Positions 1 to 56,650 of a stretch of 56,650 nucleotides of DNA are shown here, in pieces. The position numbers were made by a program, and so were the translations under genes. The stretch lies in NCBI GenBank assembly GCA_035570235.1, contig DATMML010000107.1, forward strand, positions 1 through 56,650. Reading direction: 5' to 3'. The notes under the pieces are model-generated. The model saw nothing but the letters and a program-made list of their open reading frames with translations, was not told where the DNA came from and ran no database searches. The number at the start of each line of letters is the position of its first letter. The stretch's first letter is position 1. The stretch is from Vicinamibacteria bacterium (GTDB lineage Bacteria > Acidobacteriota > Vicinamibacteria > Fen-336).

Positions 1-604
1 CGGCTCCCGGCAGGGTCCAGAGGAGCAGGAACGGCGATCGCCGCGGCCAGCGCGCGGCAAGACCGAGGAAGAGCACGGCTGCGAGCGCGGTTGCCTGCGG
101 ATCGGCCGCCGCCGCCAAGCCCAGCGGCAAACCCGCGCGCCCCGCCCAGGCCGGAGTGCCCTCGGCCTTGAGGAGGCAGAGCACCACGAGGGAGACGAAG
201 AAGACCGCCGCCGGCTGGGGGTAGAGGGCCTGGCTCGTGGCCCAGACCGTGGTGCCGAGAGCGAAAACGAGAGCGGTCGTCCGCCCGTCCTCCTCGGGGT
301 GGCGCCGGCCCACGGCGAGAAACAGCGTGGCCGCGGCCAGTGCCGAGAGGAGGGAGGCGACGATCTTGCCGGCGAGGGCGGCCCCTGTTCCGTCCAGGAC
401 AAAGAGGCCGCGGAGCAGAAGGAAGACGGGAGCGGTCAGGATCAAGAGGAGGGGGGAGGGAAGCGCCCCGGCCCCGATAGGGCGGCCGTTCGAAAGGAGC
501 AGGATCAGGATGAGGGCGCCCAGCGCGGCGGCAGAGCCGAGCGAGGGGCCGATGGCCACGGGGGAAACCCACTCCGGAGACTCCTCGGGGGTGCGGCCGG
601 CCAT
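1..604 (-). CDS. Multi-pass membrane protein, N-terminal part (cut by window edge)
   Basis: The frame opens with ATG at 604, sharing a TGATG overlap with the stop of mltG, and runs without a stop to base 1. The visible 201 residues are mostly hydrophobic: about six membrane segments separated by short Arg/Glu-rich loops. A stretch reading GTTVWATSQALYPQPAA followed by a hydrophobic run resembles the segment found in polytopic membrane glycosyltransferase-like or dolichol-mannose-transferase-like proteins (established only as a general likeness). The tight coupling to mltG and ruvX suggests a shared transcript and perhaps an envelope-related role, but this is inference. The C-terminal part that would decide the family lies outside the window. 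Confidence 0.6.
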   Translation of the reverse strand, partial: MAGRTPEESPEWVSPVAIGPSLGSAAALGALILILLLSNGRPIGAGALPSPLLLILTAPVFLLLRGLFVLDGTGAALAGKIVASLLSALAAATLFLAVGRRHPEEDGRTTALVFALGTTVWATSQALYPQPAAVFFVSLVVLCLLKAEGTPAWAGRAGLPLGLAAAADPQATALAAVLFLGLAARWPRRSPFLLLWTLPGA

Positions 605-1665
605 CAGGGGCTCCCCGGCGGATCCGGCACCGGCCGCTTGCGCTTCTGGTAGCGGTCGACCGCCTGGGTGTGTTCGGCCAGGGTGCGGCTGAACTGATGG
701 GTGCCGTCGTTCCGGCTCACGAAATAGAGGTCTGGGACCTCAGTTGGATCGAGGACCGCGCGCAGCGACTCGCGGCCGGGGGAAGCGATCGGCCCCGGCG
801 GGAGGCCGGGAATGCGATAAGTGTTGTAGGGAGAGTCAATGCTGAGGTCTACCTTATGGATCTTCCCGTCCCAGGCCCCCGCCAGGCGCAGGGCGTAGAT
901 GACGGTGGGGTCGGTCTGGAGCGGCATCTTCTTCCGCAGGCGATTCAGGAAAACGGCGGCAATGCGCGGGCGCTCCTCGCCCTGGGCCGTCTCGAGCTCC
1001 ACGAGCGAGGCCAAGGTGACGACCTGGCGCAGGCTCAGGCCCCGGGTCAGGAGCCGGGGCAGCTCCGGCTCCATCATCGCGCGGAAGCGCTGGACCATGC
1101 GCGTGACCAGGGCCGCGGGCGCACCCGGGCTCAAGGCGACGTCGTAGGTGTCGGGGAAGAGGTAGCCCTCGAGATCGGAGGCGAGGGGGTCGAGGTCGTG
1201 TATGGGCGCGGGGTCCCGGGCCGCTTTCAGGAAGGCGGGCGCGTCGATCCCGTGGGTGGTCACGATCTCCGCGACCTCGGTCAGGCTCTTGCCCTCGGGT
1301 ACGGTCACATCATGACGCACCACCTCGCCCCGGGCCATCATGTCCACGATCTGTTCCAGGGAGAGGGGCCCCTCGAACGAGTACTCGCCGGCCTTGAGGA
1401 CCGTCTCCACCCCCCGGCTCACGACCAGGATGCGGAAGATCAGCGGGTAGCGCACGAGGCCGAGGGCGTGGAGCTGCCGACCGATGGCCTCGGCGCTCGA
1501 GCCGGGGGGCACGACGAGAGAGACGGGAGGCTCCCCTACCCCATTCAGGGGGTAGCGGGTCTCGTAGACCCAGGCCAGGCGCAGGGATAGGGCCAGGATC
1601 GCGAGCAGGAGCAGGACGCGCGCGACCCGGAGGAGGTCAGGCGCTGGAGTTGCGGGCCTCGGCAT
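604..1665 (-). CDS. mltG: Endolytic murein transglycosylase MltG (YceG-like)
   Basis: This is a 353-residue protein with one N-terminal membrane segment (about residues 14-30) and a periplasmic YceG domain. MltG cleaves nascent glycan strands inside the chain and is thought to set their length. Visible family signatures are the LASLVELET stretch with the catalytic-type Glu, LQTDPTVIYAL, and NTYRIPGLPPGPIASPG near the C-terminus. The length is normal for the family. The start overlaps the 3' end of ruvX by 29 bp; no later start keeps the membrane anchor. The stop overlaps the ATG of the next gene, so ruvX, mltG and the membrane protein probably share one transcript. I am sure of the family. 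Confidence 0.95.
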   Translation of the reverse strand: MPRPATPAPDLLRVARVLLLLAILALSLRLAWVYETRYPLNGVGEPPVSLVVPPGSSAEAIGRQLHALGLVRYPLIFRILVVSRGVETVLKAGEYSFEGPLSLEQIVDMMARGEVVRHDVTVPEGKSLTEVAEIVTTHGIDAPAFLKAARDPAPIHDLDPLASDLEGYLFPDTYDVALSPGAPAALVTRMVQRFRAMMEPELPRLLTRGLSLRQVVTLASLVELETAQGEERPRIAAVFLNRLRKKMPLQTDPTVIYALRLAGAWDGKIHKVDLSIDSPYNTYRIPGLPPGPIASPGRESLRAVLDPTEVPDLYFVSRNDGTHQFSRTLAEHTQAVDRYQKRKRPVPDPPGSP

Positions 1666-2080
1666 CGACGAGCTTGCGGTAGTCGAGGTAGCTCTGAAGG
1701 ATCAAGACGGCCGCCACTTGGTCCACTGCCTCCCGTCGGTCGCGGCGGGAGGCCCCCGCTTCCCGAAGGGCCTGAGTGGCCATGGCTGTAGTGAAGCGCT
1801 CGTCCCAGGGAACGACCGGCACGGGCAGCGCGCCGCGGAGATCGTCCATGAAGGCCAGTACCTTACGGGCTTGGGGCCCCTCAGAGCCGTCGAGGCTCCT
1901 GGGCAACCCCACCACGACCTCCCCCGCGTCGTGGCCGCGCACGAGGGCGGCCACCGCCTTAACGTCCTTGCGCGGGCCCACCCGCCGGAGGGTCGGAAGG
2001 CCCGTGGCGAGGGTGGCCGTCTCGTCGGAGGCCGCCACCCCGATGCGGACGTCGCCCACGTCCAAGCCCAGGTAACGCAT
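1637..2080 (-). CDS. ruvX: Putative pre-16S rRNA nuclease / Holliday junction resolvase-like RuvX (YqgF)
   Basis: The 147-residue protein has the RNase H-like YqgF fold signature LGLDVGDVRIGVAASDE at the N-terminus (first acidic residue D7), then the VVGLPRSLDGSEGPQA loop and a late acidic region (REAVDQVAA). The family matures the 5' end of 16S rRNA in E. coli; a resolvase role was proposed earlier. Length is typical. It heads the ruvX-mltG transcript. A TATACT box lies only 11 nt before the start codon and no Shine-Dalgarno is visible, so the mRNA may be nearly leaderless. Adjacent ruvX and mltG (yceG) genes are seen in many bacteria. Confidence 0.92.
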   Translation of the reverse strand: MRYLGLDVGDVRIGVAASDETATLATGLPTLRRVGPRKDVKAVAALVRGHDAGEVVVGLPRSLDGSEGPQARKVLAFMDDLRGALPVPVVPWDERFTTAMATQALREAGASRRDRREAVDQVAAVLILQSYLDYRKLVDAEARNSSA

Positions 2081-2091
2081 GTCGTCTCATG

Positions 2092-2097
2092 AGTATA
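2092..2097 (-). promoter_or_regulatory. -10 box for ruvX, close to the start codon
   Basis: TATACT on the minus strand, 11 nt upstream of the ruvX ATG. The expected transcription start falls about 5 nt before the codon. No clear -35 element or ribosome binding site is present. Confidence 0.45.
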
Positions 2098-2105
2098 TCG
2101 CTTTG

Positions 2106-2134
2106 TTGACACCCCCCCAGGGGTCTGCCATGCT
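2106..2134 (+). promoter_or_regulatory. Candidate promoter of the Ser/Thr kinase gene
   Basis: A perfect TTGACA (2106-2111) is followed after 17 nt by CATGCT, a weak -10 element. It sits in the 84-bp divergent gap between ruvX and the kinase gene. Only the -35 half is convincing. Confidence 0.35.
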
Positions 2135-2164
2135 CGCATTCGATTTCGTAACCGACAGAAAAAG

Positions 2165-3307
2165 ATGGTCGAGCCGCTGAAGTACCGGATCCTTCACGAG
2201 TTGGGCGCGGGAGGGATGGGCAGGGTCTGCAAAGGCATGCTCATCGGCCAGGCCGGCTTTCAGCGCCCCATCGTCATCAAGCAGCTCAAGAACCCCGACC
2301 CCGCCCACCTGCGCCTCTTCGTCGATGAGGCTCGCCGCTATGCGCTCCTCGACCACGAAAACATCGGCCGCATCTTCGATTTCGAGCAGGTGGGGGGCGA
2401 GCTCTGCATCATCCTGGAGTACATCGACGGCTGGACGATCGTGGACTACCTGGAGCGCCACGCCGAGCTCGGCCGCCTCCCCGATGTCGATCTCTCCGTC
2501 TTCATCGTCAGCCGCGTCTGCCGGGCCCTGGAGTACGTGTTCCAGAAGGCGGCCATCGTCCACCGCGACATCAGCCCCAGCAACATCATGATGACCAGCG
2601 AGGGGACGGTGAAGCTGATCGATTTCGGCATCGCCACCCGCAGCGGCACCCGGGACAGCAGCCTGACCGGCAAGCCCTCCTACATGGCGCCGGAGATGGT
2701 GCTCGAGCTCCGGGCCGACAATAGGAGCGATCTCTTCAGCCTGGGCACGGTGCTCTTTGAGATGCTGACGGGGGAGAAGCTCTTCCGGGGCGGGACCACG
2801 GGGGAGGTGCTGGAGCAGGTGGTGTCCGGCCCCATCCCCTCCCCCCGCTCCCGGAACCCCGCCATCCCCGACGGCGTGCTCGCCATCCTGCGGCAGGCCC
2901 TGCAGCGCGACCCCGCCCACCGCTACACCTCTGCGGGGGAGATGGGCGAGGCCTGCGAGCACTTTCTCTACGACAAGGGCTACGGCCCCACCAACCTGAC
3001 CCTCAAGCACTACGTGAACGTGCTCTTCCCCGGCTCTTTCGTGGTGGAGACCGATCCCGCGGGGCGCTTTCCGCCCGTGGAGGCCACCCTCATCCCCATC
3101 GGCGACGTTCGTTCCTCCCGGCGGCGGAAGGCCGCAGACGGGGCCACGCGCGTCTCCGCGATCTCCTCCGCTTACACGCGCGTGGTCAAGCAGCCGCCCC
3201 CGCCCCCCGGTCCCGAGACGCTGGAAGCCCCTGCCGCCGAGGCCCCCGAGAAGACACGGAGCCGCCGCCGCAAGGCCCCTCCGGGGCCTGAGAGCGAGGG
3301 CGGGTAG
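2165..3307 (+). CDS. Soluble Ser/Thr protein kinase (Hanks type)
   Basis: The 380-residue protein is a eukaryotic-like kinase. The glycine loop is GAGGMG (14-19), the ATP-binding lysine is in VIK (K39), the catalytic loop is HRDISPSN (133-140) and the metal loop is DFG (153-155), so it should be active. HRDxSPxN loops of this type are common in myxobacterial and acidobacterial kinases. The catalytic domain ends near residue 265. The tail holds basic patches (RSSRRRK, KTRSRRRK) and a short proline run, and has no membrane segment or sensor domain, unlike PknB-type kinases. It is transcribed alone, divergent from ruvX and convergent with the rhomboid gene. Substrates are unknown; the PP2C-like phosphatase at 32.9 kb is far away. 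Confidence 0.93.
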   Translation: MVEPLKYRILHELGAGGMGRVCKGMLIGQAGFQRPIVIKQLKNPDPAHLRLFVDEARRYALLDHENIGRIFDFEQVGGELCIILEYIDGWTIVDYLERHAELGRLPDVDLSVFIVSRVCRALEYVFQKAAIVHRDISPSNIMMTSEGTVKLIDFGIATRSGTRDSSLTGKPSYMAPEMVLELRADNRSDLFSLGTVLFEMLTGEKLFRGGTTGEVLEQVVSGPIPSPRSRNPAIPDGVLAILRQALQRDPAHRYTSAGEMGEACEHFLYDKGYGPTNLTLKHYVNVLFPGSFVVETDPAGRFPPVEATLIPIGDVRSSRRRKAADGATRVSAISSAYTRVVKQPPPPPGPETLEAPAAEAPEKTRSRRRKAPPGPESEGG

Positions 3308-3370
3308 CGCCGGAACCCGCCTACCCTTCGGGCCCTTTAGGGCGTGCTCCCCGCCGCGCTCTCCAGAGAG

Positions 3371-4207
3371 TCACCAGAGCAGGATCGAGACCACGATTGA
3401 GGCTGCTGACACCAGCAGACAGACGAGGGCCAGGGTCGTGTGGTCGCCCCTCTCGGGGAGGAGGGGGTCGAGCCAGCGCGCGGTCAGGTACCCGCCGGCC
3501 AGGCCCCCGAGGTGGGCCCAGTTGTCGATGCCGGGCATGAGGAAGCCGAAGGCGAGTCCGGTCAAAGCCCAGCTTTTCGCCTGCTGGCTGATGAGCGCGC
3601 TCCCCCCCCGCCGGCCGTAATAGAGCAAGGCCCCGATCAGGCCAAAGATGGACGCCGAGGCGCCGATGGTGAGACCGGCCCCGCGCAGGAACCGGGGCAT
3701 GAAGAAGAGGTAGCGGCCGGCCAGGCTGCTGGCCAGGAAGCCGGTGGCGCCGGAAGCGGTGTAGATGATGACCGTGCGGGCGGGGCCGTAGAGATGGGCG
3801 ATGGCGGGGGCCAGGTCGCGCACCCACATCATGTTGAAGCCGATGTGGAGGATCCCGCCGTGCAGCCAGCCCGCGGAAAGGACCGTCCACCAGCGCCCGC
3901 GGCGGAACACCGGGATGGCCCCGCTGGCTCCGAACCGGAGGAGGCTCTCCGCGCTCGGCGACACGAGGGCGAGCAGGCCCTGCATGCGGATCCCCTCCGG
4001 GTCCGCGGCCAGGGTGGCGATGTAGAGCGCCCCGCAGCCCCAGAGCACCATGGGAACGAAGCCCAGGTCCGTGCCGAGCCTTCTCAAGAGGGTGGTGAAG
4101 CCCCAGAGACCGGGATTCCGTCGGCCGCAGATGAGGCACTGTTCGTCCTTGACCCCCACCAGCGAGCCGCAGGACGGGCAGAGCACCGATCCGCTCGTTT
4201 GCCGCAT
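3371..4207 (-). CDS. Rhomboid-family intramembrane serine protease with N-terminal zinc ribbon
   Basis: A 278-residue protein. Residues 10-27 carry two CxxC pairs (C10/C13 and C24/C27) forming a zinc-ribbon-like head. The rest is a polytopic rhomboid domain. The catalytic motif GASASIFG (182-189) supplies S184 and HLGGLAGG supplies H232; the N-loop residue in FNMMW is also present, so the protease looks competent. Rhomboids cleave transmembrane substrates within the membrane. The ATG lies about 100 bp from the oppositely transcribed phosphatase-like lipoprotein gene. Fusion of a zinc ribbon to rhomboid is seen in other bacteria. The substrate cannot be told from context. Confidence 0.92.
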   Translation of the reverse strand: MRQTSGSVLCPSCGSLVGVKDEQCLICGRRNPGLWGFTTLLRRLGTDLGFVPMVLWGCGALYIATLAADPEGIRMQGLLALVSPSAESLLRFGASGAIPVFRRGRWWTVLSAGWLHGGILHIGFNMMWVRDLAPAIAHLYGPARTVIIYTASGATGFLASSLAGRYLFFMPRFLRGAGLTIGASASIFGLIGALLYYGRRGGSALISQQAKSWALTGLAFGFLMPGIDNWAHLGGLAGGYLTARWLDPLLPERGDHTTLALVCLLVSAASIVVSILLW

Positions 4208-4307
4208 CGCCCAATCTTATCTTGAGGCGGTCCCGCTTTTACCGGTACCTGCGAGCGCTCGGCTACAATCGCATCGTCGTCCTTTCATCCGTCCGAAAGA
4301 GGTGCCC

Positions 4308-6401
4308 TTGCCATCGCTCCCCATCCTTCGCCGTTCCGCCGTCATGATCGCGGGCCTCGCTCTGGCCTTCGCCGGCGCTTCCTGCTCGTCCCGTCCCCCC
4401 GGCGTCAAGCCGCCCCGCCGGACCAAGCAACGGGTGTTCGTGGTCGGCTTCGACGGCATGGACCCGACGCTGGCCCGGAAGTACATGGACGAGGGCAAGC
4501 TTCCGAACCTCAAGCGACTGGCGGAGAGCGGCACCTTCTCGACCCTGGGCTCAACCCAGCCCTCGGAATCCCCGACCGCCTGGTCCAGCTTCGCCACCGG
4601 CGTGAACCCCGGCAAGCACAACATCTACGACTTCCTGATCCGGGACTTCCAGACCTACCTGCCCGACTTCAACATGATCCGGAGGGAGCCCCCGCAGTTC
4701 CTGTGGGGGCTCATTCCCACCAGGAGACCGCGGGTCGTCTCGACCCGCGGGGGGACGTCGTTCTGGGTGCACGCCGCCAACGACGGGGTTCGGAGCGTGG
4801 TCCTGACCGTGCCCGTTACGTTCCCCCCCGAGGAGGTGCCCGGGGGCGACCTCCTGGGCGGCTTGCCCCTCCCCGATCTCAGGGGGACGCTCGGCACCTT
4901 CTACTACTGGGCCACGGACCTGTCGTCCTTCGAGGAGGGAAACACCGAGTTCGGGGGGTTCCTGAGGCGGCTGTTCTTTGACGGGGGCCGCGCCAAGACC
5001 ATGCTCAAGGGACCCGAGAATCCGGTTCTGAAGCAGGAGGAGGCGGCCCTCAAGGAGAAGCGCAAGGCGGGCGGGCTCAGCGACAAGGAGACCGCGCGCC
5101 TGGAGGAGCTCGGCACGAGCAAGGACATCAACCTTCCCGTCGCGGTGCGGTGGGCGGAGGGCTCGGGGGAGGTGGAGATCGAGGTCCAGGGCCACTCCTT
5201 AAAGCTCAAGGCCGGGGAGTGGAGCCCCTGGGTGCCCCTCACGTTCAAGATCAACCTGCTTCTGAGCGTCCACGGCATGACCCAGTTCCACGTCATCCGG
5301 GCCGACCGGGAGCTGCAGCTCTACGCCTCCCCCGTGAACATGGACCCCCGCAACCCCCCCCTCCCCATCTCGAAGCCCGATGGATTCTCGGCCGCGCTCG
5401 CTCAGAAGATCGGCCTCTACCGCACCCTGGGCTGGGCGGAGTCGGCGGACAAGCCGCTCAATGAGGGGCGGTTGAACGAGGCCGAGTTCCTCTACGACTC
5501 CGACCGCGCCATGGACGACCGGGAGAAGATCATCCTGGAGAGCCTGAAGCAGGACGACTGGGACCTCTTCGTGGCCGCCATAGAGACGACCGATCGCATC
5601 TCCCACATGATGTGGAGGCTCATCGACCCCAAGCACCCGATGTACGACAAGGACCTCGCGGCCCGCTACGGAGACTCGATCGAGAAGATCTACCGCCGGG
5701 CGGACGACCTGGTGGGGCGCCTGCTGGCCCGGGTTCCAAAGGACGTGGTCTTCATGGTCATGTCCGATCACGGCTTTCATTCCTTTAGGCGCGAGGTCAA
5801 CCTGAACACCTGGCTGGTGCAGAACGGCTACATGCACTTCCAGGGGCAGAGCCAGGAGAAAAAGCTCCAGGACCTCTTCGGACGCGGGCGGTTCTGGGAG
5901 GGTGTGGATTGGACGCAGACGCGGGCCTACGCGGTGGGCCTGGGCCAGATCTACTTCAACCTCCGGGGTCGCGAATCCCAGGGGATCGTTTCCGCGGGGA
6001 GAGAGTACTCGGCCCTCCAGGAGGAGATACGGTCGAAGCTCGTGACCCTCAAGGACCCCGAGGGCGGGGAGCCGGTCTTCCGGGATATCTACCGCCGCGA
6101 CGACATCTACAAGGGGGAGTACCTGCAGAACGCCCCCGATCTGCAGGCCGGCTTCAACGATGGTTATCGGGTGGGCTGGCAGGACACCCTGGGCACCATC
6201 CGCCGGGAGGTGGTGGACAACAACAACAAGAAGTGGAGCGGCGACCACTGCGCCACCGCCACCGAGATCAGCGGCGGGGTCTTCTTCTGCAGCCGGAAGA
6301 TCCCCACCGCGGGGCCGAACATCATGGACTTGGCACCCACCATCTTGAAGCTGCTCGACGTCCCCCTCCCGCCCGACCTGGACGGGAAGCCCTTGATGTG
6401 A
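4308..6401 (+). CDS. Alkaline-phosphatase-superfamily lipoprotein (type I phosphodiesterase/pyrophosphatase-like)
   Basis: About 697 residues if it starts at TTG 4308. That start gives a complete lipoprotein signal: LRR, a hydrophobic core, then the lipobox FAGASC. The ATG at 4344 would drop the positive residues, and upstream starts run into the rhomboid gene. AAAGAGG lies just before the TTG. Superfamily features are GFDGMD (first metal Asp), PSESPTAWSSFATGVNPGKH (nucleophile region), SDHGFHSF and GDH (metal sites), and a C-terminal APTILKLLDVPLPPDLDGKPL tail typical of these enzymes. It probably hydrolyses phosphodiesters or phosphomonoesters on the periplasmic side; the substrate is unknown. 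The stop overlaps the GTG start of the next gene, so the two are co-translated. Confidence 0.85.
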   Translation: MPSLPILRRSAVMIAGLALAFAGASCSSRPPGVKPPRRTKQRVFVVGFDGMDPTLARKYMDEGKLPNLKRLAESGTFSTLGSTQPSESPTAWSSFATGVNPGKHNIYDFLIRDFQTYLPDFNMIRREPPQFLWGLIPTRRPRVVSTRGGTSFWVHAANDGVRSVVLTVPVTFPPEEVPGGDLLGGLPLPDLRGTLGTFYYWATDLSSFEEGNTEFGGFLRRLFFDGGRAKTMLKGPENPVLKQEEAALKEKRKAGGLSDKETARLEELGTSKDINLPVAVRWAEGSGEVEIEVQGHSLKLKAGEWSPWVPLTFKINLLLSVHGMTQFHVIRADRELQLYASPVNMDPRNPPLPISKPDGFSAALAQKIGLYRTLGWAESADKPLNEGRLNEAEFLYDSDRAMDDREKIILESLKQDDWDLFVAAIETTDRISHMMWRLIDPKHPMYDKDLAARYGDSIEKIYRRADDLVGRLLARVPKDVVFMVMSDHGFHSFRREVNLNTWLVQNGYMHFQGQSQEKKLQDLFGRGRFWEGVDWTQTRAYAVGLGQIYFNLRGRESQGIVSAGREYSALQEEIRSKLVTLKDPEGGEPVFRDIYRRDDIYKGEYLQNAPDLQAGFNDGYRVGWQDTLGTIRREVVDNNNKKWSGDHCATATEISGGVFFCSRKIPTAGPNIMDLAPTILKLLDVPLPPDLDGKPLM

Positions 6402-7531
6402 GGCGCCTCCTTCTCCTCGCCCTCCTCGCCCTGCCGGTGACGGTCCGGGGGGGACCCCTCGCGGCGGAGACCGTGCCCGGCGGCGACGAGCGCCTCAAGA
6501 AGATTCAGGAGAGGCGCGAGCTCCTGCAGCGGGAGCTCACCCGCCTGCGCGGGCAGGAGCGGAGCCTCCTGGGAGAGGTGGACGCGCTCGAAGTGGAGGT
6601 GCGTCTCAAGGGGGAGGACCTGCGCGAGGTCCAGATCGGCCTCCTGCGCACTCGGGCCCAGATGGACGCCACTTTGAAGCGGGTCCGCGAGCTCGAGCGC
6701 ACCCTCGCCGAGACGAGGCCGCTCCTGGCCGCCCATGCCCGCGCGCTGTACAAGCTGGGGGAGCTCTCCTACCTCCGGCTCCTCCTCTCCGTGGATCGGC
6801 CCTCGGACATCTTCCGCGGCTATCGCTTCGTGACCGCCCTCGCCCGCCGCGACAACCAGCGCATCGCCGGCTTCCGGGCCGACCTCAAGGCCCTCACCGT
6901 CCAGCGGGCGGAGCTGGAGCGGAGGACCCAGGAATCCCTGATCCTGAAGGCGCAGCTGGAGACGGCCCGCCGCAGCGTGGACGTTCAGCGCCAGCGCAAG
7001 ACCGAGCTTCTGGCCTCGATCGTCGAGAAAAAGGAGACCCACGCCGCCTACGTCCTGGAGCTGGAGGACGCGGAGAGCAAGCTGCGCCAGCTCCTCCAGG
7101 GCCTCGGCAACGGCGAGGTGAGCGTGCCCGTCTCCGCCTTCCGGGGTGCTCTGCCCTGGCCGCTGACCGGCCACGTGCGCGTCCCCTTCGGCCGCCGCAA
7201 GCACCCCCGCTTCGAGACCTACACCGTTTCCAACGGCGTCGAGATCGACGCCGCCGCCGACAGCGCGGTGACGGCGGTCTACGAAGGGACGGTGGTGTTC
7301 GCCGACCGCTTCAAGGGCTACGGGCTCATGGTGGTCCTGGACCACGGGGGCAAGCACCACTCTCTCTATGCCCACCTCGCGGAGACCGGGGTGCACCTTG
7401 GGCAGAAGGTGGCGGCCGGCGAGACCCTGGGGACGGTGGGGGCGGCGAGCCTCCTGGGAACGGGGCTCTACTTCGAGATGCGCTTCCAGGGCCGGCCCGA
7501 GGACCCGTTGGAGTGGCTGAAGCGCAACTAG
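6398..7531 (+). CDS. EnvC-like murein hydrolase activator with degenerate M23 (LytM) domain
   Basis: The GTG start (6398) overlaps the preceding stop as GTGA and gives a clean Sec signal (RRLLLLALLALPVTVRG). Residues 30-235 are a long charged coiled coil; residues 250-374 are an M23/LytM domain. The zinc ligands of active M23 peptidases look lost: the HxGxD position reads SNGVE (278-282) and the HxHFE position reads GLYFE (356-360), just as in EnvC, where LYFE replaces the ligand motif. YAHL (324-327) remains. EnvC-type proteins do not cleave peptidoglycan but activate amidases at the division site. Length (377 residues) fits EnvC. The partner amidase is not in the window. The phosphatase lipoprotein and this gene form a two-gene operon. 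Confidence 0.86.
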   Translation: MRRLLLLALLALPVTVRGGPLAAETVPGGDERLKKIQERRELLQRELTRLRGQERSLLGEVDALEVEVRLKGEDLREVQIGLLRTRAQMDATLKRVRELERTLAETRPLLAAHARALYKLGELSYLRLLLSVDRPSDIFRGYRFVTALARRDNQRIAGFRADLKALTVQRAELERRTQESLILKAQLETARRSVDVQRQRKTELLASIVEKKETHAAYVLELEDAESKLRQLLQGLGNGEVSVPVSAFRGALPWPLTGHVRVPFGRRKHPRFETYTVSNGVEIDAAADSAVTAVYEGTVVFADRFKGYGLMVVLDHGGKHHSLYAHLAETGVHLGQKVAAGETLGTVGAASLLGTGLYFEMRFQGRPEDPLEWLKRN

Positions 7532-7723
7532 AGTAACCCGTAAAACAGTGGCAGAGATTTTGCGGCCTAAGTGCCAGAAAACCGCCTCGCTACGGTTATT
7601 TGACGGTTTGGGTGCAGCGCGACACACGGTCTCAGCAATTTTCCGGGACTTTTAATAACTGCACTGTCACAGCTAGGTGTACAGGTCGGCTAAGCAGGAC
7701 CCCGCGGACAGCCTAGCAGGGTT
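7532..7723. other. Intergenic, AT-richer; no gene recognised
   Basis: This gap between two convergent genes is visibly poorer in GC than its surroundings, with runs such as gagattttgcgg and gggacttttaataactg. I see no convincing open frame, RNA gene or strong terminator stem in it. Confidence 0.4.
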
Positions 7724-8443
7724 TTACTTGCAGCCAACGAAGCAAAATTTGCTGGAGCCAAGAACCGCTATGATGGCGACATCGACGCCAAGACCGATGA
7801 GGGCGCCGATGGTCTTGGCATGCCCGTGATGTGGAACCGCGATCTGACTGACGCGCTCAACGGGAATGCGAGCGTCACGCACGGCCATCCGGCTGCGCAA
7901 AGGCAGGGCCCCCTGCCCCCTCAGGGCCTGGAGCTGAGCCCCACTTAGCGGCTCACGGCCCGCGAAGGATACGGCGGAAACCTTTTCGAACGGGACGTCG
8001 AGCGGCGGGGAGTTGCCCTCAGGACGGAAGCCGATGGACGCAAACTCGAATCCGTCGAATCGGCCCACTGTGGTCTTTCCCTTGGGACTGCTCACGGTGA
8101 TCGTCTCACCGAGGGAGGGGAGCACGACGCCCTCCGTCTGTTTCTGCCGCTCCTCGTATCTCTGAGCGTACTCGTTCCCGTCGAAGCTGAGGCCGTTGAA
8201 GCTGCCCTCCACCTCGCTGCCATCTCGAAGAGAGACCTTGACCCACGTCCCTTTCTCGATCCGCCGGATCTGCCACGCCTCCATGGTGTTCGGGGTCTTG
8301 TGGGAGTTGTCGATGGCGGCGCCAATGCCAAAGCCGATGGCCGTGCAGCCGGAGGTGGCGACGGCGGCTGTGAATACGGCAGGGAGGACAAAAGTCGGAA
8401 CAGCGATCATCGCGCTGAGACAAGCCACCAACGTCTTCTTCAT
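7724..8443 (-). CDS. Putative lipoprotein of unknown function
   Basis: A 239-residue protein starting at ATG 8443, chosen because AGGAGG lies just upstream and because the frame then opens with a lipoprotein signal (MKKTLVACLSAM..., lipobox ATSGC at about residue 33). A TATAGT box sits about 40 nt upstream. The body has a repeated pattern of basic beta-strand-like segments (GTWVKVSLRDGSEVEGSFNG; VPFEKVSAVSFAGREPLSG) like small barrel modules that read 'set V..L.DG..v.G.f.G', followed by a hydrophobic C-terminal stretch (IGALIGLGVDVAIIAVLG) and a final FCFVGCK. The segments recall LSm/SH3-like strands seen in other bacterial lipoproteins, but I cannot name a family. The gene lies in an AT-richer pocket and may have been acquired. 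Confidence 0.7.
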   Translation of the reverse strand: MKKTLVACLSAMIAVPTFVLPAVFTAAVATSGCTAIGFGIGAAIDNSHKTPNTMEAWQIRRIEKGTWVKVSLRDGSEVEGSFNGLSFDGNEYAQRYEERQKQTEGVVLPSLGETITVSSPKGKTTVGRFDGFEFASIGFRPEGNSPPLDVPFEKVSAVSFAGREPLSGAQLQALRGQGALPLRSRMAVRDARIPVERVSQIAVPHHGHAKTIGALIGLGVDVAIIAVLGSSKFCFVGCK

Positions 8444-8859
8444 CAGCGCCTCCTGCCTCTCAAGTATTACGCGGACGCAAAGAACTATAGCAGTGTCCCC
8501 GTCACGATTGACTCCCAATCGTCGGGCACCGAGTGCGTGAACTACAGCGAGGGGCTCGGTTGTGGGAACTTTAAAGATGGGCCCGCCCTACAGTCCACGA
8601 TCGTCCAGCAGAACTCTGTCGTGACGATTGTTGTGATCCGCGGCGGGAAGTGCGGACAGACCCCGCTAAGGGGTTTTGTGAATGGAGGGGACTTCTCACA
8701 ATTCAAACGTCTTGTGGCTCATTTATGTTGCAGACAGCTAACACCAGCAAGCTCGTTTTCGAATGAAGAGTTTCGGCTGGCCTCCTGCGACAACTAATTT
8801 AACCCGCATTCCCGCCCCCCCCCGCCGCCCCCGCCGGCCGTCTCGGGTATACTGCTCTC
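8444..8859. other. Long intergenic region with a possible ORF remnant
   Basis: This 416-bp stretch holds the leader of the lipoprotein gene and the -10 of the S41-family gene. Its GC content is clearly lower than that of neighbouring genes. From about 8460 to 8797 one plus-strand frame reads as a fairly ordinary protein composition (for example SSVPVTIDSQSSGTECVNY and NSVVTIVVIRGGKCGQ) and ends in TAA at 8795-8797. It has no start with a ribosome binding site and overlaps the lipoprotein gene upstream. I regard it as a possible decayed gene and do not call it. Confidence 0.3.
8848..8853 (+). promoter_or_regulatory. -10 box 6 nt before the S41-family start codon
   Basis: TATACT at 8848-8853 with the ATG at 8860. 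The transcription start would fall on or next to the initiation codon. No Shine-Dalgarno is present, which points to a leaderless message. Confidence 0.5.
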
Positions 8860-10023
8860 ATGAGTCCTCGCAGCCGCCTCCTCATCGCCGTCCTCTCCAC
8901 CGGTCTCATCGGCTACGTGGCCGTGGGCTCCCTGCTCGGCCGCGTCCTGGGGGACACAAGCTACGGCCAGCTCGCCGTATTCAACGAGGTCGTGCGTCTC
9001 GTCCTCGAGGCCTATGTGGAGCCGGTCAACCTGGACCGGGCCATGGCCGGGGCCCGCCTCGGCCTGGGCGATGCCTTGGACGGCGACAGCGGCTATCTGG
9101 ACCCCGAGGAGTTCCGCCTCTACCAGCAGCCGGCCAAGGAGACGGACGCCGAGATTGGCGCCGTGCTCACGCGCCGATTCGCGTTCCTCATGGTGGTCGC
9201 GGCCCGGCCGGGCTCCCCCGCCGAGCGCGCGGGCATCAAGAGCGGGGACATCATCCGGACGATCGACGGGAAGCACTCCCGGCCCCTGGCCGTGCCCACC
9301 GGCCAGCGGCTCCTGCGCGGCGCCCCCGGCTCCGTGGTCAAGCTCGGCATCCTGCGCGCGGGCAGCGATCCCCTCGAGGTCTCGGTGGTCCGGGAACGGC
9401 TGACCCCCGCCGCCCCCCACGGGAAAATGCTGGAGGACGGCACGGGCTACTTGAAGGTCGCGGAGTTCCCGGCCCGGGTGGCGGACGACGTGCGCAACGA
9501 GGTAGAAGCCCTGAAGCGCGGGGGCGCCAAGAGCCTGGTCCTGGACCTTCGCGACTCGGCCTACGGCCCGCCCGCGGAAGGGGTGAAGGTGGCCGAGGTC
9601 TTCGTCAAGGGCGGGGTGGTGGCCAAGCTCTCGGGCACCAAGGTGGCCGAGCAGGTCTTCACCGCCGACCCCGCGCGTTCGGCCTGGGACCGGCCCATGG
9701 CGGTCCTCGTGGACACGGGCACGGCGGGGGCGGCCGAGATCGTGGCCGCGGCCCTGCTCGATTCCGGCCGAGCCCCCGTGGTGGGCGAGCGGACGTTCGG
9801 CCGTGCCGGCGTCCAGAAGGCCGTGCCCCTGCCCGAGGGGGGATTGGTCCTGACCGTAGCCCGGTACTCCTCACCCAAGGGCACGGCGATCCACGGCAAG
9901 GGAGTCGAGCCCAGCGTGCCCGTGGCCTCGACCGAGGAGGGGCAGGAGCCGGGGACGAGCCACGACCCCATCCTCGAGAAGGCCCTTCAGCTCCTCGCGC
10001 AGCCGGCCAAGAAAGCGGCCTGA
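8860..10023 (+). CDS. S41 (C-terminal processing) peptidase homologue, catalytically degenerate
   Basis: A 387-residue exported or membrane-anchored protein: N-terminal hydrophobic segment (7-28), helical CTP N-domain, PDZ domain (about 97-180, with GSPAERAGIKSGDII) and an S41 core (about 195-350). In active CTPs the catalytic Ser lies in SASASEI and the Lys in FGKGxVQ. Here these read TAGAAEI (288-294) and FGRAGVQ (313-319): the Ser position is Gly290 and the Lys position is Arg315, 25 residues apart as in E. coli Prc; Gln319 is kept. The fold is otherwise well preserved, so it probably binds peptides or C-termini but does not cut by the usual dyad. The first codon lies 6 nt after a TATACT box. 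The gene stands alone. Confidence 0.88.
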   Translation: MSPRSRLLIAVLSTGLIGYVAVGSLLGRVLGDTSYGQLAVFNEVVRLVLEAYVEPVNLDRAMAGARLGLGDALDGDSGYLDPEEFRLYQQPAKETDAEIGAVLTRRFAFLMVVAARPGSPAERAGIKSGDIIRTIDGKHSRPLAVPTGQRLLRGAPGSVVKLGILRAGSDPLEVSVVRERLTPAAPHGKMLEDGTGYLKVAEFPARVADDVRNEVEALKRGGAKSLVLDLRDSAYGPPAEGVKVAEVFVKGGVVAKLSGTKVAEQVFTADPARSAWDRPMAVLVDTGTAGAAEIVAAALLDSGRAPVVGERTFGRAGVQKAVPLPEGGLVLTVARYSSPKGTAIHGKGVEPSVPVASTEEGQEPGTSHDPILEKALQLLAQPAKKAA

Positions 10024-10046
10024 GCGGCGCTCCTAGGGGGCGCTCA
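10021..10046. terminator. Short hairpin spanning both convergent stop codons
   Basis: TGAGCG at 10021 pairs with CGCTCA ending at 10046. The first TGA is the stop of the S41 gene and the last TCA is the stop of the HU gene, so one stem-loop carries both stops. There is no T-run; a bidirectional end is plausible but unproven. Confidence 0.35.
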
Positions 10047-10316
10047 GCGGACGGCGGACTTCAGCTCCTTGCCCGCCGTGAACTTGGGCACCCGTCGCGC
10101 CGAAATCTTGATGAGCGCTCCCGTCTGAGGGTTGCGGCCGGCGCGGGCGCGCCGCCTTGAAACGCCGAAGGTGCCGAAGCCGACGAGGGTCACCTTCTCT
10201 CCCTTCTTCAGGGCCTTGGTGACGTTGTCCAGCGCGGCATCTAGGGCCCGCCCCGCATCGGCCTTGGTGAGGCCCGAGTCCTTCGCCACCCGGGCAACAA
10301 GCTCCGCTTTGTTCAT
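10044..10316 (-). CDS. hup: HU-family DNA-binding protein
   Basis: A 90-residue protein with the standard HU/IHF layout: MNKAELVARVAKDSGLTKAD at the N-terminus, VTLVGFGTFGVSRRRARAGRNPQTG across the DNA-binding arm, and VPKFTAGKELKSAV at the C-terminus. HU dimers bend and compact DNA. The sequence matches homodimeric HU better than sequence-specific IHF, though I cannot separate these fully. It ends 20 bp from the convergent S41 gene and starts about 35 bp from the GWxTD gene, which lies upstream on the same strand and could be co-transcribed. Confidence 0.95.
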   Translation of the reverse strand: MNKAELVARVAKDSGLTKADAGRALDAALDNVTKALKKGEKVTLVGFGTFGVSRRRARAGRNPQTGALIKISARRVPKFTAGKELKSAVR

Positions 10317-10351
10317 GTCGGGCTCCTCTTCCTCTAGGGCTTGATCTCGCT

Positions 10352-11773
10352 CTAGGGCTTGATCTCGAAGGGAACCTCTTGGGCCACGTCCTTCTTGGCC
10401 AGCTTGTCCGTCACCTTGATCTGCACCACGTACTTGCCGGGCTCATACTTCCCTAGCGGCACCGGCCCCACCACGTTGCCGCCGATCACGGTCTCGATGG
10501 TCTGCTCGGGGGCCTTGGCCACCGGCGCCTTCCCGTCCCGGAGGATGCTGAGGATCGCGCTGCCGGAGGCCTTGCCGGTGGCGTCGTCGACCTTGAGGTC
10601 GTAGAACTGGTAGAAGATGGAAATGGAGTCGCTCTTCGTGAACGTCTGTCCGAAATGCGGGATGAGACGCGCCGTCCCGAGCGTGAAAGCGCCGTAGGGG
10701 TTCTGGGGATCGGGGTTGCTGCCCGCGGGGAGGTCCTCCACGTCCTGGAGCAGAAGCACGGTCCCGAGCGACAGCTCGCCCTTGTTGAAGGCCGGGACCT
10801 CGAGCGGAATCGTGGCCACCGAGCCCTTGCCCGTCTTCTCGTCCAGGGCGCCCGCGCGGAGCGTGTACTTGCCCGGCTTCAGGCCCATGCGGTACGAGGC
10901 CACCAGGGCGCCGTCGACGACGGGGGCGACGGTGGTCTGCTCCGCGAAGGCGGCCGCCTTCCCGCTCTCGTCCAGGGCCTGGGCGACCACCACGACCTTG
11001 GCCGTCTTCTTGCCTCCGACCTCCTCGACGGTGAGGCCCGCCGCCTCCCCCCGGACCAGCCCCAGAACCGCGCTCCCTCCGTCCAGCACCTTCAGGAATC
11101 CGACCTGGGTGGCGACCGGGAAGTCCTGGCGGGGGGCCTTGAGCAGGGCCTGGGCGGCCGTGGGCTTGGGCAGAAGATCCGCCAGCTTGACCAGGCGCCC
11201 GTCCTTGGTCAGGCGGTAGTCGATGTTGGGGTGGGCGATCCTCTGCTCCGCCACCCGATTGAGCTGCTCGGAGACCCGGCTGCCCATGGGAAAGCGACAC
11301 TCGGTGTCGAAAACAATCTCGGCCTTTCCGCCCGTGAAGGTCTGGTTAGGCCGGTCCTTGTAGATCCACGTCTCCGCGGGGCGGAGGCCCGGGCTCACCG
11401 TCCCTTCCTCTTTCTTGATCTCGTCCGGCTTGCCCAGGAGGATGAAGACGCGGCCGCAGTCGCTCGTCGAGCCGGGACGGCCCGCGACCTTGTACTTTGT
11501 GTCCGCCTCCGCGACCGCCTTTTGGTATTCGGCCTGATACTCGTTCGTGGAGGCCTCGAGGTCAGGGTTGCGGCGGGCCCAGAAGATCTTCTGGAACTCC
11601 AGCCGGTCGGCCTTGTCCTTCAGGTTGCGGAACGATTTCTCCTCGTCCGTGAGCATGATGGGCTTTACTTCGTCCAGCCACTTCTTGTCTTCCTTGTCGA
11701 GGGCCACGAGCACCCTGGGCACGCTCAGACCAAGGACGGCCACGGCAAGCCACCACTTCGGGCGCACGCTCAT
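10352..11773 (-). CDS. Secreted GWxTD-domain protein
   Basis: 473 residues from ATG 11773, which has an AGGAG ribosome binding site about 9 nt upstream and opens with a Sec signal (RPKWWLAVAVLGLSVPRVLVA). Residues about 30-150 match the GWxTD domain: KKWLDEVKPIMLTDEEKSFRNL, EFQKIFWARRNPD, and a following CGRVFILLGKPDEI segment. The family is common in Acidobacteriota and some Bacteroidota and Gemmatimonadota; its function is not established. The rest is two or more beta-sandwich-like regions (KPGKYTLRAGALDEKTGKG; GKYVVQIKVTD) expected in the periplasm. It is divergent from the transpeptidase gene. A TAGAAT box lies 28 nt upstream of the start. Confidence 0.88.
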   Translation of the reverse strand: MSVRPKWWLAVAVLGLSVPRVLVALDKEDKKWLDEVKPIMLTDEEKSFRNLKDKADRLEFQKIFWARRNPDLEASTNEYQAEYQKAVAEADTKYKVAGRPGSTSDCGRVFILLGKPDEIKKEEGTVSPGLRPAETWIYKDRPNQTFTGGKAEIVFDTECRFPMGSRVSEQLNRVAEQRIAHPNIDYRLTKDGRLVKLADLLPKPTAAQALLKAPRQDFPVATQVGFLKVLDGGSAVLGLVRGEAAGLTVEEVGGKKTAKVVVVAQALDESGKAAAFAEQTTVAPVVDGALVASYRMGLKPGKYTLRAGALDEKTGKGSVATIPLEVPAFNKGELSLGTVLLLQDVEDLPAGSNPDPQNPYGAFTLGTARLIPHFGQTFTKSDSISIFYQFYDLKVDDATGKASGSAILSILRDGKAPVAKAPEQTIETVIGGNVVGPVPLGKYEPGKYVVQIKVTDKLAKKDVAQEVPFEIKP

Positions 11774-11801
11774 GCTCGGCTCTCCTTCTCCGAAAGGCGG
11801 G

Positions 11802-11807
11802 ATTCTA
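11802..11807 (-). promoter_or_regulatory. -10 box of the GWxTD gene
   Basis: TAGAAT read on the minus strand, 28 nt before the ATG at 11773. Unlike the leaderless-type genes nearby, this leader has room for, and contains, a Shine-Dalgarno. Confidence 0.4.
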
Positions 11808-11883
11808 TAGGGGGAGCGCTCGGGGGACAAGGGCCAGAAGCCTCCGCCGCGCGGGCGGCCGGGACGGAGCCGCGGATCCATGT

Positions 11884-11889
11884 TAGTCT
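11884..11889 (+). promoter_or_regulatory. -10-like box 9 nt before the transpeptidase start
   Basis: TAGTCT at 11884-11889, ATG at 11899. No good Shine-Dalgarno separates them, so this belongs to the group of short-leader or leaderless candidates. Confidence 0.35.
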
Positions 11890-11898
11890 CGGAGCACA

Positions 11899-12906
11899 AT
11901 GAGGATCAGGCTGGGCGGGCTGCTGCTGCTTTTTTCCCTCGCGGCCGCCGCGCTCCCTGCGGCCTCTCCCTCCGCCCCGCACGTCCGGCCTCCCGCCGTC
12001 GTCCTGCCCCTGGTGATTGCGCCCCCCGGCGCGTCCGAGCGGGACCTCGCCGTGGGCGAGGCCTGCCGCCGCGAGCTGGAGGGCACGGGCGGGGCCGCGG
12101 TGGCGATGGACCCGCGCACGGGCCGGGTGCTCGTGGTCGTGAATCCCGGCAACGCGCTCCTAAGGGCCTACCAGCCCTGCTCGGTCTTCAAGATCGTGGT
12201 CGCCATCGCCGGCCTGTCGGAAGGCGTGATCACGCCCGAGACCACCTACACCTGCCAGAAGGGCTGCAACCTGTGGCCCGGGCACGGGGTCATCAGCCTG
12301 CGGCGGGCCCTGGCCGTCTCCTGCAACACTTATTTCGAGTGGATCGGTGAGCAGCTCGGCTACGAGAAGATCCAGCGCTACGCCCACCTCCTCGGCCTCG
12401 GATCCCCCTCCGGCATCAATCTCACCGGGGAGACGGCGGGTCGGGTGCCGGAAGCGGTGCGGCCGGAGCTGGTCGGGCACCTCTCGAGCCACGCGGCGGG
12501 AATCACGACCACCGCGGTGCAGCTCGCGGTCCTGCTCTCCGCCGCCATCAACGGCGGGGTCGTCTTCCAGCCGCAGGTGGGGGGACCCGACGACTTCGTG
12601 CCCAAGGAGCGCTGGCGGCTTCCGGAGGGGACCCGGCTGGATGGCCTGGCCGAGGGGTTCCTGGGCGCCGTGAACGAGGGCAGCGCGGCCAGCGCGTTCG
12701 ACCCCGACATTGTGGTGGCCGGGAAGACGGGCTCGTGTTCCCAGCTCGGGTGGTTCGCCTCTTACGCGCCCGCCGACCGCCCCGAGCTTGTGATCGTGGT
12801 CTTCATGAGGCGCGGCAACGGGCACCGCGCCTCAGCCGTGGCGGGCCGCATCTACCAGGACCTCTACAAGGGCGGAAGCCCCACCGCCGCCTCCGGCGGG
12901 TTCTGA
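11899..12906 (+). CDS. Stand-alone penicillin-binding transpeptidase domain protein
   Basis: 335 residues: a Sec signal (GGLLLLFSLAAAALPAA), a short linker and one transpeptidase domain. All three active-site motifs are present: SVFK (95-98), SCN (141-143) and KTG (276-278). There is no transglycosylase or dimerisation domain, so it is shorter than PBP2/PBP3. The domain begins AVAMDPRTGRVLVVVNPGNA, typical of PBP transpeptidases; class D beta-lactamase-like proteins share the fold and are the alternative. It probably acts on peptidoglycan peptides in the periplasm or binds beta-lactams. It is divergent from the GWxTD gene and convergent with the PEGA gene, with only 7 bp between the two. Confidence 0.85.
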   Translation: MRIRLGGLLLLFSLAAAALPAASPSAPHVRPPAVVLPLVIAPPGASERDLAVGEACRRELEGTGGAAVAMDPRTGRVLVVVNPGNALLRAYQPCSVFKIVVAIAGLSEGVITPETTYTCQKGCNLWPGHGVISLRRALAVSCNTYFEWIGEQLGYEKIQRYAHLLGLGSPSGINLTGETAGRVPEAVRPELVGHLSSHAAGITTTAVQLAVLLSAAINGGVVFQPQVGGPDDFVPKERWRLPEGTRLDGLAEGFLGAVNEGSAASAFDPDIVVAGKTGSCSQLGWFASYAPADRPELVIVVFMRRGNGHRASAVAGRIYQDLYKGGSPTAASGGF

Positions 12907-12913
12907 CCCCGAC

Positions 12914-13972
12914 CTAGGGACGCTGCAGCTCAACCCTCAGGTCACGGGTCCGTCCGGCCTCGACATCGACGTCACGGTCGTCCGTCCGGAATCCGGGGCG
13001 CACGATCTCCAGCCGATGCCGTCCGGGGGGCAGCTCCAGCTCTCCGACCTGGCGCGCCGTCCCTCGGAACTGGCCGTCCACGTACACAGAGGCGTCGGCC
13101 GGCTGCACGTCTAGGCGCAGGCGGCCTGAGTCGCGCACCTCGACGCGGACACGGTCGCGGTCATGCCGCTCGTCTCCGGAGACGTCGCGGTCCCGCTCGG
13201 CGGGACGGGCGTGGTCGTCGTACCGCTCCGCGGGACGGGCGCGGTCGTCGTTCCGCTCGGCGTCGGTTCCCAGGTCTCCGGCCAGGTCCTCGACGGGATC
13301 CTCGCCCGATCCTTTGACCATGTCGAAGCGGATCTTGAGGGTCGATCCCGCGCCCACATACACCCTCATGCTGTGCGTCCGGTAGCCCTCCAGCTTCAGC
13401 GTGATCAAGTGGCGACCGGGGGAGACGTGCAGCCGCTGGAACAAGCCGTCGAAGTCGTCCGCCACCCCTGCGTAGTAGCCGTCCACGAAGACCCGCGTCT
13501 TGTCCGGGTTCACCATCACCCGGAGGCTGGCGCGGTCGCCGTAGCGAGAGCCGTAGTAGCCGGGAGCGCCGTAGTAACCCCCGTAATACCCGCCGCCGTA
13601 GTACCCACCGCCGTAATACCCGCTGAAGTAGAAGGGGTCGTAGAAGTAGGGCCAGCCGTAGTAGAAGGACCCGAAGAAGCGGGGAGAGTAGTAGGGGCGG
13701 TAGAAGCGGGAACCCCCGTAGAAGCCACCCCCGTAGAAGCCGGCCGTCCCCGTGCCCGCCCGCGGATGGCGGCTCTCGGCGAGGGTCCTGCCCGAACTCC
13801 CCGAACTCGAGGACCGAGGAGAGGCGACACCCGCGTTATGCGTCCCGGGCGACGAGAAGGAGTGCCCGCCAGACGACCCGCCGCCGCCGCCATGCTGGCC
13901 GTGATCGGCCCATAGCGGTAGGGCGGCCAGGCTCCCAAGAGCCAGAGCAAGTGCCACGTGTCGTACCGTCAT
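12914..13972 (-). CDS. PEGA-domain protein with Tyr/Gly-rich and Arg/Asp-rich repeats
   Basis: 352 residues from ATG 13972, chosen because GGTGGAGG lies just upstream; the in-frame GTG 12 nt earlier is inside that site. Order: Sec signal (to ...LPLWA), a Gly/Ser-rich stretch, a low-complexity Tyr/Gly region (about 85-145, with YYGGGYYGG repeats), a PEGA domain (about 155-220, VNPDKTRVFVDGYYAGVADDFDG), an acidic/basic hydrophilic spacer with AERxDDxARP repeats, and a second PEGA domain (LDVQPADASVYVDGQFRGTARQ). PEGA modules are small beta-sandwiches found in surface-layer-linked and envelope proteins. The protein is exported and probably stays at the cell surface or in the periplasm. Function is unknown. 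Confidence 0.85.
   Translation of the reverse strand: MTVRHVALALALGSLAALPLWADHGQHGGGGGSSGGHSFSSPGTHNAGVASPRSSSSGSSGRTLAESRHPRAGTGTAGFYGGGFYGGSRFYRPYYSPRFFGSFYYGWPYFYDPFYFSGYYGGGYYGGGYYGGYYGAPGYYGSRYGDRASLRVMVNPDKTRVFVDGYYAGVADDFDGLFQRLHVSPGRHLITLKLEGYRTHSMRVYVGAGSTLKIRFDMVKGSGEDPVEDLAGDLGTDAERNDDRARPAERYDDHARPAERDRDVSGDERHDRDRVRVEVRDSGRLRLDVQPADASVYVDGQFRGTARQVGELELPPGRHRLEIVRPGFRTDDRDVDVEAGRTRDLRVELQRP
13201..13260. repeat. Two-copy 30-bp tandem repeat inside the PEGA gene
   Basis: Bases 13201-13230 and 13231-13260 are near-identical units beginning cgggacgggcg. They encode the consecutive AERxDDxARP decapeptides of the spacer. A third, diverged copy follows on the 5' side (AERDRDVSG). The unit keeps the frame. 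Confidence 0.8.
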
Positions 13973-14187
13973 TGCTGCCTCCACCTTTCATACGGGTCGC
14001 GAGACATATCCCGACCAAACCGAATTGCAAGCCCCGTGCCGACACCGGCGGGCTCGCGCCCGCCCGTAATGTCAATCGTATCAAGGGCTCGCGGCGGGAA
14101 CGGCGGGACCGTCCGTCCCTTTCGACGGACATGGGTGTCGACGCGAGACGGCACCCCCAAAGCTCATGGGAGCGAAGGCCGAACCCC

Positions 14188-14193
14188 TATACT
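14188..14193 (+). promoter_or_regulatory. -10 box of lpxB
   Basis: TATACT at 14188-14193. An in-frame GTG lies 9 nt downstream (14203) and the conserved ATG 21 nt downstream (14215). No Shine-Dalgarno is visible for either, so the message is leaderless or has a very short leader. Confidence 0.45.
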
Positions 14194-14214
14194 GTCAATC
14201 CAGTGAGCAGCACC

Positions 14215-15342
14215 ATGCGTCTCCTTGTCTCCTGCGGCGAGCCCTCCGGCGACCTCTATGGCGGCGAGCTGCTTCGGCACCTTCGCCTCCTCCTGCCGGA
14301 GCTGGAGGTCTTTGGCCTCGGCGGCGACCGGCTGCGGGAGCAGGAGGTTCACCTCCTGGCCCACGTTCGGGATCTGGCCGTCGTGGGCCTGCTCGAGGTC
14401 CTTTCCCACCTGCGGAGGATCCGCGGCGTTTTTCGGGGGCTCCTCGCCGAGGTCGACCGGAAGCCGCCCGATCTTGCCGTCCTCATCGACTACCCGGACT
14501 TCAACCTGCGCCTGGCCCGCGAGCTCAACCGCCGGGGCGTGCGCGTCCTCTACTACGTCTCGCCCCAGATCTGGGCCTGGCGCCGCGGCCGCATAAGGAC
14601 CATCCGGGAGGCGGTCTCCCAGATGCTCGTCATCTTTCCCTTCGAGGAGCCCCTTTATAAGGAGGCGGGCGTTCCCGTCACCTTCGTGGGCCATCCCCTG
14701 GTGGATCTGGTGCGGCCCGCGCCCGACCGCGCCGCCTTCCTCGCCAGCCTCGGTCTGGACCCGTCGCGGCCCGTGGTGGCGGTGCTGCCCGGCAGCCGCA
14801 GGAAGGAGATCGCCCACAACCTCCCGCCCCTTCTGGGCGCCCTCCGCTTGCTCGCCCAAGCCCGGCCCGATGCGCAGTTCCTGCTCGCGGCCGCGCCCTC
14901 GATCGACGCGGCTGCCCTCGAAGGCCAGCTCTCTGGCCTCCCCGTCCGCCTCGTCCAGGACAAGACCCACGCCGTCCTCGGCGCGGCCACCCTCGCCCTG
15001 GTGGCCTCCGGGACCGCGACCGTGGAGGCGGCTCTCCTGGGGACGCCCATGATTGTGGTCTACCGCCTGTCGGCCCTCACCTACGCCCTCGGTCGGCCCC
15101 TGGTTCGGGTCCCCCACGTCGCCATGGCCAACCTGATCGCCGGAGAGCGCCTGGCGCCCGAGCTTATCCAGGGTGGCTTCACCCCGGAGCGGGTTGCGGC
15201 GGAGGCGCTCGGCCTCCTGGGCGATCCGGCAAGGCTCGCGGGCATGAGGGAGGCGCTCGGCGAGGTCCGGCGGCGCCTCGGTCCGCCAGGGGCCTCCGCC
15301 CGGGCGGCCGAAATCGTCCGGGCCAACCTCCCTCCAAAATAG
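14215..15342 (+). CDS. lpxB: Lipid-A-disaccharide synthase
   Basis: 375 residues from ATG 14215, normal for LpxB; an in-frame GTG at 14203 would add four residues and would be the choice if the mRNA is leaderless. The enzyme joins lipid X to UDP-2,3-diacylglucosamine to form the lipid A disaccharide at the inner face of the membrane. Signatures include SCGEPSGDLYGGELL at the N-terminus, IDYPDFNLRLA, YYVSPQIWAWRRGRI, VGHPLVD, LPGSRRKEI, LVASGTATVEAALLGTPMIVVYR and VPHVAMANLIAG near the C-terminus. Its presence shows that the organism makes lipid A. The other lpx genes are not adjacent, so it stands apart from the usual cluster. Confidence 0.96.
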   Translation: MRLLVSCGEPSGDLYGGELLRHLRLLLPELEVFGLGGDRLREQEVHLLAHVRDLAVVGLLEVLSHLRRIRGVFRGLLAEVDRKPPDLAVLIDYPDFNLRLARELNRRGVRVLYYVSPQIWAWRRGRIRTIREAVSQMLVIFPFEEPLYKEAGVPVTFVGHPLVDLVRPAPDRAAFLASLGLDPSRPVVAVLPGSRRKEIAHNLPPLLGALRLLAQARPDAQFLLAAAPSIDAAALEGQLSGLPVRLVQDKTHAVLGAATLALVASGTATVEAALLGTPMIVVYRLSALTYALGRPLVRVPHVAMANLIAGERLAPELIQGGFTPERVAAEALGLLGDPARLAGMREALGEVRRRLGPPGASARAAEIVRANLPPK

Positions 15343-15414
15343 CAGAAAAAGGTTGACAGCAAGGACAGTTATGGCTGACCATATGAAGCGCTTTCTAGTG
15401 GAGAGGGGCCGTCT

Positions 15415-16125
15415 ATGTGGAAGACAGTACTTTTGGGGCTGTCGGTGGTCAGCCTAGCCGGCTGCAGCGAGACCCTCCTCACGGAGCAGCTTCCGACCCG
15501 GGCGAACCCCAACCCGGTCGTGGTACCGCTCCCCGGCGCGACTCCTCTTGCTTTCTTACCCGGGCCGAGCCCAACACCGGCGCCGGGCCCCACACCGGGG
15601 CCGAGCCCCACCCCCAAGCCGTCACCGTCACCAGGATCTCCGACTCCCAACCCCGCCCCCACGCCCGGCCCCACGCCCAGCCCGACGCCCGCACCAGGCT
15701 CCACGGACCCCAACCTCGATCCATCCTCCTGCAAGAACCCCGTACCGGGGCCCGTGGTCCGCATCGACGTCACGGTCCACATCGTGGGCGCCAATCGATT
15801 GATCCTGGACTCGACCCCGCTGGTCGGCCCGGACGCGGCCTACTGCCAGCAGATCGGCTTCACGGATGGGAGACGCTACTGCCCGACGCGTCCCGAGGGC
15901 CATCCCCAGCACGCGGCCTGCGATGCCCTGGCCGTCGGGATCTCTCCCGACACCGGCCGCGTGGGGCCGACCTGGGACTACAACGGCCAGCCCTGCGTCG
16001 GCGGGCCCTGTGAGAACCATCCGGACAACCAGTTCCTGGTGATGGCCTTCAAGCCGGGGACGTTCGAGGCCTGCATCCTGAGGACCGGGGTCTGCGGGGC
16101 GATCACCGTGAACAACGTCCCCTGA
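15415..16125 (+). CDS. Putative lipoprotein with proline-rich linker (1 of 2)
   Basis: 236 residues: lipoprotein signal MWKTVLLGLSVVSLAGC (lipobox LAGC), a linker of about 50 residues of PxP repeats (PSPTPAPGPTPGPSPTP), then a C-terminal domain with six or more cysteines (CKNP, YCQQ, YCPT, AACDA, CVGGPCEN, ACILRTGVC) that could form disulfides in the periplasm. It starts at ATG 15415 with GAGAGGGG not far upstream. A TTGACA sits at 15353-15358 but I find no good -10 at the right distance. The next gene encodes a second lipoprotein with the same layout but a different end domain. The C-terminal domain is not one I recognise. Confidence 0.75.
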   Translation: MWKTVLLGLSVVSLAGCSETLLTEQLPTRANPNPVVVPLPGATPLAFLPGPSPTPAPGPTPGPSPTPKPSPSPGSPTPNPAPTPGPTPSPTPAPGSTDPNLDPSSCKNPVPGPVVRIDVTVHIVGANRLILDSTPLVGPDAAYCQQIGFTDGRRYCPTRPEGHPQHAACDALAVGISPDTGRVGPTWDYNGQPCVGGPCENHPDNQFLVMAFKPGTFEACILRTGVCGAITVNNVP

Positions 16126-16196
16126 GTGTGACCCCGGGCACCGCGGCCCGGGGGCCAATGGCAGTACACTCCTCAGGGTGTCGTCGGGAGGCGGGC

Positions 16197-16739
16197 GTGG
16201 GAAGAACTTGTCTTTTAGCGATTTCGGCCGCGCTGGTCCTCCTGGGCTGCCAAACGCACAGCGAGGAGCAGACGGGCCGTTCCTCGGGTACGCCGGGCGC
16301 GCCCACCGCCGTCAATCCCATCCCGGTGGCACCCGCCCCCACGCCTAGGGCGACCGCGGTCCCGCCCGCGAATCCGTCGCCCAACCCGAGCTCTCCTCCT
16401 CCCGGGACCGGCGCCGACATACCCAGCAACACGAATCCCGTGGCCCGCGCCGACGCCAAGGTTACGGGGGTGTACTGCAACAACCAGCCCATGCCCGCCA
16501 CCACCAGCGCCGCCGTGGGCTGCGTCATTCGCCTCGACGTGACGCCCAAGGACGGGCATGGCCAGGCCACCCAAGCCAAGACCGACCCGGTGTGGACCTG
16601 GAGCAACACCAGCTTCTGGATCGGTCACGGCGGCAGCGCGTACAACCCGACCATGCTCGGCCTCGCCCCCGGCGTCACCAACGTCTACGCGACCGTGGAC
16701 GGGGTTCGCTCGAACGCCTTCGACGTCACGTTCTTCTAA
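16197..16739 (+). CDS. Putative lipoprotein with proline-rich linker and Ig-like end domain (2 of 2)
   Basis: 180 residues from GTG 16197, chosen for GGGAGG 6 nt upstream and because it then opens with a compact lipoprotein signal (RTCLLAISAALVLLGC). A TACACT -10 box lies at 16165-16170. After the lipid-Cys there is a Pro/Thr/Ala linker (about 25-70), then a domain whose end reads VWTWSNTSFWIGHGG, LGLAPGVTNVYATVDG, SNAFDVTF. That order (W-containing strand, then G.t.v.A..dG..s) resembles BIG2-type immunoglobulin-like domains. It follows the first proline-linker lipoprotein by 71 bp. Likely anchored in the outer membrane, role unknown. Confidence 0.72.
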   Translation: MGRTCLLAISAALVLLGCQTHSEEQTGRSSGTPGAPTAVNPIPVAPAPTPRATAVPPANPSPNPSSPPPGTGADIPSNTNPVARADAKVTGVYCNNQPMPATTSAAVGCVIRLDVTPKDGHGQATQAKTDPVWTWSNTSFWIGHGGSAYNPTMLGLAPGVTNVYATVDGVRSNAFDVTFF

Positions 16740-16748
16740 CCCCGCGCC

Positions 16749-17192
16749 GTGGATCAGGAGCGGAGAGGAACCCGTACGCGCTCCCGCGCCCATCCGCTCG
16801 TGGCGAGAGTCCGCCGGGCCCTGCCCCGCCCGCGCGCGGCCGCCCGCTTCCTCCGCCTCCTGGAGCGGCGGCTCCAGAGGCTAGAGGCGGTGGCCTCGGG
16901 GGCGGACGCCAAGAGCCTCCTCCTGGGTCCGCGGGACGAGGCCCGGGCCCGGCGCTTCCTGGCCGCGCGCCGCGACGCCTGGGATGATGGCGACGAGACG
17001 CTGGTGCGAGCCTACCTGGACGGCTGGACGCGCCCAGGGGAGGACAAGTCGCGGGCCGCGGTCCGCCGCCTCGCCGACGCAGCGCGAGCCCTCGCCGCCC
17101 TCGAGGTCCGGCCGCAGACGCTCTGGTTCTTCCTGTGGGAGATGGAATCGATCCTACGGGGCCTCCGCCGAGCGCGGGCTTCTAAGCCCTGA
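16749..17192 (+). CDS. Hypothetical Arg/Leu-rich helical protein
   Basis: 147 residues from GTG 16749; there is no obvious ribosome binding site and the start could be further in. Third codon positions are strongly G/C, as in neighbouring true genes, and the frame fills an otherwise empty 540-bp stretch. The sequence is helical and charged, with runs of Arg, Ala and Leu (RRALPRPRAAARFLRLLERR; RRLADAARALAALEV) and a Trp/Phe patch (TLWFFLWEMESILRGLRR). No signal peptide, membrane segment or known motif. It lies between a lipoprotein gene and the response regulator. It might be cytosolic; no function can be given. Confidence 0.5.
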   Translation: MDQERRGTRTRSRAHPLVARVRRALPRPRAAARFLRLLERRLQRLEAVASGADAKSLLLGPRDEARARRFLAARRDAWDDGDETLVRAYLDGWTRPGEDKSRAAVRRLADAARALAALEVRPQTLWFFLWEMESILRGLRRARASKP

Positions 17193-17214
17193 AGGCGGCA
17201 AAATTTTATGTATG

Positions 17215-17244
17215 CTGACAATGCCCGGCTTGCCTTGTTAGAAT
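17215..17244 (+). promoter_or_regulatory. Sigma-70-type promoter of the response regulator
   Basis: CTGACA (17215-17220), an 18-bp spacer and TAGAAT (17239-17244) each match the consensus at five of six positions. The leader is about 30 nt and contains a GGAGG ribosome binding site before ATG 17280. Confidence 0.65.
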
Positions 17245-17279
17245 CCCCCCCACGCGCAAATGGCCGGGCGGAGGTCCTG

Positions 17280-17663
17280 ATGGCCAAGAGGATCCTTGTC
17301 GTGGACGATGACGAGAACATCCTGAGCCTCGAGCGGACCATCTTGGAGCAGAAGGGCTTCGACGTGACGGGGGCGGGCGGGGGCGCGGAGGCGTTGAAGC
17401 TCCTCGCGGACCAGGTCTTCGACCTCGTCCTCCTGGACGTGATGATGCCGGAGGTCGACGGCTTCACCGTCTGCCGCAAGATCAAGGAGGATCCCCGCTT
17501 GAAGGACGTGCCCGTGATCTTCTTGACCGCCAAGGGGGGCGGGGAGGCCCTGGCCGAGGGCTTCGAGTCCGGCGCCATCATGTACATCAACAAGCCGTTC
17601 ACCGCCAACAAGCTCCTCACCATCGTGAACACGATGCTGGAGTCGGGTCCGAAGCTGAACTGA
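17280..17663 (+). CDS. Single-domain CheY-like response regulator
   Basis: 127 residues from ATG 17280, with GGAGG upstream. The receiver domain fills the protein: acidic pocket D9-D10-D11, phospho-acceptor D53 (LLLDVMMP), switch T83 (FLTAK) and K105 (NKPF). All key residues are in place, so it should accept phosphate. There is no output domain, so it must act by protein contact, as CheY or Spo0F-type regulators do. No histidine kinase lies next to it. Its own promoter (17215-17244) makes it a single-gene unit, convergent with the PfkB gene. Confidence 0.93.
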   Translation: MAKRILVVDDDENILSLERTILEQKGFDVTGAGGGAEALKLLADQVFDLVLLDVMMPEVDGFTVCRKIKEDPRLKDVPVIFLTAKGGGEALAEGFESGAIMYINKPFTANKLLTIVNTMLESGPKLN

Positions 17664-17697
17664 TTTAAGGGGCCGCCCCAAAGCCCCACCCCGAGAA

Positions 17698-17715
17698 GCG
17701 CGGCCGGACCCGCGC
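17698..17715. terminator. GC hairpin between convergent genes
   Basis: GCGCGG pairs with CCGCGC around a 6-nt loop in the 60-bp gap between the response regulator and the PfkB gene. No T-run follows. Weak evidence for a shared transcript end. Confidence 0.25.
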
Positions 17716-17723
17716 GACCCCCC

Positions 17724-18635
17724 TCAGATGTTGTCGAACTGGGTCAGGCTCTTGAAGAGCCGGAAGCGCTCATCGATCTCGGGGCGGGTCAGGGTGAGCA
17801 GGCGGTCGAGGCTGAACGCCTCCACGCAGAAGGAGGCGAGCGCGCTGCCCATGATCACGGCCTGGCGCAGCACGCCCTCTCCCGCCCCCGCGGGCGCGGC
17901 CGCGAGATAGCCCAGGAAGCCCCCCGCGAAGGTATCGCCCGCCCCCGTGGGGTCGAACACATCCTCCAGGGGGTAGGCGGGAGCGGCGAAGGAGCCCGCC
18001 TCGGAGAACATGAGGACACCGTGCTCCCCCTTCTTCACGACCAGGGTCTTGGGGCCCATGGCCCGGATGGCCCGCGCGGCCTTGACGATGTTCCACTCTC
18101 CCGAGAGCTGCCGGGCCTCGGCGTCGTTCACGAGCAGGATGTCCACCCGCTTCAGGGTCTCTTGGAGCTCATTGGGCTTCCCCGAGATCCAGAAGTTCAT
18201 GGTGTCGCAGGCCACCACCCGGGGGTTGTCCACCTGGGCCAGCACCTCCCGCTGCAGGACGGGATCGATGTTTCCCAGGAACACGTGGGAGGAGCCGCGA
18301 TAGCGGGCGGGGATCTTGGGCTTGAAGAACTCGAAGACGTTGAGGTCGGTGCAGATGGTCTCCCGGGAGTTGAGGTCGTAGGAGTACTTGCCCTGCCAGT
18401 GGAAGGTCGCGCCCTCCATGCGCTCCAGGCCCTCGAGATCGATCGGGCGTCCGCGGAAGGCGGCGAGCTGCGCCTCTCCGAAGTCCCGCCCCACCACCCC
18501 CACCAGGTTCACGGGGGCGAAGAAGGAGGCGGCCACGGCGAAAAAGGATGCGCTGCCCCCGAGGACCCGCTCCGCCCGCCCGAAGGGGGTCTCCACGGTG
18601 TCGTACGCCACGCTGCCCACGACCAGTATGGACAT
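17724..18635 (-). CDS. PfkB-family sugar or nucleoside kinase
   Basis: 303 residues with the ribokinase/PfkB layout: SILVVGSVAYDT at the N-terminus, GGSASFFAVAASFF for substrate binding, and the C-terminal signature DPTGAGDTFAGGFLG with the catalytic Asp. The family phosphorylates hydroxyl groups of sugars and nucleosides with ATP. It is the last gene of the six-gene operon and follows mtnP by 10 bp. That position suggests a substrate from methylthioadenosine salvage or adenosine (inference). Adenosine kinase-like and ribokinase-like functions cannot be told apart here. Confidence 0.9.
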   Translation of the reverse strand: MSILVVGSVAYDTVETPFGRAERVLGGSASFFAVAASFFAPVNLVGVVGRDFGEAQLAAFRGRPIDLEGLERMEGATFHWQGKYSYDLNSRETICTDLNVFEFFKPKIPARYRGSSHVFLGNIDPVLQREVLAQVDNPRVVACDTMNFWISGKPNELQETLKRVDILLVNDAEARQLSGEWNIVKAARAIRAMGPKTLVVKKGEHGVLMFSEAGSFAAPAYPLEDVFDPTGAGDTFAGGFLGYLAAAPAGAGEGVLRQAVIMGSALASFCVEAFSLDRLLTLTRPEIDERFRLFKSLTQFDNI

Positions 18636-18645
18636 TCGTTCCCTG

Positions 18646-19512
18646 CTAGGAGATGTACTTGCCGATGACGGGGGCCAGTTCGCGCTTGACCTTGTCCGGG
18701 ACCAGGTGGGAGGGGGTCACGAGCGCGGACTTCAGGGCCTCCGCGCACTCGCAGCCCCGGGGGATGGGGAGATGGCGCAGGGCCGTCTTGAGCACGGCCT
18801 GGGCGGCGGCCGCGTTCTTGCCCAGGTTGGAGATGATGTACTCCGCGGTCACGGAGTCGTGCTGGGGGTGCCAGCAGTCGTAGTCCGTGACCATGGCGAG
18901 CGTCGAGTAGCAGATCTCCGCCTCCCGGGCCAGCTTGGCCTCCTGCAGGTTGGTCATGCCGATGATGTCCATCCCCCAGGAACGGTAGAGCTCGGACTCG
19001 GCCCGGGTGGAGAACTGCGGCCCCTCGATGCAGAGGTAGGTCCCCCCCACGTGATGGGTGACCCCCGCCTCCGAGCAGGCCGCCGCCATGACGCGCGAGA
19101 GATTGGGGCAGAAGGGATGGGCGAAGGCCACGTGGGCCACGAGCCCGCGGCCGAAGAAGCTGGAAACGCGCTGGGTGGTGCGGTCCACGAACTGGTCGGG
19201 GATCACCATGTGCAGGGGCGCGTAGGCCTCCTTCAAGGAGCCCACCGCGGAGACGGACAGGATCCACTCCACGCCCAGGGCTTTCAGGGCGAAGATGTTG
19301 GCCCGGAAGTTGAGCTCCCCCGGCAGCAAGCGATGCCCTCGGGCGTGGCGGGGCAGGAAGGCCACCCGCTTCCCCTCCAGCGTCCCGATCACCAGGCTGT
19401 CCGAGGGCGGCCCGAAGGGCGTTTCCACCGCCACCTCGCTTCGGTCGCGGAAGCCCTCCATCTCGTAGAGGCCGCTTCCCCCGATGATGCCGATCCGCAC
19501 GCTCTCGCTCAC
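18646..19512 (-). CDS. mtnP: S-methyl-5'-thioadenosine phosphorylase
   Basis: 288 residues, the usual size. The protein splits methylthioadenosine with phosphate into adenine and 5-methylthioribose-1-phosphate. Visible features: IGIIGGSGLYEMEGF (phosphate loop start), TPFGPPSDSLVIG, FLPRHARGHRLLPGELNFRANIFALKALGVEWILSVSAVGSL, CIEGPQFSTRAES, MTNLQEAKLAREAEICY and a late YDCWHPQHDSV segment. Purine nucleoside phosphorylase is the near relative, but GHRLLPGEINYRANI-type residues favour MTAP. The start overlaps the stop of the MBL gene upstream as ATGA. It is followed by the PfkB kinase. Confidence 0.93.
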   Translation of the reverse strand: MSESVRIGIIGGSGLYEMEGFRDRSEVAVETPFGPPSDSLVIGTLEGKRVAFLPRHARGHRLLPGELNFRANIFALKALGVEWILSVSAVGSLKEAYAPLHMVIPDQFVDRTTQRVSSFFGRGLVAHVAFAHPFCPNLSRVMAAACSEAGVTHHVGGTYLCIEGPQFSTRAESELYRSWGMDIIGMTNLQEAKLAREAEICYSTLAMVTDYDCWHPQHDSVTAEYIISNLGKNAAAAQAVLKTALRHLPIPRGCECAEALKSALVTPSHLVPDKVKRELAPVIGKYIS

Positions 19513-20348
19513 TCTCCCCCCTCGCTCAGCCGATAGCGGTCACCCTCGCGACAGACCCGCCCCAGCGGCGTCTCCCGGTCGTGATAGAAGAGGAGCCAGG
19601 CGTCGCTCTCCGCGGCCTTTTTGAGCAGCTCCCGCTTCGCCTCCAGCGTCGCCACCGGGTAGAGATCGTAGCTCATGACGAAGGGGAGGGGCAGATGGCT
19701 CGTGGTGGGGAGGAGGTCGGTGGGGATGTAGAGGGCGTTCCCCCCTCCCTCCACGATCACCATTTGATGATGCGCGGTGTGGCCCCCCACCCTCACCACC
19801 CGCACCCCCGGCGCCACCTCCGCATGACCGTCGAGCAGATCCACCTGGCGAGCCTCGGCGAGAGGAGCGATATCGACCTCCCGATACGACGCCCGGCTGC
19901 GCTCGTGGGGCCGGGTGGCGTCCTCCCATTCCCCCTTCTGGACCAGATAGCGCGCGCGGGGAAAGGTCGGGACCGGCCTCCCCTCCTCGAGCCGGGTGTT
20001 GCCCCCGGCGTGGTCGAAGTGGAGGTGGGTGTTGATCACGATGTCGATGTCCGCGGGGCCGAGGCCCAGCGCTCGCAGGGAGCCGAGGAGGGTCGACGAT
20101 CTCTCGATGCCGTAGAGGCCCCGCTCCTTCTCGTTCCACTTGTCGCCCATGCCGGTGTCCACGAGGATCCTTCGGCCCGCAGTCTCGACGAGGGCCACAT
20201 TGAGGCCGAGGGTGACACGGTTCTTTTCGTCCGGGGGATCGGTCTTCTCCCAGAGGCCGCGCGGCACCACCCCGAAGAGGGCCCCTCCGTCCAGAGCGAA
20301 GGCTCCGTCGTGCAGGATGTGGACCCGGATGTTTCCGAGCTCGAGCAC
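19509..20348 (-). CDS. MBL-fold metallohydrolase
   Basis: 279 residues. The metal site motif NTHLHFDHAGG supplies HxHxDH, and later GGHTAHHQMVIVEGGG and LLFYHDRETPLG provide further His ligands. The sequence is like the lactonase/hydrolase branch (MBL fold, AHL lactonase-like) with an N-terminal LGNIRVHILHDGAFALDGG. The substrate could be an ester, lactone or thioester; being between mce and mtnP in a tight operon suggests a metabolic rather than a signalling role, but that is inference. Start at ATG 20348, 10 bp after the mce stop. Confidence 0.9.
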   Translation of the reverse strand: MLELGNIRVHILHDGAFALDGGALFGVVPRGLWEKTDPPDEKNRVTLGLNVALVETAGRRILVDTGMGDKWNEKERGLYGIERSSTLLGSLRALGLGPADIDIVINTHLHFDHAGGNTRLEEGRPVPTFPRARYLVQKGEWEDATRPHERSRASYREVDIAPLAEARQVDLLDGHAEVAPGVRVVRVGGHTAHHQMVIVEGGGNALYIPTDLLPTTSHLPLPFVMSYDLYPVATLEAKRELLKKAAESDAWLLFYHDRETPLGRVCREGDRYRLSEGGE

Positions 20349-20358
20349 GCCGCCTCCC

Positions 20359-20784
20359 TCAGGTCCGCTCGGGCCCCGGTGCGCCGGCCGGGGCTTGCTT
20401 CAGCTCCAGCAGCACGCCTCCGGCCGCCTGGGGGTGGATGAAGGCCACCCGGGAGCCATCGGCGCCCGCCCGCGGGGCCTCGTCGATGAGCCGCACCTTC
20501 CGGGCCTTCAGCTCCGCGAGGGCGGCCTCGAGGTCATCCACGAGCACGCAGACGTGGTGCAGGCCCCCCCGCTTCTCGAGGAAGCGGGCGATCACGGAGC
20601 GGGGATCGGTGGGCTCGAGGAGCTCTAGTCGGGACTCGCCCACGGGCAAGAAGGCGGCCCGGACCCTCTCCGTGGGCACCTCGTGTGTCGACTCCCGCGT
20701 GAAGCCCAGGGCCTCCCAGGCCTTCATCGCCTCGGCCAGGCTCGGCACCGCGATGCCCAGGTGATCGATCTTGAGAATCTTCAT
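20359..20784 (-). CDS. mce: Methylmalonyl-CoA epimerase
   Basis: 141 residues, two VOC (glyoxalase-fold) half-domains: KILKIDHLGIAVPSLAEAMKAWEALGF at the N-terminus and GLHHVCVLVDDLEAALAELKARKVRLIDEAPR in the middle, with IHPQAAGGVLLELKQA at the end. The expected metal ligands (His8, the His of GLHHVC, the Glu of LLELKQ) are present. It interconverts (S)- and (R)-methylmalonyl-CoA ahead of the mutase. Its ATG overlaps the stop of meaB as ATGA, so both products are made together. Confidence 0.94.
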   Translation of the reverse strand: MKILKIDHLGIAVPSLAEAMKAWEALGFTRESTHEVPTERVRAAFLPVGESRLELLEPTDPRSVIARFLEKRGGLHHVCVLVDDLEAALAELKARKVRLIDEAPRAGADGSRVAFIHPQAAGGVLLELKQAPAGAPGPERT

Positions 20785-21755
20785 GAGAGTCCCATCTTCT
20801 TCAAGAGCCGGTCGGCGGCGGTCAGGGGGTCCAGCCGACGGCGGGCCAGGCGGTCCACCGTCCGCTCCAGCTCGGGGGGGGAGAGGTACCGGGTCCGCAT
20901 CCGGCCCAGGAGCCTCTCCCTGATCGTGTCCTCCAGCTGGCGGCGGAGGTGGACCCGCCGCTTGCGGGCCAGGAGGCCGGTGGCCTCGGCCCAGACGCGG
21001 AAGGTCTCCACCGCCTTGAGCAGGTCGTCCACCCCCTGGTCCTCGGTGGCCACCGTGCGCACGATCGGGGGGATGTGGCCGTCGTGCGCGGCCAGGGAGA
21101 GCATGGACTCGATCTCCGCCACCACCCGCTCCACGCCCTCCCGGTCGGCCTTGTTCACCACGAACACGTCCGCGATCTCCATGATCCCCGCCTTCAGGGT
21201 CTGCACCTCGTCTCCGAGGCCGGGGAGGAGGACCACGATGCTCACGTCCGCGGTGCCCACGATCTCCACCTCGGCCTGGCCCACCCCCACCGTCTCCACC
21301 AGGAGCACGTCCTTGCCGGAGGCGGCGAGGACGGTCAGGACATCGCCGGTGGCCGCGGCCAGGCCCCCCAGGTGGCCGCGGGTGGCCATGGAGCGGATGA
21401 AGACCCCGCTGTCCGTGGCGTGGGCCTGCATGCGGATGCGGTCGCCCAGGATGGCGCCCCCGCTGAAGGGGGAGGTGGGATCCACGGCCACGATCCCCAC
21501 CGTCTTGCCCTTCCGGCGGAGATGGGCGGTCATGCGGTCCACGAGGGTGGACTTGCCCGCTCCCGGCGGCCCGGTCAGGCCCAGGACGAGCGCGCGCCCC
21601 GCGTGGGGGAAGAGGGCGGCGAGCAGGCGGCGGGCTTCCGGCCCCGCCTCCTCCACGAGGGTGATGGCCCGGGCCACCGAGCGCACGTCGCCCTCGAGCA
21701 CGCCCTCGACCAGGGCCGGGGACCGGCTCCTCGCTTTCTTCTTCGGCTTTTTCAT
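20781..21755 (-). CDS. meaB: Methylmalonyl-CoA mutase-associated GTPase MeaB (ArgK family)
   Basis: 324 residues from ATG 21755, chosen because it lies 10 bp after the acyl-CoA dehydrogenase stop and gives the usual length. Walker A is GPPGAGKST (62-70); the ArgK/MeaB region DPTSPFSGGAILGDRIRM, the IRSMATRGHLGGLA switch, VETVGVGQAEVEIV and NKADREG (G4) all follow. MeaB protects methylmalonyl-CoA mutase and gates delivery of its cobalamin cofactor. The mutase large subunit of this genome is at 45.7-47.3 kb, not in this operon. Confidence 0.95.
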   Translation of the reverse strand: MKKPKKKARSRSPALVEGVLEGDVRSVARAITLVEEAGPEARRLLAALFPHAGRALVLGLTGPPGAGKSTLVDRMTAHLRRKGKTVGIVAVDPTSPFSGGAILGDRIRMQAHATDSGVFIRSMATRGHLGGLAAATGDVLTVLAASGKDVLLVETVGVGQAEVEIVGTADVSIVVLLPGLGDEVQTLKAGIMEIADVFVVNKADREGVERVVAEIESMLSLAAHDGHIPPIVRTVATEDQGVDDLLKAVETFRVWAEATGLLARKRRVHLRRQLEDTIRERLLGRMRTRYLSPPELERTVDRLARRRLDPLTAADRLLKKMGLS

Positions 21756-21765
21756 GGCGGGGGCG

Positions 21766-22947
21766 CTAGCGCACCATGCCGCGCAGGCCGAGCAGCTCGC
21801 GGGCGATGACCAGGCGCTGGACCTCGCTCGTGCCCTCCCCGATCGTGCCCAGCTTGGAGTCACGCCAGTAGCGCTCCACGGGGTACTCCTTCACGTAGCC
21901 GTAGCCGCCGTGGATCTGGATGGCTTCGGTCGCCACCTCCACCGCCGTCTCGCTCGCGAAGAGCTTGGCCATGGAGGACTCCGTGGTGTGCTCGCGCCCC
22001 TCGTCGCGGAGCGCGGCCGCCCGGAAGGTCAGCAGGCGGGCGGCCGCGACCTTGGTGGCCATCTCCGCGATCTTGAACTGGACGGCCTGGAACTCGGCGA
22101 TGGCGTGGCCGAACTGCCGCCTGCCCCCCGCGTACTTGATGGAGGCCTCCAGGCTCGCCTGGGCGATCCCCACCGAGAAGGCGGCGATCCCGATGCGCCC
22201 GCGGTCGAGGATGCGGAGGGTGTCGATGAACCCATGACCCTCCTGCCCGAGGAGGTTCTCGGCCGGGATCCGGCAATCCTCGAAGATGAGCTCGGAGGTG
22301 TCGGAGGAGCGGACCCCGAGCTTGTCCTCCTTCTTCCCCGCCCGGAAGCCCTTCGTCCCCCGTTCCACCAGGAAGGCGGAGATCCCCTTCTTGCCCTTCG
22401 CGCGGTCGGTCACGGCCATGACCACCGCCGTGTCGGCCACGCGGCCGTTGGTGATGAAGGTCTTGGAGCCGCTCAGCACCCAGTGGGCGCCGTCCCGCAC
22501 GGCCGTGGTCTTGGTGCCCCCCGCATCCGAGCCCGCGCTGTTCTCGGTCAGGCCCCAGCAGCCGATCTTCTCTCCCCGGGCCAGGGGGGCGAGGAAGCGC
22601 TTCTTCTGCTCTTCGCTCCCGGCCAGAAAGATGTGGCCGGAGCAGAGGCTGTTGTGCGCGGCCACGGAGAGGGCCACCCCCGCCTCCACCCGGGCCAGCT
22701 CCTCCAGGACGATCGCGTAGTCCAAGGTCGTGAGGCCGGAGCCCCCGTACTCGGGGGGCCACACGACACCCATGAGCCCCATCTCCCCCAGCTTCGTGAA
22801 GACCTGGCGCGGGAACTCCTGCCTCTCGTCCCACTCGCGGGCGTGCGGTCCGAGCTCGGTCTCCGCGAACTCGCGGACCGTCTTCTGGAGGAGGCGCTGC
22901 TCCTCGCTGAGACTGAAGTCCAAAGGAAGGCCCTCCGCCGCGGGCAC
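21766..22947 (-). CDS. Acyl-CoA dehydrogenase
   Basis: 393 residues from GTG 22947, the first gene of the operon. FAD-dependent acyl-CoA dehydrogenases oxidise acyl-CoA to enoyl-CoA and pass electrons to ETF. Family features: [36 protein letters not shown] (FAD/substrate loop), [41 protein letters not shown] and [19 protein letters not shown], whose Glu is the catalytic base position in short-chain and branched-chain enzymes. With mce and meaB it suggests branched-chain or propionyl-related acyl-CoA breakdown, but chain specificity cannot be read from the sequence. A TATCAT box lies 23 nt upstream of the start. Confidence 0.93.
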
Positions 22948-23062
22948 CGCGGCTCTGGTAGCGGGTTTCGATGATAGTGGAGGCCCGAAGGGCAGGCAAG
23001 GCGGTTGCCGGCCACGGGATTACGCCCTACACTCGGTCCTCTCCGAGACAGGAGGCTCCTAT

Positions 23063-24217
23063 ATGCCCACGTTCTCCCGTCGTTCCTTCACCGGTGCCCT
23101 TGGCGCCGGGCTGGGCGCCACCCTCATGGGGCCCCGGCTCCTGGGTTCTGCGGCCCTGGCCCGGCCGCGGGTGTCCACGGGGGGGAGCATCCTCCTCGAC
23201 TCCAACGAGAACCCTTACGGGCCCTCCCCGGCGGCCCTGGCCGCCATGACGCACTCCCAGGCCCGGGCCGCGCGCTACCCCGACGCCATCGAGCGCGAGG
23301 TCGCAGAGGCGCTGGCCCGCGACCATGGGGTGGCGCCCGAGCAGATCGTCCTCGGCTGCGGCTCGGGTGAGATCCTCCGCATGGCGGACATGGCCTTCCT
23401 CTCCCCGGGAAAGACGGTGCTGGCGGCGGAGCCCACGTTCGAGGCGGTGCTGATGTACGCGCGCGTGACCAAGGCGGAGGGGGTGAAGGTTCCCCTGGAC
23501 GCGGAGCACCGCCACGACCTTGCCAAGATGGCCGCGGCCTGCGACGCGAAGACCGGCCTCGTCTATGTCTGCAACCCCAACAACCCCACCGGCACCGTGG
23601 TCAGCGGCGACGCCCTGGGGGCGTTTCTGCCCCGGGTGCCCAAGACCGCGGTCGTGCTCGTGGACGAGGCCTATCACCATTTCGTGGAGGACCCGGGCTA
23701 CCGGAGCGCCTCCGAATGGCTCTCCCGCACCCCGAATCTGGTCGTGGTCCGGACCTTCTCCAAGGTCTACGGCCTGGCCGGGATGCGCCTGGGCTACGCC
23801 GTCGCTTCCCTGGAGAACGCCCGCGCCCTCCGCGAGCATCAGATCTTTAGCAACGCCAACGGGGCCGTCCTCGAGGCCGCCCTCATCAGCCTCCAGGACC
23901 CCGCCCACGTGGCCGACCAGCGCCGGCGCAACCGAGACACCCGGGCCTTTGTCTGCGCGGAGCTCAGCAAGGACGGGCGCCGCTTCATCCCCTCGGAGAC
24001 GAACTTCCTGATGATCGACGTGGGCCGCGACGTGGTGGCCGTCATCGACGCTCTCCGCAGCCGGAATGTCCTCGTGGGCCGGAAATTCCCGTCGCTTGCC
24101 AACTGGCTAAGGGTCTCGATCGGCACTCCCGCGGAGATGGAGACCTTCCTGGCCGCGCTGCGCGCCGTCCTCCCCCTCGCCACCGCGGTGGCCGGGGGGC
24201 CCGCGACCGCCCCGTGA
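23063..24217 (+). CDS. Tat-exported PLP aminotransferase (histidinol-phosphate aminotransferase-like, class I/II)
   Basis: 384 residues from ATG 23063, with AGGAGG about 7 nt upstream. The start gives a twin-arginine signal: SRRSFTGALGAG followed by a hydrophobic stretch and an ALARP cleavage region. The mature part is a HisC-like aminotransferase: LDSNENPYGPSPAA at the N-terminus, GCGSGEILRM, VCNPNNPTGT (PLP Asn region), VLVDEAYHHFVED and TFSKVYGLAGMRLGYAV with the PLP-binding Lys. Cytosolic HisC lacks any signal, so a periplasmic, cofactor-loaded enzyme is implied; Tat export of a folded PLP protein makes sense. The substrate is unknown, and histidine synthesis is unlikely for an exported enzyme. 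It is transcribed away from the acyl-CoA dehydrogenase operon. Confidence 0.85.
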   Translation: MPTFSRRSFTGALGAGLGATLMGPRLLGSAALARPRVSTGGSILLDSNENPYGPSPAALAAMTHSQARAARYPDAIEREVAEALARDHGVAPEQIVLGCGSGEILRMADMAFLSPGKTVLAAEPTFEAVLMYARVTKAEGVKVPLDAEHRHDLAKMAAACDAKTGLVYVCNPNNPTGTVVSGDALGAFLPRVPKTAVVLVDEAYHHFVEDPGYRSASEWLSRTPNLVVVRTFSKVYGLAGMRLGYAVASLENARALREHQIFSNANGAVLEAALISLQDPAHVADQRRRNRDTRAFVCAELSKDGRRFIPSETNFLMIDVGRDVVAVIDALRSRNVLVGRKFPSLANWLRVSIGTPAEMETFLAALRAVLPLATAVAGGPATAP

Positions 24218-24253
24218 GCGGGAGCACAGGGCCGGTTTGGGAGTGGATGTACC

Positions 24254-24688
24254 ATGAGTCCCGTGCAGAAAAGACCGACGGTTGCGGAGTTCATGACCCC
24301 CAACCCCTTCACCCTGGAGCCGGAGGAGAGCCTCATGCAGGCCCTGGAGACCATGCGCCTAAGGAGCGTGCGCCGGATCCCCATCGTGCTCGCGGGAATG
24401 CTGGTGGGCCTTCTCGTGGAAGGGGACCTCAAGCGGGCCGAGCCCTCGACGCTCTCCGAGTCCCAGGAGGACTTCACGCGAGTGATGGAGGGGACCACGA
24501 TCGCCCGGATCATGATCCAGAACCCGGTCACGGTCACCGCCGCCACCCCCCTGCTCGAGGCCGCCCACACCCTCCACAGCACCAAGTACGGCTCCTTGCC
24601 CGTGGTCGAGGAGGGGCGGCTGGTGGGGATCATCACCGACAACGACATGCTCCGCGCCCTCATCGAGATCCTCGGCCGCGAGGACTGA
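24254..24688 (+). CDS. Tandem CBS-domain protein
   Basis: 144 residues, two CBS motifs filling the chain: MTPNPFTLEPEESLMQALETMRLRSVRRIPIV then MLVGLLVEGDL (first), and MIQNPVTVTAATPLLEAAHTLHSTKYGSLPVVEEGRLVGIITDNDMLRALIEIL (second). CBS pairs bind adenosyl nucleotides and act as energy sensors for a partner protein. No partner domain is attached. The gene starts 36 bp after the aminotransferase stop, so it may be in the same transcript. Start ATG 24254 follows GGGAGTGG. Confidence 0.9.
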   Translation: MSPVQKRPTVAEFMTPNPFTLEPEESLMQALETMRLRSVRRIPIVLAGMLVGLLVEGDLKRAEPSTLSESQEDFTRVMEGTTIARIMIQNPVTVTAATPLLEAAHTLHSTKYGSLPVVEEGRLVGIITDNDMLRALIEILGRED

Positions 24689-24714
24689 ACGCCCTTAGGC
24701 CCCGGGAACGCCTC

Positions 24715-24720
24715 TAGCAT
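24715..24720 (+). promoter_or_regulatory. -10-like box 7 nt before the first methyltransferase start
   Basis: TAGCAT at 24715-24720, GTG start at 24728, with no Shine-Dalgarno between them. One of the short-leader or leaderless candidates. Confidence 0.3.
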
Positions 24721-24727
24721 CGGTCAC

Positions 24728-25444
24728 GTGCCCGTGGAGGACCCCGACGTCGAGACCTCGTCCGAAGGCTACGCCCGCCGCTTCGCGGGCCCTCTGGGCG
24801 CCTTCTTCCTGGAAGTCCAGGCTCGCGCCACCGTGGAGCTGCTCCAGCTCTGGCCCCGCTCCCGCATCCTCGAAGTGGGAGGCGGCCACGGGCAGGTCAC
24901 GGGCCCCCTTCTGGACGCCGGCCATGAGGTCACCGTCTTCGGTAGCCCGGGGGCCTTGGGGGAAGGAATCCGCAAGTGGACGGAGACCGGGAAGGTCACC
25001 TTCCGGGCCGGCGACCTGCTGCACGCGCCCTGGCCCGACCGCGCCTTCGACGTGGTGATCTCCTACCGCCTGCTGGCCCACGTCGAGGGCTGGCCCGCGC
25101 TCCTGGGGGAGCTGTGCCGGCTCGCACGCTACGCCGTGCTGGTCGACTACCCCACGGCCCGAAGCGCCAACGCCGCCGCCTCCGCCTTCTTCAGCCTGAA
25201 GAAGGGGGTGGAGGGGAACACCCGCCCGTTCACGGTCTTCCGCGATGCCGAGGTGGAGGAGGCTCTCGCCGCCTCCGGCTTCCGCGTGACCGGCCGCCGG
25301 GCGGAGTTCTTCTTCCCCATGGCCGTGCACCGCGCGCTGGGCTCAGCCCCTTTGGCCCGGGCCCTGGAGGGGGCGGCGGCCGGCCTGGGCCTCACCCGCA
25401 GGCTGGGGTCGCCCGTGATCCTGAGGGGCGAGCGCCGTGGGTGA
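24728..25444 (+). CDS. Class I SAM-dependent methyltransferase
   Basis: 238 residues from GTG 24728. The SAM-binding motif I is ILEVGGGHGQVTGPLLDAG; VTVFGSPGAL follows as motif II-like, GDLLHAPWPDRAFDVVISYRLLAHV as motifs II/III, and later segments are typical of small-molecule methyltransferases. The acceptor substrate is unknown. The stop overlaps the start of a second methyltransferase by 8 bp; the two are probably translated together and act in one pathway. Confidence 0.87.
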   Translation: MPVEDPDVETSSEGYARRFAGPLGAFFLEVQARATVELLQLWPRSRILEVGGGHGQVTGPLLDAGHEVTVFGSPGALGEGIRKWTETGKVTFRAGDLLHAPWPDRAFDVVISYRLLAHVEGWPALLGELCRLARYAVLVDYPTARSANAAASAFFSLKKGVEGNTRPFTVFRDAEVEEALAASGFRVTGRRAEFFFPMAVHRALGSAPLARALEGAAAGLGLTRRLGSPVILRGERRG

Positions 25445-26216
25445 CACCCCTCGCGAGTGGGCGCTCGCCCTCTATCGCCGCTCCGTCCTGAAGCAGCGGA
25501 AGTTCGCGGAGCTGGCCCGGATGGTGGGCCCCACGGACGGCCTCCGCTGCCTCGACCTCGGCTCCGACAACGGCGTGGTCAGCCTGCTCCTGCGGGAAGG
25601 CGGCGGCCGCTGGGCCTCCGGCGACCTGACGGAGGAAGCGGTGGCCTCGATACGCGGGCTGGTGCAGGAAGACGTGCACCGGGTGGAGGGCGGCCGGCTC
25701 CCCTTCGCGGACGCCTCCTTCGACAAGGTGGCGGTGGTGGACATGCTGGAGCACGTTCCCGACGAGGCGGCCTTCGTGGCGGAGCTGGCGCGGGTGACCA
25801 AGCCCGGCGGGCGGCTGGTCATCAACACCCCCCACCAGAAGCGCACCCTCCTCCGCCGCTTCCGCCACCTCCTCGGCCAGACGGACGAGAAGCACGGCCA
25901 CCTCAGGCCCGGGTACACGCCGGAGCGGCTGGCCGCCCTCCTGGCCGAGGGCTTCGCCCTCGAGGCCCACTACACCTACTCGCGGTTCTTCTCCGAGCTC
26001 GTGGACACCCTCCTCAATTGGGGAATCGAGCGGCTGGGCAAGAAGGGATCGAGCAAGGGGATGGTGGTCACGGGCGGTGACCTCCAGAAGCACCGCCGGC
26101 TGTTCCTCGCCTACTCCGCGGTCTACCCTCTGGTGAAGGCCTTCGCGAGCCTGGACGCGCTCCTGCCGGGGGCGAGCGGGTACATGCTGATCGCGGCCGC
26201 CCGCCGGGAGGGCTGA
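25437..26216 (+). CDS. Class I SAM-dependent methyltransferase
   Basis: 259 residues from GTG 25437. Motif I is LRCLDLGSDNGVVSLLLREGG; the DLTEEAV acidic motif, GRLPFADASFDKVAVVDMLEHVPDE and the TKPGGRLVINTPHQK loop are all typical of UbiE/COQ5-like or lipid- and sugar-methylating enzymes. The C-terminal third is longer than the core and ends with hydrophobic segments (LFLAYSAVYPLVKAFASLDALLPG), which could touch the membrane. It overlaps the upstream methyltransferase and is convergent with pepE, 14 bp away. Substrate unknown. Confidence 0.87.
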   Translation: MGDTPREWALALYRRSVLKQRKFAELARMVGPTDGLRCLDLGSDNGVVSLLLREGGGRWASGDLTEEAVASIRGLVQEDVHRVEGGRLPFADASFDKVAVVDMLEHVPDEAAFVAELARVTKPGGRLVINTPHQKRTLLRRFRHLLGQTDEKHGHLRPGYTPERLAALLAEGFALEAHYTYSRFFSELVDTLLNWGIERLGKKGSSKGMVVTGGDLQKHRRLFLAYSAVYPLVKAFASLDALLPGASGYMLIAAARREG

Positions 26217-26230
26217 GGCGAGCGCGCCCT

Positions 26231-26932
26231 CTAGGCCCGGAGGAGCTCGTCGAGCGCGGTCCCTGGGGGGACCTCCTCCGGCTCTTGGCGGGGGCGGAAG
26301 ATCCGGGCTCCGTTTTGGCCCTCGAGGCGGAGGCCCTCTCCCTCGAGGAGCAGCCAGGCCCCTTCCCGCAGGGCCACGACCGGGGTGTCGTTCTCCTCCA
26401 GGTACTCGCGCAGGCGCTGCTCCCGCGTCTCGCCCATGTGGCGGGAGGAGGCCTCGGCGTCCAGGTAGTGGGGGTTGATCTGAAAAGGGACGAGGCCGAG
26501 GGCGGCGAAGCCCTGGGGCTCCACGATCGGCATGTCGTTGGTGGTCTTGATGGTGGGGGCGGCGATGTTGGTGCCGGCGCTCGCCCCCAGGTAGGGCATC
26601 CCCGCCCGGGCCCGCGCCTTGAGAAGGTCGAGGAGGCCCGAGCGCTGGAGCTTCTCGAGGAGGCGGAAGGTGTTGCCGCCCCCCACGAAGACCGCCTCCG
26701 CCGCCTTCAGGGCGGCCGCCCCCCCCGCGTCCGCGGTGAGGCGCACGACCTCGATCCCCTCCGCCGCGAACCGCGCCCCCGCCTTCTCGGTGTAGACGGC
26801 CTCCTCGCGGAGGGCGAAGGGAACGAAGAGGAGACGGCGGATCCCGCCCAGATGCGCGCGGACCGCGGCCATGGCGTGGTCGAGGTAGCCGGAGCCGAAG
26901 CTCGTGGAGTTGCTGAGGAGGAGGAGCCTCAC
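26231..26932 (-). CDS. pepE: Dipeptidase E (peptidase E, alpha-aspartyl dipeptidase, family S51)
   Basis: 233 residues from GTG 26932, which overlaps the GGDEF gene stop as GTGA. PepE cleaves Asp-X dipeptides. The alignment with the known E. coli sequence pattern is close: LLLLSNSTSFGSGYLDHA at the N-terminus, AVFVGGGNTFRLLEKLQ, nucleophile Ser in GASAGTNIAAPTI, then TTNDMPIVEPQGF, INPHYLDA and GETREQRLREYL. Cyanophycinase shares the fold but lacks this pattern. It is translationally coupled to the GAF-GGDEF gene; a functional link is not evident. Confidence 0.92.
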   Translation of the reverse strand: MRLLLLSNSTSFGSGYLDHAMAAVRAHLGGIRRLLFVPFALREEAVYTEKAGARFAAEGIEVVRLTADAGGAAALKAAEAVFVGGGNTFRLLEKLQRSGLLDLLKARARAGMPYLGASAGTNIAAPTIKTTNDMPIVEPQGFAALGLVPFQINPHYLDAEASSRHMGETREQRLREYLEENDTPVVALREGAWLLLEGEGLRLEGQNGARIFRPRQEPEEVPPGTALDELLRA

Positions 26933-28404
26933 CGGCCCGTCTTGCGCTCCCCCTTGTCCTCGTACATCCGCTTGTCGGCCAGCCGGATCAGCGACTCCTT
27001 GGTGGAGGCGTCGCCCGGGTAGGTGGCGATCCCGTACGACATACCCAGCCGCACGTTGATTCCCTCCTCCTGGAGGAAGGTGTGGCCCTCGATCAGGCGG
27101 CGCAGCTTCTCGGCCAGGACGCTGGCGGCCGCGAAATCGGTCTGGGGGAGGATGATCACGAACTCGTCCCCCCCGTAGCGGGCCGGGTAGTCGGTCTCCC
27201 GCACCGCGGCCCGGATCAGGAAGCCCACCTCGCGCAGGGTGCGGCTCCCCCGGAGGTGCCCGTACTGGTCGTTGATGGGCTTGAAGCGGTCGAGGTCCGC
27301 GAAGATCAAGGAGAGGAGTGATCGGTACCGGTCCACGAGCTTCAGCTCGCGGTCCAGGATCTGGTGGAAGTAGCGGAAGTTGTAGAGGGGTGTGACCTCG
27401 TCGCTGATGCTCAGCTCGCGCGTCTTCTGGAAGAGGCGGACGTTCTCGAAGGCGAGGGCCACGGAGTCGGCCAGGGGCTGCATGCGGGCGAGGGTGGAAT
27501 CGTCGTAGCCGTTGCTCTGCTCGGAGCCCAGGGCCAGGACCCCGATGCTGCGCCCCCGGGAGTTCAAGGGAAGGAGGACGTAGGACCTTATCCCCTCCTC
27601 CAAGAGCCGCATGTCCTCGATGAATTGGTGGTGATGGACAAGGTCGCGCTGGAGGATGGCCTTGTTGTTGAGGACGACGGAGCCGGGCCCGCTCCCCACC
27701 ACCGGGATCACGGTTCCCAGGCCCCAGGCCGTGCCCTCGGGATGGGCCACGATCTCGATGTAGTCGCCGGAGTCGTTCACGAACCCGCAGGCCAGGCGGT
27801 CGAAATTCTGGAGGGCCACGATCTCGCGCGCGAAGGCAGGGATCACCGTCTTCAGCTCCATGCCGGAGGTGAGGGTGGCGGTGATCCGGTTCAGGATCTC
27901 CACCCGGGTCGAGAACGCGCGCAGCTCGGCATAGAGCCGGACGTTCTCCAGCCCGTTGCCGATCTGCTTGCCCAGGGCCTCCAGGAACTCCACGTCCGGG
28001 GAGAGGCTCTCGATCCGTCCGTCGTGGAGAAGAAGGACGCCGAGGTCGCGGTCCCGGGTGGTGAGGGGCGCCGCCGCCAGCCAGCCTCCGTCCGCGATCT
28101 CCCGGACCGCGGGACGGCGCCGCGCGAGGGTGGACTGGGCCAGTTCCAGGGCCCCCGCCACGTCGGGGAGGCCGCACTCCGCGGCGGGGGTCAGCCTCTC
28201 GTCCGGCCCCAATACGAACGTGACGCCGCCGGTGAGATTCAGGGCCTCCACCACATGATCGAGCGTGGTCCTTAGCAGCCCCGCCTGGTCGTGCTCGACC
28301 GTGAGGTCGTCCACCAGGGACATGAGGGCGCGGATCGTGCGGTCCTGGGCGAGGGGATCGCTGGCAACGGGGACGCGGGGCGCGGGCCGATCGGGCGGCT
28401 TCAT
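26929..28404 (-). CDS. GAF-GGDEF protein, putative diguanylate cyclase
   Basis: 491 residues, with GGAGAGG before ATG 28404. Two GAF-like sensor domains (about 20-155 and 175-315) are followed by a GGDEF domain (about 330-490). The active loop is YGGDEF, and an RxxD product-binding I-site (RETD) sits five residues before it, so synthesis of c-di-GMP with feedback inhibition is expected. One oddity: the usual YGHxxGD turn reads YGHLRGSRTLREV, Ser in place of Asp. No EAL domain. No membrane segment, so sensing is cytosolic. The stop overlaps pepE. Confidence 0.88.
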   Translation of the reverse strand: MKPPDRPAPRVPVASDPLAQDRTIRALMSLVDDLTVEHDQAGLLRTTLDHVVEALNLTGGVTFVLGPDERLTPAAECGLPDVAGALELAQSTLARRRPAVREIADGGWLAAAPLTTRDRDLGVLLLHDGRIESLSPDVEFLEALGKQIGNGLENVRLYAELRAFSTRVEILNRITATLTSGMELKTVIPAFAREIVALQNFDRLACGFVNDSGDYIEIVAHPEGTAWGLGTVIPVVGSGPGSVVLNNKAILQRDLVHHHQFIEDMRLLEEGIRSYVLLPLNSRGRSIGVLALGSEQSNGYDDSTLARMQPLADSVALAFENVRLFQKTRELSISDEVTPLYNFRYFHQILDRELKLVDRYRSLLSLIFADLDRFKPINDQYGHLRGSRTLREVGFLIRAAVRETDYPARYGGDEFVIILPQTDFAAASVLAEKLRRLIEGHTFLQEEGINVRLGMSYGIATYPGDASTKESLIRLADKRMYEDKGERKTGR

Positions 28405-28449
28405 GGGCCTCTCCGCACTCCGGGGACGCCCCCGGACGCTCGGCTCATT

Positions 28450-29892
28450 CTAAGCGTGTCGATACGTCTTGGCGAGGGCCGCGCGCTCGAGTCCCACCCG
28501 GACGCGGTCCCAGCCAAGGGCCGCGGCCATCGCTCCCACGACCGTCTCCAGGTCCACGGCGGAAGGGGGTCCCACCGTGCCCAGGTCCAGCCGGCGGAGC
28601 ACCGCGTCTTCGAGCGTGACCGCCATCTCATCGCGCACGGCCTCCCCCACCCGCTCGGCGAGAGGGCCCTCGAGGGGCCGGGCCCGGGCGAGAGGCGTGA
28701 TTGCGGTGCGGCACTTTGGAGAGGGCCGCCCCAGCCGCCGGAAGATGAGGTCCACTACCTTCTCCGCCACCCCGCGGGCGGTCGTGTACTTCACTCCCTG
28801 GACGGAGACGAGGCCGGGCACGCCGTCCGTCGTCTCGTGATCCAGGAGACGGGGCCGGGTGACGAGGCCGCCCGCTCCGTTTCGACCGGGCACCAGACCG
28901 CGGTGGACGAGGACCACGTCGTCGGGGGTGAGGCCGACCCAGGGGAAGGCCGAGGCCGCCTCCGCGACAAAGGCCTCCACCGCCCCTGCTCCGTCCGTCT
29001 CCGCGGGCTCGTATGCAGTGCCAATGAGAGAACGGTCTCGCCAGGGCACGAGGAAGAGGAAGCGTCCGCCGCTATTGGCGCCCAGCGCACGGCCGCCTGC
29101 GGCCGCGGGCCGGCCGAGCACCAGGTTCATTGCGCGCAGGAGGGGGGCCTTGGGTCGCTTGATCCCCGCCCCCCCCAGAAGGTCGTCGACGCCCGGTCCG
29201 GCCGCGTTCAGCACGAGCCGGGCGCGGACTTCCAGGGAGCCTCCCGTCAGGGTGTCCTTGGCCAGAACCCCGCTCACCCGCGCGCCCGCCCGGAGGAAGC
29301 CCGTCGCCGCCGCGTGGTTCGCAACGATCGCGCCCGCCTCGACCGCCGCATGAACGAAGCCCAGGCTCAGCCGTTCGCTGCTCGAGACCTGGGCGTCCGT
29401 CCAGAGGGCGCCGCCCGTCAGGCCGCCCTCGGGAAGTCCCGGGATGAGGTCCAGCACGTCGCGCCGGGACAGCGAGCGGGCAGGCGGGATCCGCTGCTCC
29501 GGGGCCAGGCCGTGGTTCCGGTCGCGGCCTAGGAGGTCAAAGAGCCAAAGGCCTGCGGCCAGGGCCTCCCGCCCCTTAGCGCCGTGGCCGTACGTCGGGA
29601 CCAGGAAGTTCAGGGGCTTCACGAGCACAGGGGCGATCCGGAGCAGCGCGCGGCGCTCCCGCAGCGACTCCCGCATCTGGCCGATGTCGGCCTTCTGCAG
29701 ATGACGAAGGCCGCCGTGGATGGTCTTGAGGCTGTTCCAGGAGACGCCCGCCCCGAAGTCCTCCGCCTCGATGAGGGCCACGTGGAGGCCGCGCTGGGCC
29801 GCGTCCCAGGCCGCGGTCACGCCGTAGATGCCGCCCCCCACAATGAGGAGATCGTGCTCGCGCGCGGCGAGAAGACCGAGGTCCCGTTTCAT
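28450..29892 (-). CDS. FAD-dependent glycerol-3-phosphate dehydrogenase-like oxidoreductase
   Basis: 480 residues from ATG 29892. Dinucleotide-binding motif: DLLIVGGGIYGVTAAWDAAQRGLHVALIEAEDFGAGVSWNS, followed by LKTIHGGLRHLQ, the typical GlpD/GlpA segment. Later: VLNAAGPGVDDLLGG, RFLFLVPWRDRSLIGTAYEP and VQGVKYTTARGVAEKVVDL. These match the aerobic glycerol-3-phosphate dehydrogenase family; such enzymes feed electrons to quinones at the membrane. The C-terminal alpha-domain seems short, so a related substrate cannot be excluded. No glpK or glpF lies nearby. Start: no strong Shine-Dalgarno; the 31-residue upstream extension is not family-like. Confidence 0.85.
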   Translation of the reverse strand: MKRDLGLLAAREHDLLIVGGGIYGVTAAWDAAQRGLHVALIEAEDFGAGVSWNSLKTIHGGLRHLQKADIGQMRESLRERRALLRIAPVLVKPLNFLVPTYGHGAKGREALAAGLWLFDLLGRDRNHGLAPEQRIPPARSLSRRDVLDLIPGLPEGGLTGGALWTDAQVSSSERLSLGFVHAAVEAGAIVANHAAATGFLRAGARVSGVLAKDTLTGGSLEVRARLVLNAAGPGVDDLLGGAGIKRPKAPLLRAMNLVLGRPAAAGGRALGANSGGRFLFLVPWRDRSLIGTAYEPAETDGAGAVEAFVAEAASAFPWVGLTPDDVVLVHRGLVPGRNGAGGLVTRPRLLDHETTDGVPGLVSVQGVKYTTARGVAEKVVDLIFRRLGRPSPKCRTAITPLARARPLEGPLAERVGEAVRDEMAVTLEDAVLRRLDLGTVGPPSAVDLETVVGAMAAALGWDRVRVGLERAALAKTYRHA

Positions 29893-30301
29893 CTTCTGCG
29901 GCCCAGACCTCCGGTCGCGGGAGAAGGAGCGGCCTTCAGGCGTGCTCGAGAACCGCGGTGTCCGGCCACTGCCCGACGATAGCATCGGGGCCTGGACCCT
30001 GGGTAACCCCCGCCGACCGCGGGGGGCGGCTGTTGTTTCTGGCCCTGGTTCCGACAGTCGGCCTGCTCCTCATGACGGGCGCGTGCGCATACATGGCGCG
30101 GCAACAGTTCTTCAACAATGCGCAAGCCGAACTAGCGGCCGCCAGTCCAGGTGAGCAACCGGCGACATCGCTAGGCTGGTGGCGGCCCTGGCTCAAGGGG
30201 AGACCAGGGCCGGTCGGTCTTCCGGGACGACGGCCCGCTAGGGCCGACACCGGCGGCCCAAGGCGGTCCTACCGGCAGCGAAATTCGACGCAATAAAGCG
30301 C
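29893..30301. other. Intergenic region upstream of the ArsR gene, with a weak ORF
   Basis: About 410 bp lie between the glycerol-3-phosphate dehydrogenase-like gene and the ArsR promoter. A plus-strand frame (GTG 29958 to 30296) contains one membrane-type segment (GRLLFLALVPTVGLLLMTGACAY) followed by ARQQFFNNAQAELAAA. This resembles the N-terminal anchor of a sensor protein, then runs into low-quality Pro/Arg/Gly sequence. It could be a truncated gene or chance; I do not call it as a gene. Confidence 0.3.
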
Positions 30302-30331
30302 TTGACATGCAAGGTACCACTTGCCTATTAT
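30302..30331 (+). promoter_or_regulatory. Strong sigma-70-type promoter of the arsR-SRPBCC operon
   Basis: TTGACA (30302-30307), an 18-bp spacer and TATTAT (30326-30331): 6/6 and 5/6 matches to the consensus, the best promoter in the window together with 47341-47370. It overlaps the palindromic operator. Confidence 0.75.
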
Positions 30332-30339
30332 AGGCAAGT
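30319..30339. promoter_or_regulatory. Perfect 9+3+9 palindromic operator over the -10 box
   Basis: Arms ACTTGCCTA and TAGGCAAGT are exact reverse complements, separated by TTA. The palindrome covers the -10 hexamer of the arsR promoter, so binding would block RNA polymerase. ArsR-family repressors bind such inverted repeats and commonly control their own gene; autoregulation is the inference. Confidence 0.75.
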
Positions 30340-30358
30340 AGTTGCTTGCGTATAGAAC

Positions 30359-30691
30359 ATGGCAGAGCGCCACGACACCGACGTGCTGTTCAAGGCCCTG
30401 GCCGATCCCAGCCGGCGCAAGCTGCTGGACCTGCTGCATGCGCACGACGGCCGCACACTCAACGAGCTGTGCGAGCACCTGGACATGACGCGGCAGGGCG
30501 TGACGCAGCACTTGGACTTGCTGGAGGCGGCCAACCTGGTCGCCACCGTGCGGCGCGGCCGCGAAAAGCTCCACTTCCTCAATCCCGTACCGCTGCAGGC
30601 GATCTACGAGCGCTGGATTGCCAAGTTCGAGAAGCCGCGCCTCAAGGCGCTTGACGATCTGAAACGACGACTGGAGAAAGCCAATGGCTAG
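30359..30691 (+). CDS. ArsR-family winged-helix transcriptional regulator
   Basis: 110 residues. Winged-helix core: DVLFKALADPSRRKLLDLLHAHDGRTLNELCEHLDMTRQGVTQHLDLLEAANLVATVRRGREKLHFLN. There is no ELCVCD-type metal box, so it is the non-metal branch that often pairs with an SRPBCC protein. It probably represses its own operon through the palindrome at 30319-30339. The start is ATG 30359, 27 nt after the -10. The stop overlaps the SRPBCC start by 8 bp. The frequent use of CTG leucine codons and the AT-rich control region differ a little from the neighbours. Confidence 0.93.
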   Translation: MAERHDTDVLFKALADPSRRKLLDLLHAHDGRTLNELCEHLDMTRQGVTQHLDLLEAANLVATVRRGREKLHFLNPVPLQAIYERWIAKFEKPRLKALDDLKRRLEKANG

Positions 30692-31169
30692 ATCAACCTT
30701 TGTCTATGTGAGCTACATCCGCACCACGCCGGAGAAGCTGTGGTCAGCTCTGACCGACGTGGAGTTCATAAAGCAGTACTGGTTCGGCGTGCGCTGCGAG
30801 TGCCAGTGGACGGTGGGATCCTCGTGGAAGTTGGTGGCCGGCGACGGTCAAATCCTCGACGCCGGCGAGATCCTCGAGGCCGAGCGCCCGCGGCGCCTAG
30901 TGATCCGCTGGCAGCACCAGAACAAGCCCGAGCTCAAGGCCGAGGGCGAGTCGCAATGCACGATGGAGCTGGAGCCCAGTGGAACGGCGGTCAAGCTCTC
31001 CATCACCCACACCGTCGAGCGCGAACCCTCGAAATTCATCGAGGCGGTGTCCGGCGGCTGGCCGAAGGTCGTCTCCAACCTGAAGTCCCTGCTGGAGACC
31101 GGCTCCATCGTTCTGCCCGACCCGTACCCGACGGGCAATCAGCGGCAGATGCCTGCGGCCAGCCGCTGA
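30684..31169 (+). CDS. SRPBCC/AHSA1-type (START-like) protein
   Basis: 161 residues. The AHSA1 pattern is clear: FVYVSYIRTTPEKLWSALTDVEFIKQYWFGV, WTVGSSWKL, EILEAERPRRLVIRWQ and SITHTVEREPSKFIEAVSGGWPKVVSNLKSLLETG. These domains form a deep hydrophobic cavity and bind or protect small molecules; the ligand is not known. In many bacteria an ArsR regulator and an AHSA1-like protein are encoded together as here. The start overlaps the arsR stop by 8 bp, so expression follows the palindrome-controlled promoter. Confidence 0.9.
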   Translation: MARSTFVYVSYIRTTPEKLWSALTDVEFIKQYWFGVRCECQWTVGSSWKLVAGDGQILDAGEILEAERPRRLVIRWQHQNKPELKAEGESQCTMELEPSGTAVKLSITHTVEREPSKFIEAVSGGWPKVVSNLKSLLETGSIVLPDPYPTGNQRQMPAASR

Positions 31170-31258
31170 CACACCCCAGGTCTCCGGGCGCATGGTTTCC
31201 AGATCTCCGCCGGGGGGAGGGGCCCCGTCCGCCAGGACGTCGACGCGGATCCGGGTCG

Positions 31259-32728
31259 TCATGGCGGCGGCCAGCCGGTCGCCGGATCCAGCCATTCCTT
31301 CCGGGGCGTGAAGAGAAGCCCGTGGTCGAGGCCCAGCTTCAGGACCGCTTCCTTCGCGGCCTTGAGCTGGGGAGCGCGGGCGAACGTTTCGCGACAGGAG
31401 GGGTGGAAGCGATCGACCTCGTCGTAGACGGAGAGGACGCGCCCCCGGAGCCGGGGGGCCAGCGCCTCGGTCCCCCCGCCGCAGGAGCCGAGGACGACGA
31501 CGTTCAAGCCGTCCTCGCCCAGCTCCGCCGCGGCCGCGAGGGCGAGGAAGCCGCCCTTGGAAGCGCCGAGCAGGGTCACCCTCTCCGGGGCCGCGCCCGC
31601 TTTGACGAGCGCCCGGACCTGGCCGGCCACCCGGGCCGCGAAGGGAAGGCTGGCCTCTCCCTTCCGGACCTCGCTGATCACGGTGAAGCCACGCTCGGCC
31701 AGGGCAGCCAGGATCGCGTCGTACGCGTAGGGCCCGAAGTCGGGGCTGACCGCGTGGCGGCCCTGGTCCTCCAGGATGCGGCCGTGCAGGTAGATGAGAT
31801 AGCGAGCGCGGGGATCGATCGTGGCCGGCACGTCCTCGTGGACGGACCCGGAAGGGCGGCCACCGCTCGCCTCCCCCCGCTCTTGGTCCAGCTGCTTGTG
31901 GTAGACCTGCTCGGCCCGGGCCACGGCCGTCTGGTAGCCCACGGGGTCGATGAAGGGGTTGGGGGTGGCCCCGGTGCGGAGCCGGCGCGCCTTGTCGTCC
32001 GCTCCGTAGAGGGAGGCGTGGGAGGCGAGGAAGACCTCCCCGGACAACCCTTTGAGGACGCGGAACGTCTTCGCGTAGTCCTCCGCGATGCCTGGGTAAG
32101 AAGGCTTGTTCAGGAGGCGTGTGCCGGGGTTGATGCTCATGCTCCCCACGATGACGACCTGTCGGGTCTTCTCCGCGTCCTTGACGTCGAGGGTCCAGGT
32201 CGTGCAGCCGGGGGTGTGGCCGGGAGTGCGGACGGCGGTCAGGGTCGCGCCTCCGAGCGAGACTTTCTCGCCGTCGTGGAGGACCCGGTCCACCGGACAG
32301 GGGGGCCAGAAGTACTCCTCCCCGAAGAGATAGTCCCCTTTGCCGCCGGCCGCGAACACCCCGTCGTCCCCTTCCATCACCATGACCCGGGCTCCCGTGA
32401 GCTCCCGCAGGCGCGGGATGCCCGCGGCGTGGTCGAAGTGGGCGTGGCTCTGGAGCAGGATCTTCACGTCCTCCAGGCGGAAGCCCAGCGCGCGCACGTT
32501 TTGCTGGATCTGGGGCGCGGTCTCCACGAAGCCGCCGTTGATGATGATGTGGCCTTCCGGGGTCGCCACCAGGAACGAGGTGATGTCGCTCGCCCCCACG
32601 GAATAGAGGTTGCCGATGATGAGATAGGGCGCCGCCGGCCGATTCATGGAGCGGTAGGTCTCGTTCGACTGCGCGCCCACGAGGGGGGCAATCAAGATCG
32701 ACATGAGGAAGATCGCGCAGCAGCGCAT
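31259..32728 (-). CDS. Class B3 metallo-beta-lactamase-like domain fused to an alpha/beta hydrolase
   Basis: 489 residues, Sec signal (to about residue 19), strong AAGGAGGT ribosome binding site 8 nt before ATG. Residues about 30-285 form a B3-type MBL domain: SHAHFDHAAG (H95, H97, D99, H100), PGHTPGCTTW (H171) and ASHASLYG (H237). The arrangement of metal ligands matches B3 enzymes (L1, FEZ and THIN-B type), so beta-lactam hydrolysis is plausible but unproven. Residues about 308-489 form a second domain with an oxyanion-type HG (315-316), nucleophile elbow GASKG (S390) and H469 in GLDHGLLF; D436 or D439 could complete a triad. A linker with GGRPSGSVHED joins them. The frame is uninterrupted. 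Both domains should be periplasmic. Confidence 0.88.
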   Translation of the reverse strand: MRCCAIFLMSILIAPLVGAQSNETYRSMNRPAAPYLIIGNLYSVGASDITSFLVATPEGHIIINGGFVETAPQIQQNVRALGFRLEDVKILLQSHAHFDHAAGIPRLRELTGARVMVMEGDDGVFAAGGKGDYLFGEEYFWPPCPVDRVLHDGEKVSLGGATLTAVRTPGHTPGCTTWTLDVKDAEKTRQVVIVGSMSINPGTRLLNKPSYPGIAEDYAKTFRVLKGLSGEVFLASHASLYGADDKARRLRTGATPNPFIDPVGYQTAVARAEQVYHKQLDQERGEASGGRPSGSVHEDVPATIDPRARYLIYLHGRILEDQGRHAVSPDFGPYAYDAILAALAERGFTVISEVRKGEASLPFAARVAGQVRALVKAGAAPERVTLLGASKGGFLALAAAAELGEDGLNVVVLGSCGGGTEALAPRLRGRVLSVYDEVDRFHPSCRETFARAPQLKAAKEAVLKLGLDHGLLFTPRKEWLDPATGWPPP

Positions 32729-32906
32729 GGTCGGTTACCTCCTTTTCGAGGAATCGAGCCTCTCCCCGCGGGGAGCCGTGCTCCCTCCAGCACAATGCGC
32801 GCCAGGCAGGAAGGCGTTGGCTGCCTGAGTGATGAAGCGTCTCGACGGGGGGGGTGTGTCCAGCCCCAAACGACGTCGTGTCCGGACAGGCACGCCCGGG
32901 GTCGGC

Positions 32907-34457
32907 TCAGGCGGAACCTTGGGCTTGCCCCACCCGCAAGACCACCATGGTGGCGTCGTCCGAAGCGTCCATGTCCCCGCGGTGGGCCCGCAGCGCTTCG
33001 CCGACACGGGCGAGGAGCCGGGCCACGTTGCTCTCCCGCTCCTCGACCAGGAGGGCCTCCAGCCGGCCCATGCCGAAGGCCTCCCCCCCCTCGTTCTCCG
33101 CCTCCACCAGGCCGTCGGTGAAGAGAAAGAGGCCGTCCCCCGCGCCCAGGGCCACCCGGCGCTCCTCGTAGCCGCCCCCGGGAAGCAGACCCAGCGGCCG
33201 GCCCGTGGACTCCAGGCATTCCAGGCGACCATCCGCCCGCAACCCCACCTGCGTGTTGTGGCCGGCGCTCACGTAGCGCAGCACACCCCCCCGCCCATCA
33301 AGGATGGCGAGGAAGAGGGTCAAGTAGGTGGCGCCAAGGGTGGAGGCTGCCATTTCGTCGTCCAGCTGCGCCGCGAGCACCGCGAGGTCGCTCTCCAGGG
33401 GCAGGCGGGCGCGGAGGGTGGCCTGGACGTTGGCCATGAGCAGCGCGGCCGGCAAGCCCTTGCCCGAGACGTCACCGACCATCAAGGCCGCTTCTCCGTC
33501 CGCGAGCCCGAAGTAGTTGAAGAAATCGCCCCCCACCTCGCGGGCGGGAATCGAAACCCCGTTCGCCTCCGCGAATGGGAGGCGCAGGGGCGACCGGGGG
33601 AGCAGGTACTCCTGGATGCGGCGGCACATCTCGAGCTCCTTGTGCAGCCGCTCCTCCTGCAAGAGGTGCTCCTGGTGGGCGCGCAGGTCCTTGGCCAGGC
33701 GATTGAACGTGGCGGCCAGGCGTCCGAACTCCCGCCCGGAGAGCATCGGCACCTGCGCATCCAGATCCCCGCGGGCCAGGCGCTCCGCCCCCTCGGTGAG
33801 GGTGGCCAGGTTCCGGGTCATGCCTCGCGAGAGGGGCAGGATGCCGAAGAGCGCGAGACACACCATGCCCAGGCCGTAGCCGAGGTTTCGCACCGCGGTG
33901 CGTCGGATCTCCCGGAGCGACTCCCCGACCGGGCGGGCCACGCCCAGAGTCAAGCCGGATTCGGGGTCGCGGCGGGAGACTACCACCCAGTCCCCGCTCC
34001 CCGCGGAGGTCATGCGGGGCTCGGGGCCGGTGACCAGGGTCAAACCCAGGGCCTGGAGGGTCTTCAGATCCGCGGGGTCCGGGGCGTAGATCTTGCGGTC
34101 GGCGTCGAGGGCGAATGGGATCCCGCCCGGCTGACGCTGGCCACCGGAGAGGACGGTGAGGAGGAGGCTGCGCAGCTCAGCCTGCTCCGCGGTGGCGAGC
34201 GCGTCCAGGCGCGCCTTCTGATAGGCGGCGCCGCGGGGCTCCCGCGACCGCTGGCGCATCCTTTCGATACGGCCGGAGAGCTCGTGGGCCACGGCGTCCA
34301 GCCGGCTGCTCATGTCCTCGGCCAGAGCCCCCGCCTCCTCCGCCACCGCCCGCCGGAAGGCCCGCTGGGAGGACACGTACGAGTAGACGGTCACGCCGCT
34401 CAGGGGAACGACGCTCAGGAGGAGGAAGGCCAGGATGAGCTGGGTGCGGAGCTTCAT
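32907..34457 (-). CDS. HAMP-SpoIIE (PP2C-type) serine phosphatase
   Basis: 516 residues: one N-terminal membrane segment (8-26), an extracytoplasmic region of about 170 residues (dCache-like, with GIPFALDADRKIYAPDP), a second membrane segment, a HAMP domain (ERLARGDLDAQVP), a short coiled coil and a SpoIIE domain. Metal-site motifs are EVGGDFFNYF, MVGDVSGKGLPAALLMA, YVSAGHN and SDDATMVVLR, so the phosphatase looks active. Such RsbU/RsbP-like proteins dephosphorylate anti-sigma antagonists or similar targets in response to an outside signal. The target is not encoded nearby. It is separated by 178 bp from the B3-lactamase fusion downstream. Confidence 0.92.
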   Translation of the reverse strand: MKLRTQLILAFLLLSVVPLSGVTVYSYVSSQRAFRRAVAEEAGALAEDMSSRLDAVAHELSGRIERMRQRSREPRGAAYQKARLDALATAEQAELRSLLLTVLSGGQRQPGGIPFALDADRKIYAPDPADLKTLQALGLTLVTGPEPRMTSAGSGDWVVVSRRDPESGLTLGVARPVGESLREIRRTAVRNLGYGLGMVCLALFGILPLSRGMTRNLATLTEGAERLARGDLDAQVPMLSGREFGRLAATFNRLAKDLRAHQEHLLQEERLHKELEMCRRIQEYLLPRSPLRLPFAEANGVSIPAREVGGDFFNYFGLADGEAALMVGDVSGKGLPAALLMANVQATLRARLPLESDLAVLAAQLDDEMAASTLGATYLTLFLAILDGRGGVLRYVSAGHNTQVGLRADGRLECLESTGRPLGLLPGGGYEERRVALGAGDGLFLFTDGLVEAENEGGEAFGMGRLEALLVEERESNVARLLARVGEALRAHRGDMDASDDATMVVLRVGQAQGSA

Positions 34458-34524
34458 GGGGCGGGAGTCGTGGGGTTCCTTCGCCGAGCCAAGAACAAAA
34501 GCCTATCATGCGCAGCGGATCGGC

Positions 34525-34530
34525 TAGCAT
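34525..34530 (+). promoter_or_regulatory. -10-like box 7 nt before the methyltransferase start
   Basis: TAGCAT at 34525-34530, ATG at 34538, with no Shine-Dalgarno. This spacing is the reason for preferring ATG 34538 to the upstream in-frame ATGs at 34508 and 34529. Confidence 0.3.
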
Positions 34531-34537
34531 GGCTTCG

Positions 34538-35176
34538 ATGAGGGCCTACTACGACCGTCGGGCCCCCGAGTACGACGACTGGTATACGGGCGAGGGCCTT
34601 TTCGCCGCCCGTGAGCGGCCGGGCTGGGAGGAGGAGCGGGCCGCCGTCATCCGCCTGGTCGCGGGTCTCCCCCCCGCCCGGGTCCTCGACGTGGCCTGCG
34701 GGACCGGTTATCTCACCCGGCACCTCCAGGGTGCCGTCCTGGGCCTCGATCAGAGCGCGGCCATGCTGAGCGTCGCCCGCGGCCGCGCCCCCCGCGCCTC
34801 CTGGGTGCGCGGGGACGCCCTGGCCCTCCCCTTTCCCGATCGCAGGTTCGACCGCGTCTTCGTCGCCCATTTCTACGGGCACCTGCTACCCGACGACCGG
34901 GCGCTGTTTCTGGGCGAAGCCCGCGCGGTGGGGGACGAGCTCGTGATCGTGGATGCGGCCTGTCGGGGGGGCCCTCCCCGCGACGAGTGGCAGGAGCGGA
35001 TCCTCTCCGACGGGTCGCGGCACAAGGTCTTCAAGCGCTTCTTCTCCGCCCCCGCGCTCCTCGCGGAGCTCGGGGGAGGAAAGGTCCTCCACGAGGGCCA
35101 CTGGTTCGTGGCGGTGACGGCGTCGAGCGTCCGAAGGGAGACGACGCGCGCGGCGGCGGCGGGCTGGGGGGACTAG
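34538..35176 (+). CDS. Class I SAM-dependent methyltransferase
   Basis: 212 residues from ATG 34538; starts at 34508 and 34529 are possible but add only a short low-quality extension. The start MRAYYDRRAPEYDDWY is typical of UbiE-like methyltransferases. SAM-binding motif: VLDVACGTGYLTRHLQG, then LGLDQSAAMLSVARGRAP and GDALALPFPDRRFDRVFVAHFYGHLLPDD. The substrate is unknown. It is divergent from the SpoIIE phosphatase gene and convergent with the MFS gene. Confidence 0.88.
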   Translation: MRAYYDRRAPEYDDWYTGEGLFAARERPGWEEERAAVIRLVAGLPPARVLDVACGTGYLTRHLQGAVLGLDQSAAMLSVARGRAPRASWVRGDALALPFPDRRFDRVFVAHFYGHLLPDDRALFLGEARAVGDELVIVDAACRGGPPRDEWQERILSDGSRHKVFKRFFSAPALLAELGGGKVLHEGHWFVAVTASSVRRETTRAAAAGWGD

Positions 35177-35200
35177 ACTCCCGGGCCTCCCCGGTGGGGA

Positions 35201-36412
35201 TCAGCGGGGGGGCGGAGGATCGGCGAGGGGCACGCCGCGGAACCGGAAGTAGAGGGCGAGGTCGTACGCGATCTTCAGGCCCCCGGCCAGGAAGAAGGGC
35301 ACGCCGCTCGCCGCCCGGGCCAAGGCAAAACCGGAGAATACCGGGGCCGCGGACTGGGCCAGGGCCCGCGCGCTGGTGGTGAAGCCGGCGGCCGCGGACC
35401 GCTCGTCGGGCGCGACCAGGGCCATGGTGTAGGCCTGGCGGGTGGGGACATCCATCTGGGACAGCAGGTGACGGGCCAGGAGGGCCGCCGCGGCCAGAGG
35501 GAACGAGGGCATGAGGGGGACGAGCAGGAGCAGCACGTTGGAGGGCAGGTGGGTCAGGACCATGGTGTTCAGGAGTCCGATCCGCTCGCCCACGGGGGCG
35601 GCGGCCAGGAAGGACAGGGCGGAGAGCAGGTTGGTGCCGAAGAAGAGCGGCCCCAGAACCTCGGGGCCGACGCCGAACCGCAGGTGAAACCAGTACGCGA
35701 GCAGGGCCTGGACGATGAATCCCCCCGCCAGCGCGTCCACCGACTGCAGGGCGGCCAGCTCCAGGACGATCCCGCGGGAGCGGTGAAGCCCGAGCGGAGA
35801 GGGCGGGGAGGTCGAGCGTCGGTCCGGAGCGAGGCGGGTGTAGAGAAGGGTCAGGGCCAGGCCGCCCCCGGCATAGAGCCAGAGCAGCCCGCGGTAGGCT
35901 TCTATGGGGGTCCCCCCCCGCGCCTCGACCGCGTGCAGCCAGAGCCCCGCGGCCAAGGCGCCCAGGGCGGCGGGCAGGAACCCGCAGATGTTGTACCAGG
36001 CGTAGGCGCGCGTCCGCGCCTCCGCGGGCACGGCTTCCGCGAGCATGGCCTGCTCGAGGGGAGAGAAGGGCCCCGCCTCCTGCCCGCTGGGGCTGAGGGT
36101 GCCGAGGACGGCCGCCGCCATCAGCACCCAGGGATCATGGGCCACGGCCAGAAACACCCCCGCCACCGCAATGAAGGGGGCGGTCAGGATCAAGATGCGC
36201 CGCCTCCCCACCCGATCCGCCACCGCGGCCAGCAGGGTGGTGAGGACCGCGTCCTCGACCAGGGTGGCCGTGAACACCCCGCCGATCTGGGCCGCGGAGA
36301 GGCCCCGCTCCGACAAGAAAAGGGCCAGCACCACCGACAGGTAGCCGAAGGAGAACGTTCGCAGGGCGCGGCCCGCGAAGACGAGGCGCCCGTCGCGGCT
36401 GAGGGCGAGCAC
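35201..36412 (-). CDS. Major facilitator superfamily transporter
   Basis: 403 residues from GTG 36412, which sits 5 nt after the aldolase stop; a GTG at 36466 would add a low-complexity 18-residue head inside the aldolase gene. About twelve membrane segments. The typical A-motif-like loop between helices 2 and 3 is ADRVGRRRILI. The central loop carries a charged segment (APDRRSTSPPSPLGLHRSRG). The substrate is unknown; an efflux role is a common guess for such drug:H+ antiporter-like proteins. It is the last gene of a three-gene minus-strand run with the aldolase and the hydroxylase. Confidence 0.87.
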   Translation of the reverse strand: MLALSRDGRLVFAGRALRTFSFGYLSVVLALFLSERGLSAAQIGGVFTATLVEDAVLTTLLAAVADRVGRRRILILTAPFIAVAGVFLAVAHDPWVLMAAAVLGTLSPSGQEAGPFSPLEQAMLAEAVPAEARTRAYAWYNICGFLPAALGALAAGLWLHAVEARGGTPIEAYRGLLWLYAGGGLALTLLYTRLAPDRRSTSPPSPLGLHRSRGIVLELAALQSVDALAGGFIVQALLAYWFHLRFGVGPEVLGPLFFGTNLLSALSFLAAAPVGERIGLLNTMVLTHLPSNVLLLLVPLMPSFPLAAAALLARHLLSQMDVPTRQAYTMALVAPDERSAAAGFTTSARALAQSAAPVFSGFALARAASGVPFFLAGGLKIAYDLALYFRFRGVPLADPPPPR

Positions 36413-36416
36413 GAGC

Positions 36417-37439
36417 TCAGGCGAGGACGGCGGCGAGCGCGTCCGCGGCTCGCTCGCAATCGGCACGCGAGACGTCGTGGTGGGTCACGAGGCGCAGGGT
36501 GGAGGCGTCCATGGCGGAGGCGAGCACGCCGCGAAGGGCCAGGGCCGCCGCCACCTCCGGGGCCCGGTCTTGTTCCATCCTCCCCACCACGATGTTCGTG
36601 CGCGCGGGCAGGACGCGCACGCGGGGGGCGAGCGCGAGACGGCGGGCCAGGACTTGGGCGTTCTCGTGGTCCTCGACCAGCCGATGGACCATGGTGTGCA
36701 GACCAACGAGGCCAGCCGCGGCCAATATCCCGGCTTGGCGCATGCCCCCCCCGAGCTGCTGCCGCACCCGCCGCGCTCGGGGATAAAGACGCGCCGAGCA
36801 GAGGAGCATGGAGCCCACGGGTGCGCAGAGTCCCTTGGAGAAGGTCACCATCGCGGTGTCGGCGCCTTTCAGCAGCTCCCGCGGCGCTACCCCCTCCGCC
36901 ACCGCCGCGTTCCACACCCGGGCCCCGTCGATGTGCACGTTCAGGCCCGCCTCGCGGCAGGCCGCGATCGTTTCCGCGGTCTCCCGCGCGGAGGACACCA
37001 CTCCCCCCGCGAGGTTATGGGTATTCTCGAGGACCACGAGGCCGACCTGGGCCCGGTTGAGGGCCGGGGGCTTGAGCGCCCGCCGAACGTGATCGGGCGT
37101 CAGGCGCCCGTCCTCCGTCACCACCACGTGGGGGGCCACCCCCGAGAGCGCGGCCATGCCCGAGAGCTCGTACTGCACCACGTGGCTGCGCTCGTCCGCC
37201 AGAACCTCCTGGCCCGGCTCCGTGAGGAGCCGAATCGCGATCTCGTTCCCCATGGTCCCCGAGGGGACGAAGAGGGCGGCCTCGAAGCCCAGGCGTTGCG
37301 CCGCCTCCTCCTGCAGCCGGTTGACGGTGGGGTCCTCTGCGTAATAGTCGTCCCCGACCTCGGCTTCGGCCATGGCCTGCCGCATGGCGGGCGTGGGCCG
37401 GGTCACGGTGTCCGACCGGAGGTCTATGGGTGCGGTCAC
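36417..37439 (-). CDS. ltaE: Low-specificity L-threonine aldolase
   Basis: 340 residues, the usual size. PLP fold type I: IDLRSDTVTRPTPAMRQAMAEAEVGDDYYAEDPTVNRLQE at the N-terminus, LFVPSGTMGNEIAI, VLENTHNLAGG, GLNVHIDGARVWNAAVAEGV and TFSKGLCAPVGSML, with the PLP-binding Lys in TFSKGL. It cleaves L-threonine and L-allo-threonine into glycine and acetaldehyde. The start codon overlaps the hydroxylase stop as ATGA. Confidence 0.93.
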   Translation of the reverse strand: MTAPIDLRSDTVTRPTPAMRQAMAEAEVGDDYYAEDPTVNRLQEEAAQRLGFEAALFVPSGTMGNEIAIRLLTEPGQEVLADERSHVVQYELSGMAALSGVAPHVVVTEDGRLTPDHVRRALKPPALNRAQVGLVVLENTHNLAGGVVSSARETAETIAACREAGLNVHIDGARVWNAAVAEGVAPRELLKGADTAMVTFSKGLCAPVGSMLLCSARLYPRARRVRQQLGGGMRQAGILAAAGLVGLHTMVHRLVEDHENAQVLARRLALAPRVRVLPARTNIVVGRMEQDRAPEVAAALALRGVLASAMDASTLRLVTHHDVSRADCERAADALAAVLA

Positions 37440-38113
37440 GCCGCGCGGTCGCGCGGCCCGCGGGCGTAGAGGAGCTTGCGGTCATCCTCCGGGATCCGCG
37501 TCCCCACGAGCAGGTCCCAAAGGCCGCTCGTGAGGCCGTAACCCACCTCCGCCCCCCGCTTGCTGTGGTGGTACATGTGGTGGCGGCGGATGTAGTCGAA
37601 GTACTTCCACCGGAAAAGGTGGAAATGCACGGTGTAGTGCACCCACTCCTCCATCACGTAGCACAGCAGCAGGGCCGCCACCACCACGGGGGCGGTGGCC
37701 AAGGGAGCCCGGGAGGCGGCGAGGACAAAGAGCACCGCGAAGGGGATGCTGTCCAAGTAACCGTTGATGTACAGGCCGTCCCAGGGGCGCTGGTGGTGAT
37801 CCCCATGCATGGTGTCGAAGAAGGTGTGCATCCGGTGTTTGAGCCAGTTCTTCCCGTCCGGGAACCGGCCGTGGAGGATGAAGCGATGCACGATGTACTC
37901 GAGCCAAGTCCAGATGACGACCCCGAGCGCGAGGGAGGCCAGGGTCACGAGCGGGCGCGAGTAAAGGGCGAGCGGCACCACGATCGCCGCGTAGGTCGTG
38001 TAGAGGATCGTCACCGGGTAGAAGCGTCGGCGGGCCTTTTTGGCCTCGTCGGCGAGAACGACCCCCTGGGGGAACTCGGGCAAGGGGATGCCATCAACGG
38101 ATTTCAGGATCAT
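37436..38113 (-). CDS. Fatty acid hydroxylase / sterol desaturase-superfamily membrane protein
   Basis: 225 residues from ATG 38113. The membrane protein carries the di-iron histidine boxes of the family: EYIVHRFILHG, MHGDHHQRP, EEWVHYTVHFH and RRHHMYHHS. Such enzymes hydroxylate or desaturate lipids, carotenoids or sterol-like molecules using molecular oxygen. The order YVMEEWVHY and RHHMYHHSK is near that of fatty acid 2-hydroxylases. The lipid substrate is unknown. It is translationally coupled to the threonine aldolase. Confidence 0.9.
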   Translation of the reverse strand: MILKSVDGIPLPEFPQGVVLADEAKKARRRFYPVTILYTTYAAIVVPLALYSRPLVTLASLALGVVIWTWLEYIVHRFILHGRFPDGKNWLKHRMHTFFDTMHGDHHQRPWDGLYINGYLDSIPFAVLFVLAASRAPLATAPVVVAALLLCYVMEEWVHYTVHFHLFRWKYFDYIRRHHMYHHSKRGAEVGYGLTSGLWDLLVGTRIPEDDRKLLYARGPRDRAA

Positions 38114-38279
38114 CGGTGTCTCAGACTCAAAGTAAGCAAAGTAACCGCTTTGCGGGCCCCTGGTCAAGGGGGGCCGTCCAGGCCGCACGCCCCCCCTATT
38201 CTTACGACCATGAGGGTCAGCAGGTTCAATCGAGGGCGGAGGCGCAGGGGGAATGGACCCACCGCCCGCCGGGCCGAGC

Positions 38280-38798
38280 TCATCCGCGCGCCCGCCGCCG
38301 CTCTGCGCGCTCCCGATCCCAGAAAACGAGGTCCGTGGAGACGACGCGGGCTTTCAGGAACCGGAGGAGGGTGGTGACCTGGCCGCGGTGGTACGTCGAG
38401 TGGTTGGCGACGTGCTGGACGAGCTGCCAGAGGGGAGCCTCGAACGGCCTGCCCTTGAGATTTTGGTAGCGGACCTTCTCGCGCACCGCCTGCTCCCGGA
38501 GGCTCTTGAACCAGGCCTTCCGATGCTCCTCCACCACCCGCCACCGCTCGCGGAGGGCGAGCACATCGGGAAACTCCCCCTCGTCGATCATGCGCGGCGG
38601 GGAGACCCCTTTGAACCGCTCCAGCCAGAGCCACTCCGCTCCCAGCATGTGGGCGAGGGTGCCCCGCACCCCCCCATGGCTGGATCCGAGGTCGCGCTTG
38701 AAGTCGTCGACACTCAGGGTGGCCGCCGAGCGCACGATCCGGTGGTTGGCCCAGGTCGTGTATTCCAGCAGCCGGCCGAGCGCATCCTTGTTGGTCAT
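38280..38798 (-). CDS. DinB-family protein
   Basis: 172 residues, a four-helix-bundle metal-binding protein of the DinB/YfiT type. The three His ligands are in GTLAHMLGAEWLWL and QHVANHSTYHRGQV. DinB-family proteins include thiol transferases and damage-induced proteins; the role here is unknown. The tail is basic (DRERAERRRARG). Its TAGAAT -10 lies about 23 nt upstream in the short divergent gap shared with the tautomerase gene. Confidence 0.93.
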   Translation of the reverse strand: MTNKDALGRLLEYTTWANHRIVRSAATLSVDDFKRDLGSSHGGVRGTLAHMLGAEWLWLERFKGVSPPRMIDEGEFPDVLALRERWRVVEEHRKAWFKSLREQAVREKVRYQNLKGRPFEAPLWQLVQHVANHSTYHRGQVTTLLRFLKARVVSTDLVFWDRERAERRRARG

Positions 38799-38821
38799 GA
38801 CGGCCCTCCCGGACCGGGTAC

Positions 38822-38847
38822 ATTCTACGGGGCGGCGGGGCTAGAAT
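38822..38847. promoter_or_regulatory. Paired divergent -10 boxes (DinB / tautomerase)
   Basis: The same hexamer, TAGAAT, occurs on the minus strand at 38822-38827 (facing dinB) and on the plus strand at 38842-38847 (facing the tautomerase), 14 bp apart. The 79-bp gap between the two genes leaves little room for separate regulation. Confidence 0.5.
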
Positions 38848-38877
38848 CACCGCTCCCTTGGTCCCAGGAGGATCGAC

Positions 38878-39261
38878 ATGCCCCTCGTGCGCATCAGTCT
38901 TGCTCCCGGCCGCGGCCCCGACGACCGGCGGGCCATCGCAGACGGCGTCCATCGGGCCCTGATGGAGACCGCGGGCGTGCCCGCCGCCGACCGCTTCCAG
39001 GTCGTGGAGGAGGTACCGGGGCCGGACCTGCACTTTAGCCCCGAATATCTCGGAATCGCGCACACCCCGGGGATCGTCTTTGTGCAGATCTTCCTCAACG
39101 TCGGGCGCTCGGTGGAGGTCAAGAAAGCCCTCTACGCGAGGATGGCGGAGAACCTGGCCGCCTCCCCGGGCCTGCGCAAGGAGGACCTGGTGATCAACCT
39201 CGTGGAGGTGGCCAAGGAGAACTGGTCCTTCGGCAACGGCCTCATGGGATACCCGCCCTGA
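38878..39261 (+). CDS. Tautomerase-family protein (4-oxalocrotonate tautomerase-like)
   Basis: 127 residues. The mature N-terminus is Pro (MPLVRISLAPGR), the catalytic residue in this superfamily. PGPDLHFSPEYLGIAHT and FVQIFLNVGRSVEVKKALYARMAENLA fit a longer, two-beta-alpha-beta tautomerase such as those in the PF14552-type group. AGGAGG lies 6-7 nt before ATG 38878. Substrate unknown. Confidence 0.88.
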   Translation: MPLVRISLAPGRGPDDRRAIADGVHRALMETAGVPAADRFQVVEEVPGPDLHFSPEYLGIAHTPGIVFVQIFLNVGRSVEVKKALYARMAENLAASPGLRKEDLVINLVEVAKENWSFGNGLMGYPP

Positions 39262-39275
39262 CAGCGACCGCCCGG

Positions 39276-39494
39276 TCAAGACTCGATCAGTAGAGGAACC
39301 GCCCCCGTTACCTTGCGCGAGCCCACCGACGACCCGCAGGCCCGGCAGAGGTACTCGTGGAGCTCGCCGTCGGGCAGGATCAGGAGCAGCCGCTCCCGGA
39401 CCGGCTGGGCGGTTTGGCAGCGCCCGCAGAAGAGGACGGAGGCCTGAAACTCCTGGAAGCTCTCCGGCCCGGGCGAGGGACGTCGTGGCAGCAT
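39276..39494 (-). CDS. Small zinc-ribbon protein
   Basis: 72 residues from ATG 39494. Two CxxC knuckles (CGRC and CRAC) are separated by about 27 residues in a beta-hairpin context (RERLLLILPDGELHEYLCRACGSS). This is a single zinc ribbon with no attached domain. It could be a small regulator or an uncharacterised metal protein. It lies 14 bp from the convergent tautomerase gene. Confidence 0.6.
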   Translation of the reverse strand: MLPRRPSPGPESFQEFQASVLFCGRCQTAQPVRERLLLILPDGELHEYLCRACGSSVGSRKVTGAVPLLIES

Positions 39495-39565
39495 GCATCT
39501 AGCTTTGACGGGCACCCCCGGACGAGTCAAGCGGGCCCATAGGGCTCCCGCTCCATCCGGTCAGA

Positions 39566-40147
39566 TCAGGGGGGGCAGGCCGCGCCCTGGTCCGCCCAGG
39601 CCTTCACGTGGGCGGCGAAGGCAGCGCGGGCGCCGGGGGCGGGGGCGCGCCCTTCGCCGGGAGCCCATCCCCAGCCCACGAGCGGATCCTTGGTCACGTG
39701 GAGCACGATCTGCCCGAGATCCTTTCCCCCGTTTTGTGCCGGATCCTTGAGCTGACGGCAGAGCTCGCCCGGCTTAAGGCCCTCGAAGACCATCCGCATG
39801 GCGGGGGGCGGGAGGTGCCAATTCGGGGCGCCCGGCGGCATGTGAGCCCCCGCGAGGTTTTCGGTCTGGTGGCAGGCCGCGCACTTGACGGCGTACTGGC
39901 CGAGGCCAGCCGGCCCCCGCTTCACGCGCTGGGCGTGGGGGGAGCCGGAATCTCCCTGGAGGGGCTGGTCGCCCCGGGGATGGCAGTTGACGCAGCGCGG
40001 GTGAGCGAAGACGGGATAGGCCTCGAGGAATGCCTGGCGCGAGGCCTGGGCGGCGGCGTCTTGGGGAACGGTCTCCAAGACCACCCCGTCGGCGCGAGCG
40101 AGAGCGAAGAGCGAGGACGCCGCCATCAGGAAGAGGGGGGGCTTCAT
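39566..40147 (-). CDS. Periplasmic dihaem cytochrome c
   Basis: 193 residues with a Sec signal ([19 protein letters not shown]). Two haem c motifs: CVNCH (52-56) and CAACH (89-93). Met residues in [10 protein letters not shown] and AMRMVF could supply axial ligands. It follows iorB by 19 bp, so it is very likely the electron acceptor of the molybdenum hydroxylase or links it to the respiratory chain. Related small cytochromes are found beside isoquinoline 1-oxidoreductase genes. Confidence 0.88.
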
Positions 40148-40166
40148 CGGCTCATCCTCCTTGGGC

Positions 40167-42320
40167 TCAGGCGCGAAGGTCTTGGGGACGGATGGGCAGG
40201 CGCCTCACCCGCTTCCCCGTGGCCGCAAAGAGGGCGTTGGCGACCGCGGGCGCGACGGGGGGCACGCCCGGTTCGCCGAGCCCGCCCGGCTTCTCGCGGC
40301 TCGGCATGATGTGGACCTCGACCCTCGGCATCTCATAGAGGCGGAGGAGGGGGTAATCGTGGAAGTTGCTCTGCTGCACGCGCCCGCGCTCTAAGGTGAT
40401 CTCGCCGTGCAGGGCGGCGGAGAGCCCGAAGGTCACGGCGCCCTCGATCTGGGCCGCGATCGTATCGGGGTTCACGATCTTGCCGCAGTCGACGGCGCAG
40501 ACGACGCGATGGACCTTGACCTCCCCCCCTTCGAACGATGCCTCCGCGACCTGGGCCACAAAGCTCCCGAACGACTCGTGGACGGCCAGACCCCGGCCGT
40601 GCCCCTTCGGCAGGGGGCTTCCCCAACCCGCTTCCTGCGCCGCCCGCTCGAGGACGCCTAGGTGACGCGGGTGATCTTTGAGCAGGGGTCGCCGGAACGC
40701 GAGGGGGTCGCGGCCGGCGGCGTGGGCCAGCTCGTCCATGAAGGACTCGACCACGAAGGCGGTGTGGGAGTGGCCGACGGAGCGCCACCAGAGCACGGGC
40801 ACCCCGACCGTGGGGCTGTGCAGCTCCACGAGAAGGTTCGGGATCGAGTAGGGGATGTCGGCCGCGCCCTCCACCGAAGTGTCGTCGATCCCGTCCTTGA
40901 CCATGACCTTCTCGAAGGGCGTGCCGGTGAGGATGGACTGGCCCACCAGCCGGTGATGCCAGGCCACGGGAGCGCCGGAGGCGTCGATGCCGCCCTCGAT
41001 CCGGTCGTACCACATCGGCCGGTAATACCCGCCCCGGATATCGTCCTCCCTTGTCCAGACCACCTTGACGGGCTGTCTCACCGCCTTCGCCACCTCGACG
41101 GCCTCGACCACGAAGTCCGACACCGGGTTTGCCCGCCGCCCGAAACCGCCTCCCAGGAGGGTGGTGTGGATCTGGACCTGGTCGGGCTCGAGGCCGGCCG
41201 CCTTGGCCGCTGCCGCCCGGTCCACGGTCTGCATCTGCGTCCCCGTCCAGATCTCGCAGCTCGCGGGGCGGAGGTCCACCACGCAGTTGAGGGGCTCCAT
41301 GGTCGCGTGCGCGAGGTAGGGCACCTCGTACTCGGCGGAGACCTTGGTCTTGGCTCCCTCGAGGCCGGCGATGTCGCCCAGGGCCTTGGCCCGACGGCCG
41401 GGCGTCTTCGCCAAGGCTGCGTACTGCTCCCGGAGCCCGGCCGTGGAGAGGGCGGCGTTCGCCCCCTCGTCCCATTCGATCTCGAGGGCGGCGCGCCCTT
41501 TCTTGGCCGGCCAGAACCCGGTGGCCACCACCGCCACCCCCGTCGGCACCTGGACCACGTCCTTGACGCCGGGCACGGCCCTCGCCCGGGCCGCGTTCAC
41601 GCGGAGGGCTCGCGCCCCGAAGACGGGGGGCCGGGCAATGAGAACTGTTTGCAGCCCGGGGAGCCTCACGTCCAGGCCGAAGACCGCGGAGCCGTCGACC
41701 TTGGAGGGCGAATCGAGGCGCCTCGTGGGCTTGCCGACCAGCTTGAACGCGCTCTCGTCCTTGAGGGTGACCGCGGTCGGGAGGGGGAGCCTCTCCGCCG
41801 CCTCCGCCAGCTCGCCGTAGGGCAGGCGCCGGCCGCTGGGGGTGTGGATCACGAAGCTGTTCTCGGCCCGGCAGGACGCGGCCTCCACCCCCCACCTCTG
41901 GGCGGCGGCCGTCACCAGCATCTGCCGCGCGGTGGCCCCGACCTTTTGGAGCTGGTCCCAGGACGACCACACGCTGGTGCTGCCCCCCGTGAGCTGCATG
42001 CCGTAGGCGGTATGGTTGTAGGCGGGCGCCACCGGGGCCGACTCCACGCGGACCTTGCTCCAGTCGCACTCCAGCTGCTCGGCGATGAGCATGGCGAGGG
42101 CGGTGTAGATGCCCTGGCCCATTTCCGACTTGCCGATGATGAAGGTCACGCTCCCGTCGGGCCGGATCCGGATGAAAGCGTTGGGGGGATAAGGTACCGG
42201 GCCCTCCTCGGCCTGGGCGCGACCGCCCCCGGGGCCGGGGAGCCAGAAGCCGAGGATCAGGCCGCCGCCGGTGGCCGCGGAGGCCTTGAGGAAGGCGCGG
42301 CGGGGAAGTTGCGCCCTCAC
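40167..42320 (-). CDS. iorB: Isoquinoline 1-oxidoreductase-type molybdopterin subunit (Tat-exported)
   Basis: 717 residues from GTG 42320, overlapping the iorA stop as GTGA. The N-terminus carries a twin-arginine signal ([14 protein letters not shown]). The body is a xanthine-oxidase-type molybdopterin subunit: [79 protein letters not shown] and [19 protein letters not shown] with the base Glu. It has no separate FAD subunit gene, like IorAB-type aldehyde or N-heterocycle oxidases. The true substrate (aldehyde, N-heterocycle or other) cannot be read off. Confidence 0.93.
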
Positions 42321-42787
42321 GGCCGGCCTCCCTTCGCGAGCTCGCCCGCCGCCCGATGGATCGCCCTCCGGATCCGGGGGTAGGTGCCGCAGCGGCAGAG
42401 GTTGCCGCTCATGGCGTCGTCGATGTCGCCGTCGGTCGGCCGGGGGTTCTCGGCGAGGAGGCAAGCGGCCGCCATCACCTGGCCGGACTGGCAGTACCCG
42501 CACTGCGGCACGTCCTCCGCCAGCCAGGCTTCCTGGACCACGTGCCGCGTCCCGTGCCCGAGCCCCTCGATGGTGAGCACCTTCTTCCCGGGCACCGCCG
42601 AGACCGGGGTCACGCACGAGCGGATGGCGTTGCCATCCACGTGCACCGTGCAGGCCCCGCAGAGGGCCATGCCGCAGCCGTACTTGGTGCCGGTAAGGCC
42701 CAGCTCGTCCCGGAGAACCCAAAGGAGAGGGGTGTCGGGCTCCACGTCGACCGTCCGCTCCATGCCGTTGACGTTCAGCTGGATCAT
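42317..42787 (-). CDS. iorA: 2Fe-2S subunit of the molybdenum hydroxylase
   Basis: 156 residues from ATG 42787, with GGGAGGG upstream; the upstream extension is not family-like. Ferredoxin-type [2Fe-2S] cluster: [15 protein letters not shown], with C after IRSCVT. Second cluster: CGYCQSGQ and CRCGTY. There is no signal peptide, so the small subunit is exported with IorB by hitchhiking on the Tat signal (established for such enzymes). It passes electrons from the molybdenum centre toward the cytochrome. First gene of the operon, divergent from hxlR. Confidence 0.94.
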
Positions 42788-42807
42788 GGGCCCTCCCGTT
42801 GCCCGCG

Positions 42808-42836
42808 AGTATGGTTCCGCGACCACCGACAGACAA
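42808..42836 (-). promoter_or_regulatory. Promoter of the iorAB-cytochrome operon
   Basis: On the minus strand TTGTCT (42836-42831), a 17-bp spacer and CATACT (42813-42808) match the consensus at four of six positions each. The -35 touches the palindrome at 42835-42846. Confidence 0.5.
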
Positions 42837-42846
42837 GTACGTACTT
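42835..42846. promoter_or_regulatory. 12-bp palindrome AAGTACGTACTT, likely HxlR operator
   Basis: A perfect palindrome in the 88-bp divergent gap between iorA and the HxlR gene. It overlaps the -35 of the iorA promoter by two bases and is placed to control both genes. HxlR-type regulators bind GTAC-containing inverted repeats in other bacteria; that this one is the site is inference. Confidence 0.6.
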
Positions 42847-42875
42847 TCTGGTAACCTACGCCCCGGAGGGTGACC

Positions 42876-43280
42876 ATGACCCCGAGCCCAAACCCCGCTT
42901 GCGTCCTCGATGCGGACTGTCCGTCTCGCCAATTCCTCGCCCGCCTGGCCGACAAGTGGAGCGTGCTCGTGATCTACGCCCTCGAGGACGGCCCGCAGCG
43001 GAATGGCGAGCTCCAGAGGATGATCGGGGGGATCTCGCAGAAGATGCTGACCCAGACCCTGCGCAACCTGGAACGGGACGGCCTCGTGGCCCGCAAGGTC
43101 CACGCCGTGGTCCCGCCCCGGGTGGACTACGCGCTGACTTCTCTGGGGCGGTCCCTGGTCCGGCCCCTCGCCGTCTTTTGTGAGTGGGCGGAGCGCCACC
43201 TCCCCCAGATGATGGCCGCCCGCCTACGCTACGCCCCGAAGAAGCCGCTGCCGGAGAGGGTCGCGGTCCAGGGACGCTAG
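42876..43280 (+). CDS. HxlR-family winged-helix transcriptional regulator
   Basis: 134 residues from ATG 42876, with GGAGGG just upstream. Core: [77 protein letters not shown], the normal HxlR pattern. Two N-terminal Cys (ACVLDADC) are present and could act as a redox or electrophile switch, as in YodB-like relatives (inference). Gene neighbourhood suggests it controls the divergent iorAB-cytochrome operon and itself through AAGTACGTACTT. Confidence 0.93.
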
Positions 43281-43358
43281 GTTCGGGGGCGGGAAGGGAC
43301 GCCTCCCGCCGGCCCGGGAAGGAGGTCCGCGACGGCCGGCCGGCGCGGGCGATGATGC

Positions 43359-43364
43359 TAAAAT
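43359..43364 (+). promoter_or_regulatory. -10 box 9 nt before the gatB start
   Basis: TAAAAT at 43359-43364, ATG at 43374. No Shine-Dalgarno lies between; a short-leader or leaderless candidate. Confidence 0.45.
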
Positions 43365-43373
43365 CTCCGTCCC

Positions 43374-44855
<1,482 letters not shown>

Positions 44856-44940
44856 GGGGGGAACTTCGACCGCGCAATCTCGTACGTAGGCAGGGGCTTT
44901 ATGTCTCGCCGTTCAACCCGTTGTTAGAGGAGCTCTCGAC

Positions 44941-45528
44941 ATGCACGTTCGCTTTGTAGCCGTGGCGGCCGCTCTCGGATTGAGCACGGTCGCTTTCGCG
45001 CAGTCCCCGAACCCGCGCGGCGTGGCTAGCGCCCCGTTGGGCGGCAAGACGGTCACGATCGAATACGGCCGCCCCGCCCTCAAAGGGCGCAACCTGGACC
45101 AGCTGCTGGGCGAGCTCCCCGCCGACCGCATTTGGAGGGCGGGCGAGAACCAGGTGACGACGTTCACCACGGAGACGGACGTCCTCGTCGGCGGCAAGAA
45201 AGTGCCGGCGGGCAAGTACACCCTATACGTCTACGCCCCCGCCACCGGCGACTGGGCCCTCGTCCTCAGCCGCGACCCCGGGCAGCCCCTCGGCCAGATC
45301 TGGGACAAGGCCCCCGCGGAGCTGAAGAATGCTCCCTGGCCTCACTACCGGGACTACCAGAAGAGCATCGCGGACAAGGAGGTCGTGCGGGCAGCCATGA
45401 AGCCGAGCCCGGCCGCGACCCCCGCGGACCTGTTCACGATCACGCTCAAGCCGACCCCGGACGGCGCCGGCCTCACCCTCGCCTGGGGCGAGAAGACCTG
45501 GTCGCTGGACCTGAAGGCCGCGAAGTAG
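44941..45528 (+). CDS. DUF2911-domain secreted protein
   Basis: 195 residues, Sec signal (VRFVAVAAALGLSTVAFAQ), GAGGAGC about 8 nt before ATG 44941. The DUF2911 pattern is present: TIEYGRPALKGRN, IWRAGENQVTTFTTETDVLVGGKKVPAGKYTLYVYAP, WALVLSRDPG and LTLAWGEKTWSLDL. Function is unknown. The family is common in Acidobacteriota and Bacteroidota. It stands 85 bp after gatB. Confidence 0.88.
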   Translation: MHVRFVAVAAALGLSTVAFAQSPNPRGVASAPLGGKTVTIEYGRPALKGRNLDQLLGELPADRIWRAGENQVTTFTTETDVLVGGKKVPAGKYTLYVYAPATGDWALVLSRDPGQPLGQIWDKAPAELKNAPWPHYRDYQKSIADKEVVRAAMKPSPAATPADLFTITLKPTPDGAGLTLAWGEKTWSLDLKAAK

Positions 45529-45538
45529 ACGAGTGGCG

Positions 45539-45565
45539 GGCCGGAGGCGGACCGCGCCTCCGGCC
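45539..45565. terminator. 11-bp stem hairpin after the DUF2911 gene
   Basis: GGCCGGAGGCG pairs exactly with CGCCTCCGGCC around a 5-nt loop. It lies between the convergent DUF2911 and mutase genes. A second C/G-run hairpin sits at about 45635-45651. No poly-T tract follows either. Confidence 0.45.
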
Positions 45566-45656
45566 GCCGCGAACTCGCGCCATCAAGGCCGGGTTCATCC
45601 CCGGGCTCGCAAGGGAATAGGGACAAGAACGACGCCCCCTCCGGGGGGGGCAGGCC

Positions 45657-47285
45657 TTAGAGGACCAGGGCCTCGCGGTGCTCCCCGAACACCTCGCGCA
45701 GACGGCCCGCCACCTCTCCCACCGTGGCCCCGGCCAGGACGGCATCGATGATGGCGGGTACCAGGTTTTCCCCTGAGCGCGCGCGGTCGGCGAGGACGCC
45801 GAGGGCGGCCTTCCACGGGCCGGACGCACGGCGGGCCCGGAGGGCGCGCAGTCGCTCTACCTGCTCGCGCTCCAAGGCGGGATCGATGCGCAGGAGGACG
45901 GCCCCCGTCTCCTCGCCCTCCTCAAGGAACCGGTTCAGGCCCACGATCACGCGCTCCCCGGACTCGACTTCCTTCTGGAAGCGGTAGGCCGACTCCTGGA
46001 TCGCGCGCTGGATCTCCCCCTGCTCGATGGCCCGGAGGGCCCCGCCTCTGGCTTCGATGCCTTCCAGGAGACGAAGGGCCTCCCGCTCCAAGGCCTCGGT
46101 GGCCGCCTCCACCGCGTAGGCGCCGCCCAGGGGATCCACGGTATCGGCCACCCCCGACTCGAAGGCGATGACCTGCTGGGTGCGCAGAGCCAGGCGGGCC
46201 GAGGCCTCCGTGGGCAGGGCCAGGGCCTCGTCCTTGCCGTTGGTGTGGAGGCTCTGGCAGCCGCCGAGCACCGCGGCCAGCGCCTCTAGGGCCACCCGCA
46301 CCACGTTGTTGTCCGGCTGCTGGGCGGTCAAGGTCACGCCCCCCGTCTGGACGTGGAAGCGCAGCTGCTGGGCCTTGGGGTTCTTGACCGCGAAGCGTTC
46401 CTTCATGAGCCGGGCCCAAAGCCTTCGCGCGGCGCGGAACTTCGCGACCTCTTCGATGAAGTCGGAATGGCAGGCGAAGAAGAAGGAGAGGCGCTCTCCG
46501 AAACGGTCGGGGTCGAGGCCGGACCGCTGCGCCGCCCGCACGTACTCGAGGGCGTCGGCGAAAGTGAACGCGATCTCCTGGGGCGCGGTCGCCCCCGCCT
46601 CCCGGATGTGGTAGCCAGAGATGGAGATGGGGTTCCAGCGGGGCACGTGCTGGGCGCAGTAGGCGATGACGTCCGTGACCAGCCGCAGGGAGGGGGCGGG
46701 GGGATAGATGTAGGTGCCGCGCGCCGCGTACTCCTTGAGGATGTCGTTCTGCACGGTGCCGGAGAGGGCGGCGTCGGGGATCCCCCGCCGGCGGGCCACC
46801 GCGATGTATAGGGAGAGCAGGATGGCGGCGGTGGCATTGATGGTCATGGAGGTTGAGATGCGGTCGAGGGGGATCCCCGCGAACAGGGTCTCCATGTCCT
46901 CCAGGCTGTCGATGGCCACGCCCACCCGGCCCACCTCTCCCGCCGCCTGGGGGTCGTCGGAGTCGTAGCCGATCTGGGTGGGCAGATCGAAGGCCACGGA
47001 AAGCCCGGTGGTGCCGCTCTCCAGCAGGTAGCGGTAGCGGCGGTTCGACTCCGCCGCCGTCCCGAAGCCCGCGTACTGGCGCATGGTCCAGAGTCGGCCG
47101 CGGTAGCCGGCGGGGTGGAGGCCGCGGGTGAACGGAAACTGCCCCGGTTCTCCGATCGCGGTCTTTGGATCGGGCACGTCGCCGGGGCCGTACGCCGCGG
47201 CGCGGGGGAGCTCAGAGGCCGTCTGGTACGCGCGCGGCCTCTCTTCCCCCGGGCGGGGCGGGGCGGGTGACGCGGGCCTGGCCAT
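45657..47285 (-). CDS. Methylmalonyl-CoA mutase large (alpha) subunit, catalytic domain only
   Basis: 542 residues. The catalytic TIM-barrel part of MCM is present: [161 protein letters not shown]. The B12-binding domain is missing, as in two-subunit mutases; the small subunit must be elsewhere. It isomerises (R)-methylmalonyl-CoA to succinyl-CoA; related ethylmalonyl- or isobutyryl-CoA mutases share the scaffold, so specificity is not certain. The matching epimerase and MeaB lie at 20.4-21.8 kb. Confidence 0.92.
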
Positions 47286-47340
47286 GAGTCTTCACGTTAG
47301 CACAGGAGGCCGGGCCCGGGCAGCGTCCCACGCTTCCCGC

Positions 47341-47370
47341 TTGACAGCGCTGGTTGCCTCTCCGCATAAT
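47341..47370 (+). promoter_or_regulatory. Sigma-70-type promoter giving a leaderless mRNA
   Basis: TTGACA (47341-47346), an 18-bp spacer and CATAAT (47365-47370): 6/6 and 5/6. The start GTG begins at 47378, 7 nt after the -10, so transcription should start at or beside the start codon. Confidence 0.7.
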
Positions 47371-47377
47371 TTCGTAA

Positions 47378-47689
47378 GTGGCACAGATGGACCCGACAAG
47401 CGGCGAGGACGTCAAGCGGATGGTGCAGGAAATCGGCGCCACCATCCAGCGAACCCTGTCCGAGTCCTCGCAGATCGCCCACTGCCTGCACCGGATCAAG
47501 GCCGAGGGCTACGATGTCTCCCTGGTCCTCGAGGCCACCATCGGCTTCAACAAGACGGGAAGCCGGGAGAGCGCGGAGGTCTCCACCTTCGACTTCCGGG
47601 TGGAGAAGACCGAGCCCGCTCCCCTCAAAATGACGCCCCTCGACAAGAAGTTCCTCCGCTCGCTCAAGATCACGGTCGAAGAAGAGTAA
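47378..47689 (+). CDS. Conserved-looking small protein of unknown function
   Basis: 103 residues from GTG 47378, which sits exactly where the promoter at 47341-47370 would start transcription; the next ATG (47387) is also possible. The protein is helical at the N-terminus (SGEDVKRMVQEIGATIQRTL), followed by beta-like segments (VSLVLEATIGFNK; VSTFDFRVEKTEPAPLKM) and a lysine-rich tail (PLDKKFLRSLKITVEEE). No signal, no membrane segment, no recognised motif. Coding-like third positions and a strong promoter make it a real gene in my view. Confidence 0.7.
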   Translation: MAQMDPTSGEDVKRMVQEIGATIQRTLSESSQIAHCLHRIKAEGYDVSLVLEATIGFNKTGSRESAEVSTFDFRVEKTEPAPLKMTPLDKKFLRSLKITVEEE

Positions 47690-47692
47690 AGC

Positions 47693-47712
47693 GGGCGCGG
47701 GCGCGCGCGCCC
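47693..47712. terminator. GC-rich hairpin between convergent genes
   Basis: GGGCGCG pairs with CGCGCCC around a 6-nt loop in the 34-bp gap before the eno stop. A bidirectional end is plausible. Confidence 0.35.
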
Positions 47713-47723
47713 TCCTCCGGGGT

Positions 47724-49013
<1,290 letters not shown>

Positions 49014-49057
49014 TCACTCCCTCGGTCTTCGCGTCCCGTCTTGGGGCTCCTTGAAAC

Positions 49058-50305
<1,248 letters not shown>

Positions 50306-50378
50306 AGGCCTGCCGCCGGCCTCGCACCCCCCGTCCCCTTCGCGGCCCCCCGCCCCCACCGGCGGTCGAGGCGGTCGC

Positions 50379-51011
50379 TCACAGGCGCGTCCGGAGGATG
50401 ACCCGCGCGGGCGAGCCGTCGCCGCCGACGATCCGCAGGGGAAGGCACGCCATCTCGTATTCGCCCGCGGGCACCTCCGAGAGGTCGAGGCCCTCCACGA
50501 TGACCACCCCCGCCCCCAGCAGGACCTGGTGGACCGGAAAATCGGCGGCCCCCGAGCGGTCGAGGGAGAGGTAGTCGAACCCGACGAGCTTAATCCCGGC
50601 CTGGGCGAGATAGAGGGCGGCGTCCCGGGAGAGGTAGACGTGGTCCTCCTGGAAGGCGGGCTGGCGCAGCTGCCCCGACATCCGCGTCTTTAGGAGGACC
50701 CGAATATCGTCCCGCAGGTCCTGGGCCTCCAGGTCCGCCCGCTCGATCCTCTCCCGCACCGAGAGCTCGACCACTCGCGCCTTGCCCATCAGGATCTCGA
50801 GGGGAAGCCGGTCCACCGCGTCCCCGTCGATCAGGAAGTGATAAGGGGCGTCGACGTGGGTCCCGGAGTGGGTCCCGATCACGATCCGGGCCGCGTTGAA
50901 GGGATCGCCCTTCGCGAGCTCGTGCGTGAACTCGAGCTCGAAGCGGGCATCGCCCGGATAGGTGGGGCCCTCGCGCACGAGGGGCACGGTCACGTCGAAG
51001 ATCCTGTTCAT
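50379..51011 (-). CDS. Cyclase-family hydrolase (kynurenine formamidase-like)
   Basis: 210 residues. The metal site of the family is IGTHSGTHVDAPYHFLIDG (HxGTHxDxPxH). The N-terminus reads IFDVTVPLVREGPTYPGD and the C-terminus EYEMACLPLRIVGGDGSPARVILR. Members include bacterial arylformamidase (KynB) and polyketide-cyclase-like enzymes; the other kyn genes are not present here, so I leave the substrate open. It starts at ATG 51011 and ends 73 bp before the glgC start on the same strand. Confidence 0.88.
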   Translation of the reverse strand: MNRIFDVTVPLVREGPTYPGDARFELEFTHELAKGDPFNAARIVIGTHSGTHVDAPYHFLIDGDAVDRLPLEILMGKARVVELSVRERIERADLEAQDLRDDIRVLLKTRMSGQLRQPAFQEDHVYLSRDAALYLAQAGIKLVGFDYLSLDRSGAADFPVHQVLLGAGVVIVEGLDLSEVPAGEYEMACLPLRIVGGDGSPARVILRTRL

Positions 51012-51247
51012 GGGTATCCCGGAAGGAGACCACGGCTTTATAGCACACGAGAGCGCTCCCTTGCCATGAAGCGCGCGTACCCTTTTGCGCCGAGGCGGTG
51101 CTCAAGACGTCTTCGAAACGCTCGACGCCCCGACGCTTCTCGGACTGCGGTGCGGGCGCGAGGGGAGCCCGGTCCGCCGCCTCGGGAAGTGGAATAACCC
51201 CAACCCCCGCATGGTAGGCTCCACGTCACTCTCTGTCGGGAGGCCTC

Positions 51248-54200
51248 ATGAGACGCGTGGTCCTGGCCTTTTTCGCGGCCGCCCTCTACTTCCCGGCCGG
51301 CGCCGGCGCCCAGCCCCTCCCCGAGCGTGACGTTCCGCCCGCGCTCCGGCCCTGGGTGGCCTGGATCCGGGACGAGGTTCCCGACCGCGCCTGTCCGGTC
51401 GTGCAAGGGACGGCGCTGTGCCTCTGGCCCGGACGGCTCGATTTGGTGCTCGGCGCTCCTGGGGGAACCTTCAAGCTCGAGGCCTACGCCGACCGCGCGC
51501 TCGATCTGCGCCTGCCCGGCGACGCCCAGCGCTGGCCACAGGACGTGCGTTTGGATGGCCGCCCGGCCGTGGTGGCCGTGTCGGAGGGCGGCCCCGCGGT
51601 CCGCTTGACGGCGGGCGCCCACCGTCTGGAGGGTCGCTTCGCCTGGAGCCACCTGCCCGACTCCCTGCCCGTCCCACCGCGACTGGCGCTGGTCGACCTC
51701 AGCGTGGATGGGCGCTCCGTGGCCCTGCCGCGGCGGGACGAGGCGGGGCTCGTGTGGCTCCGGGCGGGGGGCGAGTCGGCGGGCAAGGCGGAGAGCTTGC
51801 GCGTGCAGGCCTTCCGCCGCATCGTCGACGGTATCCCGCTCTGGGCGGAGACGCGCCTCCAGCTCGAGGTCTCGGGCAAGGCCCGCGAGGTCGAGCTCCG
51901 AGGCGCCCTCCTCCCCGGCTCCGTCCCCGTGGCCGTGAGCGGCGATCTCCCCGCACGCCTGGACGCTTCCGGACGCCTTCACGTACAGCTTCGAGCGGGC
52001 ACCTTCGCGGTCGCCGTTCTCGCCCGCTTGGAGAATCGACCCCAGACCCTGACGCCCCCCCCGGTCTTCGAGCCCTGGCCGGCGCGGGAGGTGTGGGTCT
52101 TTGCCGCCGACGAGAGGCTGCGACAAGTCGAGCTCTCGGGGCTCGCGCCCGTGGACTCCTCGCGCACCGACCTCCCCGCCGAGTGGCGCAAGCTCCCCGC
52201 TTTCGCGGTGGAGGCGGGCGCCCGGCTCACGCTGAAGGAGGTCCGGCGGGGCGAGCCGGTGCCCCCGCCCGACCGCATAAGGCTCCACCGGGAGCTCTGG
52301 CTGGACCTGGCGGGGGGGGCCTTCACCGTGCGCGACAACTTCTCGGGCGCCCTCTCGCGGACGTGGCGGCTCGACCTGCAGCGGCCGGGGGAGTTGGGGC
52401 GGGCCGCCCTGGACAGGACCGACCAGCTCATCACGTCGAACCCGACGACCCAAGCCCCGGGGCTCGAGCTCCGCCGCGGCGCCTTGAACCTGGAAGCGGA
52501 CTCGCGAGTTCCCCGCTCTGGACGGCTGCTCGCGGTGGGGTGGTCGGCCGACGTCGAGCGGCTGGAAGGAACCCTGCACCTCCCGCCCGGCTGGTGGCTG
52601 CTGGCCGCCACCGGTGTCGATGAAGCCCCCGGGGCCTGGGCCGCGCGCTGGACGCTGCTCGGCTTCTTCTTCGTCCTCATCGTGGCCTTGGCCACGGGCC
52701 GGATCTTTGGCCGGGGCTGGGGTGTCGTCGCCCTGCTGGCCATGACCCTGACCTATGCGGAGCCGGAAGCTCCGTTCCTCGTGTGGCTCAGCCTGCTGGG
52801 CGCCACCGCCCTCTCCGCGGTCGCGCCCGCGGGGCGGTTGGCGGGCGTCTCTCGCCTCTGGCGCGCGGTGAGCGTCCTGGCCCTCCTCCTCTGCCTCATC
52901 CCTTTCCTGCGTGACCAGGTGAGGGAGGCGCTCTATCCGCAGGTGGGGAGGGGCGAGGGCATCCCGGATTTCTTCGTCGCCGGCTCCCACGCCGCTCGCG
53001 CACCCGCCGCGCCGCCCCCCGCCAACCAGGCCCCCATGACGCCCGAAGCCGCCGACAAATTGAAAGCCCTCGGATACGTCACCGAGGAGGGAATCGAAGG
53101 TGGGGTGGCCGGCGGTGTCGTGGGGGGCAAGCTCGGAGGCCTGGCGCGAACGAGGAAGAGCGCCGACGAGAAGACGATCGCCAAAGACGAGGCGGAGCCG
53201 CGCGCGAAGGCGGGCCGTCAATACGCTTCTTCCCTGAACGTCGCCCTCGAGCAGGACCCGCGGGCCGTCCTCCAGACCGGACCGGGAGTGCCGAGTTGGT
53301 CGTGGCGGAGCTATCCCCTCGCGTGGTCCGGGCCCGTGAAGGGCGACCAGACCGTGCGCCTCTTCCTGATCTCCTCCGGCCTGAACCGGCTGATCACGTT
53401 CCTCCGCCTGTTGCTCGTCCTTCTTCTTGCCGGGCGGCTCTTGGTGGGCGGGGGGCTTCGGCTCTCGGCCGGCGCGCCCGCGGCGCTCATGCTCGCTCTG
53501 CTTGCCCTGACCCCCACGCCCGCCGGCGCCCAAGAAGGCGGCGCCTTTCCCGACCGCGCCCTCCTCGAAGAGCTGAAGCGCCGTTTGACCCGTCCCGAGC
53601 CCTGCCAGCCCAACTGCATCTCCACCTCGTCGCTGCGCCTGCGCCTCGCGGAAGGGGGGCTCTCCTTCGAGGCCGAGGTCCACGCCGCCGACGCGGGGGC
53701 CTGGGCCATTCCCGGCCCCCCGACGAGCTGGGCCCCGAGCCGGGTCCGCGTGGACAATCAGCCCACGAGCGCCCTCGCCCGCCTGGATGACGGCTTCCTC
53801 TATGTGCGGGTCTCGCCCGGGGTCCATCGTCTCGAGGTCGCGGGGCCAGCCCCTCCCGCGGACACCCTCACCTTGCAGCTCCGCGACCGCCCCCAGCAGG
53901 CGAGCGCGGACGCACCGGGGTGGGAGATCGCGGGCCTGCGCAGGGACGGCCCGCCGGACATCTCCATCCAGCTCAGCCGTCGTCTTCGCGCGGGCGAGCA
54001 CGCGCGCGAGGAGGCCGGCCAGTATGCCCCCTGGCTCGAGATCAAGCGCACGCTCAGCCTGGGCCTGACCTGGCGCGTCCGGACCGAGGTTCATCGGGTG
54101 AGCCAGACCGGCTCCCCCGTCTCCCTGAGCATCCCGCTCCTCCGCGGCGAGGCGCCGCTCGAGGCCGACCTCGAGACCAAGGATGGTGTCGCCCGTGTCG

Positions 54201-55459
54201 CTCTCGGTCGCGACCAGGCCGAGGCGGGCTGGTCCTCCACCCTGCCCTTGAGCGACGCCCTCAGCCTGAAAGCGCCCGAGGGCCAGCCCTGGTCCGAAGT
54301 CTGGCAGCTGGAGTGCGGTGTGATCTGGCAGTGCGAGGCCGATGGGCTCCCTCCGGTGAGCCGGGAGAGCCAGGGCGTGCTGGCTCCCGAGTTCCGCCCC
54401 TGGCCCGGCGAGTCCCTCACGCTCCGCTTCCGCCGCCCGCAGGCGGTGGCGGGCCCGACCGTCACCGTGGATTCCCTCCGCATCGACACGACCCCGGGCG
54501 GGCGCCTGAGCACGACCGTTCTCACCTTGGCCGTACGCGCCAGCCGCGAGGAGTCTTTCGTGCTCACCATCCCCCCCGACGCCGAGGTCCAGGAGGTCAC
54601 GGTCGGCGGTACGGCCCGGCCCGGTAAGCCCGACCAGGCCGGCCTGCGTCTCACCGTGCCCGCGGGCACGCAGGCTGTGATCGTGAAATGGCGCGAGCCG
54701 CGGGGCATGAGCCTCTATCACCGTGTCCCCGCGGTTGGCTTGCCCCTCCCCGCGGTCAACGTCGAGACCACGCTGCATCTGCCCGACAACCGGTGGCTCC
54801 TCTACGCGCGGGGGCCCGCATGGGGCCCCGCCGTGCTCTTTTGGAGCTACTTGGGCTTCGCGCTCCTCGTGGCCTTCTGCCTCGGCCTCTTCGCGGAGAG
54901 CCCGCTCGGGGTCGGGCAGTGGCTGCTCTTGGCCCTGGGCCTCACCCAGACGTCAGCCCTGGGCGGGGTTTTGGTGGCCGGTTTGTTCGTCGCGCTTTCC
55001 TGGCGCGCGCGGCAGCCCAGATCATCGGCCCTGGCCCACGATGCCCTCCAGGTCCTGCTCGCGGTCTGGGTGGCGGCGGCGCTCGTCCTGCTCTACGACG
55101 TCGTTCAGACGGGACTCTTGCTGCGGCCCGACATGCAGGTCGCGGGGGCGGGGAGCACCAACACCGTCCTGCGCTGGTACACGGACCGCATCGACCACAC
55201 CAGCCCTTCCGCCGGCGTCTTGAGCCTGCCCCTTTGGACTTACCGAGGCCTGATGCTGGCCTGGGCGCTTTGGCTGGCCAAAAGCCTCTTGCGCTGGGGC
55301 GCTTGGGCCTGGCGAGCCTTGGCCGCGGGCGGCTGGTGGCGGCCCCTGTCGCGCCCACGTCGGAAGGCCGCGGCCGCCCCGGACGCCGCGCCCGCCTCCC
55401 CTCCTTCCGGCCCGCCGGCTTCGGGGGGGCCCGTGGAGAGCGGGGCAAAGGGGCTGTGA
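51248..55459 (+). CDS. 1403-residue envelope protein with internal duplication
   Basis: Sec signal at 1-21 (ending AGAGAQ); GGGAGG before ATG 51248. First half: periplasmic beta-rich region (about 22-465, with a Cys pair C49/C58), a multi-helix membrane block (about 467-557), and a linker with MTPEAADKLKALGYV and a Gly-rich GGVAGGVVGGKLGG stretch. Second half: a hydrophobic run ending ALMLALLALTPTPAGAQ (about 745-762), which looks like a second signal peptide, then another beta-rich region with a Cys pair (CQPNC, about 785-789), and a second membrane block (about 1196-1330). Parallel segments such as HLPPGWWLLAAT and HLPDNRWLLYAR, or LTAGAHRLEG and VSPGVHRLEV, support an ancient duplication and fusion. 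No known family recognised. It precedes the receptor-like gene by 106 bp. Confidence 0.82.
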   Translation: MRRVVLAFFAAALYFPAGAGAQPLPERDVPPALRPWVAWIRDEVPDRACPVVQGTALCLWPGRLDLVLGAPGGTFKLEAYADRALDLRLPGDAQRWPQDVRLDGRPAVVAVSEGGPAVRLTAGAHRLEGRFAWSHLPDSLPVPPRLALVDLSVDGRSVALPRRDEAGLVWLRAGGESAGKAESLRVQAFRRIVDGIPLWAETRLQLEVSGKAREVELRGALLPGSVPVAVSGDLPARLDASGRLHVQLRAGTFAVAVLARLENRPQTLTPPPVFEPWPAREVWVFAADERLRQVELSGLAPVDSSRTDLPAEWRKLPAFAVEAGARLTLKEVRRGEPVPPPDRIRLHRELWLDLAGGAFTVRDNFSGALSRTWRLDLQRPGELGRAALDRTDQLITSNPTTQAPGLELRRGALNLEADSRVPRSGRLLAVGWSADVERLEGTLHLPPGWWLLAATGVDEAPGAWAARWTLLGFFFVLIVALATGRIFGRGWGVVALLAMTLTYAEPEAPFLVWLSLLGATALSAVAPAGRLAGVSRLWRAVSVLALLLCLIPFLRDQVREALYPQVGRGEGIPDFFVAGSHAARAPAAPPPANQAPMTPEAADKLKALGYVTEEGIEGGVAGGVVGGKLGGLARTRKSADEKTIAKDEAEPRAKAGRQYASSLNVALEQDPRAVLQTGPGVPSWSWRSYPLAWSGPVKGDQTVRLFLISSGLNRLITFLRLLLVLLLAGRLLVGGGLRLSAGAPAALMLALLALTPTPAGAQEGGAFPDRALLEELKRRLTRPEPCQPNCISTSSLRLRLAEGGLSFEAEVHAADAGAWAIPGPPTSWAPSRVRVDNQPTSALARLDDGFLYVRVSPGVHRLEVAGPAPPADTLTLQLRDRPQQASADAPGWEIAGLRRDGPPDISIQLSRRLRAGEHAREEAGQYAPWLEIKRTLSLGLTWRVRTEVHRVSQTGSPVSLSIPLLRGEAPLEADLETKDGVARVALGRDQAEAGWSSTLPLSDALSLKAPEGQPWSEVWQLECGVIWQCEADGLPPVSRESQGVLAPEFRPWPGESLTLRFRRPQAVAGPTVTVDSLRIDTTPGGRLSTTVLTLAVRASREESFVLTIPPDAEVQEVTVGGTARPGKPDQAGLRLTVPAGTQAVIVKWREPRGMSLYHRVPAVGLPLPAVNVETTLHLPDNRWLLYARGPAWGPAVLFWSYLGFALLVAFCLGLFAESPLGVGQWLLLALGLTQTSALGGVLVAGLFVALSWRARQPRSSALAHDALQVLLAVWVAAALVLLYDVVQTGLLLRPDMQVAGAGSTNTVLRWYTDRIDHTSPSAGVLSLPLWTYRGLMLAWALWLAKSLLRWGAWAWRALAAGGWWRPLSRPRRKAAAAPDAAPASPPSGPPASGGPVESGAKGL

Positions 55460-55525
55460 TCGACTCATCGGGCCACAACATGAGCAGATCGTGTGTTTAC
55501 TCTCTATACGCTCGCAAAATCGCAG

Positions 55526-55554
55526 TTGACAGGGGGAACTCAGCCTGTTAGCTT
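55526..55554 (+). promoter_or_regulatory. Candidate promoter of the receptor-like gene
   Basis: Perfect TTGACA (55526-55531), then TAGCTT (55549-55554) after 17 bp; the -10 is weak. It sits in the 106-bp gap after the 1403-residue protein gene, an AT-richer stretch, and ends 11 nt before the ATG. Confidence 0.4.
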
Positions 55555-55565
55555 CGAGGGACACG

Positions 55566-56650
55566 ATGGGATCCCTCTCCGCAGCACGGATGCGTGCGGC
55601 GATCCTCCACCATCGGGGGGCCGCAGCACTCCTTGCCCTCCTTTTCACTGATGTGGCCTTCGCCGCCGAGGGCGGCGGAGTCGTGGGCTGGGTCGAGAAC
55701 ACCCAAGGGGCTCCCGTGGCGGGAGCGGTGATCTCGGTTTTCGGGAAGGGGATGCGGGGCGGCGGCCTCGTGACCCTCTCCGACAGCGCGGGCTGGTTCA
55801 CGCTGCCCGCCCTTCCCGCGGGCTCCTACCGGCTGCGCGCGCTCGGCCCCGGCCACCTGCCCGCGCCCGCGCGCGAGGTCACGGTTCTCCCCGACCGGGA
55901 CTCCCTGTTCACGCTCAGCCTCACCCCCATCGGCGAGAAGCCGGGGCCCGAGCGGGAGTCGGCGACCGCGGACATGATCAGCGACATCGTCGCCCTGCGC
56001 GAATGGCGATGGCTGCTCCGCCACAAGCGCCGCTCGGTGCTGGAGGAGCGCAACGAAGAGCCACCGCTGGGCGTGATGACCGTGACGAGCGTGACGCCGG
56101 TCGAGCCGAAGCTCCTGGAGCGCGCCGTCTCCTGGCTGCCAGAGCTGGCGGGGACGGTGGAGCTCGTGGCCAGCCCCGCCACCCTGGGGCCGGACGCCCT
56201 GGGCATGGAGGGGACGCCCACCGGCCTGGGCGTCTTGCGGCTGCAGGGCCGCCTGGCCAGCGGGGGCCGGTGGAGCGTGGGCGGTCTCGTCGCCGATCGC
56301 GAGACCACGACCTGGCGGATGGCCGCGGAGTTCGTCCTCGAGCCCAGCTCGGCGCACGAGGTGCAGACGGGAGCCGGATACGGGAGCCGCTGCCTGCGTC
56401 CCTTGCTCGCCACCGACGACACGGGCAGCCTGGACGTCCGCAACGCGGGCGCGATCTTCGTGAAGGACCGGTGGCGGGCCACGGATCGGCTGACCACCAC
56501 CGTGGGCGCGCGCTACTCCTTCATCGGCTTCCTGCAGGACAGCAACCACCTGGACCCCCTGGTGGCCGTGGAGTTCCAGGCCGATCGCCACACCCAGGTC
56601 CGGGGCTCGTGGTCCGCGCACACGCTCGCCCCGGGCGGGGACCTGCTCAC
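55566..56650 (+). CDS. Carboxypeptidase-regulatory plus outer-membrane barrel protein (cut by window edge)
   Basis: The frame runs from ATG 55566 to the end without a stop (361 codons visible). A basic N-terminus (MRAAILHHRGA) and hydrophobic core form a Sec signal to about residue 34. Residues about 37-118 form a CnaB-like carboxypeptidase-regulatory domain (GVVGWVENTQGAPVAGAVISVF; LSDSAGWFTLPALPAGSYRLRALG). A charged linker follows (REWRWLLRHKRRSVLEERNEE). Later strands alternate as in an outer-membrane beta-barrel (TTTVGARYSFIGFL; HTQVRGSWSAHTLAPGG). The layout resembles TonB-dependent receptors of Acidobacteriota, yet I see no plug domain in the expected place. The rest lies outside the window, so the family call is provisional. 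Confidence 0.72.
   Translation, partial: MGSLSAARMRAAILHHRGAAALLALLFTDVAFAAEGGGVVGWVENTQGAPVAGAVISVFGKGMRGGGLVTLSDSAGWFTLPALPAGSYRLRALGPGHLPAPAREVTVLPDRDSLFTLSLTPIGEKPGPERESATADMISDIVALREWRWLLRHKRRSVLEERNEEPPLGVMTVTSVTPVEPKLLERAVSWLPELAGTVELVASPATLGPDALGMEGTPTGLGVLRLQGRLASGGRWSVGGLVADRETTTWRMAAEFVLEPSSAHEVQTGAGYGSRCLRPLLATDDTGSLDVRNAGAIFVKDRWRATDRLTTTVGARYSFIGFLQDSNHLDPLVAVEFQADRHTQVRGSWSAHTLAPGGDLL

Follow-up and report, generated by a model that had tools for sequence, protein, structure and literature searches.

The window, that is, the whole 56,650-nucleotide stretch of DNA analysed here, comes from an uncultured member of the Acidobacteriota and harbours on its minus strand a gene (31262-32728, with the stop codon at 31259-31261) whose 489-residue product, encoded in one frame without interruption, places a subclass B3 metallo-beta-lactamase in front of an alpha/beta hydrolase assignable to no named family. 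The coordinates 31259-32728 that an earlier note had given for such a fusion are right, and the strand, which it did not state, is the minus one. The features of the gene are the following:

31259..32728, minus strand: whole gene (489 amino acids plus stop), comprising signal peptide, B3 metallo-beta-lactamase, linker and alpha/beta hydrolase
32737..32744, minus strand: perfect Shine-Dalgarno sequence AAGGAGGT, 8 nt before the ATG of the fusion gene, read directly from the sequence
32672..32728, minus strand: probable signal peptide, residues 1-19 (MRCCAIFLMSILIAPLVGA), judged by eye
31880..32647, minus strand: subclass B3 metallo-beta-lactamase domain, residues 28-283, from NF033105, FEZ-1 (1l9y) and an alignment with 14 relatives from the phylum
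32429..32446, minus strand: HxHxDH metal motif, residues 95-100 (HAHFDH), from the alignment
32216..32218, minus strand: metal ligand H171 (TPGHTPG), from the alignment
32018..32020, minus strand: metal ligand H237 (SHASLY), from the alignment
31829..31879, minus strand: linker, residues 284-300, without a second signal peptide and with a weak internal GTG at residue 300, by comparison with the mature N-termini of standalone hydrolases
31268..31828, minus strand: esterase-type alpha/beta hydrolase domain, residues 301-487 (about 300-487)
31559..31561, minus strand: nucleophile S390 (GASKGG), invariant in 64 sequences
31412..31414, minus strand: probable catalytic acid D439, invariant in 64 sequences, its role taken from alpha/beta hydrolase topology
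31322..31324, minus strand: catalytic histidine H469 (DHGLL), invariant in 64 sequences

Checked individually, all the residues named in the earlier note (H95, H97, D99, H100, H171, H237, H315-G316, S390 and H469) are in place, as is the one signal peptide, recognized by eye, that it had put ahead of both domains. That the frame is real follows from the position of AAGGAGGT 8 nt before the ATG together with third-position G+C values (GC3) that are coding-like in both parts (B3 half 0.92, hydrolase half 0.91); a 793-residue plus-strand open reading frame over the same region was dismissed as an antisense frame, a product of high G+C. The gene stands alone in its surroundings, with a HAMP-SpoIIE phosphatase upstream on the same strand (32907-34457) and, convergent with it on the downstream side, an ArsR-like regulator and an AHSA1/SRPBCC gene (30359-31169, plus strand). 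Relatives of one or other member of the latter pair, ArsR or SRPBCC, also lie near hydrolase copies at two other loci (L062 and L051), which may be chance. The window encodes a second protein of the metallo-beta-lactamase (MBL) fold (19509-20348, minus strand; PF00753, 94 bits), weakly related to the B3 half and flanked, judging by eye, by a nucleoside phosphorylase and a glyoxalase-fold epimerase.

That an assembly or annotation artefact joined two genes is an explanation to which a fusion known from one assembled genome only naturally lends itself, but we regard it as extremely improbable: the single intact frame has a coding-like codon-position composition in both halves and a strong ribosome-binding site, it lies in the middle of a 56.6 kb contig, the source assembly is 99.57% complete with 0.47% contamination, and an analogous B1-like fusion occurs in two other genomes. 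A read-through or pseudofusion was likewise rejected, given that neither an internal signal peptide nor a stop interrupts the gene and that its composition is coding-like throughout. The signal peptides or lipoboxes of standalone hydrolase relatives are absent ahead of the fused hydrolase, and it is this loss of the hydrolase's own signal peptide that speaks against read-through; the earlier note's worry that this copy might be a one-off read-through is thereby dispelled, all the more as in sister genomes it is a B1-like enzyme that carries this tail.

Going by the usual signatures, there are strong grounds to infer that the N-terminal half is a working B3 enzyme. It scores 290.6 bits (E 8.8e-87) against the NCBIfam subclass B3 equivalog model NF033105, over model positions 2-257 of 257 and above the curated cut-off of 240 bits, and all six B3 metal ligands (H95, H97, D99, H100, H171 and H237) are complete, which bears out the earlier assignment of a B3-type domain with a full ligand set. 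Its best solved relative is FEZ-1 (1l9y; E 9.3e-71, residues 28-281), and it is 41-51% identical to standalone Acidobacteriota relatives, with every metal ligand kept in the alignment with 14 relatives from the phylum. Residues 28-283 thus align end to end with FEZ-1 and the other subclass B3 enzymes of NF033105, whereas among the B3 models and solved chains listed every protein has a single domain and a length of about 260-310 residues, to which the fusion adds a hydrolase of about 190 residues after the B3 domain; this extra domain (residues 301-487) makes the protein a B3 variant, the B3 domain itself still being B3. An N-terminal domain that is B3-like in fold but acts on a substrate other than a beta-lactam, e.g. 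a lactone, would turn the protein into a lactonase/esterase, and environmental B3-like enzymes can indeed have other activities, as illustrated by PNGM-1, which has tRNase Z activity and whose B3 activity has been called promiscuous (PMC6882493). We nevertheless consider this very unlikely, since the B3 equivalog cut-off is passed and the metal motif HAHFDH is canonical, and since the candidate assignment to non-lactamase MBLs of the HARLDQ type was discarded, that model scoring 207 against a cut-off of 350.

The C-terminal half gave no Pfam or NCBIfam match above cut-off. It belongs to the alpha/beta hydrolase superfamily by its predicted fold and its Ser-Asp-His triad residues: modelled alone, the domain reaches a pLDDT of 96.6 and a pTM of 0.93 in AlphaFold, and an alignment of 64 sequences (the window domain plus 63 relatives) has invariant positions occupied by Y, H, G, S, D, H and W. 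The earlier claim of a second, independent serine hydrolase domain is consequently upheld, by the invariance of the triad residues in all 64 sequences as much as by the model, and the domain is intact. C416 and C445 are nearly invariant in the same alignment and would suit an exported protein. In the AlphaFold model of the full-length chain the mean pLDDT falls to 67 overall, with a poor N-terminal half (the alignment holds no B3 rows) and a domain arrangement that is not readable. The nearest solved folds are carboxylesterases, thioesterases and feruloyl esterases (Z 15-17, 13-20% identity), with SOBER1, DcsB, Est30, the PA3859 carboxylesterase and feruloyl esterases at Z 16-17; the modelled fold is carboxylesterase- or thioesterase-like, a likeness that does not specify the substrate. 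With the PF02230-like (Abhydrolase_2) carboxylesterases and acyl-protein thioesterases (SOBER1, Est30 and PA3859) the domain has the fold, the nucleophile elbow and the triad residues in common, whereas its family differs from them in a signature of its own (HGRI, G[AF]SKGG, HGxxYxPxxEW), in being secreted and in its varied fusion partners. At E 0.01, PF02230 fails to match the window domain but matches 41 of the 64 hydrolase members (best E 1.6e-8), and among the matches listed five relatives score 16.8-20.0 bits, the Pfam gathering score being 23 bits.

A profile scan located 80 loci of this hydrolase in Acidobacteriota, Chloroflexota, Calditrichota, Proteobacteria, Myxococcota, Bacteroidota, Spirochaetota and other phyla, most copies being lone secreted proteins with their own signal peptide or lipobox (by eye). 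Elsewhere the N-terminal partner is an AAT/CBAH Ntn hydrolase (L056), a PF00756 esterase (L060), a PD40 propeller (L076) or an FAD-oxidase-like region that is open at a contig end and falls just under the Pfam cut-off (L063), and a retropepsin-like (Asp_protease_2) domain follows the hydrolase in L072 and L073, no other architecture observed having the hydrolase first. How such fusions arise is shown by a pair from Chloroflexota: at L059 an AAT/CBAH acylase gene (986-2011) stands separate, shortly upstream of a separate hydrolase gene, and at L056 (1927-3594) an acylase 83% identical to it is fused to the hydrolase, adjacent secreted genes being joined and the second signal peptide lost. Judged from these architectures, the tail is a generally mobile secreted module that is not strictly linked to beta-lactams; the variety of its partners weakens, but does not remove, the case for a beta-lactam-specific role.

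To our knowledge, descriptions of metallo-beta-lactamases nearly always concern single, unfused domains. Queried with the full-length protein, 14 genomes of the family and 396 sampled across the phylum yielded B3 and hydrolase in one frame in the window's own genome only, and a C-domain profile run over all 193 genomes of the class gave nine strong hydrolase copies, one of which, the window's, is joined to B3. No further B3-hydrolase fusion turned up in genome contigs searched with the full-length protein, in viral contigs searched with the B3 and hydrolase profiles, or in plasmids. Nor did the open-access literature yield a published MBL-esterase fusion or any enzyme of such architecture, which is weak as evidence of absence but agrees with the earlier note, where such a fusion could not be placed in a known enzyme class. 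The search for the same architecture across genomes, which the earlier note had envisaged, recovered the tail in sister genomes behind a B1-like enzyme and the exact B3-hydrolase pair in one genome only.

Those sister genomes, G011 (WYBL01000120.1) and G012 (JAMPXO010000073.1), belong to the same GTDB family as the source genome and carry the hydrolase behind a subclass B1-like metallo-beta-lactamase. Their C-terminal domains are 54-55% identical to that of the window, the domain order is equal and a signal peptide is found at the front only; the difference lies in the N-terminal half, which is B3 in the window and in the pair B1-like, with the motifs THAHGDR and GGC, the latter containing the B1 cysteine. 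These halves can be called B1-like by best match, the B1 NCBIfam model giving them 166-170 bits, below its curated equivalog cut-off of 200, and by sequence their solved relatives are BcII-type and VIM enzymes. Separate B1-like genes are present in three more genomes of the family (G008, G009 and G010), in the last two of which the hydrolase, too, is encoded by a gene of its own on a different contig, and no flanking genes are common to the window fusion and the loci of G010, G011 or G012. The C-domain tree groups the window copy with the B1-fused pair as its sister (support 100/87), alternative placements not being firmly rejected by AU tests (p 0.054 and 0.085). Either one ancestral fusion swapped its front domain, or fusion happened independently in two closely related hydrolases; each of these readings matters because B1/B2 and B3 enzymes evolved beta-lactamase activity independently (PMC6882493). 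The same tail on two separately evolved beta-lactamase lineages within one family makes a functional link to beta-lactam breakdown plausible.

Taken together, these data lead us to favour, with a probability of roughly 0.6, a secreted bifunctional periplasmic enzyme that combines a ring-opening B3 beta-lactamase, complete and of the di-zinc type by sequence, with a serine esterase. Its N-terminal domain would open beta-lactam rings in the periplasm, as expected from the family of FEZ-1-type B3 enzymes, and its C-terminal domain would, by fold and triad, cleave an ester, a thioester or possibly an amide bond through S390, H469 and D439, the fusion presumably exporting both as one chain and in equal amounts. 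Relatives, the Chloroflexota pair included, suggest that it originated when two genes for secreted proteins were joined end to end and the second signal peptide was lost. Counting against the bifunctional enzyme are its occurrence in one genome and the presence of the tail on several unrelated domains, so that the pairing with a beta-lactamase may be incidental, as well as the AU values of 0.054 and 0.085 and the B1-like scores below 200 bits; that both domains act on one molecule is speculative.

An incidental fusion, whereby a mobile secreted hydrolase was joined to adjacent secreted genes with unrelated activities in a near-neutral event, would accord with six partner types besides B3, with the clear joining of neighbouring genes in L059 and L056, with the single occurrence of the B3 pair and with the lack of co-occurrence between the hydrolase and B3 enzymes, the latter being found in 3 of 16 hydrolase-bearing genomes and 98 of 380 others by a rough count in which three candidates per genome were scored. 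Co-occurrence of the two across the phylum was rejected on that count, which speaks against a strict partnership. We hold an incidental fusion to be somewhat unlikely all the same, inasmuch as both active sites are intact and two beta-lactamase subclasses in one family of 14 genomes seem to go beyond chance.

Cephalosporin-C deacetylases and alpha-amino-acid ester hydrolases belong to the alpha/beta hydrolases, a point that we count, along with the esterase-type fold, in favour of sequential processing, i.e. of a B3 domain that opens the ring and a hydrolase that then (or first) removes a second group of the same molecule, such as the 3-acetoxymethyl ester of a cephalosporin or an acyl side chain, in a two-step degradation. 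That the tail recurs behind two beta-lactamases that are not orthologous to each other, one B3 and one B1-like, and behind a domain of the penicillin-acylase superfamily (AAT/CBAH) in Anaerolineales points the same way. Such a division of labour is, however, unlikely in our estimation: the tail has other partners as well (esterase, FAD oxidase, propeller, retropepsin); around the standalone hydrolase copies, out to about 3 kb, no MBL relative was found; and PaaA and PaaC of phenylacetate catabolism gave a weak partial match, below the cut-off, in the source genome. A conserved operon of hydrolase and beta-lactamase was discarded given those neighbourhoods free of MBL relatives and flanks that are not shared, and a penicillin-to-phenylacetate catabolism given the PaaA/PaaC scores. 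The strongest formulation, a dedicated two-step beta-lactam-degrading enzyme for which an unnamed secreted esterase family was recruited onto independent B1 and B3 enzymes, on two or more occasions or with a swap of the front domain, thereby putting ring opening and a second cleavage on one chain, seems to us unlikely.

Natural end-to-end fusions of two complete hydrolases are known from environmental bacteria in the form of LRA-13 and its relatives, which are bifunctional class C-class D beta-lactamases (PMC5967600). The likeness ends with the kinds of domain, since LRA-13 joins two serine beta-lactamases, whereas the window protein joins a zinc beta-lactamase to an esterase-type alpha/beta hydrolase and so does not have the two beta-lactamase domains of the LRA-13 type. 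It is a real, unusual variant of a known enzyme kind, the main point being that one tail occurs on both B1-like and B3 enzymes, and this pairing with different, separately evolved beta-lactamases hints at usefulness. The fusions offer a direct test of environmental beta-lactamases as parts of degradation enzymes, and not only as antibiotic shields, and they mark an unnamed, widespread secreted hydrolase family that is often built into multidomain proteins. Two further copies of this hydrolase deviate from the common pattern. One (L032/L103, G004:C9:109303-109932) has an internal signal-peptide-like stretch and is in frame, with no stop between, with an upstream TfoX-like reading (by eye), an arrangement that could reflect either joining by read-through or a non-standard start; the other (L062, G054:C23:48206-48790) is cut short by an in-frame TGA that follows HGAFY and is possibly decaying.
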